Origin: Gammaproteobacteria bacterium
GTDB lineage: Bacteria > Pseudomonadota > Gammaproteobacteria > SZUA-152
Reading direction: 5' to 3'
DNA: 64,000 nt
NCBI GenBank assembly: GCA_032250735.1
Contig: JAVVEP010000011.1
Location: 31,661-95,660, forward strand
The notes beneath the pieces were generated by a model. It made no database searches and was not told where the DNA came from. It saw only the letters and a list, made by a program, of their open reading frames with translations. This document shows positions 1 to 64,000 of this stretch, one piece after another. The position numbers and the translations under genes are program-made. Positions within the stretch are counted from its first letter, which is position 1; each line of letters opens with the position of its first letter.

Positions 1-80
1 TGGGACAAGGGATGTGGGCAAGGACGCTGATTGAAGCAGCGGGGCACGCGAACCGTCTCTTATATAATAAAAAGATATAT

Positions 81-131
81 TTATTGAAAATTATCACTTC
101 CAGTGAAAATGTGGGTTTGCTATATTGATCT
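81..131 (+). promoter_or_regulatory. FNR/ANR-type class II promoter of sRNA copy 1
   Basis: TTGAA-AATT-ATCAC at 84-97 matches the FNR/ANR consensus TTGAT-N4-ATCAA at 8 of 10 fixed positions. An extended -10 (TGC-TATATT, 118-126) follows and there is no -35 hexamer. The box centre lies about 41.5-42.5 nt upstream of the start predicted at 132-133, the class II activator position. The same arrangement recurs exactly 218 bp downstream. Box identity is from known consensus; activation by oxygen limitation is inference. Confidence 0.6.
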
Positions 132-206
132 TACTTTAAACAAACCCCCTATATTGTTTAAACGAAAAAGCCGCCACCTCAGCCCTGCTGATGGCGGTAT
201 TTTTTT
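132..206 (+). ncRNA. Predicted small RNA, tandem copy 1
   Basis: About 75 nt. A perfect 9-bp stem (135-143 with 154-162) displays the loop ACCCCCTATA. A short A-rich linker follows, then an intrinsic terminator: CCGCCA (171-176) pairs with TGGCGG (192-197), with an inner CAGC/GCTG stem, and a T-run at 199-206. There is no start codon with a ribosome site. The loop and promoter match copy 2 although the stem sequence differs, which points to a selected RNA structure. The C-rich loop could pair with G-rich Shine-Dalgarno regions (inference). I do not recognise a named family. Confidence 0.65.
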
Positions 207-298
207 GGTGGGTGTTTTTCTGGGCGGGAGGCGGGAACGAAAAAACCGTCCATGGGCGCTGCATGAAAAGGGTGCATTTATCTGCAATCGGGATGTTT

Positions 299-349
299 TT
301 ATTGGAAATAATCATTTCTCACGAGAAGCACCGCTTGCTACTGTGGAGT
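299..349 (+). promoter_or_regulatory. FNR/ANR-type promoter of sRNA copy 2
   Basis: TTGGA-AATA-ATCAT at 302-315 is a weaker FNR/ANR-like box (7 of 10 consensus positions). It is followed by an extended -10-like TGC-TACTGT at 336-344. The distance from the box to TGCTA equals that in copy 1, and the two regions align without gaps from the box to the predicted start at about 350. Confidence 0.5.
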
Positions 350-418
350 CACTTCCAAACAAACCCCCTATCTGTTTGAATCCAGCCGCGCCATCCCCAT
401 AGCGCGGTTTTTTTTTTG
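350..418 (+). ncRNA. Predicted small RNA, tandem copy 2
   Basis: About 69 nt. CAAACA (356-361) pairs with TGTTTG (373-378) around the loop AACCCCCTATC. A terminator follows: CCGCGC (386-391) with GCGCGG (402-407), then a run of ten T at 408-417. The loop core ACCCCCTAT equals that of copy 1, while stem and terminator have diverged yet keep pairing. The two genes look like sibling sRNAs made by duplication. Confidence 0.65.
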
Positions 419-474
419 CGTTTTGTTACGTAAAGGCTGGCCAGCGCTGTGGGTCCGGTCGCCTCAGAGCCGCG

Positions 475-900
475 CTAGCGCTGGGCGGCGATCAATTCCT
501 CAATGACCTTGGCCAAGGCCTCACGTTGCAGTTTGGGTAATTTCATCCACATTAAACCGAGATCAAAGGCCTCTTTGCTGAGCTTGTCCCTGCCGATGAG
601 GGGGAGATTTTTGCCCTCACCGCGGGGGTTTTCACTCTTGTTATAGGGCTCCCCCTGTCCCGAGAGTAACCAATTGGAGCGTACCTTGGTGAGGTCGGAG
701 AGCTTGACCAGGGCAGATGTCCGCGGAAAGGCATCGCCCTTAAGCCAATGGCCGACATCCTGAACGGGGACATTCAGTAATTCGGCGAGGCGTGACTGGC
801 GCCCGCCCCCCAGTTTGGGGAACTGGATATTGTCCAGGGCATCGTTGAGCCGCTCGGCAAAACGCATTCTTTCACTGGAGGTGGTTTTCTTGTTTGGCAT
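475..900 (-). CDS. XRE-family (phage CI-like) transcriptional regulator
   Basis: A 141-residue protein with a helix-turn-helix at about residues 30-75, including the family's PRTSALVKLSDLTKV and WLLSGQGEP segments. Proteins of this size and layout are lambda-CI/Cro-like DNA-binding regulators. The C-terminal half (LSKEAFDLGLMWMKLPKLQREALAKVIEEL) is helical and may dimerise; there is no peptidase domain for self-cleavage. It stands alone, points toward the tandem sRNA genes and is divergent from yjbQ. No other phage gene is visible. The target is unknown; autoregulation would be typical of the family. Confidence 0.85.
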   Translation of the reverse strand: MPNKKTTSSERMRFAERLNDALDNIQFPKLGGGRQSRLAELLNVPVQDVGHWLKGDAFPRTSALVKLSDLTKVRSNWLLSGQGEPYNKSENPRGEGKNLPLIGRDKLSKEAFDLGLMWMKLPKLQREALAKVIEELIAAQR

Positions 901-1180
901 GTCGACCTTTGCTATCTGTGAACGATCTCTGTGTGGGTGGGCATAATAGACGGTTTGAGGGTAAGTATTTTCTAAAACATGTCAACAAATAGCGGCTGCA
1001 GGTCGGATCTCTGTAAGGTACACAGGAGCCGGTGTTATCGGGGCGCCCAAGGGGCGATTTTTATCAAGTAAGCCGTCGTCGCTGCCGATGTGCTAGTGGG
1101 GGACTGATGCCAGCAGGACTCATTTTTTCCACTATAAATATAGGGTTAAAGGCAGGACGGTGTTGCCAGGGGAAGAGGAG

Positions 1181-1615
1181 ATGTTTGTCCAGGAATCTTT
1201 GTCGATCACCACCCAGGGGCGTGGCAGTTACAGCATTACCGACGCTGTCCAGGCGGTTGTCGCTGCATCCGGCGTCAGTGTTGGGCTTTGCCACCTGTTT
1301 GTGACGCATACGAGTGCATCACTGATGCTTTGCGAAAATGCCGACCCCAGTGTCCGGCAGGATTTGGAAACCTTTATGGCCCGTTTAATCCCGGATGGTG
1401 ATCCGATGTTTGCACATCAGGATGAGGGGCCGGATGACATGCCCGCCCATGTCCGGACGATCTTGACCCATAGCGAACTGACTCTGCCGATATCCAGGCA
1501 ACGCTGCGCCCTGGGGATCTGGCAGGGTATCTATTTGTGGGAACACCGTACCCAGGCTCACGAGCGGAGATTGATTGTGACACTAAACGGTAATCGCCAT
1601 GCTGTGTCGGGCTAA
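1181..1615 (+). CDS. yjbQ: YjbQ / UPF0047 family protein (secondary thiamine-phosphate synthase-like)
   Basis: A 144-residue single-domain protein of the UPF0047/YjbQ family. The signature HTSASL lies at residues 43-48, and the segments LCENADPSV and GTWQ/GIWQG-like near the C-terminus are also conserved. Members show weak thiamine-phosphate synthase activity; the true role is unsettled. I chose the ATG at 1181 because GGGGA lies about 8 nt upstream and homologues begin at the equivalent residue; a GTG at 1160 is possible. The 3' end overlaps the next gene by 17 bp, which implies translational coupling. Confidence 0.85.
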   Translation: MFVQESLSITTQGRGSYSITDAVQAVVAASGVSVGLCHLFVTHTSASLMLCENADPSVRQDLETFMARLIPDGDPMFAHQDEGPDDMPAHVRTILTHSELTLPISRQRCALGIWQGIYLWEHRTQAHERRLIVTLNGNRHAVSG

Positions 1616-2531
1616 GCGGCACAGGGAAGGCAGGGTCATCCGGCGGATCTTATCACCGCTGTTATTGGCGCTTTGTATTTTTCCGATGCCGCTTCCGGCC
1701 GACACCGCCGCGCGCGTGGCGGCGAAGACGATGGATGAACGGCTGTTGACGGAGGCCGCATGGCTACAGAAAAGCCTGGCGGGACATGATCTGGTGGTGG
1801 TTGATGTGCGTATCCCCGAGCTGTATCAGCAGGGCCATATTCCGGGTGCGGTCAATATCCCCACGGCGCTGACTTTCCGGCAGCACGGCCAGACGGATCG
1901 GCTGGGCTCAGTGGCCTATATCGAAAAGCTGTTTGGCGCCGCGGGCATCGATCGGCACAGCCATGTTGTTTTGTACGATGACGGCAGGTTGGTGGATGCC
2001 AGTCGTGTATTCTGGATATTTGAGGTGTATGGCCATCGTCATGTTGCGGTGCTGAATGGGGGTTACCAGGGGTGGATTGAACAGGAGTATGCGGTTTCCG
2101 TGCATCCGGCAGAGCGAAAGCCCAGGCGATTTGTGGCTTCGATTACACCGGATAAACTGGCGACCCGATTGCATGCGTATCTGGCCATAAAAGACCCTGA
2201 CAGGATATTGATCGATGCCCGAGCCAAAGAGGAATATCGGGGGAAACAATCCATAACACCGCGCCTGGGCCATATTCCAACGGCGATGAGCATCCCGTGG
2301 GATGAAAATATAGTCCGTGACAGTGGTGGGTTAAGGAGTAAAACGCTCCGCGAGCTGGAAAATGTTTACCAGAAACTTTCGCAGGATAAAAAAATAATTA
2401 CCTATTGTAATAAAGGCAGAGAATCTTCACTCACCTATTTTATGCTGCGCAGGCTGGGCCGTGATGTCGCGCATTATGATGGGTCATGGTTTGAGTGGGG
2501 GAACATGGTGGACATGCCGGTTGAAAAATAA
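1599..2531 (+). CDS. Exported tandem-rhodanese sulfurtransferase
   Basis: A 310-residue protein with a basic N-terminus, a hydrophobic segment ending near PLPADTAA (signal peptide, probably periplasmic) and two rhodanese domains (about 50-170 and 190-305). The first lacks the catalytic cysteine (LYDDGR at that place). The second carries the active loop CNKGRES with Cys near residue 270. This is the layout of thiosulfate / 3-mercaptopyruvate sulfurtransferases. The start lies within yjbQ. The substrate cannot be told from sequence; the CNKGRES loop resembles thiosulfate enzymes more than mercaptopyruvate enzymes (inference). Confidence 0.85.
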   Translation: MLCRAKRHREGRVIRRILSPLLLALCIFPMPLPADTAARVAAKTMDERLLTEAAWLQKSLAGHDLVVVDVRIPELYQQGHIPGAVNIPTALTFRQHGQTDRLGSVAYIEKLFGAAGIDRHSHVVLYDDGRLVDASRVFWIFEVYGHRHVAVLNGGYQGWIEQEYAVSVHPAERKPRRFVASITPDKLATRLHAYLAIKDPDRILIDARAKEEYRGKQSITPRLGHIPTAMSIPWDENIVRDSGGLRSKTLRELENVYQKLSQDKKIITYCNKGRESSLTYFMLRRLGRDVAHYDGSWFEWGNMVDMPVEK

Positions 2532-2591
2532 TGAGGAATAATGGGCTTTTGAATGATATTTATAAAAGCGTTAAGCACCGTGAGCCATTAG

Positions 2592-4430
2592 ATGTTTAGA
2601 TTGTTTCAGGACCTACCCATTAAAACCAAGCTGATTATGGTTATCTTCAGTGCGGCAATGGTGGTGACGATCATTGGGTTTTCATTCTTCATGTTTCTGA
2701 ATGTGCAGTCTGCGCGTGCTGAGGCGGTGGACCGTGCGCAGTCAGAAATGAATGTTCTGGCGCAGGACTTTGTGAAGCTGGTGATGTTTTCAGATGCCTA
2801 TGTTGCTTCCGATATAGTCTCCAAGTTGCGCCAGTTTGATCTGGTAAAAAATGTCTTTCTCTATGATGCGGAGGGAAATCAGATCTTTCGCTACGAGGAT
2901 TCGCCATCTTCTGCCATGGAGCCGCCTGACTTCATCCCCGGTCTGGCCAATACAAGGCCCACATTTAGTGATCAGCATTTTCAGTTTCTGATGCCAATGC
3001 GCTACGCCGGCGGAAAATATGGCTGGGTTTTTGCCCGCATTTCCACGGCTGCAATCAGTGAAAAGCTGGCCGGGTATTATCAGCTGATTGCGATCGCTAT
3101 CCCTGCCATGTTTCTGGTTTCCTATCTGTTGGCGTTGTGGTTGCAGCGCTACTTCAGTGCCCCCATTATTCGATTGGCAGAGCGTGTGAGCCGTATTGCG
3201 GATGATGGCGATTTTGACCAGCGTGTAACATCGGATCAGCCCAATGAGATTGGCGGTTTGTATCGCAGCATCGGGCAGCTGCTGGAGGCGATAAGGTATT
3301 CACAGAGCCGATTGCATCAGAGTGAGGAAAGGCTTGAGGCAATCATCGATCTGGCGGGCAGCGCCTTGATTTCTGTCGACGAGGATTACCGGATAACCCT
3401 GTTTAATCATCAGGCAGAACAGATTTTCGGCTACGCTGCGCGCGAGGTAATTGGCAAGCCTCTGGATCTGTTGTTGCCGGAGAGATTTAGGGGTTCACAT
3501 AATCAGAAAATCGACGCGTTCTCCGAGAAAGGTATGGCGTTACGTAATGCCATGTTCCGGTCTGATGTGCGGGGCCTGCGTAAAAATGGGGAGGAATTTC
3601 CCGTTGAGGCATCCATCTCAAAAAAGGTGCTGGCGGGTAAAAAGATATTCACCGTTGCGCTGGGGGATATCACCCAGCGTCGGCAAACAGAAGAGGAGTT
3701 GGCGGCGTATCGTTCCCATCTTGAAGACGTGGTCGAAGTGCGTACCGCAGAGCTGCGGGCAAAAAACAGCGAGCTGGAAGCTTTCAGTTATTCAATCGCG
3801 CATGATCTGCGCGCACCGTTGAGGTCCATTACCAGTTTCAGTCAGGTGTTGCTGGATGATGTTGGCGATACGCTGGGAGCAAAAGATCTGGAAAGCCTGA
3901 TGCGTATTGTCAGTTCTGGCCAACACATGGCGGAATTGATCGACGGCATTCTGGATCTGGCCCGCATAGGGCGGACGCAACTTTCCAGTGCCGAAGTGGA
4001 TTTGAGTGCATTTGTGCAAAAAGTGGAAACCCGTTTGAGCGGTGAGCTTGCCTCGCGCGATGTGCGGTGGGAAGTCGCGCCCAACATCGTGGCGCGAGGA
4101 GACCGGCAGCTGTTGGGGATGATGCTGGAAAACCTGATCGAAAATGCCTGGAAATACACCAGTAAAAAGGCTCGCGCCGTCATAGAGTTTGGTGTGGTGA
4201 ATCAGCGGGGAAAACGGGTATATTTCGTAAAAGATAACGGTGTGGGTTTTGATATGAAATACGCCGACCATCTATTTAGTGTCTTTCACCGGTTGCATGC
4301 GGTTGAGGATTTCGAGGGCACAGGGGTGGGGCTGGCAACGGTGCAACGCATCATTCATCGACATGGCGGTTCGATCTGGGCGGAGGCGGCTGTGGACAAG
4401 GGCGCCACGTTTTATTTTACCTTGCCGTAG
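2592..4430 (+). CDS. Membrane PAS-domain sensor histidine kinase
   Basis: 612 residues: a transmembrane helix at about 12-35, a periplasmic sensory region (CHASE8-like), a second helix at about 160-190, a HAMP linker, a PAS domain (about 250-370), a HisKA helix with the phospho-acceptor in YSIAHDLRAPLR (His404), and a HATPase domain with DNGVGF and GTGVGLATV boxes. The kinase core is of the bacteriophytochrome-like class. No response regulator is adjacent, so it is an orphan kinase whose partner lies elsewhere. Confidence 0.9.
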   Translation: MFRLFQDLPIKTKLIMVIFSAAMVVTIIGFSFFMFLNVQSARAEAVDRAQSEMNVLAQDFVKLVMFSDAYVASDIVSKLRQFDLVKNVFLYDAEGNQIFRYEDSPSSAMEPPDFIPGLANTRPTFSDQHFQFLMPMRYAGGKYGWVFARISTAAISEKLAGYYQLIAIAIPAMFLVSYLLALWLQRYFSAPIIRLAERVSRIADDGDFDQRVTSDQPNEIGGLYRSIGQLLEAIRYSQSRLHQSEERLEAIIDLAGSALISVDEDYRITLFNHQAEQIFGYAAREVIGKPLDLLLPERFRGSHNQKIDAFSEKGMALRNAMFRSDVRGLRKNGEEFPVEASISKKVLAGKKIFTVALGDITQRRQTEEELAAYRSHLEDVVEVRTAELRAKNSELEAFSYSIAHDLRAPLRSITSFSQVLLDDVGDTLGAKDLESLMRIVSSGQHMAELIDGILDLARIGRTQLSSAEVDLSAFVQKVETRLSGELASRDVRWEVAPNIVARGDRQLLGMMLENLIENAWKYTSKKARAVIEFGVVNQRGKRVYFVKDNGVGFDMKYADHLFSVFHRLHAVEDFEGTGVGLATVQRIIHRHGGSIWAEAAVDKGATFYFTLP

Positions 4431-4457
4431 AGGCTTGCCTGATCAGCAGCAGGACGT

Positions 4458-5336
4458 CTATCGGTTTTCCTTGCGGGACACCCTGAGCAATACCCTGTCC
4501 AGCATCCGCGTGCTGAAAATTCGGCGCAGTACACCAAATAGATAAGTGGGAAAGGTGACGTAGTAACGCGGCCTGGGTCGCGGTGATTCCAGTGCATGGA
4601 TCACCTTTTTGAGCACTGCCTCAGGCGTCAGCGTAAAGGGGGCGGCGGCCCCGCGTTTCTGCAACCGTTGTTCCATCTTGCGATAGGTGTCACGGTGTGC
4701 GCTGCTGTCAGCGTTGATGTGTTGCTGATAGGCCGCAAAGGCATTCTCTCGAAACCGGCTTTCAATGGGGCCGGGCTCGATGAGGGAGACCGAGATGCCC
4801 GTGCCGCTGAGTTCCTGGCGTAGTGTGTCGCTGATACCTTCCAGGGCAAACTTGCTGGCATTGTACGCGCCGCGATACGGCAATGAGATGAGGCCGAGGA
4901 CCGAGCTGTTCTGGATGATTCGCCCATACCCCTGTTTGCGCAGTGTGGGGATGAGGAGGTTGGTGAGCTCTACCGTGCCGAACACATTTGTCTCAAACTG
5001 CTGGCGTAGTACCGCGCGGGAGAGATCCTCCACCGCACCGGGCTGTCCATAGGCGCCATTGTTAAACAGGGCAAATAGCCTGTTGCCGGCGATCTCCAGG
5101 GTGGCCGCGACGGCGGCGCGAATGGAGTCCGGGTCCGCCAGATCCAGCGGGATGGCGGCAAAACCCTCTTGTTGTAAACGGACGACATCGTCGGCCTTGC
5201 GTGCGCTGGCAATCACACGGTAGCCGCGCCTGTGTAGGCCGCGTGCGACGTGTAGGCCGATGCCACTGGAGCAGCCGGTAATGAGAATGGCGCGTTCGCT
5301 ACGGCTTGGGTCGGGCTTGTGGTGGGAGGCGGACAT
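4458..5336 (-). CDS. Short-chain dehydrogenase/reductase (classical SDR)
   Basis: A 292-residue cytosolic NAD(P)-dependent oxidoreductase. It has the cofactor motif TGCSSGIG (20-27), NNGA at 92-95 (usual NNAG altered to NNG), catalytic Ser145, and YNASK with Tyr158 and Lys162. Tail residues 260-292 are basic and resemble SDRs of the retinol-dehydrogenase-like group. The ATG at 5336 starts just before the conserved domain; a GTG at 5390 would add 18 residues, and neither has a clear ribosome site. Substrate unknown. It is divergent from the ECF sigma locus. Confidence 0.85.
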   Translation of the reverse strand: MSASHHKPDPSRSERAILITGCSSGIGLHVARGLHRRGYRVIASARKADDVVRLQQEGFAAIPLDLADPDSIRAAVAATLEIAGNRLFALFNNGAYGQPGAVEDLSRAVLRQQFETNVFGTVELTNLLIPTLRKQGYGRIIQNSSVLGLISLPYRGAYNASKFALEGISDTLRQELSGTGISVSLIEPGPIESRFRENAFAAYQQHINADSSAHRDTYRKMEQRLQKRGAAAPFTLTPEAVLKKVIHALESPRPRPRYYVTFPTYLFGVLRRIFSTRMLDRVLLRVSRKENR

Positions 5337-5438
5337 AATTTTGGCTTGGTTAAGGGGAAAATGCGGTGTGCAGCGCGTAATTTCGCCCACTGTAGCGCTA
5401 TGCGCGCCCTACGCCAAGCGGGTGATGATCGCCGATAA

Positions 5439-5469
5439 GGAACTTTTCGTGGCTGGTTGGCGTTATAAT
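5439..5469 (+). promoter_or_regulatory. Putative ECF-type promoter upstream of the sigma gene
   Basis: GGAAC (5439-5443), a 17-bp spacer, then CGTTA (5461-5465) matches the GGAAC-N16/17-CGT(T/C) layout of many ECF sigma factors. The same GGAAC-N17-CGT pattern occurs before the anti-sigma gene at 6269. A TATAAT at 5464-5469 overlaps the -10, so a housekeeping promoter is a fair alternative. Autoregulation by the downstream sigma factor is inference. Confidence 0.5.
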
Positions 5470-5550
5470 CTGAGCGCCTTGTGGAAGCGAGGGGCTAGTG
5501 TGCCAATAGGCTGCTACGTAGTGGTCTGTGCCATGGGCCCGCAGTGCCAC

Positions 5551-5602
5551 ATTTATTCGCCCCAATTATTCGTTCCAATTATTCGTTCAAATAATAGGTT
5601 TA
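5551..5602 (+). repeat. 13-bp tandem repeats in the sigma-gene leader
   Basis: Units ATTTATTCGCCCC (5551-5563), AATTATTCGTTCC (5564-5576) and AATTATTCGTTCA (5577-5589), then a decayed unit at 5590-5602. They lie between the putative ECF promoter and the sigma start codon and could be operator iterons or a slippage product. Confidence 0.75.
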
Positions 5603-5644
5603 ACGGTTTCTCAATCTAGTGCCGATGCTGAAATCTTCCGTGGT

Positions 5645-6217
5645 ATGAAAATATTTCCCTTCGACGCTGTCGATACCAAGCAGGGTTCCGCCGCGCGTTT
5701 TGACGCGCTGGTGCGCCCCCATCTGACCTATCTTTATCGGCTGGCCTTCCGCTTTTGTGGTAATCAGGCGGATGCGGAGGATCTGGTGCAGGATCTCCTA
5801 CTCAAGCTTTTTCCGCGCTGTGCAGAGCTTGAAACGGTCGACAAGCTGCGCCCGTGGATGGTGACCTCGCTGTATCGCATGTTTGTCGATGGCACGCGTC
5901 GCCAGAAGCGCTCGCCACTGGAGCTGATCGATGACGAGATCATGTTTTACGAGACCTCCGCCAGCGGCGAGGCCTGTCCGGCCCAGGATCTGGCCGAAGA
6001 CCAGCGGATTGGCCAGATCCAGTCCGCTTTTGAGCGGCTGTCGGAAGATCACCGGGTATTGCTAACCCTGCACGACATCGAAGGCTATCGCCTGGTGGAA
6101 CTGGAAAAAATCCTCGAGGTACCCTTGGGGACGCTGAAATCACGAATACACCGGGCCCGGGCCCGGATGCGCGAACTGCTGGAATCGGCCGAAATCAATC
6201 CCGCAGCGGTCTCTTAA
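5645..6217 (+). CDS. ECF-subfamily RNA polymerase sigma factor
   Basis: 190 residues. Region 2 (about 20-90: LTYLYRLAFRFCGNQADAEDLVQDLLLKLF, split here only by description) binds core polymerase and the -10. Region 4 (about 125-180) carries the HTH around LEVPLGTLKSRIHRAR that reads the -35. The ATG at 5645 fits the normal family length; an upstream frame continues through the 13-bp repeats but shows no family similarity. Its partner is the zinc-type anti-sigma gene 100 bp downstream. Two GGAAC-N17-CGT promoters flank the gene and suggest autoregulation. Confidence 0.9.
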   Translation: MKIFPFDAVDTKQGSAARFDALVRPHLTYLYRLAFRFCGNQADAEDLVQDLLLKLFPRCAELETVDKLRPWMVTSLYRMFVDGTRRQKRSPLELIDDEIMFYETSASGEACPAQDLAEDQRIGQIQSAFERLSEDHRVLLTLHDIEGYRLVELEKILEVPLGTLKSRIHRARARMRELLESAEINPAAVS

Positions 6218-6268
6218 GTGGGTATGTGCGGCGAATAGTGCGGAAAAGCAGACCAAATGCGAAATAAG

Positions 6269-6306
6269 GGAACACTTTTGATCCACCGGGCGTGTTGATG
6301 ATCAAC
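6269..6306 (+). promoter_or_regulatory. Putative ECF-type promoter plus palindrome before the anti-sigma gene
   Basis: GGAAC (6269-6273), a 17-bp spacer and CGTGT (6291-6295) repeat the pattern at 5439. The -10 overlaps a perfect palindrome GTTGAT-g-ATCAAC (6294-6306), a possible operator. The start codon at 6318 lies close downstream, so the leader would be very short. Confidence 0.4.
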
Positions 6307-6317
6307 AAGGCATATTT

Positions 6318-7151
6318 ATGAACTGTACTGAATTTAACAACATCCTCATCAACGTCGGCGCTATCGGCCTGGACGGGCTCAGTGCCGACCAGCAGGCGGG
6401 CTTCGACGCCCATCAGGCAGGCTGTCCTGCGTGTCAGGCCCGGCTTGTGGCCGAGGCTGAGGCCACGGCAGCCTTGACGATGGCGTTACGAAAGCTGCCT
6501 GTGCCTGCCCCTTCGGCCGGTTTCGCCGATCGCGTATTGCGGGCCGCCGTCATTCAGGCAACGGTGCAGACAGCCACCCAGGCAGCCGCTCAGCAGCGGC
6601 CGGCAGCGGGCGCTGACCGGGTCGGGCGACACCAGCAGCGACGCAGTTTTATGCTGGGATTTGGCAGCGCCGCGGCCGCCGCGCTGGCGCTTTGGGTGGT
6701 GGTTGGCGCCTTTCCCGAGGCGGTGTCGCCGGTGCAGGTCGTTTCCGAGGAGGCGGTCGCCATCAACACGGCAGCCGTGATACCCGCCAGTACCGCATCC
6801 GCGAAAATGGCCCCCAGGCCTGAATTGTCCATCACGCTGAACAAGCAGCAGGATATCAAGCTGGCCTTCTATTCCGGTCAGTCACTGGAGGGCGCCAGGA
6901 TTACCATTCGTCTGCCGGAAAACGTGGCCCTGGTGGGTTACCCCGGTCGCCGTGAATTGAGCTGGACCACCAGCCTGAAAAAGGGCGATAACCTGCTGCG
7001 CCTGCCCGTGATTGCGACCCAGATTGCCCACGGTGAGTTGGTGGCCGATATCGAATACCAGGACCAGGTTAAGACCCTGACACTGGGTCTTGAGGCGAAG
7101 GCGACAGACGCCTCACGGACAGGGCCTGGCTGGGTGGCCGTTGTCGGCTAG
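6318..7151 (+). CDS. Zinc-binding transmembrane anti-sigma factor
   Basis: 277 residues. The N-terminal anti-sigma domain has the ZAS zinc motif His32-x3-Cys36-x2-Cys39 plus Cys3. A linker rich in Ala and Gln follows, then one transmembrane helix at about 110-131, and a periplasmic domain of about 145 residues with beta-rich repeats (GARITIRLPENVALVGYPGR region). Such proteins hold an ECF sigma inactive until a periplasmic signal is sensed. It pairs with the sigma gene just upstream. The signal is unknown. Confidence 0.85.
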   Translation: MNCTEFNNILINVGAIGLDGLSADQQAGFDAHQAGCPACQARLVAEAEATAALTMALRKLPVPAPSAGFADRVLRAAVIQATVQTATQAAAQQRPAAGADRVGRHQQRRSFMLGFGSAAAAALALWVVVGAFPEAVSPVQVVSEEAVAINTAAVIPASTASAKMAPRPELSITLNKQQDIKLAFYSGQSLEGARITIRLPENVALVGYPGRRELSWTTSLKKGDNLLRLPVIATQIAHGELVADIEYQDQVKTLTLGLEAKATDASRTGPGWVAVVG

Positions 7152-7152
7152 A

Positions 7153-7188
7153 GAGTTGGGTAAGGAGTTGGGTAAGGAGTTGGGTAAG
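7153..7188 (+). repeat. Perfect 12-bp tandem repeat, three units
   Basis: GAGTTGGGTAAG occurs three times head to tail, starting 1 bp after the anti-sigma stop codon. Two other 12-bp repeat tracts with different sequence occur at 16252 and 62303. Confidence 0.9.
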
Positions 7189-7265
7189 GTCGGCCAGGAA
7201 ATACAGTAGGGTTAATGGCTTGTAGCGATGTGCATACGGAAGATGCAAAACCAGGAGTTACGATT

Positions 7266-7712
7266 TTGAGATTGGTGCAAACCATAATATTGGCAGGGGT
7301 TTCGTTTTTCCTGTCGGCAGGCATAGGTTACGCGGCGGATCTGGGTGATCTCGATCTCACGATCCGCGTCATCGAAACCGATGATGTCCAGCAAATTCAC
7401 AACGAGCTCAGCCTGCCCGCCATCGCCGCCGAGGCCGCTCATGAACCGGCAGGGGGTGGCCTGACCCAGGCCGCGGCTTCCCGGAAACCGGAAGAGAAGC
7501 AACAAACAGGGGAACAAGAGACTGCCGCGGGCCAAGCCAATGGCCTGCGTGAGGAAGAGCATGAGGTACATCTTGATCGCGATGAACACATCGAAGATCG
7601 TGATGACCGGGAAGATGAGCACCAGGAGGCCCGGGAGACGGAAAACCTTGAGGATGATCATGAAAAAGAACATAACAGCGAGCAACTCACTGTGCGGGAT
7701 GCCCAGATTTAG
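7266..7712 (+). CDS. Secreted, highly acidic low-complexity protein
   Basis: About 148 residues from a TTG at 7266 with AGGAG 8-10 nt upstream. This start puts a good signal peptide (RLVQTIILAGVSFFLSAGIGYAA) right at the N-terminus; an ATG at 7215 would add 17 residues ahead of it. The mature chain opens with a short ordered stretch (DLGDLDLTIRVIETDD) and ends in an Asp/Glu/His-rich tail (about 90-148). It lies inside the sigma/anti-sigma locus and precedes a terminator. I do not recognise a family; a metal- or cation-binding periplasmic role is only suggested by composition. Confidence 0.65.
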   Translation: MRLVQTIILAGVSFFLSAGIGYAADLGDLDLTIRVIETDDVQQIHNELSLPAIAAEAAHEPAGGGLTQAAASRKPEEKQQTGEQETAAGQANGLREEEHEVHLDRDEHIEDRDDREDEHQEARETENLEDDHEKEHNSEQLTVRDAQI

Positions 7713-7763
7713 CGGTCTGGTGTCTCCAGACAAGACTGGATAAGCCGGCTGCACGATAGAATG

Positions 7764-7801
7764 AAATCCCTCTCCTGCCTTTTCGGGGGGAGGGATTTTT
7801 T
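7764..7801 (+). terminator. Intrinsic terminator
   Basis: AAATCCCTC (7764-7772) pairs with GAGGGATTT (7790-7798), followed by more T. It ends the sigma / anti-sigma / acidic-protein unit. Confidence 0.85.
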
Positions 7802-7949
7802 GTGCCTGCCTGAGATCGGCTTTTTCAGTCGGTGGCTAGCACAATTGAGGATGAATGATGCCGCGGCTTTTTGTAAACTGATGCCCCCTATGAAAGTTGC
7901 TGCAAGAAAAGCCCCCTGTGAAGATGATGCGAGCGTGACGCTGCCGCCA

Positions 7950-9269
7950 ATGAACCTTCGGCTCTTGCCCTGGTGTCTGTGTGTTGTGTTGAGCCTGGCG
8001 GTGGCCACTAGCGCATATGCCGCTTCGGGAGAGGACGATTTTGAGCGTGGTGTTGCGGCCGCGGCTGCGGGTGATGCTGCTGCTGCGCTGAAGTATTTTA
8101 AACAGGCCGAACAGGCAGGGCTGGATACGCTGGCGCTGAAATACAATCTGGCCGTCAGTTATTACCGACTGCAGCAATATGAGTCCGCGCGTAAAATCTT
8201 TGCCGAGCTTGCGGATGTGCCGAGCTTTGAACAGCTGGCCTATTTTAATCTGGGCCTGATTGCCAACCAGCAAAAAGATGAGGCCGAAGCGATCGCCTGG
8301 TTCCGTCGGGCCTATCGTAATCCCGGTAGTGAAAAGCTGCGGAAATTGTCGGCAATTGCACTGGACCGGTTGGGTGCTTCCGTTGACGAGCGACGGCGAG
8401 AGGATAAGCGCTGGACGGGGCTGATATCCAGTTCCCTCACCCATGATAGCAATGTTGCCCTGGCTAATAACGAGCTGATTGGCGTCACCAGTGAGAGCGA
8501 TACTGCAGCGGATGTTTCCGTGTCGGCCGGACGCTGGCTGAAAGGTACGATCAACAGCGGTGTGCGCATGACACTGGGGGCCAGCCTGCGGAAGTTCGGC
8601 AGCCTCAGCCAAAATGATGACGCTCAGTTGAGCGCACGGGTGTTACGCTATGACCGCCTGGCTGACTGGAGGGTGCGGCTGGGCGGTAGCTGGGATGAGA
8701 TATATTTTGATGGCAGTGGTTATCAGCGCATTGTCAGCGCCGATGTGCGCGCGCTTAAAGACCTGTCGAGCACCAATCAGTTGCGCCTGCGTTACAAATT
8801 GAGCCGCATCCAGGCCACCGATGCGGTGTTTGATTATCTTGATGGCTGGCGGCAACAATTCCGCATAGGCCTGCAGCAACGTCGTGAATCGCTGCGCCTG
8901 CGTTACTACTATCAGTTGGAGCTGAACGCCCGGGAGGACCGGGTCGGCAGCTTCGATCCCTTTATCAGTTATTCGCCAACCCGGCACAGTCTGCGCGCCA
9001 GCAGTTGGTGGGACTTTGCAGGTCAGTGGCAAGCGCAGCTGGACGCGCGTTTTCGTTACAGTCGATATAACGATGACAATATCCTGAATGGTGGGATCAC
9101 CGAGCGTCGGGAAGACAGCCAGCTGCGCCTGTCGGTGCGCCTGAGTCGCAGCTTTGCCCGGCACTGGGAGGCGCATATGCAGTTCACGGCCATCACCAAT
9201 GAATCAAACGTCGATCTCAGGAGCTATGACCGGTCGATTATCAAGGCGGGCGTGAGCCGGTCATTCTGA
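7950..9269 (+). CDS. TPR plus outer-membrane beta-barrel protein (SLAM/DUF560-like)
   Basis: About 439 residues from the ATG at 7950, which is followed directly by a signal peptide (WCLCVVLSLAVATSAYA). TPR-like helices lie at about 30-140 (FERGVAAAAAGDAAAALKYF, YNLAVSYYRLQQYESARKIF, YFNLGLIANQQKDEAEAIAW). A long C-terminal region of alternating amphipathic strands ends in SRSF, a terminal Phe typical of outer-membrane barrels. TPR-barrel proteins of this layout move or anchor surface lipoproteins or polysaccharide. The start is uncertain because upstream in-frame ATGs exist and none has a strong ribosome site. It lies beyond the terminator of the ECF locus. Confidence 0.75.
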   Translation: MNLRLLPWCLCVVLSLAVATSAYAASGEDDFERGVAAAAAGDAAAALKYFKQAEQAGLDTLALKYNLAVSYYRLQQYESARKIFAELADVPSFEQLAYFNLGLIANQQKDEAEAIAWFRRAYRNPGSEKLRKLSAIALDRLGASVDERRREDKRWTGLISSSLTHDSNVALANNELIGVTSESDTAADVSVSAGRWLKGTINSGVRMTLGASLRKFGSLSQNDDAQLSARVLRYDRLADWRVRLGGSWDEIYFDGSGYQRIVSADVRALKDLSSTNQLRLRYKLSRIQATDAVFDYLDGWRQQFRIGLQQRRESLRLRYYYQLELNAREDRVGSFDPFISYSPTRHSLRASSWWDFAGQWQAQLDARFRYSRYNDDNILNGGITERREDSQLRLSVRLSRSFARHWEAHMQFTAITNESNVDLRSYDRSIIKAGVSRSF

Positions 9270-9355
9270 CTGGCACTCCGCTAGCTGCATGACGTTTGCA
9301 TTACCACTGGCAGCATGGTTCGATACGGTGCGAAACGGGAGTCTGGGGAAAGTAA

Positions 9356-10426
9356 ATGCCACAACGGCTTGATGCACTGACCAACTGGTTGCACGATGTG
9401 TTGAATGCTGACGCGAGCGACGCGCGGCCGGTCGTGGATGTTCGGTTAACACCCGCATCGACGGATGCAAGCTTTCGCCGCTATTTTCGTCTGCAGGTTC
9501 CACTATCACATGCGGGACCCTTGAATACCGCCCAGATGAAACCCGGTACCACTCAGCCTGCCGACGCGCAGCTGGTGAGCTTGATAGCGATGGATGCCCC
9601 GCCTGGCAAGGAAGAGACGGGGCCCTTTGTGCGCATTGCAAACCTGCTGGCGGAACTCCGGCTTAATGCTCCCCGGGTGTTGGCGCAGAATACCGAGCAG
9701 GGATTTTTGCTGCTAAGTGATTTGGGTGTGCAATCCTATCTCGATGTCCTCGACGAGCACAATGTCGATGCCCTGTACGCCGACGCCCTGGATGCCCTGT
9801 TGACCATGCAACGGGACGCTCCCCGTGACAGCACGTTGCTGCCGGCCTACGACCATGGCCTGCTGCTGCGGGAGATGGGCCTGTTCCGTGACTGGTATTG
9901 TGATCAATACTGCAAGGCGCCGTTTTCTGCGACGCAATGGTCTGACCTCGAGGCGATCTTTCAGCAGCTTGCCGATGCCGCCCTGGCGCAACCCCAGGTA
10001 TTCGTGCATCGCGATTATCATTCACGCAACTTGATGCGCACCATTACCGATAACCCGGGCATTCTGGATTTTCAGGATGCGGTGATCGGCCCGGTCACCT
10101 ACGATCTGGTGTCGCTGTTGCGCGATTGTTATATCGCCTGGCCGCGTTCCCGGGTGGAGGCCTGGGCACTGGATTACCTGCACCGTGCGGCGAGGGAGGG
10201 GCTCATCGCCCGGCAATCCGATGCGACCTATTTGTGCTGGTTTGACTGGATGGGAGTGCAACGCCACCTGAAGGCGGTGGGGATTTTTGCCCGCTTGTGC
10301 CTGCGGGATGGCAAGCCGGGTTATCTCAATGATATCCCCCGCACCTTGAATTATGTGCGTGATGTCTCAGCCCGTTACCCCGAGTTGAAGCCGCTACGGC
10401 TGCTGCTCGAGGCCCTGCCCCGATGA
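9356..10426 (+). CDS. amgK: N-acetylmuramate/N-acetylglucosamine kinase AmgK
   Basis: 356 residues of the aminoglycoside-phosphotransferase fold. The N-lobe begins STDASFRRYFR. The catalytic loop is HRDYHSRNLM (HxDxxxxN) and the metal motif is ILDFQDAVIGP. AmgK phosphorylates MurNAc at C1, which MurU then uridylylates, bypassing early steps of peptidoglycan precursor synthesis (Pseudomonas pathway). The gene directly downstream is the matching MurU, which supports the call. GGGGAAAG lies a few bases before the ATG. Confidence 0.88.
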   Translation: MPQRLDALTNWLHDVLNADASDARPVVDVRLTPASTDASFRRYFRLQVPLSHAGPLNTAQMKPGTTQPADAQLVSLIAMDAPPGKEETGPFVRIANLLAELRLNAPRVLAQNTEQGFLLLSDLGVQSYLDVLDEHNVDALYADALDALLTMQRDAPRDSTLLPAYDHGLLLREMGLFRDWYCDQYCKAPFSATQWSDLEAIFQQLADAALAQPQVFVHRDYHSRNLMRTITDNPGILDFQDAVIGPVTYDLVSLLRDCYIAWPRSRVEAWALDYLHRAAREGLIARQSDATYLCWFDWMGVQRHLKAVGIFARLCLRDGKPGYLNDIPRTLNYVRDVSARYPELKPLRLLLEALPR

Positions 10427-11155
<729 letters not shown>

Positions 11156-11197
11156 GATTTAAGAATATAAGCATGGTCTTATATAACCTGACGACAA

Positions 11198-11231
11198 TAT
11201 AATGCTTGCATCCTGTAGGCATTTTCCTACA
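11198..11231 (+). promoter_or_regulatory. Promoter with GacA/UvrY-like 18-bp palindrome
   Basis: A perfect TATAAT lies at 11198-11203. Just downstream is TGTAGG-cattt t-CCTACA (11214-11231), a perfect 6-6-6 palindrome with the geometry of the known GacA box TGTAAG-N6-CTTACA. A third half-site TGTAGG starts at 11236. Position near the predicted start site suggests autorepression of the downstream GacA-like gene (inference). Confidence 0.55.
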
Positions 11232-11292
11232 CTGTGTAGGGCAACACGGCCCATGCTGTGTCGGTGCGGTTCCGGGAGGGGTGGCGAGTCGG

Positions 11293-11940
11293 ATGATTAA
11301 AGTGATGGTCGTGGACGACCACGAGTTGGTTCGAACAGGGATTACCCGGATTTTGAACGATGCCCCCGGTATTCGCGTCGTGGGCGAGGCCGCCAGTGGT
11401 GAAGAGGCACTGGATGTGGTGCGCGAAAAATCGCCCGACGTCCTGCTGATGGACGTCAGCATGCCCGGCATCGGTGGCCTCGAGGCCACCCGCAAACTTG
11501 TGCAGCATGATCCCCGACTAAAGGTCATTGTGGTATCGGTGCATGCGGAGGAACCCTTTCCCAGCCGCATGATGAAGGCAGGCGCCAGCGGTTATCTCAC
11601 CAAGGGCTGCGCCGTAGACGAGATCGTTGCGGCCATCAAGGCCGTGCATGCCGGTGAACGTTACATTGGCGCCGACATCGCCCAGACCCTGGCCCTGAAG
11701 ATGATCCCGGGCGGCGACCTGTCCCCCTTTGATGCCCTCTCTCCGCGTGAAATGCAGGTGATGCTAATGCTGACCCAGGGCCAACGTTTACAGGTGATCT
11801 CTGACAAGCTGTGCCTGAGTCCCAAGACCGTCAGTACCTATCGTCACCGGCTGTATGAAAAACTGAAAGTGGGCAGCGACGTCGATCTGGCGCGACTGGC
11901 CATGAATTACGGCATTATTGATGCCGTAGCGGATGCATAA
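11293..11940 (+). CDS. uvrY: LuxR/FixJ-type response regulator, GacA/UvrY-like
   Basis: 215 residues: receiver domain (1-120) with acidic pair Asp8/Asp9, phospho-acceptor Asp54 in LLMDVSMPG and Lys in LTKGC; LuxR-type HTH (about 150-205) with LSPREMQVMLMLTQG and LSPKTVSTYRHRLYEKL. The whole length is close to GacA/UvrY, the partner of BarA/GacS that drives Csr/Rsm small RNAs. The ATG at 11293 starts at the receiver domain. uvrC is not downstream, unlike in many relatives. Confidence 0.85.
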   Translation: MIKVMVVDDHELVRTGITRILNDAPGIRVVGEAASGEEALDVVREKSPDVLLMDVSMPGIGGLEATRKLVQHDPRLKVIVVSVHAEEPFPSRMMKAGASGYLTKGCAVDEIVAAIKAVHAGERYIGADIAQTLALKMIPGGDLSPFDALSPREMQVMLMLTQGQRLQVISDKLCLSPKTVSTYRHRLYEKLKVGSDVDLARLAMNYGIIDAVADA

Positions 11941-12061
11941 CCATCACGGGAGCGATTCCGCCTTCCCGTCGTACTTTCTCTGTCTGATACTCCACTTAGC
12001 ATCCAAGATGGTGTGATGGGGTGAACACTCGCCGGAAGTGGTTGTCATAGCTAGGCACATT

Positions 12062-12079
12062 CAGGCACTATTTTGCCTG
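12062..12079. repeat. 18-bp perfect inverted repeat before the TlpA-like gene
   Basis: CAGGCA-ctattt-TGCCTG, 28 bp upstream of the ATG at 12107. It has the same 6-6-6 geometry as the palindrome at 11214 but other half-sites. It may be an operator; no regulator is assigned. Confidence 0.6.
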
Positions 12080-12106
12080 GCATTTAATCGAGGAGTCAGC
12101 ACCAAT

Positions 12107-12664
12107 ATGAGCGTTTTTTACCGTGCAAGGGCAGGTGTCTTGTGTTTGCTGACCGTACTGCTGCTGACCGCCAATGCCCAGGCCGAACCTGTCGAGTTTG
12201 AGCTGCTCGACATGAAGGGGGCGAAACACAAATTATCGGACTACCGCGGAAAATGGGTGGTGGTGAATTACTGGGCGACCTGGTGCCCCCCTTGCCTTAC
12301 GGAGATCCCGGAGCTGGTGGATTTTCATGAAGACCACAAAGACCGAGATGCCGTGGTGCTGGGAATCAATTTTGAGGATATCAGTCTCAATGGTCTGAAA
12401 CAGTTCTCCGAGGAATACTTTATGAATTACCCTGTGCTGCGCACCAGTCCGGGCCCCGCGTCCGAACTTGGGCCCATCCCCGGCCTGCCGACCACCTATA
12501 TGGTGTCGCCATCGGGTGAGGTGGTTGCCCGTCAGGTGGGGCCTGTGACGGCAAAGCTGATTAATGATTTCATTGCCCAGCAATCGGAACAATCCGCTGC
12601 ACAACAAGCGGATCAACAACCGGAACAACAGCCAGAGCAACAACAGGAGCAGCAAGTGCCGTAA
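12107..12664 (+). CDS. TlpA-family periplasmic thiol-disulfide oxidoreductase
   Basis: 185 residues: signal peptide (1-26, ending ANAQA), thioredoxin fold with redox site WCPPC (Cys60/Cys63) and the cis-Pro segment GLPTTY. The family keeps cysteines reduced in the periplasm, often for cytochrome or metalloenzyme maturation. An unusual C-terminal tail repeats Gln/Glu/Pro (QQPEQQPEQQQEQQ). GAGGAG lies about 12 nt upstream. It is the first gene of a run that continues with a second thioredoxin-fold gene and TolC. Confidence 0.88.
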   Translation: MSVFYRARAGVLCLLTVLLLTANAQAEPVEFELLDMKGAKHKLSDYRGKWVVVNYWATWCPPCLTEIPELVDFHEDHKDRDAVVLGINFEDISLNGLKQFSEEYFMNYPVLRTSPGPASELGPIPGLPTTYMVSPSGEVVARQVGPVTAKLINDFIAQQSEQSAAQQADQQPEQQPEQQQEQQVP

Positions 12665-12751
12665 TGTCATAACGGCTTGATTGACCTGCATGTGTGTTCC
12701 CGGCTTGGCCGCAATATGACCGGCACCAAAACTGACTGTGAGCCTGTTGAG

Positions 12752-13321
12752 ATGATGAAACTTCTATACTGTCGTTATTGCCTGATGCTGCTCCTGTCGG
12801 TGGCCGGGATGTTGGCCTGGACGGGTTCCGTACAGGCGGCCGTCGGCAAGGATCCCTATACCTATTTCTTTCATAGCACCTGGGGGCAGTTTCCGGAGGA
12901 ACTGGAAAAGGCCCGTGCCGAGGGCAAGAAGGGAATCTTACTGTTCTTTGAGCTGGACGAATGTCCGTTCTGCCATCGCATGAAGACCCAGGTGCTGAAT
13001 CAGCCCGAGGTGCAGGCCTTTTTTCGCGAGCATTTCCTGAACTTCCATATCGATATCGAAGGTGACGTGGAAATGACCGATTTCGATGGTCAGGTCACCA
13101 CGCAAAAGGTGTTTTCCGCGAAGGATAACCGCGTACGGGCCACCCCCGTGTTCGCCTTTTATGATCTCGAGGGTAAGCAAATTGTGCGTTATACCGGGGC
13201 AACCTCGGGGGTGGATGAGTTCCTGTTGCTGGGTGACTACGTGACCCAGGGAATCTATAAACAGATGCCCTTCACCAAATATAAACGGCAGCAGGCCAAG
13301 GCCGCGTCACAGGCGCAATGA
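12752..13321 (+). CDS. SoxW-like periplasmic thioredoxin-fold protein
   Basis: 189 residues with a signal peptide (about 1-30) and redox motif CPFC at 71-74 in FFELDECPFCHRMK, then VRATPVFAFYD around the cis-Pro. This is the SoxW / thioredoxin_2-like group, which reduces periplasmic partners in sulfur oxidation and related pathways. The start is ATG at 12752 or 12755; an earlier ATG at 12716 is less likely. Its stop overlaps the next ATG (ATGA), so the TolC gene is coupled. Confidence 0.82.
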   Translation: MMKLLYCRYCLMLLLSVAGMLAWTGSVQAAVGKDPYTYFFHSTWGQFPEELEKARAEGKKGILLFFELDECPFCHRMKTQVLNQPEVQAFFREHFLNFHIDIEGDVEMTDFDGQVTTQKVFSAKDNRVRATPVFAFYDLEGKQIVRYTGATSGVDEFLLLGDYVTQGIYKQMPFTKYKRQQAKAASQAQ

Positions 13322-14709
13322 GCTTGCTGTATGGTGTTGCGCGCAAGGCGGTGAGCGATAGCGTTAACGGCTGCTGCCGCCGGCCCGCCGGCATTCTGCT
13401 GGCGCTGTTGTGTCTGCCGTTCATCGCGCAGGCCGCTGAGCCAGAGGACTGGCCCGACATATTAAGCCTTGACTACGCACTGTCCCAGGCCTCTCATGAA
13501 CACCCACAACTGCAAATAGCGGTCGCCCGGATTGACCAGCAGCGCGCCTCTGTGGCTGCGACCGAGGCACAGACCGGCCTGCAGAGCGGGATTGCTGCAC
13601 GCCTGCGCTGGGTTGAGCCTCCCGCCATCGCCCCGGATCAGTCGCAGGATGATCACAGCCTCAGTCTTTATGTCGATAAGGTGCTGTATGACTTCGGGCG
13701 TAGTGCGGCGCAGCTGGCGGCGGGCGAGGCTGCGACGCTGAGCGTTGAGCAGCGTTATCGGGAGGCCGAAAATCGTCATCGGCTGGCGATTCTGGCCGCC
13801 TATTTTGATGTGCTGCTGGCCGACCAGGCCTATGCGCGTGACAACGAGGATATGTCGATGTTCTATGTGCGTGCCGATCGCGCCAGTCAGCGCAATGAGC
13901 TGGGCCAGTTGTCGGACATCGAGTTGCTGGAGCAGCGCAGTCAGTATCAGGAGTCGCGGGTGCGACGTTATCGCAGCAGCGTGGCACAGCGCACAACCCG
14001 TGCCCAGCTGGCGAATGTGCTGAACCGCCCGGGCCGGTTGCCGCGTGATCTGGAGGAGCCGAAGCTGGATATCCTGCAGCGTGCCATTCCGGACGATACC
14101 CAGGCCTGGCTGTCCGAGGCCGAGGAAAATAATCCGCTGTTAGCGGCCTATCGGCTGCGTGTGGAGGCGGCGACGGCACAGTTGGATGCCGCCAGCGCCA
14201 GCGATAATCCGACCCTGCTGGGCAGCGCCGAGGTGTCGCGTTATTCCCGGGAACTGGGCTCAAACGACAACTGGCGTGCGGGGGTGTCGGTGGACGTGCC
14301 CTTGACCACGGGTGGGCGCAGTCAGGCCGAGCGCGCCAAACGCCGTGCCGAAGTGGCGGCCGCCCGTGCCGAGCTGGAGCAGCAGCGGCGGGACATCCGT
14401 CAGGCCATCATGGAGACCTGGGGCGAGTTGCAGTCATTAAAGGTGACGCGTGATCAGGTACAGGCCGAGACCGAGTTTCGTGATCTCTATCTGGACCGCA
14501 GCCGCGCGCTGTATGAAATGGAAGTGAAGTCTGATCTGGGTGATGCGATGGTCAAAACCACCGCCGCGCGTTACCAGATGATGAAAACGGATCTTATGAT
14601 GGGCCTGGCCTGGGCGCGACTGGAAGCCCTGTTGGGCCGAACGGTGTTTGCCGAACATTCCGCTACCCCATCTGCTGTGTCATCAGCTCAAGTGGAGAAA
14701 AACCCATGA
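13318..14709 (+). CDS. TolC-family outer-membrane efflux protein
   Basis: 463 residues: signal peptide ending AQAAEP, then two repeats of long helices with the TolC/OEP pattern (LDYALSQASHEHPQL at the start of repeat 1; ASDNPTLLGSAEVSRYSR before strands in repeat 2). It forms the outer-membrane channel of a tripartite efflux system. ATGA overlaps join it both to the upstream thioredoxin gene and to the downstream adaptor. No inner-membrane pump is encoded in this run. Confidence 0.88.
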   Translation: MSLLYGVARKAVSDSVNGCCRRPAGILLALLCLPFIAQAAEPEDWPDILSLDYALSQASHEHPQLQIAVARIDQQRASVAATEAQTGLQSGIAARLRWVEPPAIAPDQSQDDHSLSLYVDKVLYDFGRSAAQLAAGEAATLSVEQRYREAENRHRLAILAAYFDVLLADQAYARDNEDMSMFYVRADRASQRNELGQLSDIELLEQRSQYQESRVRRYRSSVAQRTTRAQLANVLNRPGRLPRDLEEPKLDILQRAIPDDTQAWLSEAEENNPLLAAYRLRVEAATAQLDAASASDNPTLLGSAEVSRYSRELGSNDNWRAGVSVDVPLTTGGRSQAERAKRRAEVAAARAELEQQRRDIRQAIMETWGELQSLKVTRDQVQAETEFRDLYLDRSRALYEMEVKSDLGDAMVKTTAARYQMMKTDLMMGLAWARLEALLGRTVFAEHSATPSAVSSAQVEKNP

Positions 14710-15527
14710 TACCCGCCGTCCCTTTTTCGACCACGCCACCGCAGCACACCGCCACTCGTAAAAAGAGTCACCGCTGGCGTTATGCCTTGCTGCTGATGCT
14801 GGGCCCGATCTTTTCAGGCGTGGTGAATGCGGAAGAGCTGGAGGCAACGGTGTTGTGGGCCAATAAGACCCCGCTGGGCACGCCGACATCCGGTGTGGTG
14901 GTGGCGGTGAATGCCGGTGTCGGCGACTTTGTGAAACGCGGCAGCGTCCTGATGAGCCTCGATCGTCGAAGTCAGCAGGCCGACGTGCTGGCCCAGCGGG
15001 CGGCGCTCAAGCGGGCGGAAAATGATCTGGCGGAGGCCGGGCGTGAACTGCAGCGCACACAGGAACTGTACGATCGCACCCTGCTGTCGAACCATGAGCT
15101 GGAGGTCGCGGTCATCCAGCGCGATGCCGCCGAGGCCAACCTGCAGATGACCAGGGCCAGCCTGCTGCAGGCTGAGCTGGATCTGGAATACGCAACTCTA
15201 ACGGCTCCATTTGACGCCTGGGTCATCAGCCGCGACGTTGCGGTCGGGCAGACCATCGTCAGCCGCCTGCAGGCGACACCGCTGTTCGAGCTGGCCGAGG
15301 CCGGCGCCATGCTGGCGCGCACCGCGGTATCGGCCAAACGCCTGTCTTCGCTGCAAAAGGGGAGTAAGGCGACGGTGAGCGTGGCCGGAAAATCCTATAC
15401 GGGGCAGGTGGCGCATATTGCGCTGGAGCCCATAGCACCGGGCGCCACAGAATATGCGGTCGACGTGATGTTTGCTTCGGGCAAAACCCTGCTGCGTGCG
15501 GGCCTGCCGGCGAAGGTGAGTTTTTAG
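14706..15527 (+). CDS. Membrane-fusion (RND-type) periplasmic adaptor
   Basis: 273 residues: N-terminal hydrophobic segment (about 23-40), a split lipoyl domain (GTPTSGVVVAVNAGVGDFV; later YATLTAPFDAWVISRDVAVG), a short helical hairpin, and a beta-barrel domain. It links a TolC channel to an inner-membrane pump. The length is short for RND adaptors, and no pump gene lies beside it, so the partner must be elsewhere or the pair serves another exporter. It overlaps both neighbours. Confidence 0.85.
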   Translation: MIPAVPFSTTPPQHTATRKKSHRWRYALLLMLGPIFSGVVNAEELEATVLWANKTPLGTPTSGVVVAVNAGVGDFVKRGSVLMSLDRRSQQADVLAQRAALKRAENDLAEAGRELQRTQELYDRTLLSNHELEVAVIQRDAAEANLQMTRASLLQAELDLEYATLTAPFDAWVISRDVAVGQTIVSRLQATPLFELAEAGAMLARTAVSAKRLSSLQKGSKATVSVAGKSYTGQVAHIALEPIAPGATEYAVDVMFASGKTLLRAGLPAKVSF

Positions 15528-15793
15528 TGGCGTGTCTGCGCTGTACGGTATCCGGCCATGTGCAGGGTGTGTTTTATCGCGCCTCTGCCCGGCATGAGGC
15601 CGAACGGCGCGGTATTTCTGGTTATGCCCGGAATCTGGAGGATGGTTCGGTCGAGGTGCTGGCCTGCGCTGATAAAACCGCACTGGATGAGCTGTGCGCC
15701 TGGCTGGCCAAGGGTCCACCACAGGCAAGCGTCACCCGCGTGAGTTGTGTGCCGGTAGATTGTGCCTTTACGCCAGGCTTCAGTGTGGAGTAA
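15527..15793 (+). CDS. acyP: Acylphosphatase
   Basis: 88 residues, the standard length. Active-site Arg is in GHVQGVFYRAS and Asn in GYARNLEDGSVEV, both conserved. It hydrolyses acyl phosphates; the in vivo role is unclear. The GTG start overlaps the stop of the adaptor gene by one base. Confidence 0.92.
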   Translation: MACLRCTVSGHVQGVFYRASARHEAERRGISGYARNLEDGSVEVLACADKTALDELCAWLAKGPPQASVTRVSCVPVDCAFTPGFSVE

Positions 15794-15821
15794 CCGGGTG
15801 GCGAGGGGGGATGTACGGGTT

Positions 15822-16205
15822 ATGGAGCATAGCTTGAAAACGCGCTATCAGGCGGCCACTCCCTACGTGACCCGGGACGGTTCCGTTATCCGCGAGCTGC
15901 TGCACCCCGCGCAGCATGCCGCCGCGCTGGGCGCGGAGCGGCAGAGCCTGGCGGAGGCGACGGTGACGGCCGGCCAGTCGACCAGCCTGCATCGGCACCA
16001 TCGCAGTGAAGAGCTCTATCATATTACCGCCGGCCATGGCCTGATGACCCTGGCGGCGGAAAGCTTTGCGGTTTGTGCGGGCGATACGGTCTGTATCCCG
16101 CCGGGCACGCCACACCGGATCGAGAATACCGGCGATGTCGAACTGAAGATATTGTGTTGTTGCGCGCCGGCCTATGCCCACGAGGATACCGAGCTACTGG
16201 AATAA
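15822..16205 (+). CDS. Small single-domain cupin protein
   Basis: 127 residues with one conserved beta-barrel. Metal ligands are in STSLHRHHRSEELYHITAG (two His and a Glu) and PPGTPHRIEN (His). Mannose-6-phosphate-isomerase-like small cupins have many roles and no substrate can be assigned. The ATG at 15822 was chosen; a GTG at about 15799 is possible. It is in the same direction as acyP, 28 bp downstream. Confidence 0.75.
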   Translation: MEHSLKTRYQAATPYVTRDGSVIRELLHPAQHAAALGAERQSLAEATVTAGQSTSLHRHHRSEELYHITAGHGLMTLAAESFAVCAGDTVCIPPGTPHRIENTGDVELKILCCCAPAYAHEDTELLE

Positions 16206-16248
16206 CGGATGACCGCTGTCGGACGAGACAGGGGATGGGTCTATTAAA

Positions 16249-16698
16249 ATGGGAATGAAAACGGGAATGAAAACGGGAATAGGGGTCTGCGTGGCCCTGC
16301 TGCTGTTGCTGGTGATGTCGTCGTTCAGCTGGGCACAAGCGGACAGCCGTCAGAAGATAGAGCTACCGGAGATGATGCAGGCGCATATGCTCGCCAATAT
16401 GCGTGACCACCTGGAGGCCATCAACCGCATCTTGCTGCAGCTGTCCGCCGGTGAACTTGAGCGGGCCGCAGATACCGCCGAGCAGGCCCTGGGCATGAGT
16501 TCACTGGACAAGCACGGCGCGGAACATCTTACCCGGTTTATGCCGGAGGCGATGCGCCAGGCCGGCACGGACATGCATCGTGCGGCGAGCCGGTTTGCCC
16601 TGCAGGCGCAGGAAGGTGATGTGTTGCGGGCGTATGCCGCCTTGCAGGAGGTCACTGCCGCCTGTGTGGCCTGTCACGCGGCCTATCGCATTCACTGA
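16249..16698 (+). CDS. Cytochrome c'-like (class II) periplasmic protein
   Basis: 149 residues: signal peptide (about 8-31, ending SFSWAQA), a helical bundle, and one haem-binding CVACH near the C-terminus (Cys139-His143), the class II position. Such proteins bind NO or act in electron transfer. The first codons are a 12-bp tandem repeat (GGAATGAAAACG, 16252-16275) that creates three in-frame ATGs (16249, 16255, 16267), so the true start is uncertain. Confidence 0.78.
   Translation: MGMKTGMKTGIGVCVALLLLLVMSSFSWAQADSRQKIELPEMMQAHMLANMRDHLEAINRILLQLSAGELERAADTAEQALGMSSLDKHGAEHLTRFMPEAMRQAGTDMHRAASRFALQAQEGDVLRAYAALQEVTAACVACHAAYRIH
16252..16275 (+). repeat. 12-bp tandem repeat at the cytochrome start codon
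   Basis: GGAATGAAAACG twice, followed by a partial third unit GGAAT. It duplicates the start-codon region in frame (M-K-T-G units). Confidence 0.85.
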
Positions 16699-16707
16699 CG
16701 TCATGGG

Positions 16708-16735
16708 CAGGAGGGCGCCGCAATGGCGCCTCCTG
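16708..16735. terminator. Hairpin between convergent genes
   Basis: CAGGAGGGCGCC (16708-16719) pairs with GGCGCCTCCTG (16725-16735), one base bulged. There is no strong T-run. It lies between the cytochrome and transglycosylase genes and may act in both directions. Confidence 0.45.
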
Positions 16736-16784
16736 GTGTGCTGTTGTATCCCTGACCTCCATCCATGGATCTGTGATTGGAGAC

Positions 16785-17390
16785 CTAACGGGATCGGAAC
16801 CAGCGGTCGCGCAGGGTATTGAATACGCGGTTGGGATACCATTCCTTGCCGAGGCTGCCGTTGTAGCGGGCCAGGGCGCGCTGGAAATCGCCTTTCTCCC
16901 GTTGCAGGTAGTGTTTGAGGATGGTGCAGCCAAAGCGCAGATTGGTGCGGGTGTCGAACAGGTTGTCGCCGGCCTGGGGGATCTCCTTGAGCCAGAAAGG
17001 CATGATCTGCATCAGGCCCTGGGCGCCGACCCGGGAGATGGCCCAACGGTTGAAGTTACTCTCGACGTTGATGACCGCCAGTACCAGCTCCGGGGCCAGC
17101 TCGGCCCGCGTGGCCTCATAGTGAATATTCTTCAGCAGCTCGAGCCGTTCGGCGTCATCCGGCACCCGCGACTTGAGCCGGGTGGACATATCCATCAGCC
17201 AGACCTCGGCCTCGAAGCGGTCGCTGAAGCTGTCGGATTCGCCGATGGCCTTTTCCAGCACCTCCCGCAGGTTGGCGTCGGGCCGCTCCTGGGTGGCCGC
17301 CGGCGAGAGGCCTGGGACCAGCGTCAGCGCCAACACTAGCAACGCCTGTGGGGCGATGTGGCATGACGGAGAGGAGGGCAGAAAGGGCAT
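16785..17390 (-). CDS. Lytic transglycosylase (SLT domain)
   Basis: 201 residues: signal peptide (about 1-32), a helical linker and the SLT domain with catalytic Glu in VINVESNFNRWAIS and the fold motif GAQGLMQIMPFW, then the late motif LARYNGS. It cleaves peptidoglycan glycan strands in the periplasm. The short length resembles MltC/EmtA-sized enzymes without an N-terminal superhelix. It starts 5 bp after proS and is therefore its operon partner. Confidence 0.88.
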   Translation of the reverse strand: MPFLPSSPSCHIAPQALLVLALTLVPGLSPAATQERPDANLREVLEKAIGESDSFSDRFEAEVWLMDMSTRLKSRVPDDAERLELLKNIHYEATRAELAPELVLAVINVESNFNRWAISRVGAQGLMQIMPFWLKEIPQAGDNLFDTRTNLRFGCTILKHYLQREKGDFQRALARYNGSLGKEWYPNRVFNTLRDRWFRSR

Positions 17391-17395
17391 GGTGT

Positions 17396-19120
17396 TTATG
17401 TCGACGGAGTGCTCTTTTCCTTGAGGAAATGGATCACAGCGGCGAGCTCGACATCCTGGCTGTCGGCGTCGCTGCGGCCCTTGTATTCGATGCTGCCGGC
17501 ATCCAGCCCACGCTCGCCCAGTACCAGGCGATGGGGAATGCCCACCAGCTCCATATCGGCAAACATCACCCCAGGGCGTTCCTTGCGATCATCCAGCAGC
17601 ACCTCAAAGCCGGCGGCCCGCAGTTCGGTGTATAGCTGCTCCGCGGCCTCACGCACCCGTTGTGACTTGTGCAGGTTCATCGGCACCAGGGCCACCTGAA
17701 AGGGGGCAATGGCCGCGGGCCAGACGATGCCCCGCTCATCGTTGTTCTGCTCGATAGCAGCGGCCACCACACGGGATACGCCGATACCGTAACAGCCCAT
17801 GGTCATCACCGTGGCCTTGCCATTTTCATCCAGCACCGTGGCCTTCATGGCCTCGGCGTATTTCTGGCCTAACTGGAAGATGTGACCTACCTCGATGCCG
17901 CGCTTGATGGAGAGCGTGCCATGACCGTCGGGGCTGGGATCACCCTCGACCACGCTGCGCAGGTCGGCGACCTCGGGCAGGGGCAGGTCGCGTTGCCAGT
18001 TGATGCCGAAATAGTGGCGGTCATCGATGTTGGCGCCGGCGCTGAAGTCGCTCATGGCCGCCACGCTGCGGTCGGCGAGGCAGGGGATCGGCAGGTTCAT
18101 CGGGCCCAGCGAGCCCGGGCCGGCGCCGATGGCGGCGCGGATGGCTTCCTCGCTGGCGAACTCCAGGGGGCTGGCAACCTGCGGCAGTTTTTCCGCCTTG
18201 ATGGCGTTGAGCTCGTGGTCGCCGCGCACCAGCAGGGCCAGCAGCGGGCACTCGGCGCCCTCGCTGGCATGCACCACCAGGGTCTTGACGGTTTTCTCGA
18301 TGGGCAGGGCAAACTGGCTCACCAGCTCGTCGATGGTTTTGGCCTTGGGGGTCTCCACCAGGGTCAGCTCGGCCGTGGGGGCCGGACGCTCACCGGCCGG
18401 GGCCAGGGCCTCGGCCAGCTCCACATTAGCCGCGTAATCGCTCTCGCTGGAGAAGGCAATAGCATCCTCGCCGGACTCCGCCAGCACATGGAATTCATGT
18501 GAGGCGTTGCCGCCGATGGAGCCGGTGTCCGCCTGTACGGGACGGAATTCCAGCCCCAGCCGGGTGAAGATATTGCTATAGGCGGCGAACATGACCTCAT
18601 AGGTCTCCTGCAACGAGGCCTCGGTGGCATGGAAGGAGTAGGCGTCCTTCATCAGGAATTCGCGGGCCCGCATCACCCCGAAGCGCGGTCGGGTCTCGTC
18701 GCGAAACTTGGTCTGGATCTGGTAAAAATTGGCGGGCAGTTGTTTGTAGCTGCGCAGTTCACGGCGACAGAGATCGGTGATGACCTCTTCGTGGGTGGGG
18801 CCGAAACAGAATTCGCGCTGGTGACGGTCGCGCAGGCGCAGCAGCTCGCCGCCATACTGTTCCCAGCGCCCCGATTCCTGCCATAGCTCGGCCGGTTGCA
18901 CGGCGGGCATCAGCAGCTCCTGCGCGCCGGCGCGATCCATCTCCTCGCGCACGATGCCTTCCACTTTGCGTAGCACCCGCAGCCCCATCGGCAGCCAGGT
19001 GTACAGGCCGGCGGCCAGCTTGCGGATCATGCCTGCGCGCAGCATTAACTGGTGACTAATGATCTCTGCATCGGCAGGGGTCTCTTTTTCGGTGGCGAGC
19101 AGGAACTGGGATGTGCGCAT
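17396..19120 (-). CDS. proS: Prolyl-tRNA synthetase (bacterial type)
   Basis: 574 residues, the usual length. Class II motifs are visible: the N-terminal catalytic part with [12 protein letters not shown] and [18 protein letters not shown], the YbaK-like editing insertion (about 225-380), the third motif around [13 protein letters not shown], and the C-terminal anticodon-binding domain. It charges tRNA-Pro. A transglycosylase follows 5 bp downstream. Confidence 0.96.
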
Positions 19121-19169
19121 GGGGCGGGTGGTCTCTTGGAGTGTGGGGGAGAATTGTAAACGCCGGGCA

Positions 19170-19200
19170 TAAAAAAGGGGAGCCTGCGAAAGGCTCCCCG
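19170..19200 (-). terminator. Intrinsic terminator of the lipoprotein gene
   Basis: Read on the minus strand: GGGGAGCC (19192-19199) and GGCTCCCC (19177-19184) form the stem, followed by six T (19171-19176). It separates the lipoprotein gene from proS. Confidence 0.85.
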
Positions 19201-19231
19201 GCCGGTGCTGTCGTTCGTCGGTGGGCGTGTT

Positions 19232-19645
19232 TTACTGCACCACTGCGGCGTTGGAGACAAACAGAATCTCGTCAAAGGTGCGATGCAGACTGGAGCTGTT
19301 GAAGTTGTGCATCACGGCGGCATCGGCCCATTGCACGGTATTTTCCGGCTTGACGCGCATCATTGTCGCGGCGATCCACACGTTTTTGCCGTTACCGGTG
19401 TCGACGTTCATGTAGGTGTAGCCGGCGGCGTGCATCATCTCTTTCACCACACCCTGTTTGGGCATGCCCTTGGCCTCATCAATGGCCGCCTGCTGCTGGG
19501 CGTTGAGTGCTGGCGCCTGGGGTGCGACCTGGGTTGGAGCTGGGGACGCTGTCTGTGCATCCTGGCTGGGCGCATCGCTGGATTCCGAACAGCCCGCCAG
19601 GGCAATCATTGCGGCGCAGAGGGCGAGTATTGGTAGGTGTTTCAT
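19232..19645 (-). CDS. NrfJ-like lipoprotein
   Basis: 137 residues with a lipoprotein signal (lipobox LAGC near residues 17-20), an Ala/Pro/Gln linker and a C-terminal domain with the pattern VVKEMMHAAGYTYMNVDTG, KNVWIAATMM and LHRTFDEILFVSNA. This pattern is shared by NrfJ-related OB-fold-like proteins of unknown function. I chose the second ATG (19645) because AGGA lies 9 nt upstream. It has its own terminator. Confidence 0.78.
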   Translation of the reverse strand: MKHLPILALCAAMIALAGCSESSDAPSQDAQTASPAPTQVAPQAPALNAQQQAAIDEAKGMPKQGVVKEMMHAAGYTYMNVDTGNGKNVWIAATMMRVKPENTVQWADAAVMHNFNSSSLHRTFDEILFVSNAAVVQ

Positions 19646-19804
19646 AGTAGTCATTCCTCTTGAAGTCAGCGCGCACTTTAGCACAGCGGAAGCTTTTTCG
19701 GCCAATGGATATGGGGATGTGATCGCCATTTCAGGGGTATTTTTTCTGCAGCGCGGTGCTGCTGGCGGGAGCGTTTATATGCTCGGGTGATAGTGCGCAG
19801 GCGC

Positions 19805-20644
19805 TCAGTCCAGCAGCCGCATGGAGAGGTCGATGGCGCGGATGTCCTTGCTGAGGCTGCCGATGGAGATATAGTCCACGCCGGTGTGGGCGATGTCGCG
19901 GATGGTCTCAAGGCTGACCCCGCCCGAGGCCTCCAACAGGGTCTGGCCGTTGTTCAGCGCCACGGCCTCCCGCAGCCGGGGCAGGTTCATGTTGTCCAGC
20001 AGGATCTGGTCGACACCCGCATCCAGCGCCTGCTGCAGCTCCTCCAGATTCTCCACCTCGACCTCGACCTTGGTGCCAGGCTGTTGTGCCCGGGCGGACT
20101 GCACCGCGGCGCCGATCGAGCCGACCGCGAGGATGTGATTTTCCTTGATGAGGAAGGCATCAAACAGGCCGAAGCGGTGGTTGTGGCCGCCGCCGCAGCG
20201 CACCGCGTATTTTTGCGCGCTGCGCAGGCCGGGCAGGGTTTTGCGGGTATCCAGCACGCGGGTGTCGGTATCGTCGATGGCGCGGACAAATTGCCGGGTC
20301 TGGGTCGCGGTGGCCGAGAGCGTCTGCAGGAAATTCAGTGCGGTGCGTTCGCCGGTCAGCAACTGGCGTGCATTGCCGCTGAGGATGCAGAGCACCTGAT
20401 CGGCGACAATGGCGTCCCCGTCCCTGGCCTGCCAGTCGATGCGGATCTGTTGATCCAGTTGCCGAAACACCTCATCGACCCAGGCCGTGCCGCACAGCAC
20501 CGCATCCTCGCGACTGATGATGTGCGCGCGGGACTGGGTCTGCGGCGGAATCAAGGCGGCGGTAATGTCCCCGCTGCCGACGTCTTCGGCCAGCGCGGTC
20601 TGCACCACGCGCTGGAGGTCGGCGGGCAGGGGGAGGCTACTCAT
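19805..20644 (-). CDS. nadC: Nicotinate-nucleotide pyrophosphorylase (quinolinate phosphoribosyltransferase)
   Basis: 279 residues, standard length. Typical segments: EDVGSGDITAALIP, GERTALNFLQTLS, RVLDTRKTLPGLR, KYAVRCGGGHNHR, ILLDNMNLP and LEASGGVSLETIRDIAHTGVDYIS. It turns quinolinate and PRPP into nicotinate mononucleotide in NAD synthesis. Its start overlaps the end of the upstream methyltransferase gene by 8 bp. Confidence 0.95.
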   Translation of the reverse strand: MSSLPLPADLQRVVQTALAEDVGSGDITAALIPPQTQSRAHIISREDAVLCGTAWVDEVFRQLDQQIRIDWQARDGDAIVADQVLCILSGNARQLLTGERTALNFLQTLSATATQTRQFVRAIDDTDTRVLDTRKTLPGLRSAQKYAVRCGGGHNHRFGLFDAFLIKENHILAVGSIGAAVQSARAQQPGTKVEVEVENLEELQQALDAGVDQILLDNMNLPRLREAVALNNGQTLLEASGGVSLETIRDIAHTGVDYISIGSLSKDIRAIDLSMRLLD

Positions 20645-21527
20645 CGCGTTTCAATACCAGCAGCCGATAGGTCTTGTAGCGCTCAAACACGGCCTGGGTG
20701 CGGTTGCCCGCGAAGTATTTGTGTTTTTGCCGAGCGATCTTTTTCCCCAGCAGCAGGGTGAATATCCCCTTGATGGCCTTCCAGCTCAGCGGATAGTTGT
20801 CGGTCAGATAACGGTTAAGGGTCTGGCCGGCGGGCAGCAGCCGTAACATCAGCGTCTCATCCAGCAACTTAATGTTAGGACTGACCTTGTGGGTGATATC
20901 TTCATCGCGCAGTAGTGTGAACGGGTGTTTCTCCAGTTCGCGATAAAACTGTGCCATTTTGTGGCCGCCGCCGAAGCTTCTGTCGCCGGGCAGGCCATCG
21001 CCGGCGTGTTCGGTTTTGAAGAAATCACAAATCACTACCGTGCCGCCGGGTTTGAGAATCTGCGCCAGAATGGGGAACGAGGCGGACATGGGAATGTACT
21101 GGTAACTTTCACTGAATAGCGCGGCATCGTAATAGGCGCGGCGCTCCTCGACGGGGAACTGCTCGAAGGTGGTCTCGAACAGCCGGGCCGACCGCTCGGC
21201 ATGTTCAGCCAGTCGTCGGCGCACCTGTTCGGCCAGCTTGGGGGCGGGTACCAGTCCATCCGCCACAAATCCCCGCTCGAGCAGCTGGCTGAGAATATGG
21301 CCGGTGCCACAGCCAATGTCGATCACCCGGGTGTCACCGCCCTCGGCGGAGGGCAGGGCCTGGATGATCAGGTCCGTGTAGCGCTGCTGGGCCGCCGCCA
21401 GATTGGAAAATCCCAGCGGCAGATCATCCTCCCACAGCCCATAGTGCAGGTCGTCGACGCCGAGGATCTGCTGGCCCAGTACCAGGCCCAGTTCCTTGCT
21501 GTTCATTTTTTCGGTGGAGTGACCCAT
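20637..21527 (-). CDS. SAM-dependent methyltransferase
   Basis: 296 residues of the class I fold: motif I VIDIGCGTGHIL, the acidic end of strand 2 displaced, SESYQYIP at strand 4, then ILKPGGTVVICDFF. The substrate-binding C-terminal third is basic (KKIARQKHKY). It resembles methyltransferases of small lipophilic or quinone-like substrates, but this cannot be fixed from sequence. The ATG at 21527 was preferred to a GTG at 21593 that lies within a hairpin. It forms an operon with nadC. Confidence 0.78.
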   Translation of the reverse strand: MGHSTEKMNSKELGLVLGQQILGVDDLHYGLWEDDLPLGFSNLAAAQQRYTDLIIQALPSAEGGDTRVIDIGCGTGHILSQLLERGFVADGLVPAPKLAEQVRRRLAEHAERSARLFETTFEQFPVEERRAYYDAALFSESYQYIPMSASFPILAQILKPGGTVVICDFFKTEHAGDGLPGDRSFGGGHKMAQFYRELEKHPFTLLRDEDITHKVSPNIKLLDETLMLRLLPAGQTLNRYLTDNYPLSWKAIKGIFTLLLGKKIARQKHKYFAGNRTQAVFERYKTYRLLVLKRDE

Positions 21528-21576
21528 GGTTCGCTTCTCTTGCTCGTTGCTTCGGTATTTTTTTATGGCCTCGCCA

Positions 21577-21602
21577 CAAAATAAAGGCGCCACCAGGGCG
21601 CC
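21577..21602 (-). terminator. Possible attenuator hairpin in the methyltransferase leader
   Basis: GGCGCC-accag-GGCGCC (21586-21602) followed on the minus strand by TTTATTTT. It lies 50-75 nt upstream of the methyltransferase start with no gene before it, so it could be an attenuator. Confidence 0.35.
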
Positions 21603-21866
21603 GCGGCCGATACTAAAGGGTTAGTAGAAACCATTCAAGTTGCGGGGCGGAAGGGCCACAGGGCATGTCGGGGTGCAAGGGCCGGCAGCCGGACAATGGG
21701 CGGAAATTCCGCAAAAAAAACCAGACTTTAGCTACAGAATCCACCACCACAGGCCGAATTAGTAGTGATAGAGGCCTGGGCGGCGGAGCGAACTGCGTAT
21801 CATCCGACAGGTAATGTTCAACCATTTGATTTGAATGGATTATTTAGATTTTTCAGGGAGACCGCG

Positions 21867-22925
21867 ATGTTGTTCGATAAGTTGTCTGTTGTCTGGAAGG
21901 CGCATCTGCTGATAGGTTTCGGTGTGGTCTGCCTGTGGGCAGGGCAGGCGTTGGCGGAGGTCCCCGACCACCACGCGCATCACTCCCATGAGGGCAAGTT
22001 TAGTGATCCGGCGGTCCTGACACCGGTGCCGGAGGGGTGGTCAGAAAGGCCCATTCAGCATCTGCCGAAATACCAGGACGCCGATCTGGTCCTCTCGCTG
22101 GGGCAACAGAGCCATCCCCTGTTTAACGACCTCATCGCCCAATATGCCAGGGAACACAAGCTCAATATCGTCGTGGAGCATGGCACCTGCGGAATCACCT
22201 CCGGGCGTCTGCTGAAGAAAAAGGTGGATGTCGGTTCCTTCTGCTGTCCCGTAGGTGCAGATGACCGCCTGCCAGGTCTGAAATTTTATTCGATTGGTAT
22301 CTCGCCGATTGCCCTGGTGGTCCATCCCGATAACCCCCTGCAGAATGTGACCACAGCACAGGCCAAAGAGATCTTCGCGGGCCAGATCTCCAACTGGTCG
22401 GAGATCTCTCCCGGCGTCAATCAGCTCATCAAACCGGTGGGACGCCTGCACTGTAAAACCCGCCCCGGGCATTGGCGCGCCTTATTGAAAAACGAGGATG
22501 AATTCAGCCCCCGTCTGTTTGAGGTGGGTGTGATCGGGGACATGATCTCGCAGGTGTCCCGCAGTGCCAGCAGTATTGGCTGGGAGACCCCACTGATGCT
22601 GGACGTCTATCAGGACAAGGGCGATGTGAAGGTGCTGGATATTGATGGGCATTCGCCTTCGGATATTGATTATGTATTAACCGGAAAATATCCGTTGTAC
22701 CGCAGTTATAGCCTCTCTGCCTGGACCACCAAAAATAAGATCAATGATGAGGCCATTAAACTGATCAACTACCTGCGCCAGCACGTGGAAAAGGTGCATG
22801 CGGAGATCGGCTTTATTCCGGTATCACGATTAAAGGCGGCAGGTTGGAAATTCCTGGGCGATGAGTTGGTGGGTGAGCCGGGAATGGATGCTGCGGCAAC
22901 CGACATGAGCCATCATGGCCATTAA
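21867..22925 (+). CDS. PstS-like periplasmic substrate-binding protein
   Basis: 352 residues: signal peptide (about 1-32), a His-rich segment (DHHAHHSHEG), a type 2 periplasmic-binding fold of the PstS-like class (LSLGQQSHPLFNDLI, EHGTCGITSGRLLKKKVDVG, IALVVHPDNPL, AGQISNWSEI) and a second His-rich end (MSHHGH). The added Cys and His suggest metal binding. CAGGGAG lies 6 nt before the ATG. No permease or ATPase gene follows; instead a GGDEF-EAL gene starts 17 bp downstream, so a sensory role is possible (inference). Confidence 0.8.
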   Translation: MLFDKLSVVWKAHLLIGFGVVCLWAGQALAEVPDHHAHHSHEGKFSDPAVLTPVPEGWSERPIQHLPKYQDADLVLSLGQQSHPLFNDLIAQYAREHKLNIVVEHGTCGITSGRLLKKKVDVGSFCCPVGADDRLPGLKFYSIGISPIALVVHPDNPLQNVTTAQAKEIFAGQISNWSEISPGVNQLIKPVGRLHCKTRPGHWRALLKNEDEFSPRLFEVGVIGDMISQVSRSASSIGWETPLMLDVYQDKGDVKVLDIDGHSPSDIDYVLTGKYPLYRSYSLSAWTTKNKINDEAIKLINYLRQHVEKVHAEIGFIPVSRLKAAGWKFLGDELVGEPGMDAAATDMSHHGH

Positions 22926-22942
22926 CCAATGACGGTGAATTT

Positions 22943-25342
22943 GTGCGAGGCCTGATGGTGTCCCTGCGGAATTGTTCGCTGACCCTTAAGATGCTGCTGT
23001 TGACGGCAGTGGTTGGCGTAGTGGTATGGGCGCTGTCCGATGCGGTGCAGACCTCGGTGCTCAGCGAGGTGTTTCGCGAAAAACTATCCGAACGCCTGAG
23101 TCGCGAGGCGGAAAAGCAGCGGATCATGTTTGACCGTTATGTAAAAGGACACCACACCGCCGTAAAGCTATTCGTTACCACTTCCCATCTGCACGACTAT
23201 ATCGAGAATACCGACTGGGCCACCAAACCCGCTGTGACCAAGGACATTAAATATTACAGCCGGCCGCCCAGCTGGTTGCCGCGGCTTTCGGTTATGCGAA
23301 ATTTTCTACAGCCTCGCTATTTGTTGTTGCTGGACACCGATAATCATGTGCGTGAAGTTTATCAGGCGAGTAAGGAAGGTCTGCCCGATAAGTTGTTACG
23401 GCCGGATAACATGTTGCTGCGGCTAAGTCATGATCAAGGATATCTGACGAAAATTGACAATGCGCCCTATCTGGTCGCCTCGGAAAAGATTTTGGATAAA
23501 ACCGGCAAGGCTGTAGCGACACTTGTGCTGGCTTCACCGCTGGATGAGCAGTTCCTCATTGCCTCGCAAGGCTCCCTGTTGTCGGATCAGAGTGCGATCG
23601 CCCTGTTGGCAGAACATGATCCACTAATACTGGTAAGCAGTAATCCCGCGCTTATCCAGGCCGGCAATTATCTGGGTGATCTGAAGAGCGGCTATTTGAT
23701 GATCGGCCAGGGTTTTTTCGACTATGGTGCGACCGATATTATTATTGAGCTGGCCTCATTCGTGTCTATGGCCGAGATGAAAATGCTCACCCGGGAAGTA
23801 ATCTCCGAAGAGCGGATGGTGCGTGGAATGACGGCGCTGGCGTTTATCGTGTCCTTTGTACTGATCATGTATCTGGTGACACGTCGGCTACAGAAATTTA
23901 CCAGCTATGTCGTGAAGTTTTCAAAACACATCAATCATGACGAAGCTCCGGAAGAGAGTGGCGGGGATGAGATCGATATTCTGGAGCGCAATTTCAATCG
24001 TTTGGCGGATGCCGTTGAATCAGAAACGGCAGCGCTGGAATATCAGGCCCTGCACGATCCCCTGACAGAGCTGCCGAATCGAAAACTGCTGAACAATCGT
24101 CTGCAACAGGAGATATTACGGGTCGGACGTAATAAAAAATCCCTGGTGTTAATCATGAGTGACCTGAATCACTTTAAGGAGATTAACGACACCCTGGGGC
24201 ACCATGTGGGTGATATTGTGTTGCAACAGGCTGCGACACGTCTGTTCCGTACCTTCCGAAAAACCGACAGCGTGGCGCGGCTTGGGGGTGATGAGTTTGC
24301 CATCTTGTTGCCCGAGACGTCCCTTGAGCAGGCCAGGCACATTTCACAAAAGGTGGTTGAGGCGTTTGAGATCCCCTTCGTGGTGGAAGGCAATAATCTG
24401 AGCCTGGGGATCAGCATGGGGCTGGTGGAATGTCCCACGCACGGTGATGACGTCAACATTCTTGTGCAGCGTGCTGATGTCGCCATGTATATCGCCAAAC
24501 GCAACAATCTGGGGTTCAGTGTTTACGACCCCGACAAGGATACGCACAGCGTTGGTCGTCTGGCCCTGATGACCGAGTTCAGGACGGCGATCGAGGAATG
24601 CTCGCTGGATATTGTCTATCAGCCCAAGGTGGATTTTTCGACCCGGGAAATTATCGGTGCCGAGGCCCTGTTGCGTTGGAATCATCCCCAGCGGGGTTGC
24701 ATTGAACCGGATGAATTTATTCCCCTGGCGGAGCAAACAGGCCTGATCAAACCGCTGACTACCTGGGTGCTGGACATGGCCGTGCAGCAGTGTCTGGAAT
24801 GGCGGAGCATCTGGCCTGAATTCAATGTGGCCGTGAACCTGTCCGTGCACAATCTGCATGATGCGGCATTGCTTGATCAGGTCCGGCGCCTGATTGATGA
24901 ACATCATATGCCGCCATCGTGCCTCACGCTGGAAATCACGGAAGGCGACATCATGTCAAATCCGATTCGTGCGCGAGAGATACTCGAGACACTCGATATG
25001 ATGGGGATCGCCCTCTCGGTTGATGACTTTGGCACAGGCTATTCCTCATTAAGCTATCTGAAACAGTTGCCCGTCAGTGAGCTGAAGATTGATAAGTCCT
25101 TCGTCATGGAAATGATCGAGGACGAGAATGACGAGGTGATTGTGAAGGCGACCATCGACCTTGCGCATAACCTGGGGCTAAAGACTGTTGCCGAAGGTGT
25201 TGCTGATCAGAAGACCTGGGATTTCCTGCGCTCGCTCAACTGCGACATTGCGCAGGGCTATTTTATCTCGCGACCGGTGTCGGCAGAGGAATTCGCCCGT
25301 CTGGCATCATCCAGCCACTGGCCGGTATCTGCGTCGGGCTAG
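22943..25342 (+). CDS. Membrane GGDEF-EAL protein (c-di-GMP turnover)
   Basis: 799 residues: transmembrane helix at about 14-34, a periplasmic sensing domain to about 290, a second helix (about 293-315), a HAMP-like linker, GGDEF domain with GGDEF at 448-452 and an RxxD inhibitory site five residues before it, and an EAL domain with EALLRW from 574 and DDFGTGYSSLSYLK. Both catalytic signatures look intact, so either synthesis or breakdown of c-di-GMP is possible. Start GTG 22943 or ATG 22955. It follows the PstS-like gene by 17 bp. Confidence 0.92.
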   Translation: MRGLMVSLRNCSLTLKMLLLTAVVGVVVWALSDAVQTSVLSEVFREKLSERLSREAEKQRIMFDRYVKGHHTAVKLFVTTSHLHDYIENTDWATKPAVTKDIKYYSRPPSWLPRLSVMRNFLQPRYLLLLDTDNHVREVYQASKEGLPDKLLRPDNMLLRLSHDQGYLTKIDNAPYLVASEKILDKTGKAVATLVLASPLDEQFLIASQGSLLSDQSAIALLAEHDPLILVSSNPALIQAGNYLGDLKSGYLMIGQGFFDYGATDIIIELASFVSMAEMKMLTREVISEERMVRGMTALAFIVSFVLIMYLVTRRLQKFTSYVVKFSKHINHDEAPEESGGDEIDILERNFNRLADAVESETAALEYQALHDPLTELPNRKLLNNRLQQEILRVGRNKKSLVLIMSDLNHFKEINDTLGHHVGDIVLQQAATRLFRTFRKTDSVARLGGDEFAILLPETSLEQARHISQKVVEAFEIPFVVEGNNLSLGISMGLVECPTHGDDVNILVQRADVAMYIAKRNNLGFSVYDPDKDTHSVGRLALMTEFRTAIEECSLDIVYQPKVDFSTREIIGAEALLRWNHPQRGCIEPDEFIPLAEQTGLIKPLTTWVLDMAVQQCLEWRSIWPEFNVAVNLSVHNLHDAALLDQVRRLIDEHHMPPSCLTLEITEGDIMSNPIRAREILETLDMMGIALSVDDFGTGYSSLSYLKQLPVSELKIDKSFVMEMIEDENDEVIVKATIDLAHNLGLKTVAEGVADQKTWDFLRSLNCDIAQGYFISRPVSAEEFARLASSSHWPVSASG

Positions 25343-25440
25343 TCGATCATCAACAACGTGACGTATGTTGTTTCAGTTATGTTTTTGGGATTGCTTTCGG
25401 AATTGCATAAATCGGGTTTTCTGCGTAGTGCTTAGGAGTA

Positions 25441-27462
25441 TTGATTGGATCGAATATTGTGACAAAACCGAACCCTTCAGCTTCGCAAACCGCTCCGCGA
25501 CGACGCCAACCGATGCCGCTCTGGGCGCAGCTGGGGTTTGTCCTGTTGTTGCTGGCAGGGCTGATTGCCTATGCGGCCGGTGAGTTCATCCATGCACGGG
25601 AATCTACCCAGCTTTTGGCCAGAGCCCAGATCCAGATTGAACAGCAGTTGTTGTTATTGCGGGATGGCGTGGTGGAGATTCTGTTGTGGCCAGAGGCGGC
25701 GGCAGCGACGGCCCCAGCAGAAGGCCCGCAACAACTGGTCTTGAATAAACTGTTGGGCGAGTTCACGCGTCTGGTGCCGCATGTTGATCAACTGGAGATC
25801 GTTGGTGCGGATGGCCAGCGCATCATCGGCTGGCGTCGCCCCGGCGCGGAGACCAATAAACACGTTCCCCTTGTCCTTGCATTGGCACATGAGGGTGTCT
25901 CGCTGGGTGTCCTGCAGGCGGGCTGGGATGCCAGTGACAGCTACGCGCTGACGGAGTCCGTTGTGGCGGGTGTGCGCGCTACCGTTTTTGTGGTGCTGCT
26001 GATAATGGTCGGCGCGCTATTGTTGTGGCTGCGCATTCTGGTTATTCGGCCCTTGAATCTGGTGCAGCAACGCCTGCAACCGGGTGCGGCCAATACAGAG
26101 ATACCGATTCCGTCATGGATGGCCGCCGAATTTCAGCACTTGATGCGTGCCGCAAAACGCATTGATGAAGTGACTGTGACGAATGACAAGCTGGCGCAAG
26201 AGATGGAGCGCCGAAAAGATGCCGAGGTTGCACTGCTGTCTCTGCGTGATGAGGCGCTGGATGCCAATCGCGCCAAAAGCGTGTTCCTCGCCAATATGAG
26301 TCATGAATTGCGTACGCCGTTAAACGCCATTCTGGGTTACAGCGAGATTCTGGGAGAGGAGGTCTGCGCCAAGGGGCATGCGGAATATGCCAAGGATCTG
26401 GAAAGGATCAATCAGGCGGGACGCCATCTACTGGTGCTGATTAATGAGGTGCTGGATATATCGAAAATCGAGGCGGGCAAGATGGAGTTACATCTTGAGG
26501 CCTTTCATTTTCATGAAATCGTCAATGTCGTGGTGATGACCGTACAGCCAATGATGCTGAAAAACGGCAATGTGATTCGCATCGAGGGAGTTAATTCGAT
26601 CCCGCCGATGCGGGGGGATGTCACCAGGGTGCGGCAGATCCTGTTTAATCTGCTCAGTAACGCCATCAAGTTCACTGATCACGGCGAGATTGTGCTTTCC
26701 GTGAAACCGCAGGCCCGCAATGACATCGATGGCCTTGAGCTGCTAGTGACTGATTCGGGGATTGGCCTGAGTGCCGAAGATATCGACATGCTGTTTGTAC
26801 CCTTCCAGCAGGTGGATACCTCGACCACACGAAAATACGGCGGCACCGGCCTGGGTCTGTCACTGTGTCGGCATTTGTGCGAAATGATGCAGGGTGAAAT
26901 CTGGGTGGAAAGTGAGGCCGGACACGGGGCGACATTCGGGGTGTGGTTGCCGCTGTCGCTCGACCAACCCCTTGGCATAGCACCGGCTACTTACTGTCTG
27001 GTGAATGCCGGCCCCGACCCGAAGAGCGTGCGGCTGCCGGACGAGGTGATGCGGCGCATGCAGGGTGATGAACGCCGCAAGCGTATCTCAACCGTGTTGA
27101 CGATCGATGATGATCCCAATGTGCTGGATCTCATGGCGCGCGTCTATCAGCGTGAGGGGTTTCGTCCGGTGTCGGCCACCAATGGCAAGGCCGGAATCGA
27201 ACTGGCGCGGCAGCTCAGGCCGGATCTGATCACGCTGGATATTATGATGCCGGAGATGGATGGCTGGTCGGTGCTTAAGGCCTTGAAGGAGGACCCCGAA
27301 CTAAAAGACATTCCGGTGATCATGGTCAGCATCGTCGAAAACAAGCCTATGGCGCTGGATGTGGGTGCGCTCGACTCCCTGACCAAGCCGATCGCCTGGG
27401 ATCGGTTGCTCGATCTGACGCGTAATATTGTCAGAAATGTGGACACGAAGTCGGAAGAATAG
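25441..27462 (+). CDS. Membrane hybrid histidine kinase with C-terminal receiver
   Basis: 673 residues: transmembrane helix at about 25-45, periplasmic domain, second helix at about 180-205, HAMP-like linker, HisKA (NMSHELRTPLNAILGYSEIL split across about 285-304, His288), HATPase (SNAIKFT, DSGIGLS, GTGLGLSLC) and a receiver domain (about 550-665) with TIDDDPNV and phospho-acceptor Asp600 in LDIMMPEMDG. The start is uncertain: TTG 25441 has GGAG only 2 nt upstream, and GTG 25459 is the alternative. It lies about 100 bp after the GGDEF-EAL gene. Confidence 0.9.
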   Translation: MIGSNIVTKPNPSASQTAPRRRQPMPLWAQLGFVLLLLAGLIAYAAGEFIHARESTQLLARAQIQIEQQLLLLRDGVVEILLWPEAAAATAPAEGPQQLVLNKLLGEFTRLVPHVDQLEIVGADGQRIIGWRRPGAETNKHVPLVLALAHEGVSLGVLQAGWDASDSYALTESVVAGVRATVFVVLLIMVGALLLWLRILVIRPLNLVQQRLQPGAANTEIPIPSWMAAEFQHLMRAAKRIDEVTVTNDKLAQEMERRKDAEVALLSLRDEALDANRAKSVFLANMSHELRTPLNAILGYSEILGEEVCAKGHAEYAKDLERINQAGRHLLVLINEVLDISKIEAGKMELHLEAFHFHEIVNVVVMTVQPMMLKNGNVIRIEGVNSIPPMRGDVTRVRQILFNLLSNAIKFTDHGEIVLSVKPQARNDIDGLELLVTDSGIGLSAEDIDMLFVPFQQVDTSTTRKYGGTGLGLSLCRHLCEMMQGEIWVESEAGHGATFGVWLPLSLDQPLGIAPATYCLVNAGPDPKSVRLPDEVMRRMQGDERRKRISTVLTIDDDPNVLDLMARVYQREGFRPVSATNGKAGIELARQLRPDLITLDIMMPEMDGWSVLKALKEDPELKDIPVIMVSIVENKPMALDVGALDSLTKPIAWDRLLDLTRNIVRNVDTKSEE

Positions 27463-27679
27463 TGCACGGCAATGACGCGCCCGTCCCCCCCACGGTCGCA
27501 GCCGGATTGCGTGCCACTGTCTGCACTGTTCGGCCGGTGCGCCACGCGTTGAGGCCCCTGGGGGTACTGTACGCGCCGTTCAGTTTTCATGAGATTGGCC
27601 GATAAATAGGCAAATAGCCGGTGCGTGTGCGCCGGGACATAACTCGAAGAGTAGACTCAAAACGGAGCCGAGGTGTGAA

Positions 27680-28183
27680 ATGAGACCAGTCCAACGAGCC
27701 CTGTTCGTACTGCTCGCCATGTTGGTGGGCCTGCCCGCCCTCGCGCTGGGCCGCGACCTCAATGCCGAGCTGATCAATGCCGCCGCCCAGGGCCGCCTGG
27801 CGATGCTGCGCTCCCTGATCACCGAGGGCGCCGACGTCAATACCGTCAATCCCAATGGCAAAACACCGCTGATGAGCGCGGCCTATTACGGTAATGAGCG
27901 CGCGGTGCGATTGCTGCTGTCCGCGGGCGCCGATGTCAATGCCAAGGATAAGACCGAGGCAACGGCCCTGATGGCGGCCGCCTTTGGCGGTAATCTCAGC
28001 GTTGTGCAGGCGTTGCTTGCCGAGGGTGCCGATGTCAATGCGAAATCCAAAACCGGTGCCTCTGCCCTGAATAATGCCAATACGCGGGGCTTTGAGACGG
28101 TGGCCCAGGTGTTGGAAGACGCCGGTGCCGTTGATGAGGGTGGTGGTAAAAAGAAGAAGAAAAAGAAGAAAAAGAAGCGATAG
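27680..28183 (+). CDS. Periplasmic ankyrin-repeat protein with poly-lysine tail
   Basis: 167 residues: signal peptide (about 1-24, ending ALALG), four ankyrin repeats (AAAQGRLAMLRSLITEGAD, GKTPLMSAAYYGNERAVRLL, ATALMAAAFGGNLSVVQALL, GASALNNANTRGFETVAQVL) and a tail GGG followed by ten Lys and Arg. Ankyrin repeats bind proteins; the basic tail could meet anionic surfaces. GAGGT lies 5 nt before the ATG. Function unknown. Confidence 0.82.
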   Translation: MRPVQRALFVLLAMLVGLPALALGRDLNAELINAAAQGRLAMLRSLITEGADVNTVNPNGKTPLMSAAYYGNERAVRLLLSAGADVNAKDKTEATALMAAAFGGNLSVVQALLAEGADVNAKSKTGASALNNANTRGFETVAQVLEDAGAVDEGGGKKKKKKKKKKR

Positions 28184-28288
28184 TCCCCCGTTAGAATCTT
28201 GTTGCGGACGGTGGCGCCAGGACCGGTACAGCGACCCTGAATTTCCCCATGCTAGTTTTATTTCCCTTTCCCGATCACACTAAGCCCT

Positions 28289-28999
28289 ATGTTGATGTCC
28301 TGGTTATTTGCGCTTGGCGTGCTGCTTGCGGCGGCTGTGCTGTGGTTGCTATATCGGTTGCTGCGCGCCGGCGAGGCCGCCACGCACGCCGACTGGGGTG
28401 ATCCCTGGACGTCACGCATCGCCGGCCTGATCGGCCTGTTTTGCCGTTATGTGCACCGCTTTGAGTATGACCCGATCCCCCTGCCCACCGAGGGCGGTGC
28501 CGTGGTGGTGGCGAATCACATCTCCGGCCTCGATCCCTTTCTGTTGATTGTGGCCAGCCCCCGCCCCTTACGCTTTCTCATCGCCCGTGAACAATACGAG
28601 CGCTTTGGCCTGAAATGGTTATTCCGCCGTGCCCAGTGCATTCCTGTGGATCGTGAACGGCGACCGGAGCGCGCCATGCGTGAGGCCTTGCGTGCGCTGC
28701 AGGCGGGGGATGTGGTGGCCCTGTTTCCGCAGGGGCGGATACATGTGCCGACCGCGGGGCCGCGTAAATTGAAGGGCGGAGCGGTGCGTCTGGCCCATCA
28801 GTGTCACTGCCGGATCTATCCCGTGCAGGTGAGTGGTGTGCGGGCGCAGGGGCATACCGCCCTGGCGATTATTGTCCCCAGTCGGTCAAGGATGCGGACC
28901 CTGCCGACCCTGGATTGTCAGGAATTGTCCCATGAGGATTGTCTTGCCGCGCTTGCGGAGCGTCTGGGGCTGGTGGCGCAGCACCAGCAGGCCCGATAG
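28289..28999 (+). CDS. 1-acyl-glycerol-3-phosphate acyltransferase family (PlsC-like)
   Basis: 236 residues: an N-terminal membrane helix (2-24), the acyltransferase motif NHISGLDPF (H-x4-D), RAQCIPVDRER, and the substrate motif FPQGRIHVP, a variant of FPEGTR. It likely acylates a lysophospholipid at the inner membrane. The FPQGR change leaves open another acceptor. Confidence 0.82.
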   Translation: MLMSWLFALGVLLAAAVLWLLYRLLRAGEAATHADWGDPWTSRIAGLIGLFCRYVHRFEYDPIPLPTEGGAVVVANHISGLDPFLLIVASPRPLRFLIAREQYERFGLKWLFRRAQCIPVDRERRPERAMREALRALQAGDVVALFPQGRIHVPTAGPRKLKGGAVRLAHQCHCRIYPVQVSGVRAQGHTALAIIVPSRSRMRTLPTLDCQELSHEDCLAALAERLGLVAQHQQAR

Positions 29000-29082
29000 T
29001 CTGCGTCCCACAGGCGCGGTTTCTCAGAGCGTCTCGGTGCTATCCAGTGATGCGATGTGACCGGCTGTCCCTGCGCCCCGCG

Positions 29083-29119
29083 TCGGCCTCTGCCCGTTTT
29101 GGGCTTGCCTAGAGGCCGA
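29083..29119. repeat. Imperfect long hairpin after plsC-like gene
   Basis: TCGGCCTCT (29083-29091) pairs perfectly with AGAGGCCGA (29111-29119), with an inner GCCC/GGGC stem. There is no T-run. It may be a terminator-like or processing hairpin. Confidence 0.4.
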
Positions 29120-29178
29120 GCGCTGGCTACCATGGTTTATGTATATTCCATGCAGCCCATAACACGAGGTAGTCGGTG

Positions 29179-29403
29179 ATGGAACTTGAATTGATGCCCA
29201 TGAACGAGCCCGATCCGGGGGCGGGTGATCTGGCCCCGCAGGATCGACCCTTGAAGTATACCGGCCCGGAGCGGCGTAAAATCGCGGTGCGCAGGGTGAC
29301 GGTCGATCGTCGCGAGATGGCCCGCTTTGAGGCCAAAACGGATCGCCGCCATGGGATGGATCGACGCGGCGACCTGAAGCTGTGGGACGGGCGTAATTTC
29401 TGA
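29179..29403 (+). CDS. Small conserved Arg-rich cytoplasmic protein
   Basis: 74 residues with repeated RRxxxDRR-type blocks: GPERRKIAVRRVTVDRREM, then RFEAKTDRRHGMDRRGD, ending LWDGRNF. I recall similar short proteins in gammaproteobacteria but know no function. GAGG lies 9 nt before the ATG (a GTG one codon earlier is possible). No partner gene is obvious; it lies between the acyltransferase and clpB. Confidence 0.68.
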   Translation: MELELMPMNEPDPGAGDLAPQDRPLKYTGPERRKIAVRRVTVDRREMARFEAKTDRRHGMDRRGDLKLWDGRNF

Positions 29404-29595
29404 TCCGGGCGGTCTGCATGGCGTCGGTGTGCGCGGCGCCCTTTTCGACCCCCACCGACGATGGCCGCCACGCCTGGCCCCGTCTCCGCTAGCACTGCCA
29501 ACCTATCCCCATCACTCATCCATCGTTGTTGACTGCCGTTCTCGCCGCCACTGACGTTCTCGCACGCACCGTCCCATAGCGATTTTCCGCAATCG

Positions 29596-29623
29596 CTTGA
29601 ATCACGATTCCCTGCCCCCATCT
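29596..29623 (+). promoter_or_regulatory. Sigma-32 (RpoH) heat-shock promoter of clpB
   Basis: CTTGAA (29596-29601), 14 bp, CCCCATCT (29616-29623): an almost exact match to the RpoH consensus. Transcription should start near 29630, giving a leader of about 60 nt before clpB. Confidence 0.85.
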
Positions 29624-29692
29624 AAGGTCTATTAACCGCACCGGCCTGCGGGTCGTGCCGAGCTACGTTCTGTTTTATGGGGGCAACATCAC

Positions 29693-32293
29693 ATGCGTAT
29701 GGACAAAATGACAAGCAAATTTCAGGCGGCGCTGGCGGATGCGCAAAGCCTGGCGGTAGGGCGGGATCATCAGTTTATCGAACCCGTCCATCTCATGCTG
29801 GCGATCCTGGATCAGGACGCCAGTACCGTCCGTCATCTGCTGAATAACGCCGGGGTGAACGTCAATCAGTTGCGCACCCTCCTGGGTGAGGCGCTGGAAA
29901 AGATGCCCAGCGTGGAAGGGGCCGCCGGTGATGTGCATATCTCTAACGAACTGGGCCGTCTGCTCAATGTCACCGACAAGCTGGCGCAGGATCGAAAGGA
30001 CAGCTACATCTCCAGTGAGCTGTTTGCCCTGGCCGCAGTGCAGAGCAAGGGTCAGCTCAGCGAATTAATGCATAAGGCCGGCGCTGCCAAGGGTAGCGTT
30101 GAACAGGCCATCGATGAGGTCCGCGGCGGGGAAAAAATTGATGATCCCAATGCCGAGGAGAGTCGACAGGCGCTGGAAAAATATACCATCGATTTCACCG
30201 AGCGCGCCGAACAGGGCAAGCTGGATCCGGTGATTGGTCGTGACGACGAGATTCGTCGGACCATCCAGGTATTGCAGCGGCGGACCAAAAACAACCCCGT
30301 GCTCATCGGTGAGCCTGGCGTGGGCAAGACGGCGATTGTCGAAGGCCTGGCGCAGCGGATCATCAACGGCGAGGTGCCGGAAGGCATGAAAGGGAAACGC
30401 CTGTTGTCGTTAGACATGGGGTCGCTGATTGCCGGCGCCAAGTTTCGGGGTGAGTTTGAGGAACGCCTCAAGGCGGTATTGAATGATCTGTCCAAGCAGG
30501 AGGGGCAGATCATCCTGTTCATTGATGAATTGCATACCATGGTCGGCGCAGGCAAGGCCGAGGGCTCGATGGATGCGGGCAATATGCTGAAGCCCGCGCT
30601 GGCGCGGGGTGAGTTGCACTGCGTGGGCGCCACCACCCTGGATGAGTATCGCCAGTACGTGGAAAAAGACGCCGCCCTGGAACGTCGGTTCCAGAAGGTG
30701 CAGGTCGATGAGCCCAGTGTGGAAGATACCATCGCCATCCTGCGCGGCCTGAAAGAGAAATATGAGGTGCACCATGGTGTGGATATCACCGATCCCGCTA
30801 TCGTCGCGGCTGCGACTTTGTCGCATCGCTATATTACGGATCGGCAGTTGCCGGACAAGGCCATCGATCTGATTGACGAGGCCGCCTCGCGTATCCGCAT
30901 GGAGATCGACTCCAAGCCAGAGAGCATGGATCGCCTGGATCGTCGCCTGATTCAGCTGAAGATAGAACGTGAGGCGCTGAAAAAGGAGTCCGACGAGGCC
31001 TCCAAGCGGCGGCTAACCGATCTGGAATCCGAGGTCGAAAAACTGAGCCGCGAATATGCCGACCTCGAAGAGGTATGGAAATCGGAGAAGGCGGCGTTGC
31101 AGGGTACCCAGCACATCAAGGAGGCGCTGGACCGCGCCCGCCAGGAGCTGGAAACCGCACATCGCGCGGGCGATCTCGCCCGCATGTCGGAGCTGCAATA
31201 CGGGCAGATTCCCAGTCTGGAAAAAGAGCTCGACATGGCATCGCAGGCCGAGATGATGGACATGACCTTGCTGCGCAACAAGGTCTCCGAAGAGGAGGTT
31301 GCCGAGGTGGTGGCCAAGTGGACCGGCATCCCGGTGAGCAAAATGCTGGAAGGCGAGCGTGACAAACTGCTGAAAATGGAGGATGGGCTGCGCCAGCGAG
31401 TGGTGGGCCAGGAGGAGGCGGTAAAGGCCGTTGCCGATGCCATCCGGCGCTCGCGCGCGGGCCTGTCGGATCCGAATCGACCCAATGGTTCATTCCTGTT
31501 CCTGGGGCCGACCGGGGTCGGCAAGACCGAACTGACCAAGAGCCTGGCGGCATTCCTGTTCGACACCGAAGAGGCCATGGTGCGTATCGACATGTCCGAG
31601 TTCATGGAAAAACACTCGGTGGCCCGCTTGATTGGTGCCCCGCCGGGTTATGTCGGTTATGAGGAGGGGGGTTACCTGACCGAGGCGGTGCGGCGCAAAC
31701 CCTATTCGGTGGTGCTGTTGGACGAGATCGAAAAGGCGCACCCGGATGTGTTCAATATTCTGTTGCAGGTGCTGGATGACGGACGGCTGACCGATGGCCA
31801 CGGGCGTACCGTGGACTTTCGTAACACGGTGATTGTGATGACCTCCAATCTGGGCTCCGAACTGATCCAGCAAATGGCGGGCGAGGAAAACTACGCCGCG
31901 ATGAAGTCCGCGGTCATGGAGGTGGTTGGCGCCCATTTCCGTCCGGAGTTCATCAACCGCGTGGATGAATCCGTGGTATTCCATCCGCTGGGGCGTGAGC
32001 AGATTCGGGTGATCACCGGCATCCAGGTGGAGCACCTCAGGGCACGCCTGCAGGATCGGGATATGGATCTGCGGCTCACTGATGCTGCGCTGGATTTTCT
32101 GGGCGAGGCGGGGTTCGATCCCGTCTACGGCGCCCGGCCGCTGAGACGCGCGATTCAACAGGGTATCGAGAATCGGCTCGCGCAGGAGATTCTGTCGGCA
32201 CATTTCCAGCCGGGTGATGTCATCCTGGTGGATAAAAAGGGCGCTGAGCTGGTGTTCAGCAAGCAGGCCGCCGTGGGCGCCAGTGCGGCCTGA
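29693..32293 (+). CDS. clpB: ATP-dependent disaggregase ClpB
   Basis: 866 residues, standard length, starting [11 protein letters not shown] as in E. coli. N-domain (1-145), AAA1 with Walker [10 protein letters not shown] and Walker B ILFIDELH, the coiled-coil middle domain (about 400-525) that interacts with DnaK, AAA2 with GPTGVGKTE and [11 protein letters not shown], and the C-terminal domain. It refolds aggregated proteins with DnaK. A strong RpoH promoter precedes it. Confidence 0.97.
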
Positions 32294-32617
32294 TGGCGAA
32301 AACGGCAACGCTGGCAGTGGAGACTGCATAACATTCATTAACCAAGTGAATTAGTATTTTTTATCTATTTTTATGAGAGTCTCGCCGATGTGGGGCCTTT
32401 TTACCCGGAGAACAATACGTTGTGAAATGGCCTGTGGCGTCTACACTTTTATTGCATAGAAAACATCTATGTCCTTTATCTTTACAGGGTTATGTGGTGA
32501 CGCTATATTAAGGCCGCACAAAGCATATGGAATTGTTGATCTCTTTAGTCGATTATTGCGAGTATTGATTGGCAGTTCCATGAATCAGCGAACTGAAACA
32601 ACCTGGAGGACTTAAAT
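32294..32617 (+). other. AT-richer leader region before the 28-aa peptide gene
   Basis: 324 bp without a gene. It holds a candidate promoter TTGCAT (32452-32457) / TTATCT (32476-32481, 18-bp spacer) whose spacer contains the palindrome CATAGA-aaaca-TCTATG (32455-32471). About 135 nt of untranslated leader would follow. No clear terminator for clpB is seen. Confidence 0.4.
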
Positions 32618-32704
32618 ATGACATTTGCTACTGGTTTGGCCATCGTAGGCGCCGTTGCTGGCATCATCTTGTTGGTGACTGTGAAGGATATGTTAAGCGA
32701 CTGA
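32618..32704 (+). CDS. 28-residue single-pass membrane peptide
   Basis: A short gene with an ATG at 32618 preceded by TGGAGGA at 7-8 nt spacing, an excellent ribosome site. The peptide starts MTFATGLAIVGAVAG, is hydrophobic over residues 4-22 and ends TVKDMLSD, giving one transmembrane helix with a short charged cytoplasmic or periplasmic tail. A strong intrinsic terminator starts 27 bp after the stop, so this is its own transcription unit. Small proteins of this kind often modulate membrane complexes. I do not recognise a family. Confidence 0.72.
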   Translation: MTFATGLAIVGAVAGIILLVTVKDMLSD

Positions 32705-32730
32705 TTATCGAGTCGCTTCCATGCTCGGAG

Positions 32731-32769
32731 AAAACCCGCGGCGGCAGTGATACTGCCCGCGGGTTTTTT
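32731..32769 (+). terminator. Intrinsic terminator of the 28-aa peptide gene
   Basis: AAACCCGCGG (32732-32741) pairs with CCGCGGGTTT, with an inner CAGT/ACTG stem, and ends in six T at 32764-32769. Confidence 0.9.
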
Positions 32770-32843
32770 ATTGCCCGGCGGTTATGGCCTGAGGGTCTGT
32801 GACAAGGGCCTGATGGCCCTGTGTAAGCCGTTTGCGAAGGCTA

Positions 32844-33248
32844 TCAGCGTGACGATGGAAAGGGGATGACTTTTCCCCCATGAGAGCTATCAGGGATCGC
32901 GGGGGTGTCGGTTGTCGACTGGGGTGAGTTGCCCGATTTTGTAATGGCCAGGGTGACCAATATCTGCTGCTGATCGTTCAGCCGGTTGAGTGAGTCTCTC
33001 ATCATGTTCATGATTTGTAGGCAGGATGCCATAGGCGTGCGGGCCAGATGCCGCGCCTGATCGATCTGCCATTGCAGGCCCCGCAGACGCCGATGTCTCT
33101 CAGGGGGGATTCTGGAAAAAAAGAGCTCGATATATTCAAGCCGCCTGGCCTCAAACCGGGCGGGATCATTTTTTGCCAGCTGTAATAATTCGTCGAAATC
33201 CGGGTGGTAGCGTTCCTGGTATGCGTTGTGTTGCGGCTGCTTGCTCAT
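32844..33248 (-). CDS. DUF3135-domain protein
   Basis: 134 residues. The core FDELLQLAKNDPARFEARR, followed by ERHRRLRGLQWQIDQARHLA, is typical of DUF3135, a short helical domain of unknown function found in gammaproteobacteria. The tail is Ser/Thr/Pro-rich and ends KVIPFPSSR. The ATG at 33248 lies just before the domain; an ATG at 33263 is equally possible. It is convergent with the 28-aa peptide gene. Confidence 0.75.
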   Translation of the reverse strand: MSKQPQHNAYQERYHPDFDELLQLAKNDPARFEARRLEYIELFFSRIPPERHRRLRGLQWQIDQARHLARTPMASCLQIMNMMRDSLNRLNDQQQILVTLAITKSGNSPQSTTDTPAIPDSSHGGKVIPFPSSR

Positions 33249-33662
33249 ACGCTTATCCATGTTGAGGCGGCTGTGACCCGCACTGGTCTGCATCCCGCGG
33301 CGGTTTGCCATGAGCGGTGCCTGACGTATGACGCGGGTTTCCAGACAGTCCGTGGCTATTTGAAAGTATAGAGTCATTGTCCGGATTTTGATTTGGGGTG
33401 TCAAAAATAATCTTATTAAATGTAGGCTTATTGCTGGATGGCATTCGACCGGATTCCGCTGGCTGACGTGCCGGACGAGCTCAACCCTTTGAAAGATTTT
33501 GCTGTATTAACTGCTGGGTCTTGCCCTGCGGGATCGTCGCAGAGGGGTATTTGTTGGCACAAATTTAGGTATTTATCGATTCTTCTCCCCTGGACGGAGC
33601 GGTAGTGTGTGCAGGCGGCCATCGGGTCGTGACTAACAATAGACTTCCAGGGAGGGAGAACA

Positions 33663-34382
33663 ATGACTTATCTACCAACGGCTCAGGCCGTTTCGGTTTT
33701 TTTCTGTGCGGTGCTACTGAGCATGATGGCGGTAACGCCTGCGCATGCCGTCTTCATCAATGAAATTCACTATGACAATGCCGGTGCGGATACGGACGAA
33801 GGGGTTGAGCTCAGCGGCGCCGTGGGTGTGGACCTGACCGGTTGGTCGCTGGTGCTCTACAACGGCGGCAATTCATCGCCCTACGGCGCAGATATCGCCC
33901 TCCATGGTGTTTTTGCGGAGAGCCAAAATGGTATGGGGGTGCTGGATTTTGGCATCTCCGGTCTACAAAACGGGGCTGCGGATGGCATTGCCCTGGTGAA
34001 TAACCTGGGGGATGTGGTGCAGTTTTTGAGCTATGAAGGCGCCTTTACCGCGATCACCGGCGTCGCTGCGGGGATGACCAGCAGCGATATGGGGGTGGCA
34101 GAGTCATCATCCACCCCGGTCGGCCACTCCCTACAGCTGATCGGTGCGGGTCGTGACTATGCCGATTTTTCCTGGGCGGCGAGTCCGATGGAAAGTAGCT
34201 TTGGTGATATCAATCGCGGCCAGGTGTTTACTGTCCTGCCGGGGGTGGTTGCCGTACCCACGCCACCTGGTCTGAGTCTGTTCCTGCTGGGTCTCTGTGC
34301 CTGCCTGTGGATGCCGCGCTCCGGTTTGGGGCCGAGGAAGGAGACGGGGCTGCGGGCAGGGTCAATGGCCTTGCCGGCCTGA
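33663..34382 (+). CDS. Exported lamin-tail-like protein with PEP-CTERM-like sorting end
   Basis: 239 residues: signal peptide (about 1-29, ending PAHA), a domain starting VFINEIHYDNAGADTDEGVEL that matches the lamin-tail (LTD)-type beta-sandwich of secreted proteins, and a C-terminal VPTPPGLSLFLLGLCACLW followed by basic residues. That end has the layout of PEP-CTERM-like sorting signals (Pro motif, membrane helix, Arg). A matching exosortase is not in the window. GGGAGGG lies about 5-10 nt before the ATG. Confidence 0.68.
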   Translation: MTYLPTAQAVSVFFCAVLLSMMAVTPAHAVFINEIHYDNAGADTDEGVELSGAVGVDLTGWSLVLYNGGNSSPYGADIALHGVFAESQNGMGVLDFGISGLQNGAADGIALVNNLGDVVQFLSYEGAFTAITGVAAGMTSSDMGVAESSSTPVGHSLQLIGAGRDYADFSWAASPMESSFGDINRGQVFTVLPGVVAVPTPPGLSLFLLGLCACLWMPRSGLGPRKETGLRAGSMALPA

Positions 34383-34393
34383 TGGGAGTGGGT

Positions 34394-34422
34394 ACTGGCG
34401 CGCACATGATGGGCGCGCCAGT
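34394..34422. terminator. Bidirectional hairpin between convergent genes
   Basis: ACTGGCGCGC (34394-34403) pairs perfectly with GCGCGCCAGT (34413-34422), followed by CTTTC. It separates the sorted surface protein gene from the Wzz-like gene. Confidence 0.55.
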
Positions 34423-34482
34423 CTTTCGGGGCGGTCGATAAGCCCGCGGCTGTGGGCGGGGCTTCTGTAGGCTGGGTTTAGC

Positions 34483-35883
34483 TCATGCCTGAGTCGTTTG
34501 CAGTCGCACCTTGTTCAGGAAGCTGGCAAAAAATGCCGCAAAGATACCCAGCAGGCCGCCAACAATCAGTGCCAAAATGATGATAATGCTTTTACCGGGG
34601 CCGGTGGGTTGTAGCGATTGTATGGGTGGGGTGATGGCGCGGGTAGGCTGGATATTCTGTAGCTGGGTTTCCAGGGTGCTGATGGCCTGTTGCTGGCGCT
34701 CGATGGCGCGCCGGTTGTCCGCGGTGAGTTTTTTGAGCTGTTCTTCGAGGTTGGCGATCTCTGGTGCCTGGCGCTGTTGGGCCCGCTGGTTACCGATGGC
34801 CAGGCGACTCAACTCGCTGCGGGTCTTGGCGATGATCTTGTCCTGTACCCCTTGTTCGCGCAGATTACTGGCGATTTGTTCTTCCAGTTCCTGACGGAGA
34901 TTTTGCTGGCCGATGTGTAAACGCTCCTGCAATGTGGCCAGACGTGTGCGGTTTTGCTGAATCTCATTGTCGATCAGCAGCATAGTCATGGCGGCGGCCT
35001 CATTCTGCATGTTGCCAATGGCCTGCTGGCGTTGTGCAAATGCGGACTTGATCTGCGCCTCAAGATCACTGATCTGCTGTTTTAACAACGCGTCGGTGTC
35101 ATCCTGTCGCTGGTAACGGGCCTTGATCAGCACGGCCTGATCCTGCAGGTCGATAAATCTCTTTTGCTCCTTCGCCAGGATGTTTTCCAGTTCCTGGCGT
35201 GGCACGGTCAGCATGCGCGGATCGCTCAGTTCGGCCTGTTTGATGCGCGCGGTGTTGAGCTGGGTCTCCAGATCTTTTTGTTTCGTGGCCAGGGTGCTGG
35301 GGTCGGCGATTTCATCCAGTTCGATCTGGGCCAGCGCAAGCTGGCTGTGCAGGCGGCCGCGATAAATATTCATCACCCGCTGGTGATCCTCCAGCAGCTT
35401 ATCGGTGACGCTTTGTAAATGCTCTAGATAAATGGCTCTGTTATCGGCCTTGCCCTTAGCCTCCAGAACGATCAGCAGGCTGTTCTTTGGGGCGCGGGCC
35501 TCAATCTTGTAGAGTGAATCATCTGTGGGATGTGCGGCGTGAAACTCCTGCTGTACCAGGGGGATATAGCTTTCCTTGATCTTGGCCAGCACGCTCTCCG
35601 GCTGGTCGATGAGGCGCACCACCTCGCCGGAGCCGCTGGTTTCCAGGGTGCTGCCGATCTCGATGCTGGTGCTGTAGGTGTATTTCTGCGGTAGCAGGAA
35701 GGCGACCAATAGTCCCGCCGCCAGGGCAAGGATGATGGCGCCGAAGATGATGGCGCGGTGTTTGGCGAGTTCTAGCCACAGATCGACCAGATTGATGCTG
35801 TCTTCTTCATACCATTGTTGCGCGGGGAAACTGGGCGGGTTGGGGGTGGAAATCTCGTGTACCTTGTTAACTGCATCTTTCAT
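34483..35883 (-). CDS. Wzz/chain-length-determinant-like inner-membrane protein
   Basis: 466 residues: N-terminal Wzz domain with a membrane helix at about 43-63 (AIILALAAGLLVAFLL), a long periplasmic coiled coil (about 170-410), a Pro-rich stretch and a second helix at about 430-455. This is the polysaccharide co-polymerase topology. No tyrosine-kinase domain or glycosyltransferase gene is nearby, so it is an orphan copolymerase or an unrelated coiled-coil relative. Confidence 0.78.
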   Translation of the reverse strand: MKDAVNKVHEISTPNPPSFPAQQWYEEDSINLVDLWLELAKHRAIIFGAIILALAAGLLVAFLLPQKYTYSTSIEIGSTLETSGSGEVVRLIDQPESVLAKIKESYIPLVQQEFHAAHPTDDSLYKIEARAPKNSLLIVLEAKGKADNRAIYLEHLQSVTDKLLEDHQRVMNIYRGRLHSQLALAQIELDEIADPSTLATKQKDLETQLNTARIKQAELSDPRMLTVPRQELENILAKEQKRFIDLQDQAVLIKARYQRQDDTDALLKQQISDLEAQIKSAFAQRQQAIGNMQNEAAAMTMLLIDNEIQQNRTRLATLQERLHIGQQNLRQELEEQIASNLREQGVQDKIIAKTRSELSRLAIGNQRAQQRQAPEIANLEEQLKKLTADNRRAIERQQQAISTLETQLQNIQPTRAITPPIQSLQPTGPGKSIIIILALIVGGLLGIFAAFFASFLNKVRLQTTQA

Positions 35884-36126
35884 TGTTAAGCCTTATATAT
35901 TCCCTGAAAAAGTAGATCGACCGGAGTGTCGATATTCCTGTGCTGCTGTGTGTAACGGTGTTGTGGTACGTGGGCCGAGCACGCGCTGTCCCGGTCGCCA
36001 GTGATTTAACAATAATACCGAATATTGAGGGCTTTTCCATGCCGTTAGCAGAAACTTTCTGCGCGCCGAATTGCCGGGCGCGGTATTGTCGCCGTTTCAC
36101 TCGATTGATCCGCCGTTTGTTCCAGC

Positions 36127-39099
<2,973 letters not shown>

Positions 39100-39138
39100 A
39101 CTGCGGGTATCTCTGTTAAGTCGTGCCTGGGTCGTGTT

Positions 39139-39157
39139 GGACCGACGATGTCGGTCC
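39139..39157. repeat. Perfect 8-bp hairpin in the uvrA leader
   Basis: GGACCGAC-gat-GTCGGTCC, 40 nt upstream of the uvrA start codon. It could be an RNA hairpin or an operator in the divergent uvrA / carrier intergenic region. Confidence 0.6.
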
Positions 39158-39390
39158 CGATGCCTGGCGTGGCGCGGAAGTGGGGCGGCGGGCGGGATGT
39201 TCCCGGAATTTTCCGACGGGTCCACAGGGTTTTTCCGGCACAACGCAAACCTGATACTATACGCCGTTCCTTGTTCGCGAGCCAAAATTGCGGCGCTTTA
39301 TTTTATCCGGCGCGTCAGGCGTCTCGCCAGCGCTGGTGGGCGATCATTGTTGGCGCCCTTTTTCGATATGAGAGTGTTGTGACCCAGAGT

Positions 39391-40878
39391 ATGCAGAAGC
39401 CCGATTACGCTACCGACGCCCCCTCTTCGGCCCCCACGGGTATGGTGCCCGCCGAGCGCCGCGCGGTATTTTCGCTGGCCAGCATCTATGCCCTGCGCAT
39501 GATGGGGCTGTTTATGATCCTGCCGGTATTCGCCCTCTACGGTGAAACCCTGGAAGGCTATACCCCCGCCCTGATCGGCATCGCCATCGGTATCTATGGC
39601 CTCACCCAGGCGGCTTTGCAGATCCCGTTTGGTATGGCCTCGGACCGTTTCGGGCGCAAACCCGTTATCACCCTCGGCCTGATCATCTTCGCCATCGGCA
39701 GTGTGGTGGCGGCGACCGCCGATTCCATGAACGGAGTCATCATCGGCCGCGCCCTGCAGGGTGCCGGGGCCATTGCCGCCGCCGTGATGGCGCTGACCGC
39801 CGACCTCACCCGCGAGGAGAACCGCCTCGGCGCCATGGCCATCATCGGCATGAGTATCGGTGTGGCCTTTGCCACCTCGCTGGTGATGGGCCCGGTGCTC
39901 AATCAGTGGATCGGGGTGGACGGGATTTTCTGGCTGACCGGCCTGCTGGCGGTCGCCGCAATCGGTGTGCTGCACTATGTGGTGCCGACCCCGGTGTGCA
40001 GCAGCTTTCACCGTGATGCGCAGACGGTGCCTGCGCAGCTTAAAACCGTGGTCTCCGACCCCCAGTTGCTGCGCCTGGACTTCGGCATCCTCGCCCTGCA
40101 CATGATGTTGACGGCCACCTTCGTGGTGTTGCCGCTGGCGCTGCGTGACCATGCCGGGCTGGATGCGGCGCATCACTGGTATGTCTACCTGCCCGTGATG
40201 CTGTTATCGATGGTGTTGATGGTGCCGTTTGTGATCATCGCCGAGAAGAAGCGCCGCATGAAAACGGTGTTTGGCGCCGCGGTGCTGCTGCTGGCGCTGG
40301 CGGAGCTGGCCTTCATGCTGGGCTACCGGTCGATGACGGGCATCGTCTTTGGCCTGTTCGTCTTCTTCACCGCCTTCAATGTATTAGAGGCCACGCTGCC
40401 GTCGCTGATCGCCAAGGTGGCCTCGCCCGACAGCAAGGGCAGCGCCATGGGGGTGTATTCCAGCTCCCAGTTTATGGGCGCCTTCTTCGGTGGCACCCTG
40501 GGCGGCTGGCTGTATGGCCAGAGCGGCATGGAGGCAGTTTTTGGCATGTGTGCGGCCCTGGCCGTGGTATGGTTCCTGATTGCGGCGACCATGCAGAGTC
40601 CGCGCTACCTCAGCAGCCACCTGGTACGCGTCGGGCCGATCAGCGAGGCGCAGGCGCGACACCTGGTCACCGAATTCACCAAGGTGACGGGTGTTGCCGA
40701 GGCGGTCGTCATCGCCGAAGATGGCATTGCCTACCTGAAGGTGGACCTGCATGCGCTGGACCGGGAGGCGCTCCGCGCCTATTCCGTCGAGCGGGATCCG
40801 ATCCAGGCTGGCGAGGCCGCCGCGACGGCAGACGGCGTGGGCGATGCGGCAAAATCGGCGGCCCGTCAGGCCCCGTAA
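39391..40878 (+). CDS. YajR-like MFS transporter with C-terminal ferredoxin-like domain
   Basis: 495 residues: twelve predicted helices with the MFS motif A GMASDRFGRKPVI, then after helix 12 a cytoplasmic domain (about 405-470: ISEAQARHLVTEFTKVTGV, VAEDGIAYLKVD) resembling the YAM domain of E. coli YajR. Substrate unknown. The start is ATG at 39391; a GTG at 39379 is possible. Gene order uvrA / MFS / ssb is conserved in pseudomonads and relatives. Confidence 0.86.
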   Translation: MQKPDYATDAPSSAPTGMVPAERRAVFSLASIYALRMMGLFMILPVFALYGETLEGYTPALIGIAIGIYGLTQAALQIPFGMASDRFGRKPVITLGLIIFAIGSVVAATADSMNGVIIGRALQGAGAIAAAVMALTADLTREENRLGAMAIIGMSIGVAFATSLVMGPVLNQWIGVDGIFWLTGLLAVAAIGVLHYVVPTPVCSSFHRDAQTVPAQLKTVVSDPQLLRLDFGILALHMMLTATFVVLPLALRDHAGLDAAHHWYVYLPVMLLSMVLMVPFVIIAEKKRRMKTVFGAAVLLLALAELAFMLGYRSMTGIVFGLFVFFTAFNVLEATLPSLIAKVASPDSKGSAMGVYSSSQFMGAFFGGTLGGWLYGQSGMEAVFGMCAALAVVWFLIAATMQSPRYLSSHLVRVGPISEAQARHLVTEFTKVTGVAEAVVIAEDGIAYLKVDLHALDREALRAYSVERDPIQAGEAAATADGVGDAAKSAARQAP

Positions 40879-41011
40879 GACAGGGCAGAATCAGCCTTTG
40901 GCGGCAGGTTTTAATCCTGGATCCGCGGTTAAGCCACGGATTCAGGTCAATATCAACGATATCAATATTTCAGTATCAACAGCTTAGTATGAACCGTGGG
41001 GAGAGAGGACA

Positions 41012-41485
41012 ATGGCGCGTGGCGTAAACAAGGTAATTCTGATTGGCAACCTGGGGCAGGACCCCGAAGTGAAATACATGCCCAACGGCAATGCGGTGAC
41101 CAACGTCACCGTGGCGACGTCGGAAAGCTGGAAGGACAAAAATACCGGTGAGCAGAAGGAAAACACGGAATGGCACCGGGTGGTGTTCTTCCGCCGTCTG
41201 GCCGAGATTGCCGGCGAGTATCTGAAGAAGGGCTCGAAGGTCTATGTCGAGGGCAGGCTACAGACGCGCAAGTGGCAGGACAAGGACGGTTCGGACCGTT
41301 ACACCACCGAGATCATCGCCAACGAGATGCAGATGCTCGATGGACGTGGTGCAGGCGGTGCAGGTGGCGGTGGCGGCGGCGGTGGTGGTGCAGGCGGTGG
41401 TTATGGCCAGGCATCGGGCGGCTCCTCCTCGCAGGCCCCGGCCGGCGGCGGCATGGGCGATTTTGATGACGATATTCCGTTCTGA
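41012..41485 (+). CDS. ssb: Single-stranded DNA-binding protein
   Basis: 157 residues: OB fold (1-110) with [16 protein letters not shown] and [20 protein letters not shown], a Gly-rich linker (GGGGGGGGAGG) and the acidic tip DFDDDIPF that recruits partner proteins. GAGAGGAC precedes the ATG. It is followed by an intrinsic terminator. Confidence 0.97.
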
Positions 41486-41540
41486 CGGACAGCTAAGGCT
41501 CGTGCTGCTCGCGCTGCTTTAACTATAAGAACAGCCCATC

Positions 41541-41567
41541 AAGCCCCTGTCGCCAGGGGCTTTTTTT
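41541..41567 (+). terminator. Intrinsic terminator of ssb
   Basis: AAGCCCCTG-tcgc-CAGGGGCTT followed by seven T. Confidence 0.93.
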
Positions 41568-41629
41568 ATCGGTGCCAGACGGATGGGGGAATGGCGGATA
41601 TCAGGGGCCCGGCAGAAAGGGGAGATCCT

Positions 41630-42461
41630 ATGAACATCGATCAAGATGCCCTGCATGGGTTAATGCGAAGTGTAGGGCGCGAGCAGCTAGTGCCGCGTTT
41701 TGCACGGCTGGCAGGTTCGCTGAAGGCAGACGGCAGCCTGCTGACGGAGGCGGACCTTGCCGCGCAACAGGCGCTGGCGAAGGCCCTGTTGCGGCTGTAC
41801 CCGGGGTCGGTGGTGCTGGGCGAGGAGATGTCGGCCAGCGAACAGGCGCACGGCCTGGGCGCGGGGCGGCCCCTGTGGTGCCTGGATCCCCTGGACGGCA
41901 CCCGAAACTTTTCCGCCGGCATCCCCTATTTTTCGATCTCCATCGCCCTGCTGGAAGGGGGGCGGGTGACGCTGGCGGCGGTGTATGACCCGCTGCGCGA
42001 CGAGCTGTTTCATGCCGACCGGTCGTCGGAGGCCCTGCTGAATGGGGCCGCGCTGCAGCCCCGGACAGAGGCTTACGAACTACAGCAGAGTATCGCCCTG
42101 GTGGATTTCAAGCGCCTGCCTCCCGGTCTCGCCACGCGCCTGGTGAGCGCGCCACCCTATCAGTCACAGCGCAGTTTTGGTTCGGTGGCGCTGGACTGGT
42201 GCTGGCTGGCTGGCCGACCGGCGGGTGCAGGTGTATCTGCATGGTCGGGCGCACTTATGGGACTATGTCGCCGGGCAGTTTATCTTTCAGCGCAGTGGCG
42301 GCCTCTCCTGCACATTAGAAGGCGAGCCCGTTTTTCGCCCAGCGCTGGTGGCGCGTTCCTGTGTGGGGGCGGTCACGCCGGCGCTGTTTGAAGAGTGGCG
42401 GCGGTATCTACAGATTCCGGATACCAGGCCGGTGATCACGCCGGTCGACGATGTCTCGTGA
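41630..42461 (+). pseudogene. Inositol-monophosphatase family gene with a +4 frameshift
   Basis: The first frame encodes VVLGEEMS, then CLDPLDGTRNF (metal/phosphate motif) and GSVALDWCWLA, as in IMPase/CysQ-like phosphatases. The fold's last part (VQVYLHGRAHLWDYVAGQFIF, GEPVFRP) is found in another frame from about 42213 to 42461. The switch coincides with three TGGC units at 42203-42214; removing one unit joins the two halves into a 275-residue protein reading WCWLADRRVQVYL. GGGGAG lies before the ATG at 41630. It is a true mutation, a reversible slippage or a sequencing error. As read, the protein ends with a wrong tail at 42391. Confidence 0.85.
42203..42214 (+). repeat. TGGC microsatellite (three units) at the frameshift
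   Basis: TGGCTGGCTGGC. A unit count of two restores the reading frame of the inositol-monophosphatase gene. Confidence 0.9.
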
Positions 42462-42467
42462 AACAGA

Positions 42468-42710
42468 CTAGCGCCCCTGTGCGTCCATCTCGCGACGCTG
42501 CCTGTCCGCCGCGTCCTGCACCAGCTGGTTGACGGCCTCGGCCTTGTTGAGGGCGTCCAGTTGTTCCTGCGCAAAGTGTTCCTGCGGCGCAGGCCGGGTT
42601 TTGCTTGCGGTATCGCTGTCGGTGGAGCAGGCCGTACTTAGCAACAGACAGGTCAGCAGCAGACAGGTCAGCAGCAGGCAGGATCGGCAGATTCTGGTGA
42701 CAATGTTCAT
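42468..42710 (-). CDS. Small lipoprotein
   Basis: 80 residues: a signal with repeated LLLTC units, lipobox LSTAC, and a hydrophilic helical rest (AQEQLDALNKAEAVNQLVQDAADRQRREM, described not quoted in full). The signal contains a 15-bp tandem duplication (CAGACAGGTCAGCAG on the plus strand, 42645-42674). The ATG at 42710 follows a TTG one codon earlier. It lies 38 bp downstream of motY and is probably in its operon. Confidence 0.68.
   Translation of the reverse strand: MNIVTRICRSCLLLTCLLLTCLLLSTACSTDSDTASKTRPAPQEHFAQEQLDALNKAEAVNQLVQDAADRQRREMDAQGR
42645..42674 (+). repeat. 15-bp tandem duplication inside a signal peptide
   Basis: CAGACAGGTCAGCAG twice in tandem; on the coding (minus) strand each unit adds five residues (LLLTC-type) to the hydrophobic core of the lipoprotein signal. 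Confidence 0.85.
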
Positions 42711-42748
42711 CAAACTATTTCCTCTTTAAGGGCGCCCTGGGACAGCGC

Positions 42749-43690
42749 CTATTTCACCAGGATCACGGCGGCCCGCCGGTTGGCGGCGCGACCCTGGTCG
42801 GTATTGTTGCTGGCCTTGGGTTGGCGTTCACCAAAGGACTTGAGGGTAAACAGGGCCGCCGCTGCGCCCTGGTCGATCAGGTATTGCCGGGCCGCCAGGC
42901 TGCGGCGTTCACCCAGTTTGTCATTACTGCCCTTGCCTCCGACGCTGTCGGTGTGGCCATAGACCTCCACCCGTTTGATCCCGGGATCGGATTTGATGTA
43001 TCGCGCCACGGCGTCCAAGCGGCTGCGATCCTCGGCACTCAGTGTGTGCCTGCCGAACTCGAAATGCAGCAGGGTGTTTTCGACATCGGCAAATCGGTAG
43101 TCGGGGAGTTGATCCAGACAGCTGATGAATTCATCCAGTGCGGCCTTGATGTGAATGCCCGGCAGGGCGACGCTGACCTGATCGCGGGCGTCCGCCCAGT
43201 CACGATAACTAAAAGTGGGGAACATGCCTTTTTGCAGCTCGGCCAGCATGCGCCGGGAGAGTCCCTCTTCGAGCCGAAACGGGGTGTCGCCCTTGATCAC
43301 CGGCACGCTGCCCAGATCCACCACCGGGATCTGGTGTTTCCATTCGGGCGGCAGGGAGCGCAGCTGGGCGCTGTCCTTGTTACGGCTCGCCTGGCGTTTC
43401 ACCTTCAGGGTAAAGCGCAGCTTTTCCCCGGCGCTTTGGGTGAAGGTCGCCTCACCATAGAGAGGGATCTCGTGTTTGAGTGTGCAGTGAAGTTTTGCCG
43501 AGGAGGCCTCCCAGCGCACGTTATCCAGTGGCGCCTGATAGTGCTGGGTGCCGGCCAGGGCCGGCACGGTCGCCAGGCACAGCAACAGGCCGATGCACGC
43601 CACGCAGGCGCTGGCCGCCGGGGGCGTGGTGATGGTTGGCACGGATAGTGTATTCAATCGGGTATGGGTCGCTGTGCGCAATAGGGTCAT
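42749..43690 (-). CDS. MotY-like OmpA-family protein
   Basis: 313 residues: signal peptide (about 25-46, ending PALA), an N-terminal domain starting HYQAPLDNVRWEASSAKLHC that resembles the MotY N-domain (T-ring attachment), and a C-terminal OmpA peptidoglycan-binding domain (LHFEFGRHTLSAEDRSRLD, VEVYGHTDSVG, NRRAAVILV). MotY anchors the stator of sodium-driven polar flagella. The ATG at 43690 has GAGG 6 nt upstream. The divergent gene is FlgT, a partner of the same motor, which supports the call; a generic OmpA-like protein is the alternative. Confidence 0.75.
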   Translation of the reverse strand: MTLLRTATHTRLNTLSVPTITTPPAASACVACIGLLLCLATVPALAGTQHYQAPLDNVRWEASSAKLHCTLKHEIPLYGEATFTQSAGEKLRFTLKVKRQASRNKDSAQLRSLPPEWKHQIPVVDLGSVPVIKGDTPFRLEEGLSRRMLAELQKGMFPTFSYRDWADARDQVSVALPGIHIKAALDEFISCLDQLPDYRFADVENTLLHFEFGRHTLSAEDRSRLDAVARYIKSDPGIKRVEVYGHTDSVGGKGSNDKLGERRSLAARQYLIDQGAAAALFTLKSFGERQPKASNNTDQGRAANRRAAVILVK

Positions 43691-43909
43691 AGTGGGCCTC
43701 AATAGTGGTTACAGCGGCCCGCCACGGCGAATTCTTTAGATTTTACAAGGCTCTGCAGGGCCTGTTGGAGATCCGGCGCGGGCAGTAAAGGATCAGGATA
43801 AGCCGGTGTATTGCTTAAGAATTTGCCGGTTTTTGCCGCTAGCGGCAGTAATTGGGTCAAACGACGCATCCTGCGCGGGGTCGCGGTCGTCGTCAGAGGA
43901 GGCGGTGTG

Positions 43910-45193
43910 GTGAAGGCATTATTGAGGTGGAAAAACAGGACGTCGCCGGGATTGCCGGTGTGGTTGCCGATGCTATTGGCGTTGTTGCTGATGGCCGGGG
44001 CGGCACAGGCGCAGCTGGTTGAGGCGGAAGGTACCTCGCCGATCAGCGGCCCGGTGGGTGTGGCCAAACGCCTGGCCATGCAGGACGCCATCCGCCAGGC
44101 GCTGATGCAGGCCAGCGCGCAGGTGTCCACCACCACGGTGGTGTCGTCCAGCGGCGTGGTGTCGGATAACGTGCGATTTACCGCGCGGGGCAGTGTCACC
44201 AATGTGGTGATTGTGGACGAGTGGACGGACGAGACCAATTATTACGTGCGCATCCGGGCCCAGGTGCCGCAGGCGGGCGAGGCCCGTGCCGCCACGGGTC
44301 AGGCGGGCGGCGTCAGTCCGGTCTCACTCCAGGCGCCGCAAACCATGGCCCGGCCCGGTGATATCGGCCAGTATCGACGCACCGTGGCGATCACCCAGTT
44401 TCATGTGTCGGATCGCACCCATATCTCGGACCTGCCGAATATCGAGGTGGAAATCGCGCGCGAGCTAAAGCGCCGTCTGGATGCGGATGGGCGGGTGCGC
44501 ACCGTGGATGCCTCGCAATATCTATTGCCGCTGGGTGATGATGGTGTGGTGTCGCAGCGGCGCATTCTCGGTGCGCTGCCGCCGGCCCGGGAAGTCGGCC
44601 AGCTGGCCATTGAGTTTGCCGAGTCTCTGGGGGTGCAATTTGTCGTGAGCGGCGTAATCCGTGACATGGGCATCACCAAGCACATGCTGGGCGCCCGGGT
44701 CCGACATCTGGAACTGGATATCATCGTGCATGACGGCATCACCGGCGCGGAAGTGGCCAGGCACCGTCTTAACGAATCGGTGGTGGATGGCGGACTGTTT
44801 GAATTCCCCACCACTACGCCGGTGTTGAACGACAAATTTTATGCCTCGGCCTTTGGGCAGGGCGTGCACCGGGTGCTGGATAAACTGGTGAGTATGCTGG
44901 CGGCCGATCTGAATCATCAACTGTTTACCGCGCGGGTGATCCGCACCGAAGGCAAGCAGGTGTTTTTTGATGCGGGCGGGGTGGCCAATGTCAAGGTGGG
45001 CGATGTGTTGAACACCTTCCACCTGAGTCAGTCATCGGTCAATGACCTGCCGGGCCAGCGCTCGCTGGGGTTCTCGGAAAAGCCCACCGCCATTCTGGTG
45101 GTGACCAAGGTGCAGCGTCTGTTTTCGGTGGGGGAGCTGGACTCCGAGACGCTTCGTTTGAGTCCCGGAGATGTGATCCGTTTTGAGCCCTGA
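43910..45193 (+). CDS. flgT: Flagellar assembly protein FlgT-like (H-ring)
   Basis: About 427 residues from the GTG at 43910, which has GGAGG 7 nt upstream and is followed by a clean signal peptide ending AAQAQ. The N-terminal domain (LVEAEGTSPISGPVGVAKRLA, AIRQALMQASAQVS), the middle domain (RTVAITQFHVSDR, LAIEFAESLGVQFVVSG) and the C-terminal domain (VFFDAGGVANVKVGDVL) follow the FlgT plan. FlgT forms the H-ring around the basal body and recruits MotX/MotY. Its stop codon touches the left end of a MITE-like element. Confidence 0.8.
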   Translation: MKALLRWKNRTSPGLPVWLPMLLALLLMAGAAQAQLVEAEGTSPISGPVGVAKRLAMQDAIRQALMQASAQVSTTTVVSSSGVVSDNVRFTARGSVTNVVIVDEWTDETNYYVRIRAQVPQAGEARAATGQAGGVSPVSLQAPQTMARPGDIGQYRRTVAITQFHVSDRTHISDLPNIEVEIARELKRRLDADGRVRTVDASQYLLPLGDDGVVSQRRILGALPPAREVGQLAIEFAESLGVQFVVSGVIRDMGITKHMLGARVRHLELDIIVHDGITGAEVARHRLNESVVDGGLFEFPTTTPVLNDKFYASAFGQGVHRVLDKLVSMLAADLNHQLFTARVIRTEGKQVFFDAGGVANVKVGDVLNTFHLSQSSVNDLPGQRSLGFSEKPTAILVVTKVQRLFSVGELDSETLRLSPGDVIRFEP

Positions 45194-45371
45194 GAGCCTG
45201 TGAAAAATTCGCTGGCCTACTGCGGGCGCCGCTGTGCGGCTGCAACGGCGTTGCGCTACGTGAAAACGGCGGTCATTTGGTCCACCAAACTCCCTTGTTT
45301 TCGCGTAGCGCGCCTTGTTTCGCTCGCAAATCGACGCCCTCGCTACGGCCGTCGAATTTTTCACAGGCTCT
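45193..45371. mobile_element. MITE-like element A with 19-bp terminal inverted repeats
   Basis: Left arm 45193-45211 (AGAGCCTGTGAAAAATTCG) and right arm 45353-45371 are perfect inverse copies. A second inner pair, 45253-45267 and 45297-45311, has one mismatch. The 179-bp unit could fold into one long hairpin and has no gene. The left end shares its first base with the TGA of flgT. Confidence 0.75.
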
Positions 45372-45408
45372 GAGCCGATCGTCAAGTATCAGTTAGGCGT
45401 GGTGGCTT

Positions 45409-45714
45409 TCATGAAGCCTTGATCGAGGTGATCTTGCCGGCAACGGTATATTGATTCAGTGCGTCATTGGATTGAGACCGAATCACCTTTACCACCGCCT
45501 CAAAGGGCGACACCACGGAATACTGGGGGGTGATGTTGACCTCCAGTTCGGCACCGTCCGGGATCGAACTGTCGGTGGTGAACAGAATGCCGGTGGCACT
45601 GAGATTACAGCAGGTGCCCTGCTGCATTTCCTTACTGCCCAGGGTGCGAAATTGCAAAGCATGTTCTGTGCTCATGCGAATGAAATCACGCTTTTCATCA
45701 TATTGAATCGACAT
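45409..45714 (-). CDS. PilZ-domain protein (c-di-GMP effector)
   Basis: 101 residues, almost all one PilZ domain: the N-terminal Arg motif KRDFIR and NLSATGILF (the D/NxSxxG motif). The ATG at 45714 has GAGGAG 6 nt upstream. It may respond to c-di-GMP made by GGDEF proteins such as the one at 22943. No partner gene is adjacent. Confidence 0.82.
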   Translation of the reverse strand: MSIQYDEKRDFIRMSTEHALQFRTLGSKEMQQGTCCNLSATGILFTTDSSIPDGAELEVNITPQYSVVSPFEAVVKVIRSQSNDALNQYTVAGKITSIKAS

Positions 45715-46055
45715 CAAAAACTCCTCGTCGGTGTGTCCGCTAGCCTCGGTAGTTGTCTTAGTTATCAAATGTCCAGGCATTGTGCAAGATTTGAGCGGCC
45801 TGTGTTTTTTGCCGGTCCACACCCCTGCGCCTAAGTCTTTCAAAACAGAATGGTTTTCCGCAATGGTGGTGGGTGTGTGGCAGAGGGGCCCGCCATGCCA
45901 GCGCGCGCACCCCGTGTTTAAAGTTGTCGATCAAGGGGACGATACTAAGCGTTGAAATCGCTCTAATCGCTCTAATCGTTGTGGCCGGCTGGGGCCACAC
46001 TATTACGAGACATTTACAAGACATTGATGCTACGAGGCATTGATGGGAAAAGAGC

Positions 46056-46715
46056 ATGCACAGCCCTAAGGACAACATTGCAGCTAAGGACGACATGGAT
46101 AAAGACCCGGATAAAACGCGTTACCTGACCCCTAATGAGGTGGCCGCCAGGCTGATGATTTCGCCGGTCACCCTGCGGCATTGGGCACTGGCAGGCAAGC
46201 TGGGCTTTGTCACCACGCCGGGTGGGCATCGACGCTATGCAGAAGAGGAGGTTGAACAGTTTGCCGCCCGTTACCAGCAGACGGCTGCGTTATCCGCACG
46301 GTCACCGAATGACGAATCAACGTTAGATGTGCACAAGATATTAATCGTTGCGGATGATGCGCATTTCATCGAGCTGCTTCAGGCCCTGTTGCAGGCTTTG
46401 CCTGAACCTGTGCAGATCGACGTGGCGCGTGATGGCTTTGAGGCGGGACAGAAGATGCTCTCAGTCTATCCGCACACGGTGTTACTGGATCTGACCATGC
46501 CCGGTTTTAATGGCGTGGAGGTATGCCGCAAGATCAAGGCCGATCCTGCCACGGAGGACACCCGGGTGGTGGTGATCACCGCGGGCCATACCTCCGCGCA
46601 CCGGAGTCAGGCGCTGGCCGCCGGCGCCGAGGCCTGCCTGGCCAGGCCGCTGGATAAGACCCGGCTACTGCAGACGATTGTACTCGGAGTGAATGACGCC
46701 ACGGCGAAAGCTTAG
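46056..46715 (+). CDS. MerR/excisionase-type HTH fused to a receiver-like domain
   Basis: 219 residues: HTH (about 22-75: LTPNEVAARLMISPVTLRHWA, GGHRRYAEEEVEQF) and a receiver domain (about 92-210) with VADDAHF, the phospho-acceptor in VLLDLTMPGF, and T/S at VITAGH. The usual conserved Lys before Pro is Arg (LARPLD), so phosphorylation chemistry may be altered. DNA binding first and receiver second is the reverse of common response regulators. It lies 45 bp before the chemoreceptor gene and may be co-transcribed. The start may also be ATG 46095. Confidence 0.8.
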   Translation: MHSPKDNIAAKDDMDKDPDKTRYLTPNEVAARLMISPVTLRHWALAGKLGFVTTPGGHRRYAEEEVEQFAARYQQTAALSARSPNDESTLDVHKILIVADDAHFIELLQALLQALPEPVQIDVARDGFEAGQKMLSVYPHTVLLDLTMPGFNGVEVCRKIKADPATEDTRVVVITAGHTSAHRSQALAAGAEACLARPLDKTRLLQTIVLGVNDATAKA

Positions 46716-46760
46716 TGCTTTTTTGAGAGAGACGTTGTTAATAGTCAGGAGTTATAGAGA

Positions 46761-48344
46761 ATGAAAAAGAATTTTCCCGTCACCGGAATAGAAAATGATT
46801 ATCCGCGTGATATGCACATTGTGTCGACAACGGATCTGAAGGGAATCACCACCTCGGTCAATGCAGACTTCAAAGCCATTGCCGGTTTCCCGGAGCAGGA
46901 GTTGATCGGCAAGAGCCACAATGTCGTGCGCCATCCGGATATGCCGCCAGCAGCCTTTGCCGACCTCTGGGCAACCCTTCAGCAGGGTAAGCCATGGATG
47001 GGCATCGTCAAAAACCGCTGTAAGAATGGTGACTACTATTGGGTGGACGCCTATGTGACGCCGATTATCGAGGCAGGTCAGGTCACGGGCTATCAGTCGG
47101 TGCGATCCAAGCCGCACAAGGCGCATGTGAAAAATGCCGAGACGCTTTATCGGCGGATCAACAGCGGTGTGTCTTTCTTGCAGCAGCAACGTAGCAGGCT
47201 CCGGGTGGGGCTGATGGGCAAGATCTATTTTGCCTTTCTGTGCACGCTGATCCCGCCGCTGGCCATTTTGGCGCTGTTGCCGGTGACCAAGTTAACGGCC
47301 CTGTCGCTGGCCGGCCTTGCCACCATGGTGGGTGGTGTGGTGGCGGCCAAGCTGGTGGCGCGTCCCTGGGAGCAGGCCGCCAGGGACAGTCACAAAATTT
47401 TTGATAACGCCATCGCCCGGCATGTGTATGCCGGGCGTGATGATGAACTGGGCCAGCTGCAGGTGGCGATTAAGGCCCTTCAGTCGCAGTTGACGACTGT
47501 GGTTTGGCGTATCGATTCCGCGGTGGGCGAGCTGGATGGTATTACCTCCACCACCAGCGAGGCGGTAGAGGCAACCAATCAGGGTATCGCCGCGCAGCAA
47601 CTGGAAATAGATCAGGTCGCCACCGCCGTGAATGAGATGTCGGCCACGGTGCAGGAGGTGGCCCGCAATACCGCTCAGGCGGCCGAACTGGCGCACGGTG
47701 CCGATGAGGTGGCGAAGGAGGGCGCATTGGCCGCCACGGTCGCTATTTGTGGTATTGATGCACTGGTCGAGGAAGTAGAGCAGGCCGCCGGTGTGATCGC
47801 GAATCTGGAACAGGAATCAAACAGTGTCGGCACGGTGCTAGAGGTGATACGGGGTATCGCCGAGCAAACGAATCTGCTGGCCCTGAATGCCGCGATCGAG
47901 GCAGCGCGGGCCGGTGACGCCGGGCGCGGCTTTGCCGTGGTGGCCGATGAGGTGCGCACCCTGGCCTCTCGTACCCAGCAATCTACCGAGGAGATCAACG
48001 GCATGATTTCCCGCCTGCAGGCCGAGGCGCGAGATGCGGTGCAGGCCATGCAAAAGGCGCAGGGCGGGGCGCGGGAAAATGCCGAGCAGGTAGAGATCCT
48101 GGCAGAGAGTCTGGCCAGTATCTCGGGCGTGGTGCAGTCGATCAATGCCATGAATACCCAGATCGCCACCGCCGCGGAGGAACAGAGCGCCGTGTCGGAG
48201 GAGATCAATCGCAATGTCGTCAATATCAGTTCGCTGGCGCAACAGACCACGGCTATTTCCGAGGATACCGCCAGCTCAATGCGGGAACTGAGCGCCGAGG
48301 CCAGTCATCTGCGTGCGGTTGTGCAGCAGTTTGGCGTGCAATGA
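46761..48344 (+). CDS. Aer-like PAS-containing methyl-accepting chemotaxis protein
   Basis: 527 residues: N-terminal PAS (about 20-120: [46 protein letters not shown]), two short membrane helices (about 155-195), a HAMP-like linker and a signalling domain with the hairpin tip [32 protein letters not shown] (residues about 370-400, quoted in parts only). Aer-type receptors sense redox or energy state through bound FAD. No che genes lie nearby. Confidence 0.9.
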
Positions 48345-48472
48345 ACGGCAATATTCGGGCTGGCGATGGCGAGGATTTTCTTGGGCGGGGATATGACTGA
48401 AGGGGCTGAGGCATTCAGGCGCGGCGGTATTTTGCGGCCTGCTCTGCAGTGAAATCTGCAGCGAATGTAGAA

Positions 48473-48547
48473 TGGCGCTCCCTAGGGGACTCGAACCCCT
48501 GTTACCGGCGTGAGAGGCCAGTGTCCTAACCACTAGACGAAGGGAGC
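48473..48547 (-). tRNA. tRNA-Glu (anticodon CTC)
   Basis: 75 nt with encoded CCA. Acceptor GCTCCCT pairs with AGGGAGC, the D arm starts GTCTAGTGG, the anticodon loop CTCTCAC places CTC at 48512-48514, and the T arm contains GGTTCGAGTCC. The layout equals E. coli tRNA-Glu. A CTC anticodon reads GAG; the TTC form must be elsewhere. Confidence 0.95.
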
Positions 48548-48591
48548 GCATGGACTACAGATTTCTCCAGCCGAAAGCCGAGAGAGGTGGT

Positions 48592-48619
48592 ATTATACGC
48601 GCCATTACAGATTGCTCAA
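48592..48619 (-). promoter_or_regulatory. Promoter of tRNA-Glu
   Basis: On the minus strand TTGAGC (48614-48619), a 16-bp spacer, then TATAAT (48592-48597). The -35 overlaps the opposite-strand start codon of pcnB at 48612. Confidence 0.75.
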
Positions 48620-49967
48620 GAACGATTATCCATTGACTATAGAACTGACAGACAAACCCGGCTCCCCTCGCATCATCTCCCGGCCGGAGCACATCATTAC
48701 CCGCGCGAATATTAATGAGGCGGCGCTGAAGGTGCTGTACCGGCTCAGGGCGGCGGGCTTCCAGGCCTTCCTGGTGGGCGGCGGGGTGCGGGATCTGCTG
48801 CTGGGACGGGAGCCCAAGGATTTTGATGTGGCCACCGACGCCCACCCCGAGGCGGTCAACGAGCTGTTTCGCAACAGCCGCCTGATCGGCCGCCGTTTCA
48901 AGTTGGTGCATGTGCGCTTCGGCCGCGAGATCATCGAGGTCGCCACCTTCCGCGGCACCCACGAGGAAGAAAACACCGAGCAGGGCCGTATTGAAGACGG
49001 CATGATTCTGCGCGACAACGTCTACGGCAGCCTGGAAGAGGATGCCTGGCGTCGCGATTTCACCATCAACTCCCTGTACTACGACATCAGCGACTTCTCC
49101 GTGGTGGATTACACCGGCGGTCTCGACGACCTGGAAAACGGCCTGCTGCGCATCATCGGTGACGCCCGTCAGCGTTATCAGGAAGACCCGGTGCGGATGC
49201 TGCGTGCGGTACGCTTTGCCGCCAAGCTGGGTTTCCGTATCCATGCCGACTCCGAGTTACCCCTGACCGAACTGGGTGAGCGCCTGGAGGCCGTGCCACC
49301 GGCGCGCCTGTTCGATGAGATCCTCAAGCTGTTCATGACCGGTTATGCACTGGAGACCTTCGAGCTGCTGCGCCACTACGACCTGTTCCGTTATCTGTTC
49401 GAGATGACCGATGACGCGCTGTCTCGACAGGAGCACGGCTTTCCACACATGCTGGTGTCCAGGGGTCTGTTTAACACCGACGAGCGGGTGTCCGCCGGCA
49501 AGCCCGTTACCCCGGCCTTCCTGTTTGCCATCTTGCTGTGGGAGCCGGTGCGCGAGCAGGCCCTCGCCCTGCAGGCCGAGGGCGTCAGTGAGATCCAGTC
49601 ACTGCAGATCGCCAGTGAGTCGGTGATCGCCGCGCAGGTGCAGCGCGTCGCCCTGCCCAAACGCTTCAGCCTGCAGACGCGTGAGATCTGGGTGATGCAG
49701 GCGCGACTGAAACGCCGTAATGGCAAGCGGGCGGAGCGCCTGTTCGAACAGACCCGCTTTCGCGCCGCGTACGATTTCCTGCTGCTGCGCGCAGAGTCGG
49801 GTGAAGACGAGCTCAAACCGCTGGCGGACTGGTGGACGCAGTACCAGGAACTCAATACCGACAGCCGCGCCAGCCTGGCGCAGCAGGCGCCAACCTCCCC
49901 CGCAGAACCGGCCACCAAAAAGCGTCGTCGTCGGCGCAGAAAACCCAGCCAGGGCAACGCCGGATAG
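48612..49967 (+). CDS. pcnB: Poly(A) polymerase I
   Basis: 451 residues of class II nucleotidyltransferases: GFQAFLVGGGVRDLLLGREPKDFDVATDA holds the catalytic GG and DxD (in parts), then RFKLVHVRFG and DAWRRDFTINSLYYD, and a basic end (KKRRRRRRKPS) as in PcnB. It adds poly(A) tails to RNA. The TTG at 48612 is the first start in frame; no ribosome site is seen, so the start is uncertain. It overlaps folK by one base. Confidence 0.92.
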   Translation: MLKNDYPLTIELTDKPGSPRIISRPEHIITRANINEAALKVLYRLRAAGFQAFLVGGGVRDLLLGREPKDFDVATDAHPEAVNELFRNSRLIGRRFKLVHVRFGREIIEVATFRGTHEEENTEQGRIEDGMILRDNVYGSLEEDAWRRDFTINSLYYDISDFSVVDYTGGLDDLENGLLRIIGDARQRYQEDPVRMLRAVRFAAKLGFRIHADSELPLTELGERLEAVPPARLFDEILKLFMTGYALETFELLRHYDLFRYLFEMTDDALSRQEHGFPHMLVSRGLFNTDERVSAGKPVTPAFLFAILLWEPVREQALALQAEGVSEIQSLQIASESVIAAQVQRVALPKRFSLQTREIWVMQARLKRRNGKRAERLFEQTRFRAAYDFLLLRAESGEDELKPLADWWTQYQELNTDSRASLAQQAPTSPAEPATKKRRRRRRKPSQGNAG

Positions 49968-50500
49968 TGGTCATCGCTTACGTGGGGCTGGGCAGCAATC
50001 TGGACCGGCCCGCAACCCAGGTACAGGAGGCGCTGGCAGAATTGCAGACCCTGCCGCAGAGCCGCTGCCTGGCCCACTCCTCCCTGTATCGCAGTAAGCC
50101 GATGGTTGCCGCGGGCGACAGCGCCGAGGACCAGGCCGACTATATCAATGCCGTCGCCGCCCTGGAAACCGCCCTGCCGCCCGCCGTGCTGCTGACCGAA
50201 CTACAACACCTGGAGGCCCTGCACCAGCGTATACGCACCCGGCGCTGGGGCCCGCGGACCCTGGATCTTGACCTGCTGCTGTACGCCGACTGGCGCATCA
50301 ATACCCCCACACTGACCGTCCCCCACCCGGGACTGTATGAACGCAACTTCGTCCTGTATCCTCTGGCCGAGGTCGTGGACGAGCTCGCGGCCGGGATCGC
50401 CACCGAGCCGACGGAGCGTCTGCAGATCCCCGGTCGGGGAACCCTGGCCAGCCTGCTGGCGAGCTGTCCGCGCAACGGACTGGAAAAACTAAATCACTAA
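49967..50500 (+). CDS. folK: 2-amino-4-hydroxy-6-hydroxymethyldihydropteridine pyrophosphokinase
   Basis: 177 residues starting VIAYVGLGSNL with GTG at 49967, which shares a base with the stop of pcnB. The signature RRWGPRTLDLDLLLY and VPHPGLYERNFVL are conserved. It is an early enzyme of folate synthesis. The order pcnB-folk-(x)-panB-panC is typical. Confidence 0.95.
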   Translation: MVIAYVGLGSNLDRPATQVQEALAELQTLPQSRCLAHSSLYRSKPMVAAGDSAEDQADYINAVAALETALPPAVLLTELQHLEALHQRIRTRRWGPRTLDLDLLLYADWRINTPTLTVPHPGLYERNFVLYPLAEVVDELAAGIATEPTERLQIPGRGTLASLLASCPRNGLEKLNH

Positions 50501-50517
50501 CAAGAGTTAGACCTACC

Positions 50518-51171
50518 ATGAGTTCTGGGGAAATCCCGCGTTATATTGTCATCGAAGGGCCGATCGGGGTGGGTAAGACCAGCCTCGCCACACGGCTGGC
50601 GGGCGATTTTGGTGGCGAACTGCTGCTGGAGGGGGCGGAAGAAAATCCCTTTCTGGAACGTTTTTATCGCAACCCCCGCCACGCGGCCCTGCCCACCCAG
50701 CTGTTTTTCCTGTTTCAACGCGCCCAGCAAATCCAGGCGCTGCGCCAGTCGGACATGTTTGCGCCGGTACGGGTAGCGGACTTCATCCTGGAAAAGGATC
50801 GTCTGTTTGCCCAGCTCACCCTGGACGACCATGAACTGAAACTTTATGAACAGGTCTATGACAATATCACTGTCGATGCCCCGCAGCCGGACCTGGTGAT
50901 CTACCTGCAGGCCCCCGTGGATGTGCTGCTGAACCGGGTGCAAAAGCGCGGCCGGGATTACGAACGCTTTATCGAAACCAACTATCTGCAACGCCTGGTC
51001 GAGGCCTATACCCGGTTCTTCTATCACTACACGGCAACGCCGCTGTTGATCGTCAACGCCGCCGACATCGACCTGGTGAACAACGATCAGGATTACAAAT
51101 TGTTGCTGGATCGCCTGAGTAAATCCATCAGTGGCCGGCACTATTTTAATCCCGGATCCTTTGATCTCTGA
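50518..51171 (+). CDS. Deoxynucleoside kinase family protein
   Basis: 217 residues: P-loop EGPIGVGKTSLA (about 13-24), EKDR motif of the dNK/dGK family, and the lid region KRGRDYERFI. Such kinases phosphorylate deoxynucleosides for salvage. It is inserted between folK and panB, a position seen in several gammaproteobacteria. Substrate specificity is not clear. Confidence 0.87.
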   Translation: MSSGEIPRYIVIEGPIGVGKTSLATRLAGDFGGELLLEGAEENPFLERFYRNPRHAALPTQLFFLFQRAQQIQALRQSDMFAPVRVADFILEKDRLFAQLTLDDHELKLYEQVYDNITVDAPQPDLVIYLQAPVDVLLNRVQKRGRDYERFIETNYLQRLVEAYTRFFYHYTATPLLIVNAADIDLVNNDQDYKLLLDRLSKSISGRHYFNPGSFDL

Positions 51172-51256
51172 CGCCGGAAAACGGCCGTTATTTTCAGGCC
51201 GGCGTTTCGATACAGCGATCTAAACACAAAACATCCACCCAACTGAGGATGCCTGC

Positions 51257-52051
51257 ATGAGCCGCATCACTACCTCTACTCTGCGCAACATGAAACAGGC
51301 CGGTGAAAAGATCACCTGCCTCACCGCCTATGACGCCAGCTTCGCCCAGATCCTTGAACAGGAGGGCGTGGAAATCCTGCTGGTGGGAGACTCCCTGGGC
51401 ATGGTGATCCAGGGCCATGACAGCACCCTGCCTGTGAAGCTGGGCGACATGATCTACCACACCCAGACGGTGCGTGCCGTCAACAACCGGGCCCTGGTGA
51501 TGGCCGACATGCCATTCATGACCTACGCCAGCCCGATGCAGGCACTGGCCAGTGCCGGTCGACTGATGAAAGAGGGGGGCGCACACATGGTGAAGCTGGA
51601 AGGCGGCGCGCCCATGGTGGAAACGGTGCGTCACTTGGCCGAACATGGCATTCCGGTGTGCGCCCATCTGGGCCTGTTGCCGCAGTCGGTCAACAAACTG
51701 GGCGGATACAAGGTGCAGGGCCGTAATGAAAAAGAGGCGCAGGCGATGCTGAACGATGCGCGCGCGATGGAAGATGCCGGGGCCGACATCTTGTTGTTAG
51801 AGTGTGTGCCGGCATTGCTGGCGGCGGAGATTACCGCCGCCGTCGAGGTGCCGGTGATTGGCATCGGCGCCGGGCCGCAGTGTGATGCGCAGGTGCTGGT
51901 GCTGTATGACATGCTGGGCATCACGCCGGGCAAGCGGCCGCGTTTCTCCCGGGATTTTCTCCAGCAGTCCGGCGACATCCGTGGCGCCGTGCGCGCCTAT
52001 GTGCAGGCGGTGAAAGATGGCAGTTTCCCCGCCGAAGAGCACTGCTTTTAG
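51257..52051 (+). CDS. panB: 3-methyl-2-oxobutanoate hydroxymethyltransferase
   Basis: 264 residues, standard length: [63 protein letters not shown] and [18 protein letters not shown]. It makes ketopantoate, the first committed step to pantothenate. The next gene is panC, 16 bp downstream. Confidence 0.96.
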
Positions 52052-52067
52052 ACAGGATCATCCCCTG

Positions 52068-52934
52068 ATGAAAACGATCGAGACGATTGCCGAGCTGCGC
52101 GCCACGCTCGCCCAATGGCGACAGGCCGGCGAGCGTGTGGCACTGGTGCCCACCATGGGCAATCTACATGCCGGACATTTGCAGTTGGTCGAAAAGGCGC
52201 GGGCCGAGGCTGAACGGGTGGTGGTAAGTATTTTTGTCAATCCCCTGCAGTTTGGCGATGCCGGCGGCGGTGACTTTGACCGTTACCCGCGCACCTTCAG
52301 CGAAGACCGCCGCAAACTCTCCATGCTTGACGCTGCCCCTGATGCACTGTTTTCCCCCTCGGTCGCCGAGGTCTATCCCGGCGGCTTTGAACAGGAGACC
52401 CGGGTCGAAGTCCCCGTGATATCCAACATGCTGTGTGGCGCATTTCGGCCGGGCCATTTTGTGGGGGTCGCGACCATCGTCGCCAAGCTGTTCAATATGG
52501 TCCAGCCGGATGTCGCCCTATTTGGCGAGAAGGACTATCAGCAGTTACAGGTGATCCGTCGTCTGGCCGCCGACCTGTGTTTCCCCGTCGAGATCATCGG
52601 CCTGCCCACGGTGCGGGAACAAAGTGGCCTGGCCATGAGTTCGCGCAATCAGTATCTCTCTGCGGAGGAGCGTGAACATGCCGCCGTGCTGTATCAAACC
52701 CTGCTCCGGGCACAACAGCAAATAGCCTCCGGTGATAGAGACCTCGCGGCAATTCAGGCGCAGGCCAGTGCGCGTCTGAGTGAGGCCGGGTTTCGGCCGG
52801 AATATGTCGAGCTGCGACGCCAGCAGGACTTGCTGCCTGCCAGTGATCAGGATCGTGAGCTGGTGATGCTGGTCGCGGCCTGGCTGGGCGAGGCGCGCCT
52901 TATCGACAATATTCTGCTGACTATTGCGGAATAA
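52068..52934 (+). CDS. panC: Pantothenate synthetase
   Basis: 288 residues: VPTMGNLHAGHLQLVEKA with the HxGH nucleotide motif, VSIFVNPLQFG, LFGEKDYQQLQVI, and SSRNQYLSAEER. It joins pantoate and beta-alanine. The start ATG at 52068 has AGGA about 12 nt upstream. panD is not in the cluster. Confidence 0.96.
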   Translation: MKTIETIAELRATLAQWRQAGERVALVPTMGNLHAGHLQLVEKARAEAERVVVSIFVNPLQFGDAGGGDFDRYPRTFSEDRRKLSMLDAAPDALFSPSVAEVYPGGFEQETRVEVPVISNMLCGAFRPGHFVGVATIVAKLFNMVQPDVALFGEKDYQQLQVIRRLAADLCFPVEIIGLPTVREQSGLAMSSRNQYLSAEEREHAAVLYQTLLRAQQQIASGDRDLAAIQAQASARLSEAGFRPEYVELRRQQDLLPASDQDRELVMLVAAWLGEARLIDNILLTIAE

Positions 52935-52986
52935 GACCGGCCGTTCTGGCTCCACGTCACGTAGCGGCCTTGACCGCGCCCCGTTA

Positions 52987-53403
52987 TTAATCCTCGATCC
53001 GTCCCCGCAGCGCCTTGGTCTTGCCACGCTGCGTCTTGCTGTCCATGCGTCGCTGCCGGGAGCCCTTGGTGGGCTGGGTAGGGCGTCTGGGTTTTTGCGT
53101 CGCGGCGACACTCTGGATCAACTCCCGCAGGCGTTCGAGGGCATCCTCGCGGTTTTTTTCCTGGGTGCGAAAGCGCTGTGCCTTGATGACAATCACCCCC
53201 TCCTTGCTGATCCGCCGGTCGGACAGATTCAGTAAGCGGCTCTTGTAGAAATCGGGCAGGGAGGCGGCATTGATGTCAAATCGCAGGTGAATCGCCGAGG
53301 CGACCTTGTTGACGTTCTGCCCGCCGGCGCCCTGCGCCCGAATCGCCGTGAGTTCGATCTCCTCCTCGGGGATGGAGACATTCTGGGAAATCTTTAGCGC
53401 CAC
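52987..53403 (-). CDS. arfB: Alternative ribosome-rescue factor ArfB (YaeJ-like)
   Basis: 138 residues: GGQ-containing segment RAQGAGGQNVNKVAS (about 23-37), and a basic C-terminal tail (RRPTQPTKGSRQRRMDSKTQRG) that enters the empty mRNA channel of stalled ribosomes, where the GGQ loop hydrolyses peptidyl-tRNA. Convergent with panC. A MITE-like repeat lies 48 bp upstream. Confidence 0.92.
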   Translation of the reverse strand: MALKISQNVSIPEEEIELTAIRAQGAGGQNVNKVASAIHLRFDINAASLPDFYKSRLLNLSDRRISKEGVIVIKAQRFRTQEKNREDALERLRELIQSVAATQKPRRPTQPTKGSRQRRMDSKTQRGKTKALRGRIED

Positions 53404-53451
53404 CGTGGGTTCCTTCCTTTTATCTGCTTCGCTGTTTTACTAACAAGGCGC

Positions 53452-53557
53452 ATGGAAAGGATACCCTTCAATCAAGACCGTCAGCAGCAGGGATGCTGCT
53501 GTCGAGCGTACATGGATGTAATTTCAGCGTGTCTTGATTGAAGGGTATCCTTTTCAT
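53452..53557. mobile_element. MITE/ERIC-like element B with 27-bp terminal inverted repeats
   Basis: Arms 53452-53478 and 53531-53557 match at 26 of 27 positions. The core has an inner hairpin AGCAGCA-ggga-TGCTGCT and the stretch CGTACATGGATGTA, which I recall from dispersed repeats of gammaproteobacteria. It has no gene. It lies between arfB and the HTH-ferredoxin-reductase gene. Confidence 0.75.
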
Positions 53558-53596
53558 GTGACTCAATAGTATCTAGGGGGCCTTGACCGCAGTGGT

Positions 53597-55069
53597 TCAG
53601 TCATCAATGGCCGTGGTGATCAGCTGGGCCTTGGGCAGGCCCGCCGCCAGCAGCCGGTTTGCGGCCTGCTCGACAAGATGCCCGGGTCCGGCGATATACA
53701 CGTCGGCTGCGTCAAGCGCGGTCGGCTGGCCCAGCAGCTGTTCAACACCATCTCCGGCTCCACCTTCGGCGCCATCTTCGGCAACAACAGGATGATAGTG
53801 AAAGTCCTCCAGGGCGTCGTCCCAGGCCCGACACAGATTATGCAGATACAGGTCTTCTTTTCGCTCGACGACCCAGAACAGATCCATGCTGGCGGGGATC
53901 TCCAGCGCCATGGCGTGTTCGATGAGGCTCTTGATCGGCGCAAAACCCGCGCCATAGGCAAGGTAGCGCTGTGGACGTTGCGACTCGTGGTTAAACAGAA
54001 AACTGCCATGTGGCCCGGTGAGGGTGACCTCGTCTGTCTTTTTGAGGTTATTTGATACTGCCGTGACAAAGGGCGAGTCGTTATCGCAGGGGATATGAAA
54101 CAGAAGATTGCGGTCATCGCAGGGGCAGCTGGCAATGGCAAGCTCCGCGCTGAGGTTGTCGCCCAGTGTCAGGGTCACGGATTGACCGGCCAGGAATCGC
54201 AGTCGCTGTATGCGCGGCGTCTGCAGGTGCATGATGAGTATCTTGTCGGTGGGCCGGCTAATGCCCTTCACCCGGGTGACGATTTCCTGGCTGGGGATGT
54301 CGCTTTCGTCGCTGGCCTCCAGGGCCTCGAGCACCACATCCGTCACTGCTGTGCAGGAGCACATCAGCACGTACTGCATGTTTTTTTCGGCCTCGCTGAG
54401 CACGTAGTCGTGCTGGCGTGTCTTTTTGACCTCACCGCTGATCACGCGCGCCTTACACAGTCCGCAGTTGCCATTGGTGCAGCCATAGTTCAGCGCCAGC
54501 CCGGAGCGTATGCCGGCGTCCAGGATGGAATTGTTGCCCTCCAACCAGAACTCATGATTGCTGGGCTGGATTTTGATGTGTGCAGCCATAATGCGCAGTA
54601 CCGTATCGTTGGCGAATAGATCGTTGCGGGGATCATTGGGTGTTGCCGGTTCCGACAGGATGCCCACTGTCCAGTGCAATAAACCGTCGATGGCCTTTTT
54701 GCTGGGCGCCTCGCCGAGGTCACGCAGGCGCAGGCTGATCTGTTCCAGAATGGTCTGGTATTGTGCCAGGTGGGCACGGGTGGCGGCCAGTTCCCGTCCC
54801 AGTTCTGCAACGCGTTCCGTCAGTACATCGGCGCTGGGCAACAGGTGCTCGCGTACCCGTCGGGCAAAGGCATGTTTTTTGATGTACTGGACCCGTTCAT
54901 ATTCGGAGTCATGTTGCAGTTCGGTATCAGGGAACAGCGCCAACAGATCATCGATGCGAATCTTGCCCTCGAAGGTGGCGAGCTTCTGGTCGTGAATTTT
55001 ACGCTGTAGTGTGCCGCGTGACACGCCGATCAGGCGCGCGGCACGGAACACAGGAATAAGTTGGGGCAT
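53597..55069 (-). CDS. HTH / [2Fe-2S] ferredoxin / ferredoxin-NAD(P) reductase fusion
   Basis: 490 residues in an unusual order. Residues 1-48 form a Fis- or excisionase-like helix-turn-helix (LIPVFRAARLIGVSRGTLQRK). A coiled coil spans about 80-120. A plant-type ferredoxin domain at about 163-250 has Cys197-x4-Cys202-x2-Cys205-x31-Cys237. The oxidoreductase part holds an FAD region whose Arg-x-Tyr-Ser motif is replaced (ELAIAS at 309-314) and a good NAD(P) motif YGAGFAPIKS (372-381), with VYIAGPGHLVEQA near the end; the usual aromatic C-terminus is missing. This could be a redox-sensing regulator that gates DNA binding. No substrate or target is known. It stands alone between two repeats. 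Confidence 0.88.
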   Translation of the reverse strand: MPQLIPVFRAARLIGVSRGTLQRKIHDQKLATFEGKIRIDDLLALFPDTELQHDSEYERVQYIKKHAFARRVREHLLPSADVLTERVAELGRELAATRAHLAQYQTILEQISLRLRDLGEAPSKKAIDGLLHWTVGILSEPATPNDPRNDLFANDTVLRIMAAHIKIQPSNHEFWLEGNNSILDAGIRSGLALNYGCTNGNCGLCKARVISGEVKKTRQHDYVLSEAEKNMQYVLMCSCTAVTDVVLEALEASDESDIPSQEIVTRVKGISRPTDKILIMHLQTPRIQRLRFLAGQSVTLTLGDNLSAELAIASCPCDDRNLLFHIPCDNDSPFVTAVSNNLKKTDEVTLTGPHGSFLFNHESQRPQRYLAYGAGFAPIKSLIEHAMALEIPASMDLFWVVERKEDLYLHNLCRAWDDALEDFHYHPVVAEDGAEGGAGDGVEQLLGQPTALDAADVYIAGPGHLVEQAANRLLAAGLPKAQLITTAIDD

Positions 55070-55266
55070 GCCCGATGGACCTCAAGTGCTAATGCAACAT
55101 GTTTAATGTAAAGGATTAGAAACTAGCCGCCCGCTGGCGTAAAGGCAAGGGCTGTGGGCGCATCGTCACATCGCTGTCCTGTTCTGTAAACCGCTGAACT
55201 GTGCGCGAGTCGCTGCATTTTTTGTCTCAGCGGACGATATTGTTACCGCCATAGAAGGAGGTATTC

Positions 55267-55299
55267 ATGGGGGCATCAATGGAGCATTACAGATTATGA
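55267..55299 (+). CDS. 10-residue leader peptide coupled to the PilZ gene
   Basis: ATG at 55267 follows AGAAGGAGGTATTC, an ideal ribosome site. The ten-codon ORF MGASMEHYRL ends with TGA at 55297-55299, overlapping the ATG of the next gene (ATGA at 55296-55299). The PilZ gene has no ribosome site of its own, so its translation probably depends on this leader. The function is inferred from arrangement. Confidence 0.55.
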   Translation: MGASMEHYRL

Positions 55300-55682
55300 A
55301 ATCAACGCGTCGTCGAAGGAAACTCGCCCGTTACGGCGTCGGCAGCCTGCACGCCCGCCTGCACCGTACCCGCCTGCTGGGCCTGATCGCCGATCAGGTG
55401 CAGGTCACTCCCCTCAATTTTAATGCGACGGGGCTGGCGTTTCGGCATTCACAACCACTCATCCCCGGGCAGCCCGTGGTGTTTGAGCTGAGCAAGGACC
55501 AGCACACGGCGGCCTCGGTGGTGGGTATTGTGCGTTACGCCACGCGCATGGAAAACCATTACCGCTGTGGCGTGGAATTTGATTTTGAGGCCAACGAGCA
55601 CATGCGTTCCGCGCAGCTACGGGAGACCCTGGCGGTGATCGAGGGACTCCTGCACGGCGTGGTCAATCTCACCACCGCGTAG
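55296..55682 (+). CDS. PilZ-domain protein (divergent)
   Basis: 128 residues: Arg-rich start (KSTRRRRKLARYGVGSL), the PilZ-like core with NFNATGLAF (variant D/NxSxxG), VVFELSK, and RCGVEFDF, then a helical end. The Arg motif is present but the domain is more divergent than the PilZ protein at 45409. Start chosen because the upstream leader peptide's stop overlaps it. It is convergent with the ABC permease gene, one base apart. Confidence 0.72.
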   Translation: MKSTRRRRKLARYGVGSLHARLHRTRLLGLIADQVQVTPLNFNATGLAFRHSQPLIPGQPVVFELSKDQHTAASVVGIVRYATRMENHYRCGVEFDFEANEHMRSAQLRETLAVIEGLLHGVVNLTTA

Positions 55683-56882
55683 TCACTCGGCACGCAAGGC
55701 CTCCACCGGATCCAGCCGCGCCGCGCGCTGGGCCGGCACCACGCCGGCCAGCAGACCGATCATCACCGCCAGCGCCTCCGCCGCGACCACATACACCCAG
55801 GGGGTATGCACCGGCAGGCCGGGCAACGCCAGGGTCAGCAACTGCGCACCTCCCACCCCCAGTAGCAGGCCGACGATGCCGCCGATACCTGCCAGCACCG
55901 CGGCCTCCCCCAGAAACAGCGAACCGACCTGCTGACGCTCGGCGCCCAGCGCCCGCAACAGGCCGATCTCCCCGGTGCGTTCGTTGGTGGCGATGGTCAT
56001 GATGGTGAAGATGCCGATGCCGCCCACCAGCAGTGAAATACTGCCCAGTGCCGCCACCGCGAAGGTCAGCACATTGAGCACATTGCCCAGCACCTCCATC
56101 ATCTGCTCCTGGGTGGTGATGGTGAAATCCTCCCGGCCGTGGCGATTGATGAGGATGCGTTTGATCGCCGCGACCACCTCATCGACATCGGCGCCTTCCT
56201 CATACAGCACATCGATCTCCATCAGCCCCTCGCGATTGAACAGCGACAGGGCGCGCGCGGCAGGGATGTACACCGTGTCATCCAGATCCATGCCCAGCAC
56301 CTGACCCTTGCTCTCCATCACCCCGACGATGCGATAGCGCTCGCCGCCGACGCGGATGTGTTCGCCCAGCGGATTGGTGGTGCCAAACAGCTCCCGCTGC
56401 AGGGTGCTGCCCAGCACCGCAAAGGCGCGCGGCGTGCGCGGGTCATCCTGCGGCAGGAACTGCCCCAGCCGCACGCGCATGGAAAAGGCCTCGGGCATAT
56501 CGGGCCCCATGCCAAACACGGTGGTGCGGCGGGTCTTGTTGGCCACCTTCACCTCGGCATTGCCCTGGGTCGCCGCCACTACGGTACGGGCGCGCGGCAC
56601 CCGCCGCAGGGCCTCGGCATCCTCGATGCTGAGCGGCCGCACCGTGCCCATGATGCCCATCGGCGTACCGAGGGTGGTGGACTTGCCGGGATTGATACCG
56701 ATCAGGGTGGTGCCGAACTGGGTGAATTCGCTGAGCACAAAACGGTGGATGCCCTCCCCGATGGAGGTCAGCAACACCACTGCACCGATGCCCACGGCAA
56801 TGCCCAGAATCGTCAGCCCGCTGCGCATGCGGTGGGCAACAATCGATGAGCCGGTGAGCTGGATGTGATCTCGAAGGAGCAT
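55683..56882 (-). CDS. MacB-type ABC transporter permease (second permease)
   Basis: 399 residues: FtsX/MacB permease plan with an N-terminal helix (GLTILGIAVGIGAVVLLTSI), a large periplasmic domain (about 50-270) and three C-terminal helices. It ends an operon of adaptor, ATPase and two permeases. Two distinct permeases sharing one ATPase are characteristic of heterodimeric exporters. The intergenic gap to the first permease is 30 bp. Confidence 0.9.
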   Translation of the reverse strand: MLLRDHIQLTGSSIVAHRMRSGLTILGIAVGIGAVVLLTSIGEGIHRFVLSEFTQFGTTLIGINPGKSTTLGTPMGIMGTVRPLSIEDAEALRRVPRARTVVAATQGNAEVKVANKTRRTTVFGMGPDMPEAFSMRVRLGQFLPQDDPRTPRAFAVLGSTLQRELFGTTNPLGEHIRVGGERYRIVGVMESKGQVLGMDLDDTVYIPAARALSLFNREGLMEIDVLYEEGADVDEVVAAIKRILINRHGREDFTITTQEQMMEVLGNVLNVLTFAVAALGSISLLVGGIGIFTIMTIATNERTGEIGLLRALGAERQQVGSLFLGEAAVLAGIGGIVGLLLGVGGAQLLTLALPGLPVHTPWVYVVAAEALAVMIGLLAGVVPAQRAARLDPVEALRAE

Positions 56883-56912
56883 GGATTCTAACGCTGAGTA
56901 GTCACTGTCGCG

Positions 56913-58121
56913 TCAGTGCCGCGCCAGTGCCTGCACCGGGTCCAGCCGGGCCGCACGCCGGGCCGGCAACAGTGAAAACAACAGGCCCGTGCCCAGCGCC
57001 ACGCCGATGGAGGCGACAAAGGCCCACCAGGGTGCGCCCACCGGCAGGGCCGGATAAAAATAGCCGATCACCCCGTTACCGAGCTGGCCGATCAGCACTC
57101 CCAGCCCGGCGCCCAGCATCGACAACAGGGCGGCCTCGGTCATGATCAACTGCACGATCTGTCGCCGGGGCGCCCCCAGCGCCTTCAAAAGACCGATCTC
57201 CGTGGTACGCTGCGACACCGCCACCAGCATCACGTTCATGATCAGGATACCGGCGACGGCCAGACTGATGCTGGCGATACCGGCCACGGTGAGGGTGAGC
57301 GCGTTGAACACCCTGTCGAAAGTGTCAAGCACCGCATCCTGGGTGATGATAGTGACGTCCTCCTCGCCCTGATGCCGTTCGCGCAGGGTGTTGCGGACAT
57401 GTTCGATGGCGCGCGGCAGCGCCTCGCGGCTGCGGGCGTCCACCAGGATGCGAAACAGCGAGGCGGTGTTAAACAGCATCTGTGCCGCGGCGACCGGGAT
57501 GAAGGCGACGTTTGCAGTGTCGATGTCAAAGGTGCGCCCCTCCGAGGCCATGATGCCGATCACCCGAAAGCGTCGGTCACCGATGCGCACCCATTCACCC
57601 AGCGCATTTTGCGCGCCAAACAGATCCTGCTTGAGCTCGCCGCCCAGCACCGTCACAAAATCGGCGCGGTCGATGTCGCCCTCCGGCAGGAAACGACCGC
57701 GGGTCAGCTCGAGGTGTCGCACCTTCATCAGCGCCGCGCTTGAACCGACAATGGTGATGTCGCGTTCCAGCCCCCTGGCGGAGATCGGCGCGGCGCCGAC
57801 ATTAATCGGCGCCATGTGTCGGACCAGCGACGAGCGCGAGACGGCCAGGGCGTCGTTGAGGGTGAGGTCGCGCGGGGTGTCGGTAAAAAATCCGGCCGGG
57901 CCACCGCCGATGGTCTCGGACTTTCCCGGCAGGACAATGATCAGGTTGGTGCCCAGGGAGGAGAACTCGCCGGTGACGTAGCGCCTGGCCGCCTCCCCCA
58001 GCGAGGTCAGCACCAGCACCGAGGCGACGCCGATGCTCATCGCCAGCAGCATCAGCAGGGTACGGGTGCGATAGCCACGCAGGGCGTCGAAGGCAAAGCG
58101 GGTGGCGTCGCGCACTTTCAC
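56913..58121 (-). CDS. MacB-type ABC transporter permease (first permease)
   Basis: 402 residues with the same plan: helix 1 (TLLMLLAMSIGVASVLVLTSL), a periplasmic domain (about 45-275), and helices at about 280-300, 335-360 and 370-395. It starts just within the ATPase gene (ATGA-type overlap). Substrate unknown; MacB-like exporters move peptides, haem precursors or lipoproteins. Confidence 0.9.
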   Translation of the reverse strand: MKVRDATRFAFDALRGYRTRTLLMLLAMSIGVASVLVLTSLGEAARRYVTGEFSSLGTNLIIVLPGKSETIGGGPAGFFTDTPRDLTLNDALAVSRSSLVRHMAPINVGAAPISARGLERDITIVGSSAALMKVRHLELTRGRFLPEGDIDRADFVTVLGGELKQDLFGAQNALGEWVRIGDRRFRVIGIMASEGRTFDIDTANVAFIPVAAAQMLFNTASLFRILVDARSREALPRAIEHVRNTLRERHQGEEDVTIITQDAVLDTFDRVFNALTLTVAGIASISLAVAGILIMNVMLVAVSQRTTEIGLLKALGAPRRQIVQLIMTEAALLSMLGAGLGVLIGQLGNGVIGYFYPALPVGAPWWAFVASIGVALGTGLLFSLLPARRAARLDPVQALARH

Positions 58122-58822
58122 CCGACTGTCTCCGCAGGGTGCTGTTGTGTCGTGTCACTCTCGATCGCGCCGTCCACCATGTGCAGGCGTCGGTGGGCGC
58201 GCCGGCCCAGCGACTCGTCATGCGTGACCACCAGCAGGGTGAGCCCGTTGGCGTTGAGCTGTTCGAGGATCTTCACCACCTCGATACCGGAGCTGCTGTC
58301 GAGATTGCCGGTCGGCTCATCCGCCAGGATCAGCGCCGGGTTGATGACCGTGGCCCGGGCGATGGCGACACGCTGCCGCTGGCCGCCGGAGAGCTGGTCG
58401 GGGCGGTGATGGGCGCGATCGGCGATATCCATCTGTTCCAGCGCCAGCTGCACCTTCTGGCTGCGCTGTTGTTCATCCATGCCGGCCAGCACCAGCGGCA
58501 GGGCGATGTTCTGCGCGGCGGTAAGGCGCGGCACCAGATGAAAGAACTGGAAGACAAAGCCGATCTTTTCGCGTCGCATGCGCGCCTGCTGATGATCGGA
58601 GAGGGTGGTGACGTCCTGGCCGTCTAACTGGTAGTGTCCATCAGTGGGTTGGTCAAGCAGGCCAATCATGTTCAGCAGGGTCGATTTTCCCGAGCCCGAC
58701 GGGCCCATGATGGAGATGTATTCCCCGGCCTCAACCGTCAGGTTGATATCGCGCAGGGCATGTACCTGCTGGTCGCCAACCTGAAACACGCGTTGAATAT
58801 TGTCTAACTGGATAATGCTCAT
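58118..58822 (-). CDS. MacB/LolD-type ABC transporter ATP-binding protein
   Basis: 234 residues: Walker A GPSGSGKST, Q-loop, signature LSGGQRQR, Walker B with ILADEPTGNLD, and the H-loop VVTHD. Length and Walker B extension (GNLD) are those of the MacB/LolD subfamily. It overlaps both the adaptor and the first permease, so the four genes form a tight operon. Confidence 0.94.
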   Translation of the reverse strand: MSIIQLDNIQRVFQVGDQQVHALRDINLTVEAGEYISIMGPSGSGKSTLLNMIGLLDQPTDGHYQLDGQDVTTLSDHQQARMRREKIGFVFQFFHLVPRLTAAQNIALPLVLAGMDEQQRSQKVQLALEQMDIADRAHHRPDQLSGGQRQRVAIARATVINPALILADEPTGNLDSSSGIEVVKILEQLNANGLTLLVVTHDESLGRRAHRRLHMVDGAIESDTTQQHPAETVG

Positions 58823-59961
58823 TCCAGTTTCGCCAGCGCGCCATCCTCCACGCCTTCCCGGTCGACGCTGGTCACCACCTGCTCGCCCAGTTCAAGCCCG
58901 CTGCGAACCTCGGTCAATTTCCAGTTAGCTATGCCGATCTCAATGTTGCGCGCGTGCAACTTCTGGTCCGCGGCGGAAAATACCAGCACGCGATTGCCCT
59001 CCATCACTGCCTCGGTGGGGATGTACAGCACATCGTCACGGGTCTCAAGGATGATCTCCAGATCGGCGCTGTAACCGGCCAGCAGCGTGTCGAAATCCTG
59101 GGGATGGACGAATTCGGCCTCCACATCGACGGTACGGGCCTGCTTTTCGTATTCCAGTACATAGGGCGCAATTCGCCGCACCCGGCCCTCAAAACTCTGA
59201 TTGGAGAAGGCGTCCAGGGTGATGCGCGCCGGCTGCCCCAGCTGCACCTTGGCGGCGTCGACCTCATCGATGGGCGCGGAGATATACAGGCACTGGGTGT
59301 CGATGATATCCACCGCCGGCAGGGTGGGGATGCCGGGCGGCGAGGGGGTGACAAACTCGCCCAGCTCACCGTTGATCTCGGCCACCGTGCCATCAAACGG
59401 GGCGAGCAGTATCGTGCGTTGCAGATTTTTGTTGGCGACATCAATCCGGGCCTGGGCCACACGCCGGGACTCCTGGGTCGCCTCGCAGGCGGCGGCGCGG
59501 GCCCGGGCGTTGCCCGCCGCCCGCTCGTAGTCATCCTCGGAGGCAAGGTTTTGCTGGCGCAGGCTTTTCAGCCGGTTGGCCTCGTGGCGGGCCACCTCGG
59601 CGGTGGTGCAGGCCTCCCTGGCCCGCGCCGCCGCTGCCGCCGCCTCGCGCTCTGCCAGTGTCACCTGGGCGGTGAGATCTTGATTCCACAGGGCTAACAA
59701 TAACTGGCCAGTTTTGACCTGGTCCCCCTGTTTGATGGGCAGCTCGGCGATAAGGCCGCCAACGGAGGGGGTGAGTCTGGCGCGGCGGCAGGCCTCGACG
59801 CTGCCGGCCCGGGTATTGGCCACGCTGGACTGGATACTGCCCCGTTCCACCGTCTGGACCCTCACCAGCACCGGGTTGGGTCGCGACCAGTACCAGGCCA
59901 GGGCGATGGCAATGGCGATAAGCGCGCTAATAATCAGCAGCCGGCGCAGGCGATGAGTCAT
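58819..59961 (-). CDS. HlyD/MacA-type periplasmic adaptor
   Basis: 380 residues: N-terminal membrane helix (LLIISALIAIAIALAWYW), lipoyl half-motifs around VGGLIAELPIKQGDQVKTGQ and ILLAPFDGTVAEINGELGEF, a coiled-coil hairpin rich in Ala (about 95-170) and a beta-barrel domain. First gene of the operon with the ABC ATPase and permeases, the MacA role. The ATG at 59961 has AGGA 7 nt upstream; GTG 59997 is possible. A TolC-type channel is encoded elsewhere (13318). Confidence 0.9.
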   Translation of the reverse strand: MTHRLRRLLIISALIAIAIALAWYWSRPNPVLVRVQTVERGSIQSSVANTRAGSVEACRRARLTPSVGGLIAELPIKQGDQVKTGQLLLALWNQDLTAQVTLAEREAAAAAARAREACTTAEVARHEANRLKSLRQQNLASEDDYERAAGNARARAAACEATQESRRVAQARIDVANKNLQRTILLAPFDGTVAEINGELGEFVTPSPPGIPTLPAVDIIDTQCLYISAPIDEVDAAKVQLGQPARITLDAFSNQSFEGRVRRIAPYVLEYEKQARTVDVEAEFVHPQDFDTLLAGYSADLEIILETRDDVLYIPTEAVMEGNRVLVFSAADQKLHARNIEIGIANWKLTEVRSGLELGEQVVTSVDREGVEDGALAKLE

Positions 59962-60049
59962 CTTGTGGTCCTGTTGCTGTAGGCCGTGGTCAGACACGGC
60001 ATTCTTCTACCAACAGTGTAGCGCAGGCGGCGTTAACAGTGACAGGCTC

Positions 60050-60306
60050 CTAGTGTGGTGCTTCATATAAAACGCACACTCAGACGAGATAGACTTGAGG
60101 TGGGCCCTAAAGATTCTATCTCGCCCTGCGGGAAGCCACTCAAGGCGCGATTGCCGCGTCGCCTAAAGCGCCTACTGTTGGTGCAGACCTTGGAAAGGTA
60201 GCCGACATTCCCGGCGGTCTGCGCCTCGCCTAAAGCGCCTACTGTTGGTGCACTCGCGCCTTGAGTGGCTTTCTAAATGCACGTTTTATATGAAGCACCA
60301 CACTAG
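60050..60306. mobile_element. MITE-like element C with 25-bp perfect terminal inverted repeats
   Basis: Arms 60050-60074 and 60282-60306 are perfect inverse copies starting CTAGTGTGGTGC. The core carries an inner inverse pair (60131-60150 with 60254-60273, one mismatch), a 27-bp exact direct repeat (60159-60185 and 60226-60252), and two smaller hairpins (60085-60093/60115-60123; 60183-60189/60216-60222). No gene. The outer bases CTAG, or TA within them, may be the target duplication. The right end provides the stop codon of the next minus-strand gene. Confidence 0.8.
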
Positions 60307-61031
60307 CGGTTGAGTGAGAGAAGCGTCTCTGTGACGAACGCGCTGACGGTTTTTATGATTTTGTCGAGCGTTTCGCCCAGCGTTGTCCCTAGCGTTTCCC
60401 TCAGTGTTTCGGCGATCGCCCCCAGCGTTGCGCCGAGGCCGGCAAAGTACTCGGTGAAAAACAGCAGGTAGCCCGCCCCGGTGAGCAGCACAACCAGCAG
60501 CACCAGCAGCGCATTCTGTCGCCAGTGGGAGGAGGGTGGCACAAAAACGGCCTCGGCCTCGGCCGGGCGCACGGCCTCGTCCACAGCGGTGTCAATGGAC
60601 TGTTGTTTTGTGCCCTCGATGTTGAGCCCGGACATGCCGAGATCCTGGTATTTTTTCAACAGCGCCTTGAGCTCGGTGGCTGCCTGGGCGTCGGCGGGGC
60701 GCGGGTCACTGGCGGCAGTCCAGCCGGCGTGGTAGACCTTTTCGATCAGCACATAGCGTTTATACAGCCGGGCGTTGGATTCGATCATGCCGGCGGCGCG
60801 CTCGTCGCTGAGCCCAAAGCGGTCGATCAGCAGGCGGCGCAATACGGGCAGGTAGATCTTCTTCGGCGTGTCTGCGCGCCGGGCAATGGCGATGGCGGCG
60901 CCGGTAAAAAACACCGTGCTCAGCAACAGCTGTACCGTGGAGGCGTGGATGTCGCGCATCGACACCCCGCTGAGCTGGTGCTCGGCAAACTGTTGCAAAT
61001 GGTTGGCAAAGGGGCGGGTATCGGTATTCAC
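60303..61031 (-). CDS. Membrane protein of unknown function, stop codon inside MITE C
   Basis: About 242 residues from a GTG at 61031, 9 bp after the LysR stop. The chain has a weak hydrophobic region (VQLLLSTVFFTGAAIAIA), a cytoplasmic helical part, one clear membrane helix (ALLVLLVVLLTGAGYLLFF) and an amphipathic C-terminus with TLRETLGTTLGETLDKIIK repeats. Its TAG stop at 60303-60305 lies in the right arm of MITE C, so the natural C-terminus may have been changed by insertion. I do not recognise a family. It follows LysR in the same direction. Confidence 0.62.
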   Translation of the reverse strand: MNTDTRPFANHLQQFAEHQLSGVSMRDIHASTVQLLLSTVFFTGAAIAIARRADTPKKIYLPVLRRLLIDRFGLSDERAAGMIESNARLYKRYVLIEKVYHAGWTAASDPRPADAQAATELKALLKKYQDLGMSGLNIEGTKQQSIDTAVDEAVRPAEAEAVFVPPSSHWRQNALLVLLVVLLTGAGYLLFFTEYFAGLGATLGAIAETLRETLGTTLGETLDKIIKTVSAFVTETLLSLNR

Positions 61032-61039
61032 ACCCGGAA

Positions 61040-61999
61040 TTAGCGGCTCTGGAAAAGGCGAGCTTGAATCCCGGGTGTCGACAGCTGTTCGATAAACCAC
61101 TGTAGCGCCTTGCCGTGATTGTCGCTGCGCCACACGGCGTAGACGCGCGGGGTGTTGGTGACGCCCTGCACGGATTTAACCACGAGTTGCTGCCGGGCGA
61201 TGGCCTCGCGCAGCCAGTGCTGCGGCAGATAGCCCACCCCCAGTCCCTGGATCTGCGCCTCCAGCTTGCATTGCATGTTCGGCACGGTGAGCACCGGCTG
61301 GCCGGTCAGCAGGCCGATGCTGCGGGGCGGCAGCTCGCGCGAACTGTCGGCTACCGCCACCGCGCGGTATTGCAAAATCTCGCTGCTGCTGATCGGCTCC
61401 GGCATCGCCGCCAGCGGATGGTCGACGGCCACCGCAAACTGCATCTCGAACTCACCCAGCAACAGGCTGCTGTAACCGCCATCGGCCGGGCCATCACCAC
61501 TGGCGCCGATCACTAGATCCGCGCGGTTGGAGATCAGCGCGTCCCAGCTGCCACCGAGCACCTCCTCCTGTAACTGGATCTGTGTGCCCTTGTGGGTGAA
61601 ATGGGGCCGGTCATCCGCAGGGCTGCCGTCGCTCGCCGAGGCCTGCTGGATGAAAAACGTCTCCACCAGGGGCAACAGGGTGGTGATAGGGAAGATGGTA
61701 TCCACCGCAATGCGCAGCCCGGATTCCCAACCGGTGGCGATGCGTTTGACCTGGCCCTCCAGCTCATGCGCCGCGGTCAGTAACTGTCGGCCCTCCTCCA
61801 GCAGGGTGCGGCCCGCCGGGGTCAGTACCGCGCGATGCCCGGCGCGGTTAAACAGCGCCACATCCAGGTCCTGTTCCAGCTTCTGCATGGTGTAACTGAT
61901 GGCCGAGGGCACCCGGAACAGCTCCTCGGCAGCGGCGGCAAAACTGCCGCAGCGGTCAATGGCATCCAGCACGTTGAGGGCGTCGAGGGTCAGTTTCAT
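61040..61999 (-). CDS. LysR-family transcriptional regulator
   Basis: 319 residues: N-terminal winged HTH (1-60: VLDAIDRCGSFAAAAEELFRV, SAISYTMQKLEQDL) and a substrate-binding domain (about 90-300). It is divergent from the pirin gene across a 400-bp gap, the usual position for a LysR activator of a pirin/YhaK-type gene. Effector unknown. Confidence 0.9.
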   Translation of the reverse strand: MKLTLDALNVLDAIDRCGSFAAAAEELFRVPSAISYTMQKLEQDLDVALFNRAGHRAVLTPAGRTLLEEGRQLLTAAHELEGQVKRIATGWESGLRIAVDTIFPITTLLPLVETFFIQQASASDGSPADDRPHFTHKGTQIQLQEEVLGGSWDALISNRADLVIGASGDGPADGGYSSLLLGEFEMQFAVAVDHPLAAMPEPISSSEILQYRAVAVADSSRELPPRSIGLLTGQPVLTVPNMQCKLEAQIQGLGVGYLPQHWLREAIARQQLVVKSVQGVTNTPRVYAVWRSDNHGKALQWFIEQLSTPGIQARLFQSR

Positions 62000-62399
62000 G
62001 GTGCGGTTTCCTGGGTGAGCCTGTCATTTGTCGATGGTTGGTCGATCGGTTGGCGCGTCGGTATACAGCCGGTTTTATTGGTCAGATATTTTGAGCGAGT
62101 CCGGCAAAATGTTCTGCTTTTATCGCCTGCCGGGCCCACTATACTCGTGTTCATGTCACGGCTTTATACCGCTTTTCCTACGGTTATTTGTATGCGGTTA
62201 ATGCAGCCGCCGGCCTGCTGTATCGCTATGCAATGAATCTGAACCGATGTTGCCCCGAGCGGCGAAAATAGCACAAAGCCCGGCCCGTGTGTTGGGGAAG
62301 TATTGAGAGCGGTGTTGAGAAAAGGATTGAGAAAAGAGTTGAGGGCGTATCAAGAGAATCTGTTGCAAGCCGTATCGCGCACAAGAGAGGAGATAGAAG
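62000..62399. other. Divergent LysR-pirin intergenic region
   Basis: 400 bp without a gene. It contains a TATACT at 62140-62145 (possible -10, weak -35) and the 12-bp repeat tract at 62303-62346. A good ribosome site GAGGAG is at the pirin start. No clear LysR box (T-N11-A) could be singled out. Confidence 0.35.
62303..62346 (+). repeat. Degenerate 12-bp tandem repeat
   Basis: Units TTGAGAGCGGTG, TTGAGAAAAGGA, TTGAGAAAAGAG and a partial TTGAGGGC. It lies 50-100 bp before the pirin start. Confidence 0.8.
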
Positions 62400-63116
62400 A
62401 TGTTACAGCTCAGGCCGTCACAGCAGCGGGGAATCGGGGAACACGGTGGCTGGCTGCGCAGCCGTCACAGCTTCTCTTTCGCCGATTATGTGGACCCGCA
62501 GCACATGGGCTTTTCCGCGCTGCGGGTAATCAACGACGATGAGGTCGCGCCTGGCGCGGGATTTCCCCAGCATGCACACCGCGACATGGAGATCATCAGC
62601 GTGGTGTTGCAGGGCAGCCTTGAACACAGGGACAGCATGGGCCACGTCAGCCGGCTGCACGCCGGTGAGGTGCAGCGCATGAGCGCCGGCACCGGCATCA
62701 CCCACAGCGAATACAATCCCTCGCCGGATGAGCCGCTGCGCTTTCTACAGATCTGGATCGTACCCGACCGCCCCGGCATCACCCCCAGTTACGAACAGCG
62801 TAGCCTGCCGGATACCATATCCGAGCCGCTGACCCTGCTGGCCTCCGCCGATGGACAAGCGGGCGCGATGCGGCTGCAACAGGATGCCCGGCTGTATTTT
62901 GGCCGCCTGGCTGGCGGCGCCTCCGTGCAGCGCCGCCTTGATCCGGCGCGAAAATATTATCTGTACGTGATCCAGGCCGGACTACAGGCCAACCGGCAGG
63001 TGCTAAACACCGGTGATGCAGTGTCTATAGTAGAAGAGAGCAAGCTGAACCTGGTGAATGAACTGCCGACCGACAGCAACACGCAAACCGAATTTCTTTT
63101 TTTTGATCTGCCCTAA
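62400..63116 (+). CDS. Pirin-family protein (YhaK-like)
   Basis: 238 residues: bicupin with metal ligands in FPQHAHRDMEI (two His) and GITHSEYN (His, Glu), and a second, metal-free barrel. Pirins are redox-dependent or quercetinase-like. GAGGAG lies 7 nt before the ATG. It is divergent from a LysR gene and followed 62 bp later by a nitroreductase gene. Confidence 0.93.
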   Translation: MLQLRPSQQRGIGEHGGWLRSRHSFSFADYVDPQHMGFSALRVINDDEVAPGAGFPQHAHRDMEIISVVLQGSLEHRDSMGHVSRLHAGEVQRMSAGTGITHSEYNPSPDEPLRFLQIWIVPDRPGITPSYEQRSLPDTISEPLTLLASADGQAGAMRLQQDARLYFGRLAGGASVQRRLDPARKYYLYVIQAGLQANRQVLNTGDAVSIVEESKLNLVNELPTDSNTQTEFLFFDLP

Positions 63117-63178
63117 ACGCCGGCCACAGCGATCATCGGTCCGAGCAGAGAACGACCCCATATTTTCAGGAGAACATG

Positions 63179-63793
63179 ATGCCAAACAAACCCGCCAACA
63201 GTGCCGCACCCATCCATGAGCTCATTGCCCAGCGCTGGAGTCCACGGGCCTTTGACGCCGACCAGACCCTCAACCCACAACAGCTGCTCAGCCTGATCGA
63301 GGCCGCACGCTGGGCGCCCTCCTGCTTCGGCGAAGAGCCATGGCGGTACATTGTGTGTGACCGCGCCCAGGACAGCATCGCCTGGGAAAAATTACGCGCC
63401 TGCCTCACCGAAAGAAATCAACTGTGGGCCGGCAACGCGCCGGTGCTGTTACTGGCCACCAGCGCACCGCTCTTCAGCCACAACGACAAACCCAACCGCT
63501 GGAAACAGTACGACACCGGCGCCGCCAGCGAAAACCTGTGCCTGCAGGCCGCCGCCATGGGACTACAGGCGCATCAAATGGGCGGCTTCGACGTGGATAA
63601 AACCCGCGCCAGCTTCGGCATACCCGAGAGCGTCGACCTCATGGCCGTCATCGCCGTAGGCTACGCCGGCCCGCTGGATAGCCTGCACGAGGATTTCCAT
63701 GAAGCAGAACTCGCAGCGCGGGCACGCAAAGCCATCGGCGAACGCTTCTTTGCCGGCCAGTGGGGTGTAGCATACAAAGGAGATGCGAAGTAA
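63179..63793 (+). CDS. Nitroreductase family (FMN-dependent) protein
   Basis: 204 residues: RWSPRAFD at the N-terminus (FMN phosphate binding), ARWAPSCFGEEPWRYIV, DTGAASENLCLQAAAMGL and the GYAGPLDSL end. Such enzymes reduce nitro compounds, quinones or flavins with NAD(P)H. Start ATG at 63179 (AGGAG 6 nt upstream); an ATG at 63176 is equal. Shares direction with pirin. Confidence 0.9.
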   Translation: MPNKPANSAAPIHELIAQRWSPRAFDADQTLNPQQLLSLIEAARWAPSCFGEEPWRYIVCDRAQDSIAWEKLRACLTERNQLWAGNAPVLLLATSAPLFSHNDKPNRWKQYDTGAASENLCLQAAAMGLQAHQMGGFDVDKTRASFGIPESVDLMAVIAVGYAGPLDSLHEDFHEAELAARARKAIGERFFAGQWGVAYKGDAK

Positions 63794-63818
63794 ACCCTTG
63801 TAGGTCTGGATAGCAGGT

Positions 63819-63932
63819 AGGGTGGGCACTTTTTGTGCCCACGCGGACCAGATTGAAGTCGAAAATCAACGGACGTGGTAAGAGGCATTAATAATCCGCG
63901 TGGGCAAACCAAAAAGACGGGTTGCCCACCCT
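63819..63932. repeat. REP-like compound inverted repeat
   Basis: AGGGTGGGCA (63819-63828) pairs with TGCCCACCCT (63923-63932). Inside, TGCCCACGCGG (63836-63846) pairs with CCGCGTGGGCA (63896-63906). GTGGGCA/TGCCCAC occurs four times in alternating orientation, so it can form two hairpins or one long one. The remaining sequence to 64000 shows no gene. Confidence 0.7.
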
Positions 63933-64000
63933 GCATAGCTATAATCCTGAATCCGTAACTTAAAGCCCACCAACAAAGCATTTGATGCCGTATTTTGCAG

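What the first reader, a model, noticed from the sequence alone, without database searches (positions are those of the whole stretch)
81..418. Twin small-RNA genes behind duplicated FNR/ANR-type promoters
Two promoter-RNA-terminator units repeat with a 218-bp offset. In both, an FNR-like box is followed by an extended -10 at identical spacing, the box centre lies about 42 nt before the predicted start, and no -35 exists. That is the class II activator layout, so both RNAs are predicted to be made when oxygen is low. Anaerobic sRNAs are known (FnrS, AniS, PhrS), but I do not recognise this tandem pair.
Basis: partly seen in the sequence, partly recalled or inferred. Interest (0 to 1): 0.85.

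Follow-up and report, generated by a model that had tools for sequence, protein, structure and literature searches.

The report
Twin small RNAs against nanowire cytochrome
A bacterium of an uncultured gammaproteobacterial order carries two predicted small-RNA genes in tandem, with relatives in most genomes of that order, whose shared loop is an exact complement of the predicted ribosome-binding site of a cytochrome gene related to the OmcE protein nanowire, so the RNAs would likely shut that gene's translation off; what switches the RNAs on is unknown and is probably not the oxygen regulator FNR.

Summary
The two promoter-RNA-terminator units are real. Relatives occur in 21 of 24 genomes of the order at E<=0.01 (19 units built the model); none outside was convincing. 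Each folds into a hairpin with CCCCCUAU in its loop plus a terminator; no Rfam cutoff is reached. The FNR/ANR reading fails: over 30 promoters aligned without gaps, key FNR bases vary and one of 30 scores 8 of 10. A target was found. ATAGGGGGTT, the loop's complement, occurs three times in the 3.43-Mb genome: twice as the antisense of the RNAs, once at the Shine-Dalgarno of a four-haem cytochrome whose closest solved relative is the OmcE nanowire (7tfs, E 7e-19). In ten genomes it heads a frame of 80 aa or more only at this gene. Best reading: tandem anti-Shine-Dalgarno RNAs that likely repress an OmcE-like nanowire cytochrome. Pairing is weaker in three genomes and unsupported in genera g3-g5. 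No transcript, repression or filament was observed.

The parts
60..126 (+).
133..206 (+). Predicted small RNA 1 (start near 133 inferred from the -10; end at the T run)
135..162 (+). Seed hairpin of RNA 1; the anti-Shine-Dalgarno stretch AAACCCCCTAT is 142-152
171..206 (+). Intrinsic terminator of RNA 1
278..344 (+).
351..417 (+). Predicted small RNA 2 (start near 351 inferred from the -10; end at the T run)
360..378 (+). Seed hairpin of RNA 2 as folded (356-378 in the fold); the anti-Shine-Dalgarno stretch AAACCCCCTAT is 361-371
384..417 (+). Intrinsic terminator of RNA 2
   Evidence: not listed by the scan
475..900 (-). Convergent neighbour: CI-repressor-like helix-turn-helix protein (PF07022); a neighbour, no role claimed. 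The predicted target gene lies outside the window at G000:C7:45872-46828
   Evidence: target

Best explanation
These are two tandem, predicted trans-acting small RNAs whose C-rich hairpin loop is exactly complementary (11 bases) to the Shine-Dalgarno region of an OmcE-like four-haem cytochrome gene elsewhere in the genome, and they likely repress its translation by covering that site. Shown: the units, their conservation, folding and covariation, the complementarity, its place in the genome, and the kinship of the target to the OmcE nanowire. Inferred: that both RNAs are made; that the loop AUAGGG of a small 5'-UTR hairpin in the target first kisses the loop CCCUAU of the RNA and then opens into the full duplex; that ribosome binding, and so nanowire production, falls; that an unidentified activator bound near -40 (with a possible further site near -64) turns both copies on together.
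For: Plain DNA search with the window: E<1e-3 in 13 of 24 genomes, the own one included; covariance model: 21 of 24 at E<=0.01. 97% of cells paired; 34 cells changed on both sides against a shuffled mean of 10.3. ATAGGGGGTT occurs 3 times in G000: two sRNA antisense places and the cytochrome Shine-Dalgarno. In ten genomes it occurs 42 times: 10 sRNA antisense, 8 OmcE-like starts, 24 other places, none heading a frame of 80 aa or more within 30 nt (one sRNA place assigned by coordinates). An earlier search, AGGGGGTT then ATG in seven genomes (79 places, 77 start variants translated), gave one gene recurring at long-frame starts: the same cytochrome, in 4 of 7 genomes; nine other frames of 150 aa or more came once each. 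The 5'UTR GAGACC-AUAGGGGG-UUUC recurs, with small variations, in 16 starts of g1, g2 and g6. Duplex energies lie below shuffles by z -2.1 to -6.7 in the 14 of 22 RNA-target pairs that keep 9-12 contiguous pairs. Target: 7tfs at E 7.2e-19 alone, 6.8e-25 as profile; PMC12954529 gives 7TFS as OmcE (passages). Downstream lie a PPIase, NHL and other beta-propeller proteins, further cytochromes and a cytochrome-assembly protein.
Against: ATAGGGGGTT is not enriched as such: 42 places against 38 for the reversed pattern in ten genomes, 3 against 3 in G000; the case rests on where it lies. In g3-g5 (four genomes) the loop differs (AACCCAUGCCCCCA) and pairing with the local OmcE-like start is no better than shuffles (z -0.3 to -0.9); a search for another target there found nothing. 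In G016, G017 and G020 a U inserted before the G run leaves 5 to 8 contiguous pairs (z -1.0 to -1.9). G002, G014, G019 and G021 keep the RNA but only paralogues of the target were found. G012 has the 5'UTR motif but no RNA was found. By raw duplex energy the target ranks 4th of 78 frames of G000, behind one other gene of the same cytochrome locus and two in the window. Swapping partners between g1 and g2 (five RNAs, five targets each) shows almost no co-adaptation (-0.5 kcal/mol). The 5'UTR hairpin has no compensatory changes. The number of pair types in the RNA fold does not exceed shuffles (252 of 500 as high). No RNA data exist.
Confidence: 0.68

Rival explanations
1. The pair are anaerobically induced sRNAs: FNR/ANR binds at about -42 in both promoters as a class II activator.
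For: Boxes of 8 and 7 of 10 at the right place in the window units; AT at -40/-39 and A at -37 are shared with ATCAA; a haem-rich respiratory target fits a redox signal; 8-of-10 matches are commoner in the window than shuffles give (41 against 19), so FNR-type sites may exist in this genome.
Against: C of ATCAA kept in 12 of 30, its last A in 0 of 30, second T of TTGAT in 3 of 30; 1 of 30 promoters scores 8 or more; p 0.12 against shuffled consensuses on 24 promoters.
Confidence: 0.1
2. Broad anti-Shine-Dalgarno RNAs, like the Neisseria NmsR siblings: many G-rich start sites are bound and the cytochrome is only one of them.
For: C-rich loop; three other start regions of G000 give lower summed duplex energies; the RNA persists where the target ortholog was not found.
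Against: Only the cytochrome start recurs across genomes with the extended complement; its match of 11 bases exceeds a generic Shine-Dalgarno match.
Confidence: 0.2
3. The conserved cytochrome 5'UTR is a cis element (a hairpin that tunes its own ribosome site) and its match to the RNA loop is coincidence; the RNAs act elsewhere.
For: GAGACC/GGUUUC hairpin conserved even where the RNA was not found (G012) or pairs less well (G016, G017, G020).
Against: Ten-base match at the only non-self place in a 3.43-Mb genome, at a start site, repeated at the same gene in 6 of 10 genomes including three copies in G015.
Confidence: 0.13
4. The units are antisense or terminator elements for the convergent helix-turn-helix gene rather than free RNAs.
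For: The gene lies convergent, 57 bp beyond unit 2, and its end is seen beside the unit in G013, G015 and G016 (by eye).
Against: In G021, G003, G008 and G010 the units sit beside other genes yet keep promoter, hairpin and terminator.
Confidence: 0.03

Closest known systems
NmsRA/NmsRB sibling sRNAs of Neisseria (PMC5362039, passages read)
   Same: Two tandem related sRNAs (70% identical there) with unpaired anti-Shine-Dalgarno stretches that lower translation of central metabolic enzymes.
   Different: Neisserial RNAs have three stem-loops and UC-rich motifs and act on TCA-cycle genes; here there are two hairpins, an ACCCCCUAU loop and a cytochrome target. Common descent was not tested.
Rfam RF02278 Betaproteobacteria toxic sRNA (double-hairpin RNAs; PMC5688073, passages)
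   Same: Same two-hairpin layout and length, C/U-rich unpaired stretch; the best Rfam match to unit 2 (23 bits).
   Different: Cutoff is 50 bits; E 0.0045 (101 bases searched) to 0.021 (480 bases); loop UCCUCCUC there. Longer loci of four relatives and of the own genome gave no such match at E<=0.5, but that search of 15 kb is less sensitive.
RyhB of Shewanella (PMC5826389, outline and abstract read) and PrrF1/PrrF2 of Pseudomonas (PMC4211561, passages)
   Same: sRNAs that reduce c-type cytochromes or other iron proteins; PrrF1/2 are a tandem pair in P. aeruginosa.
   Different: Fur-controlled there; the Fur consensus fits these promoters no better than shuffled ones.
FnrS, AniS, PhrS
   Same: Small RNAs tied to respiration.
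   Different: FNR/ANR activation is not supported here; no sequence comparison was made beyond the Rfam scan.
OmcE nanowire of Geobacter (7TFS; PMC12954529, passages)
   Same: Target shares the sequence over several haem motifs and has four CxxCH.
   Different: Target is 318 aa versus 232 for the 7tfs chain; filament formation unproven; no usable model (pLDDT 35).

Membership tests
FNR/ANR class II activated promoter | TTGAT-N4-ATCAA with conserved key bases | tested here: not met
   1 of 30 promoters reaches 8 of 10; C of ATCAA in 12 of 30; p 0.12 on 24 promoters
FNR/ANR class II activated promoter | Site centred near -41.5 and extended -10 | tested here: met
   Box centre near -42.5 from an inferred start; -14 G in 23 of 30
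FNR/ANR class II activated promoter | Induction without oxygen through FNR | not testable with these tools
   No expression data
Trans-encoded bacterial small RNA | Own promoter, conserved fold, intrinsic terminator | tested here: met
   the scan lists only the first terminator; absence of a conserved reading frame was not tested
Trans-encoded bacterial small RNA | Transcript present and Hfq or ProQ bound | not testable with these tools
   No RNA data; hfq was not searched for
Anti-Shine-Dalgarno sibling sRNAs (NmsR kind) | Tandem related copies with an unpaired anti-SD stretch matching a conserved target SD | tested here: met
   the match fails in g3-g5 and is weaker in three g1 genomes
Anti-Shine-Dalgarno sibling sRNAs (NmsR kind) | Translational repression through the anti-SD stretch | not testable with these tools
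   No experiment
Any Rfam family | Score at or above the gathering cutoff | tested here: not met
   (best 23 bits against 50)
Fur-controlled iron-sparing sRNA (RyhB, PrrF) | Fur box at the promoter | tested here: not met
   Recalled Fur 19-mer matches 0.50 of bases, shuffled mean 0.50
OmcE family (target) | Sequence kinship and four CxxCH motifs | tested here: met
OmcE family (target) | Extracellular filament | not testable with these tools
   Structure model too poor to search

The most novel reading that the evidence does not exclude
A new, order-wide family of sibling RNAs is a dedicated off-switch for an extracellular cytochrome nanowire: two to three related copies titrate the nanowire mRNA through a loop-loop contact at its start site, giving a fast post-transcriptional brake on long-range electron transfer.
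Probability: 0.45. Interest if true: 0.8.

Novelty: new member of a known kind. Interest (0 to 1): 0.62.

Why it matters
The physiological role of cytochrome filaments is disputed (PMC11077965, abstract start in the listing). An RNA that shuts one off gives a native handle: find the signal that induces the RNA and one learns when the cell does not want the wire. My searches showed no dedicated sRNA for a nanowire: sRNA with OmcE gave three papers, of which PMC6013743 only predicts interactions between Geobacter soli sRNAs and electron-transfer genes (passages); small RNA, cytochrome nanowire and post-transcriptional gave one, on CsrA (listing only); sRNA with electron-transfer terms gave five, the nearest being RyhB in Shewanella. 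The library is open-access only, so this is not proof of absence.

Tried and rejected
FNR/ANR box: rejected on conservation. Eighteen other recalled consensuses (CRP, Fur, ArcA, PhoB, IHF, NarL, NsrR, IscR, OxyR, GacA, Lrp, Fis, CpxR, PhoP, RpoN, RpoE, UP, ModE) were slid over 24 aligned promoters: only GacA stood out (p 0.025 uncorrected, not remarkable among 19 tests), kept as a weak lead because the dyad GNAA-N8-TTNC has the spacing of the recalled GacA box; its TT was imposed by my anchor. Promoter pattern in the own genome: 34 hits against 17 for the reversed pattern; the genes around the hits were not examined. A first target pattern, AGGGGGTTTGTNNG with up to two mismatches, gave 223 hits against 184 for the reversed pattern and no convincing gene among those looked at. 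Relatives in plasmids: none. Class-wide: nine genomes outside the order had a weak hit; six were looked at, five share only a terminator and one (G348) has a two-hairpin layout with a CCCCC loop but other sequence; three genomes were not looked at. Structure model of the target: pLDDT 35, not used. Alternative target in g3-g5: none. A second covariance model was aligned for but not built because the g3-g5 stems misaligned.

Rows dropped and built-in matches: 19 of the 20 strong units were used to build the model and match by construction; independent are the first DNA search, the third G013 unit, the siblings and the g3-g5 forms. The first promoter set (24) came from a pattern that imposed several bases and lost six known units; it was redone with a laxer anchor for 30 promoters, which still imposes TT at -35/-34, A/C/T at -33, C/T at -32, T-12, A/G-11 and T-7. 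Duplex tests used 20 RNAs against targets of 17 genomes that had both (22 pairs); sibling RNAs and one further G011 target were not tested.

Full report
WHAT IS THERE. The two units are in the sequence as described. They match at 50 of 83 ungapped positions at an offset of 218; shuffles give a mean of 23 and at most 37 of 83. Each has an extended -10, a hairpin, and a G+C-rich terminator with a T run; the terminator scan lists only the first. No consensus -35/-10 pair lies in 1-1300. The likely starts, 133 and 351, are inferred from the -10 hexamers, giving RNAs of about 74 and 67 nt.

CONSERVATION. A DNA search with the window found matches at E<1e-3 in 13 of 24 genomes of the family, the own one included. 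A covariance model from 19 units finds relatives at E<=0.01 in 21 of 24 genomes: 20 units above 57 bits in 17 genomes of genera g1 and g2 (19 of them built the model), diverged upstream siblings in six g1 genomes (five at E<=0.01, G021 at 0.012), and a variant form in four genomes of g3-g5 (E 4e-4 to 1.6e-3). Seven of 24 genomes have two or more units at E<=0.01; in all seven, and with the weaker sibling in G021, two units lie 200-450 bp apart; G013 has a third on another contig. Asked for up to 200 genomes of the order, the collection gave these 24 only. In 369 genomes sampled from the class (four of them of this order), nine genomes outside the order score weakly (best E 5.7e-4); of six looked at, five share just a terminator and one (G348) has a similar two-hairpin layout with a C-rich loop but different sequence. 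A pattern scan of named species genomes gave 13 contigs, all metagenome-assembled and filed as Gammaproteobacteria or Ectothiorhodospiraceae, among them SZUA-152, NORP100 and HyVt bins. PMC9174799 places SZUA-152 with Thiohalomonadales from hydrothermal chimneys (passages). The fold is supported by compensatory changes: 34 cells changed on both sides versus 10.3 expected, none of 500 shuffles as high; but 5 of the 7 pairs concerned are in the terminator, and the number of pair types is not above shuffles (252 of 500).

THE PROMOTER IS NOT AN FNR PROMOTER. Thirty promoters, the window's two and 28 from relatives and siblings, align without gaps from -78 to -1. AT at -71/-70, -58/-57, -50/-49 and -40/-39, A at -44, and GA at -28/-27 are nearly invariant and were not imposed by the anchor, though -40/-39, -37 and -28/-27 were used to choose among anchors. 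Against FNR, the C of ATCAA is C in 12, T in 11 and A in 7; the last A is absent in 30 of 30; the second T of TTGAT is A in 25. Unit 1 alone reaches 8 of 10. On 24 of these promoters the FNR consensus fits no better than shuffled versions of itself (p 0.12). Matches of 8 of 10 are common in the window (41 against 19 expected by chance), so real FNR sites may exist elsewhere in it. A partial dyad GNAA-N8-TTNC centred near -39.5 (TT imposed by the anchor) and, by eye, an inverted repeat near -64 (TTATCTT...AAGATAA in siblings) suggest an activator; a GacA-type regulator is a weak lead only.

THE TARGET. The loop sequence AAACCCCCTAT is identical in both window units (142-152 and 361-371). I searched seven genomes for AGGGGGTT followed by ATG (79 places; 42 for the reversed pattern) and clustered the frames that follow: one gene recurred at long-frame starts, in G000, G003, G005 and G013; three other recurring pairs are frames of 30 to 103 aa, and nine further frames of 150 aa or more came once each. 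I then searched ten genomes for ATAGGGGGTT. It occurs 42 times, the reversed pattern 38 times, so it is not enriched as such. Ten places are the antisense strand of the RNAs, eight are starts of that same gene (G000, G003, G005, G007, G013 and three in G015, one cut by a contig end), and 24 are elsewhere, none followed within 30 nt by a frame of 80 aa or more. In G000 the only place that is not the RNAs is this gene. The 5'UTR reads GAGACC-AUAGGGGG-UUUC, with small variations, just before the ATG of 16 genes in g1, g2 and g6 and can fold with AUAGGG in a loop in three of the four stretches folded alone and in the consensus of ten (no compensatory change).

WHAT THE TARGET IS. A protein of 318 aa with a hydrophobic N-terminus and four CxxCH motifs, Pfam Paired_CXXCH_1 and Cytochrome_C7. 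Its best solved relative is 7tfs, E 7.2e-19, or 6.8e-25 with a 16-row profile; second is 9yuq. PMC12954529 gives 7TFS as the OmcE nanowire (passages). Downstream, within 24 kb, lie a PPIC-type isomerase (the next gene), a cytochrome c7, NHL and lactonase-type propellers, two proteins with 11 CxxCH each and a cytochrome-assembly protein (of eight proteins scanned there three matched no family). That OmcE-type loci often carry an isomerase and NHL proteins is recalled, not checked; the OmcE paper was not held.

MECHANISM. Pairing over the Shine-Dalgarno region predicts translational repression. Of 22 RNA-target pairs from 17 genomes, 14 keep 9 to 12 contiguous Watson-Crick pairs with z -2.1 to -6.7 against shuffles; three (G016, G017, G020) keep 5 to 8 with z -1.0 to -1.9; five from g3-g5 show nothing (z -0.3 to -0.9). 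In g2 the predicted duplex extends beyond the 12 bases (-30.8 kcal/mol in G007), but swapping partners between g1 and g2 gives almost no co-adaptation (means -20.4, -24.1, -21.4, -25.6 kcal/mol). By energy alone the target ranks 4th of 78 frames of 150 aa or more in about 102 kb of G000; first is a 610-aa gene of the same cytochrome locus (controls were allowed several starts). The case therefore rests on the conserved extended complement at one start site, not on energy.

LIMITS. No expression data exist. Most genomes are draft assemblies of 73-100% completeness, so absences (RNA in G006, G012, G022; target ortholog in G002, G014, G019, G021, G022) are not firm.

Noticed in passing
L222 (G021), L223 (G019), before the start of a 336-338 aa paralogue: Where the OmcE-like ortholog was not found, a paralogous multihaem cytochrome has AAATAGGG before its (in L222 second) start, 8 bases complementary to the RNA's CCCTATTT.
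   Followed up: partly
L076, L077, L079, L080, L081: Upstream sibling RNAs in g1 have longer stems, different C-rich loops (CCTCCCCCC, CCCTACCCCC) and C-rich terminator loops, as if each sibling had its own target.
   Followed up: no
L069-L072: In g3-g5 the RNA shows AACCCAUGCCCCCA in its loop, which is the complement of a G-rich stretch holding AUG; in G008 and G010 a Sel1-like repeat gene (by eye) follows.
   Followed up: partly
promoters, -73 to -55: Inverted repeat TTATCTT-N5-AAGATAA centred near -64 in sibling promoters, with a weaker form in the window units; possible second regulator site.
   Followed up: no
window 475-900, minus strand: CI-repressor-like helix-turn-helix gene convergent to the RNAs; its end is also seen beside the RNA in G013, G015 and G016.
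   Followed up: no
L269 (G348, outside the order): A weak model hit with a hairpin showing CCCCC in its loop and a terminator with a C-rich loop; possibly an unrelated RNA of the same design.
   Followed up: no
L304 (G013:C217:39938-39973): Short tandem repeat of ATAGGGGGTTGTA, three exact copies of the searched 10-mer, not before a gene.
   Followed up: no
window 48476-48547, minus strand: The only Rfam match of the window at cutoff is a tRNA gene.
   Followed up: no
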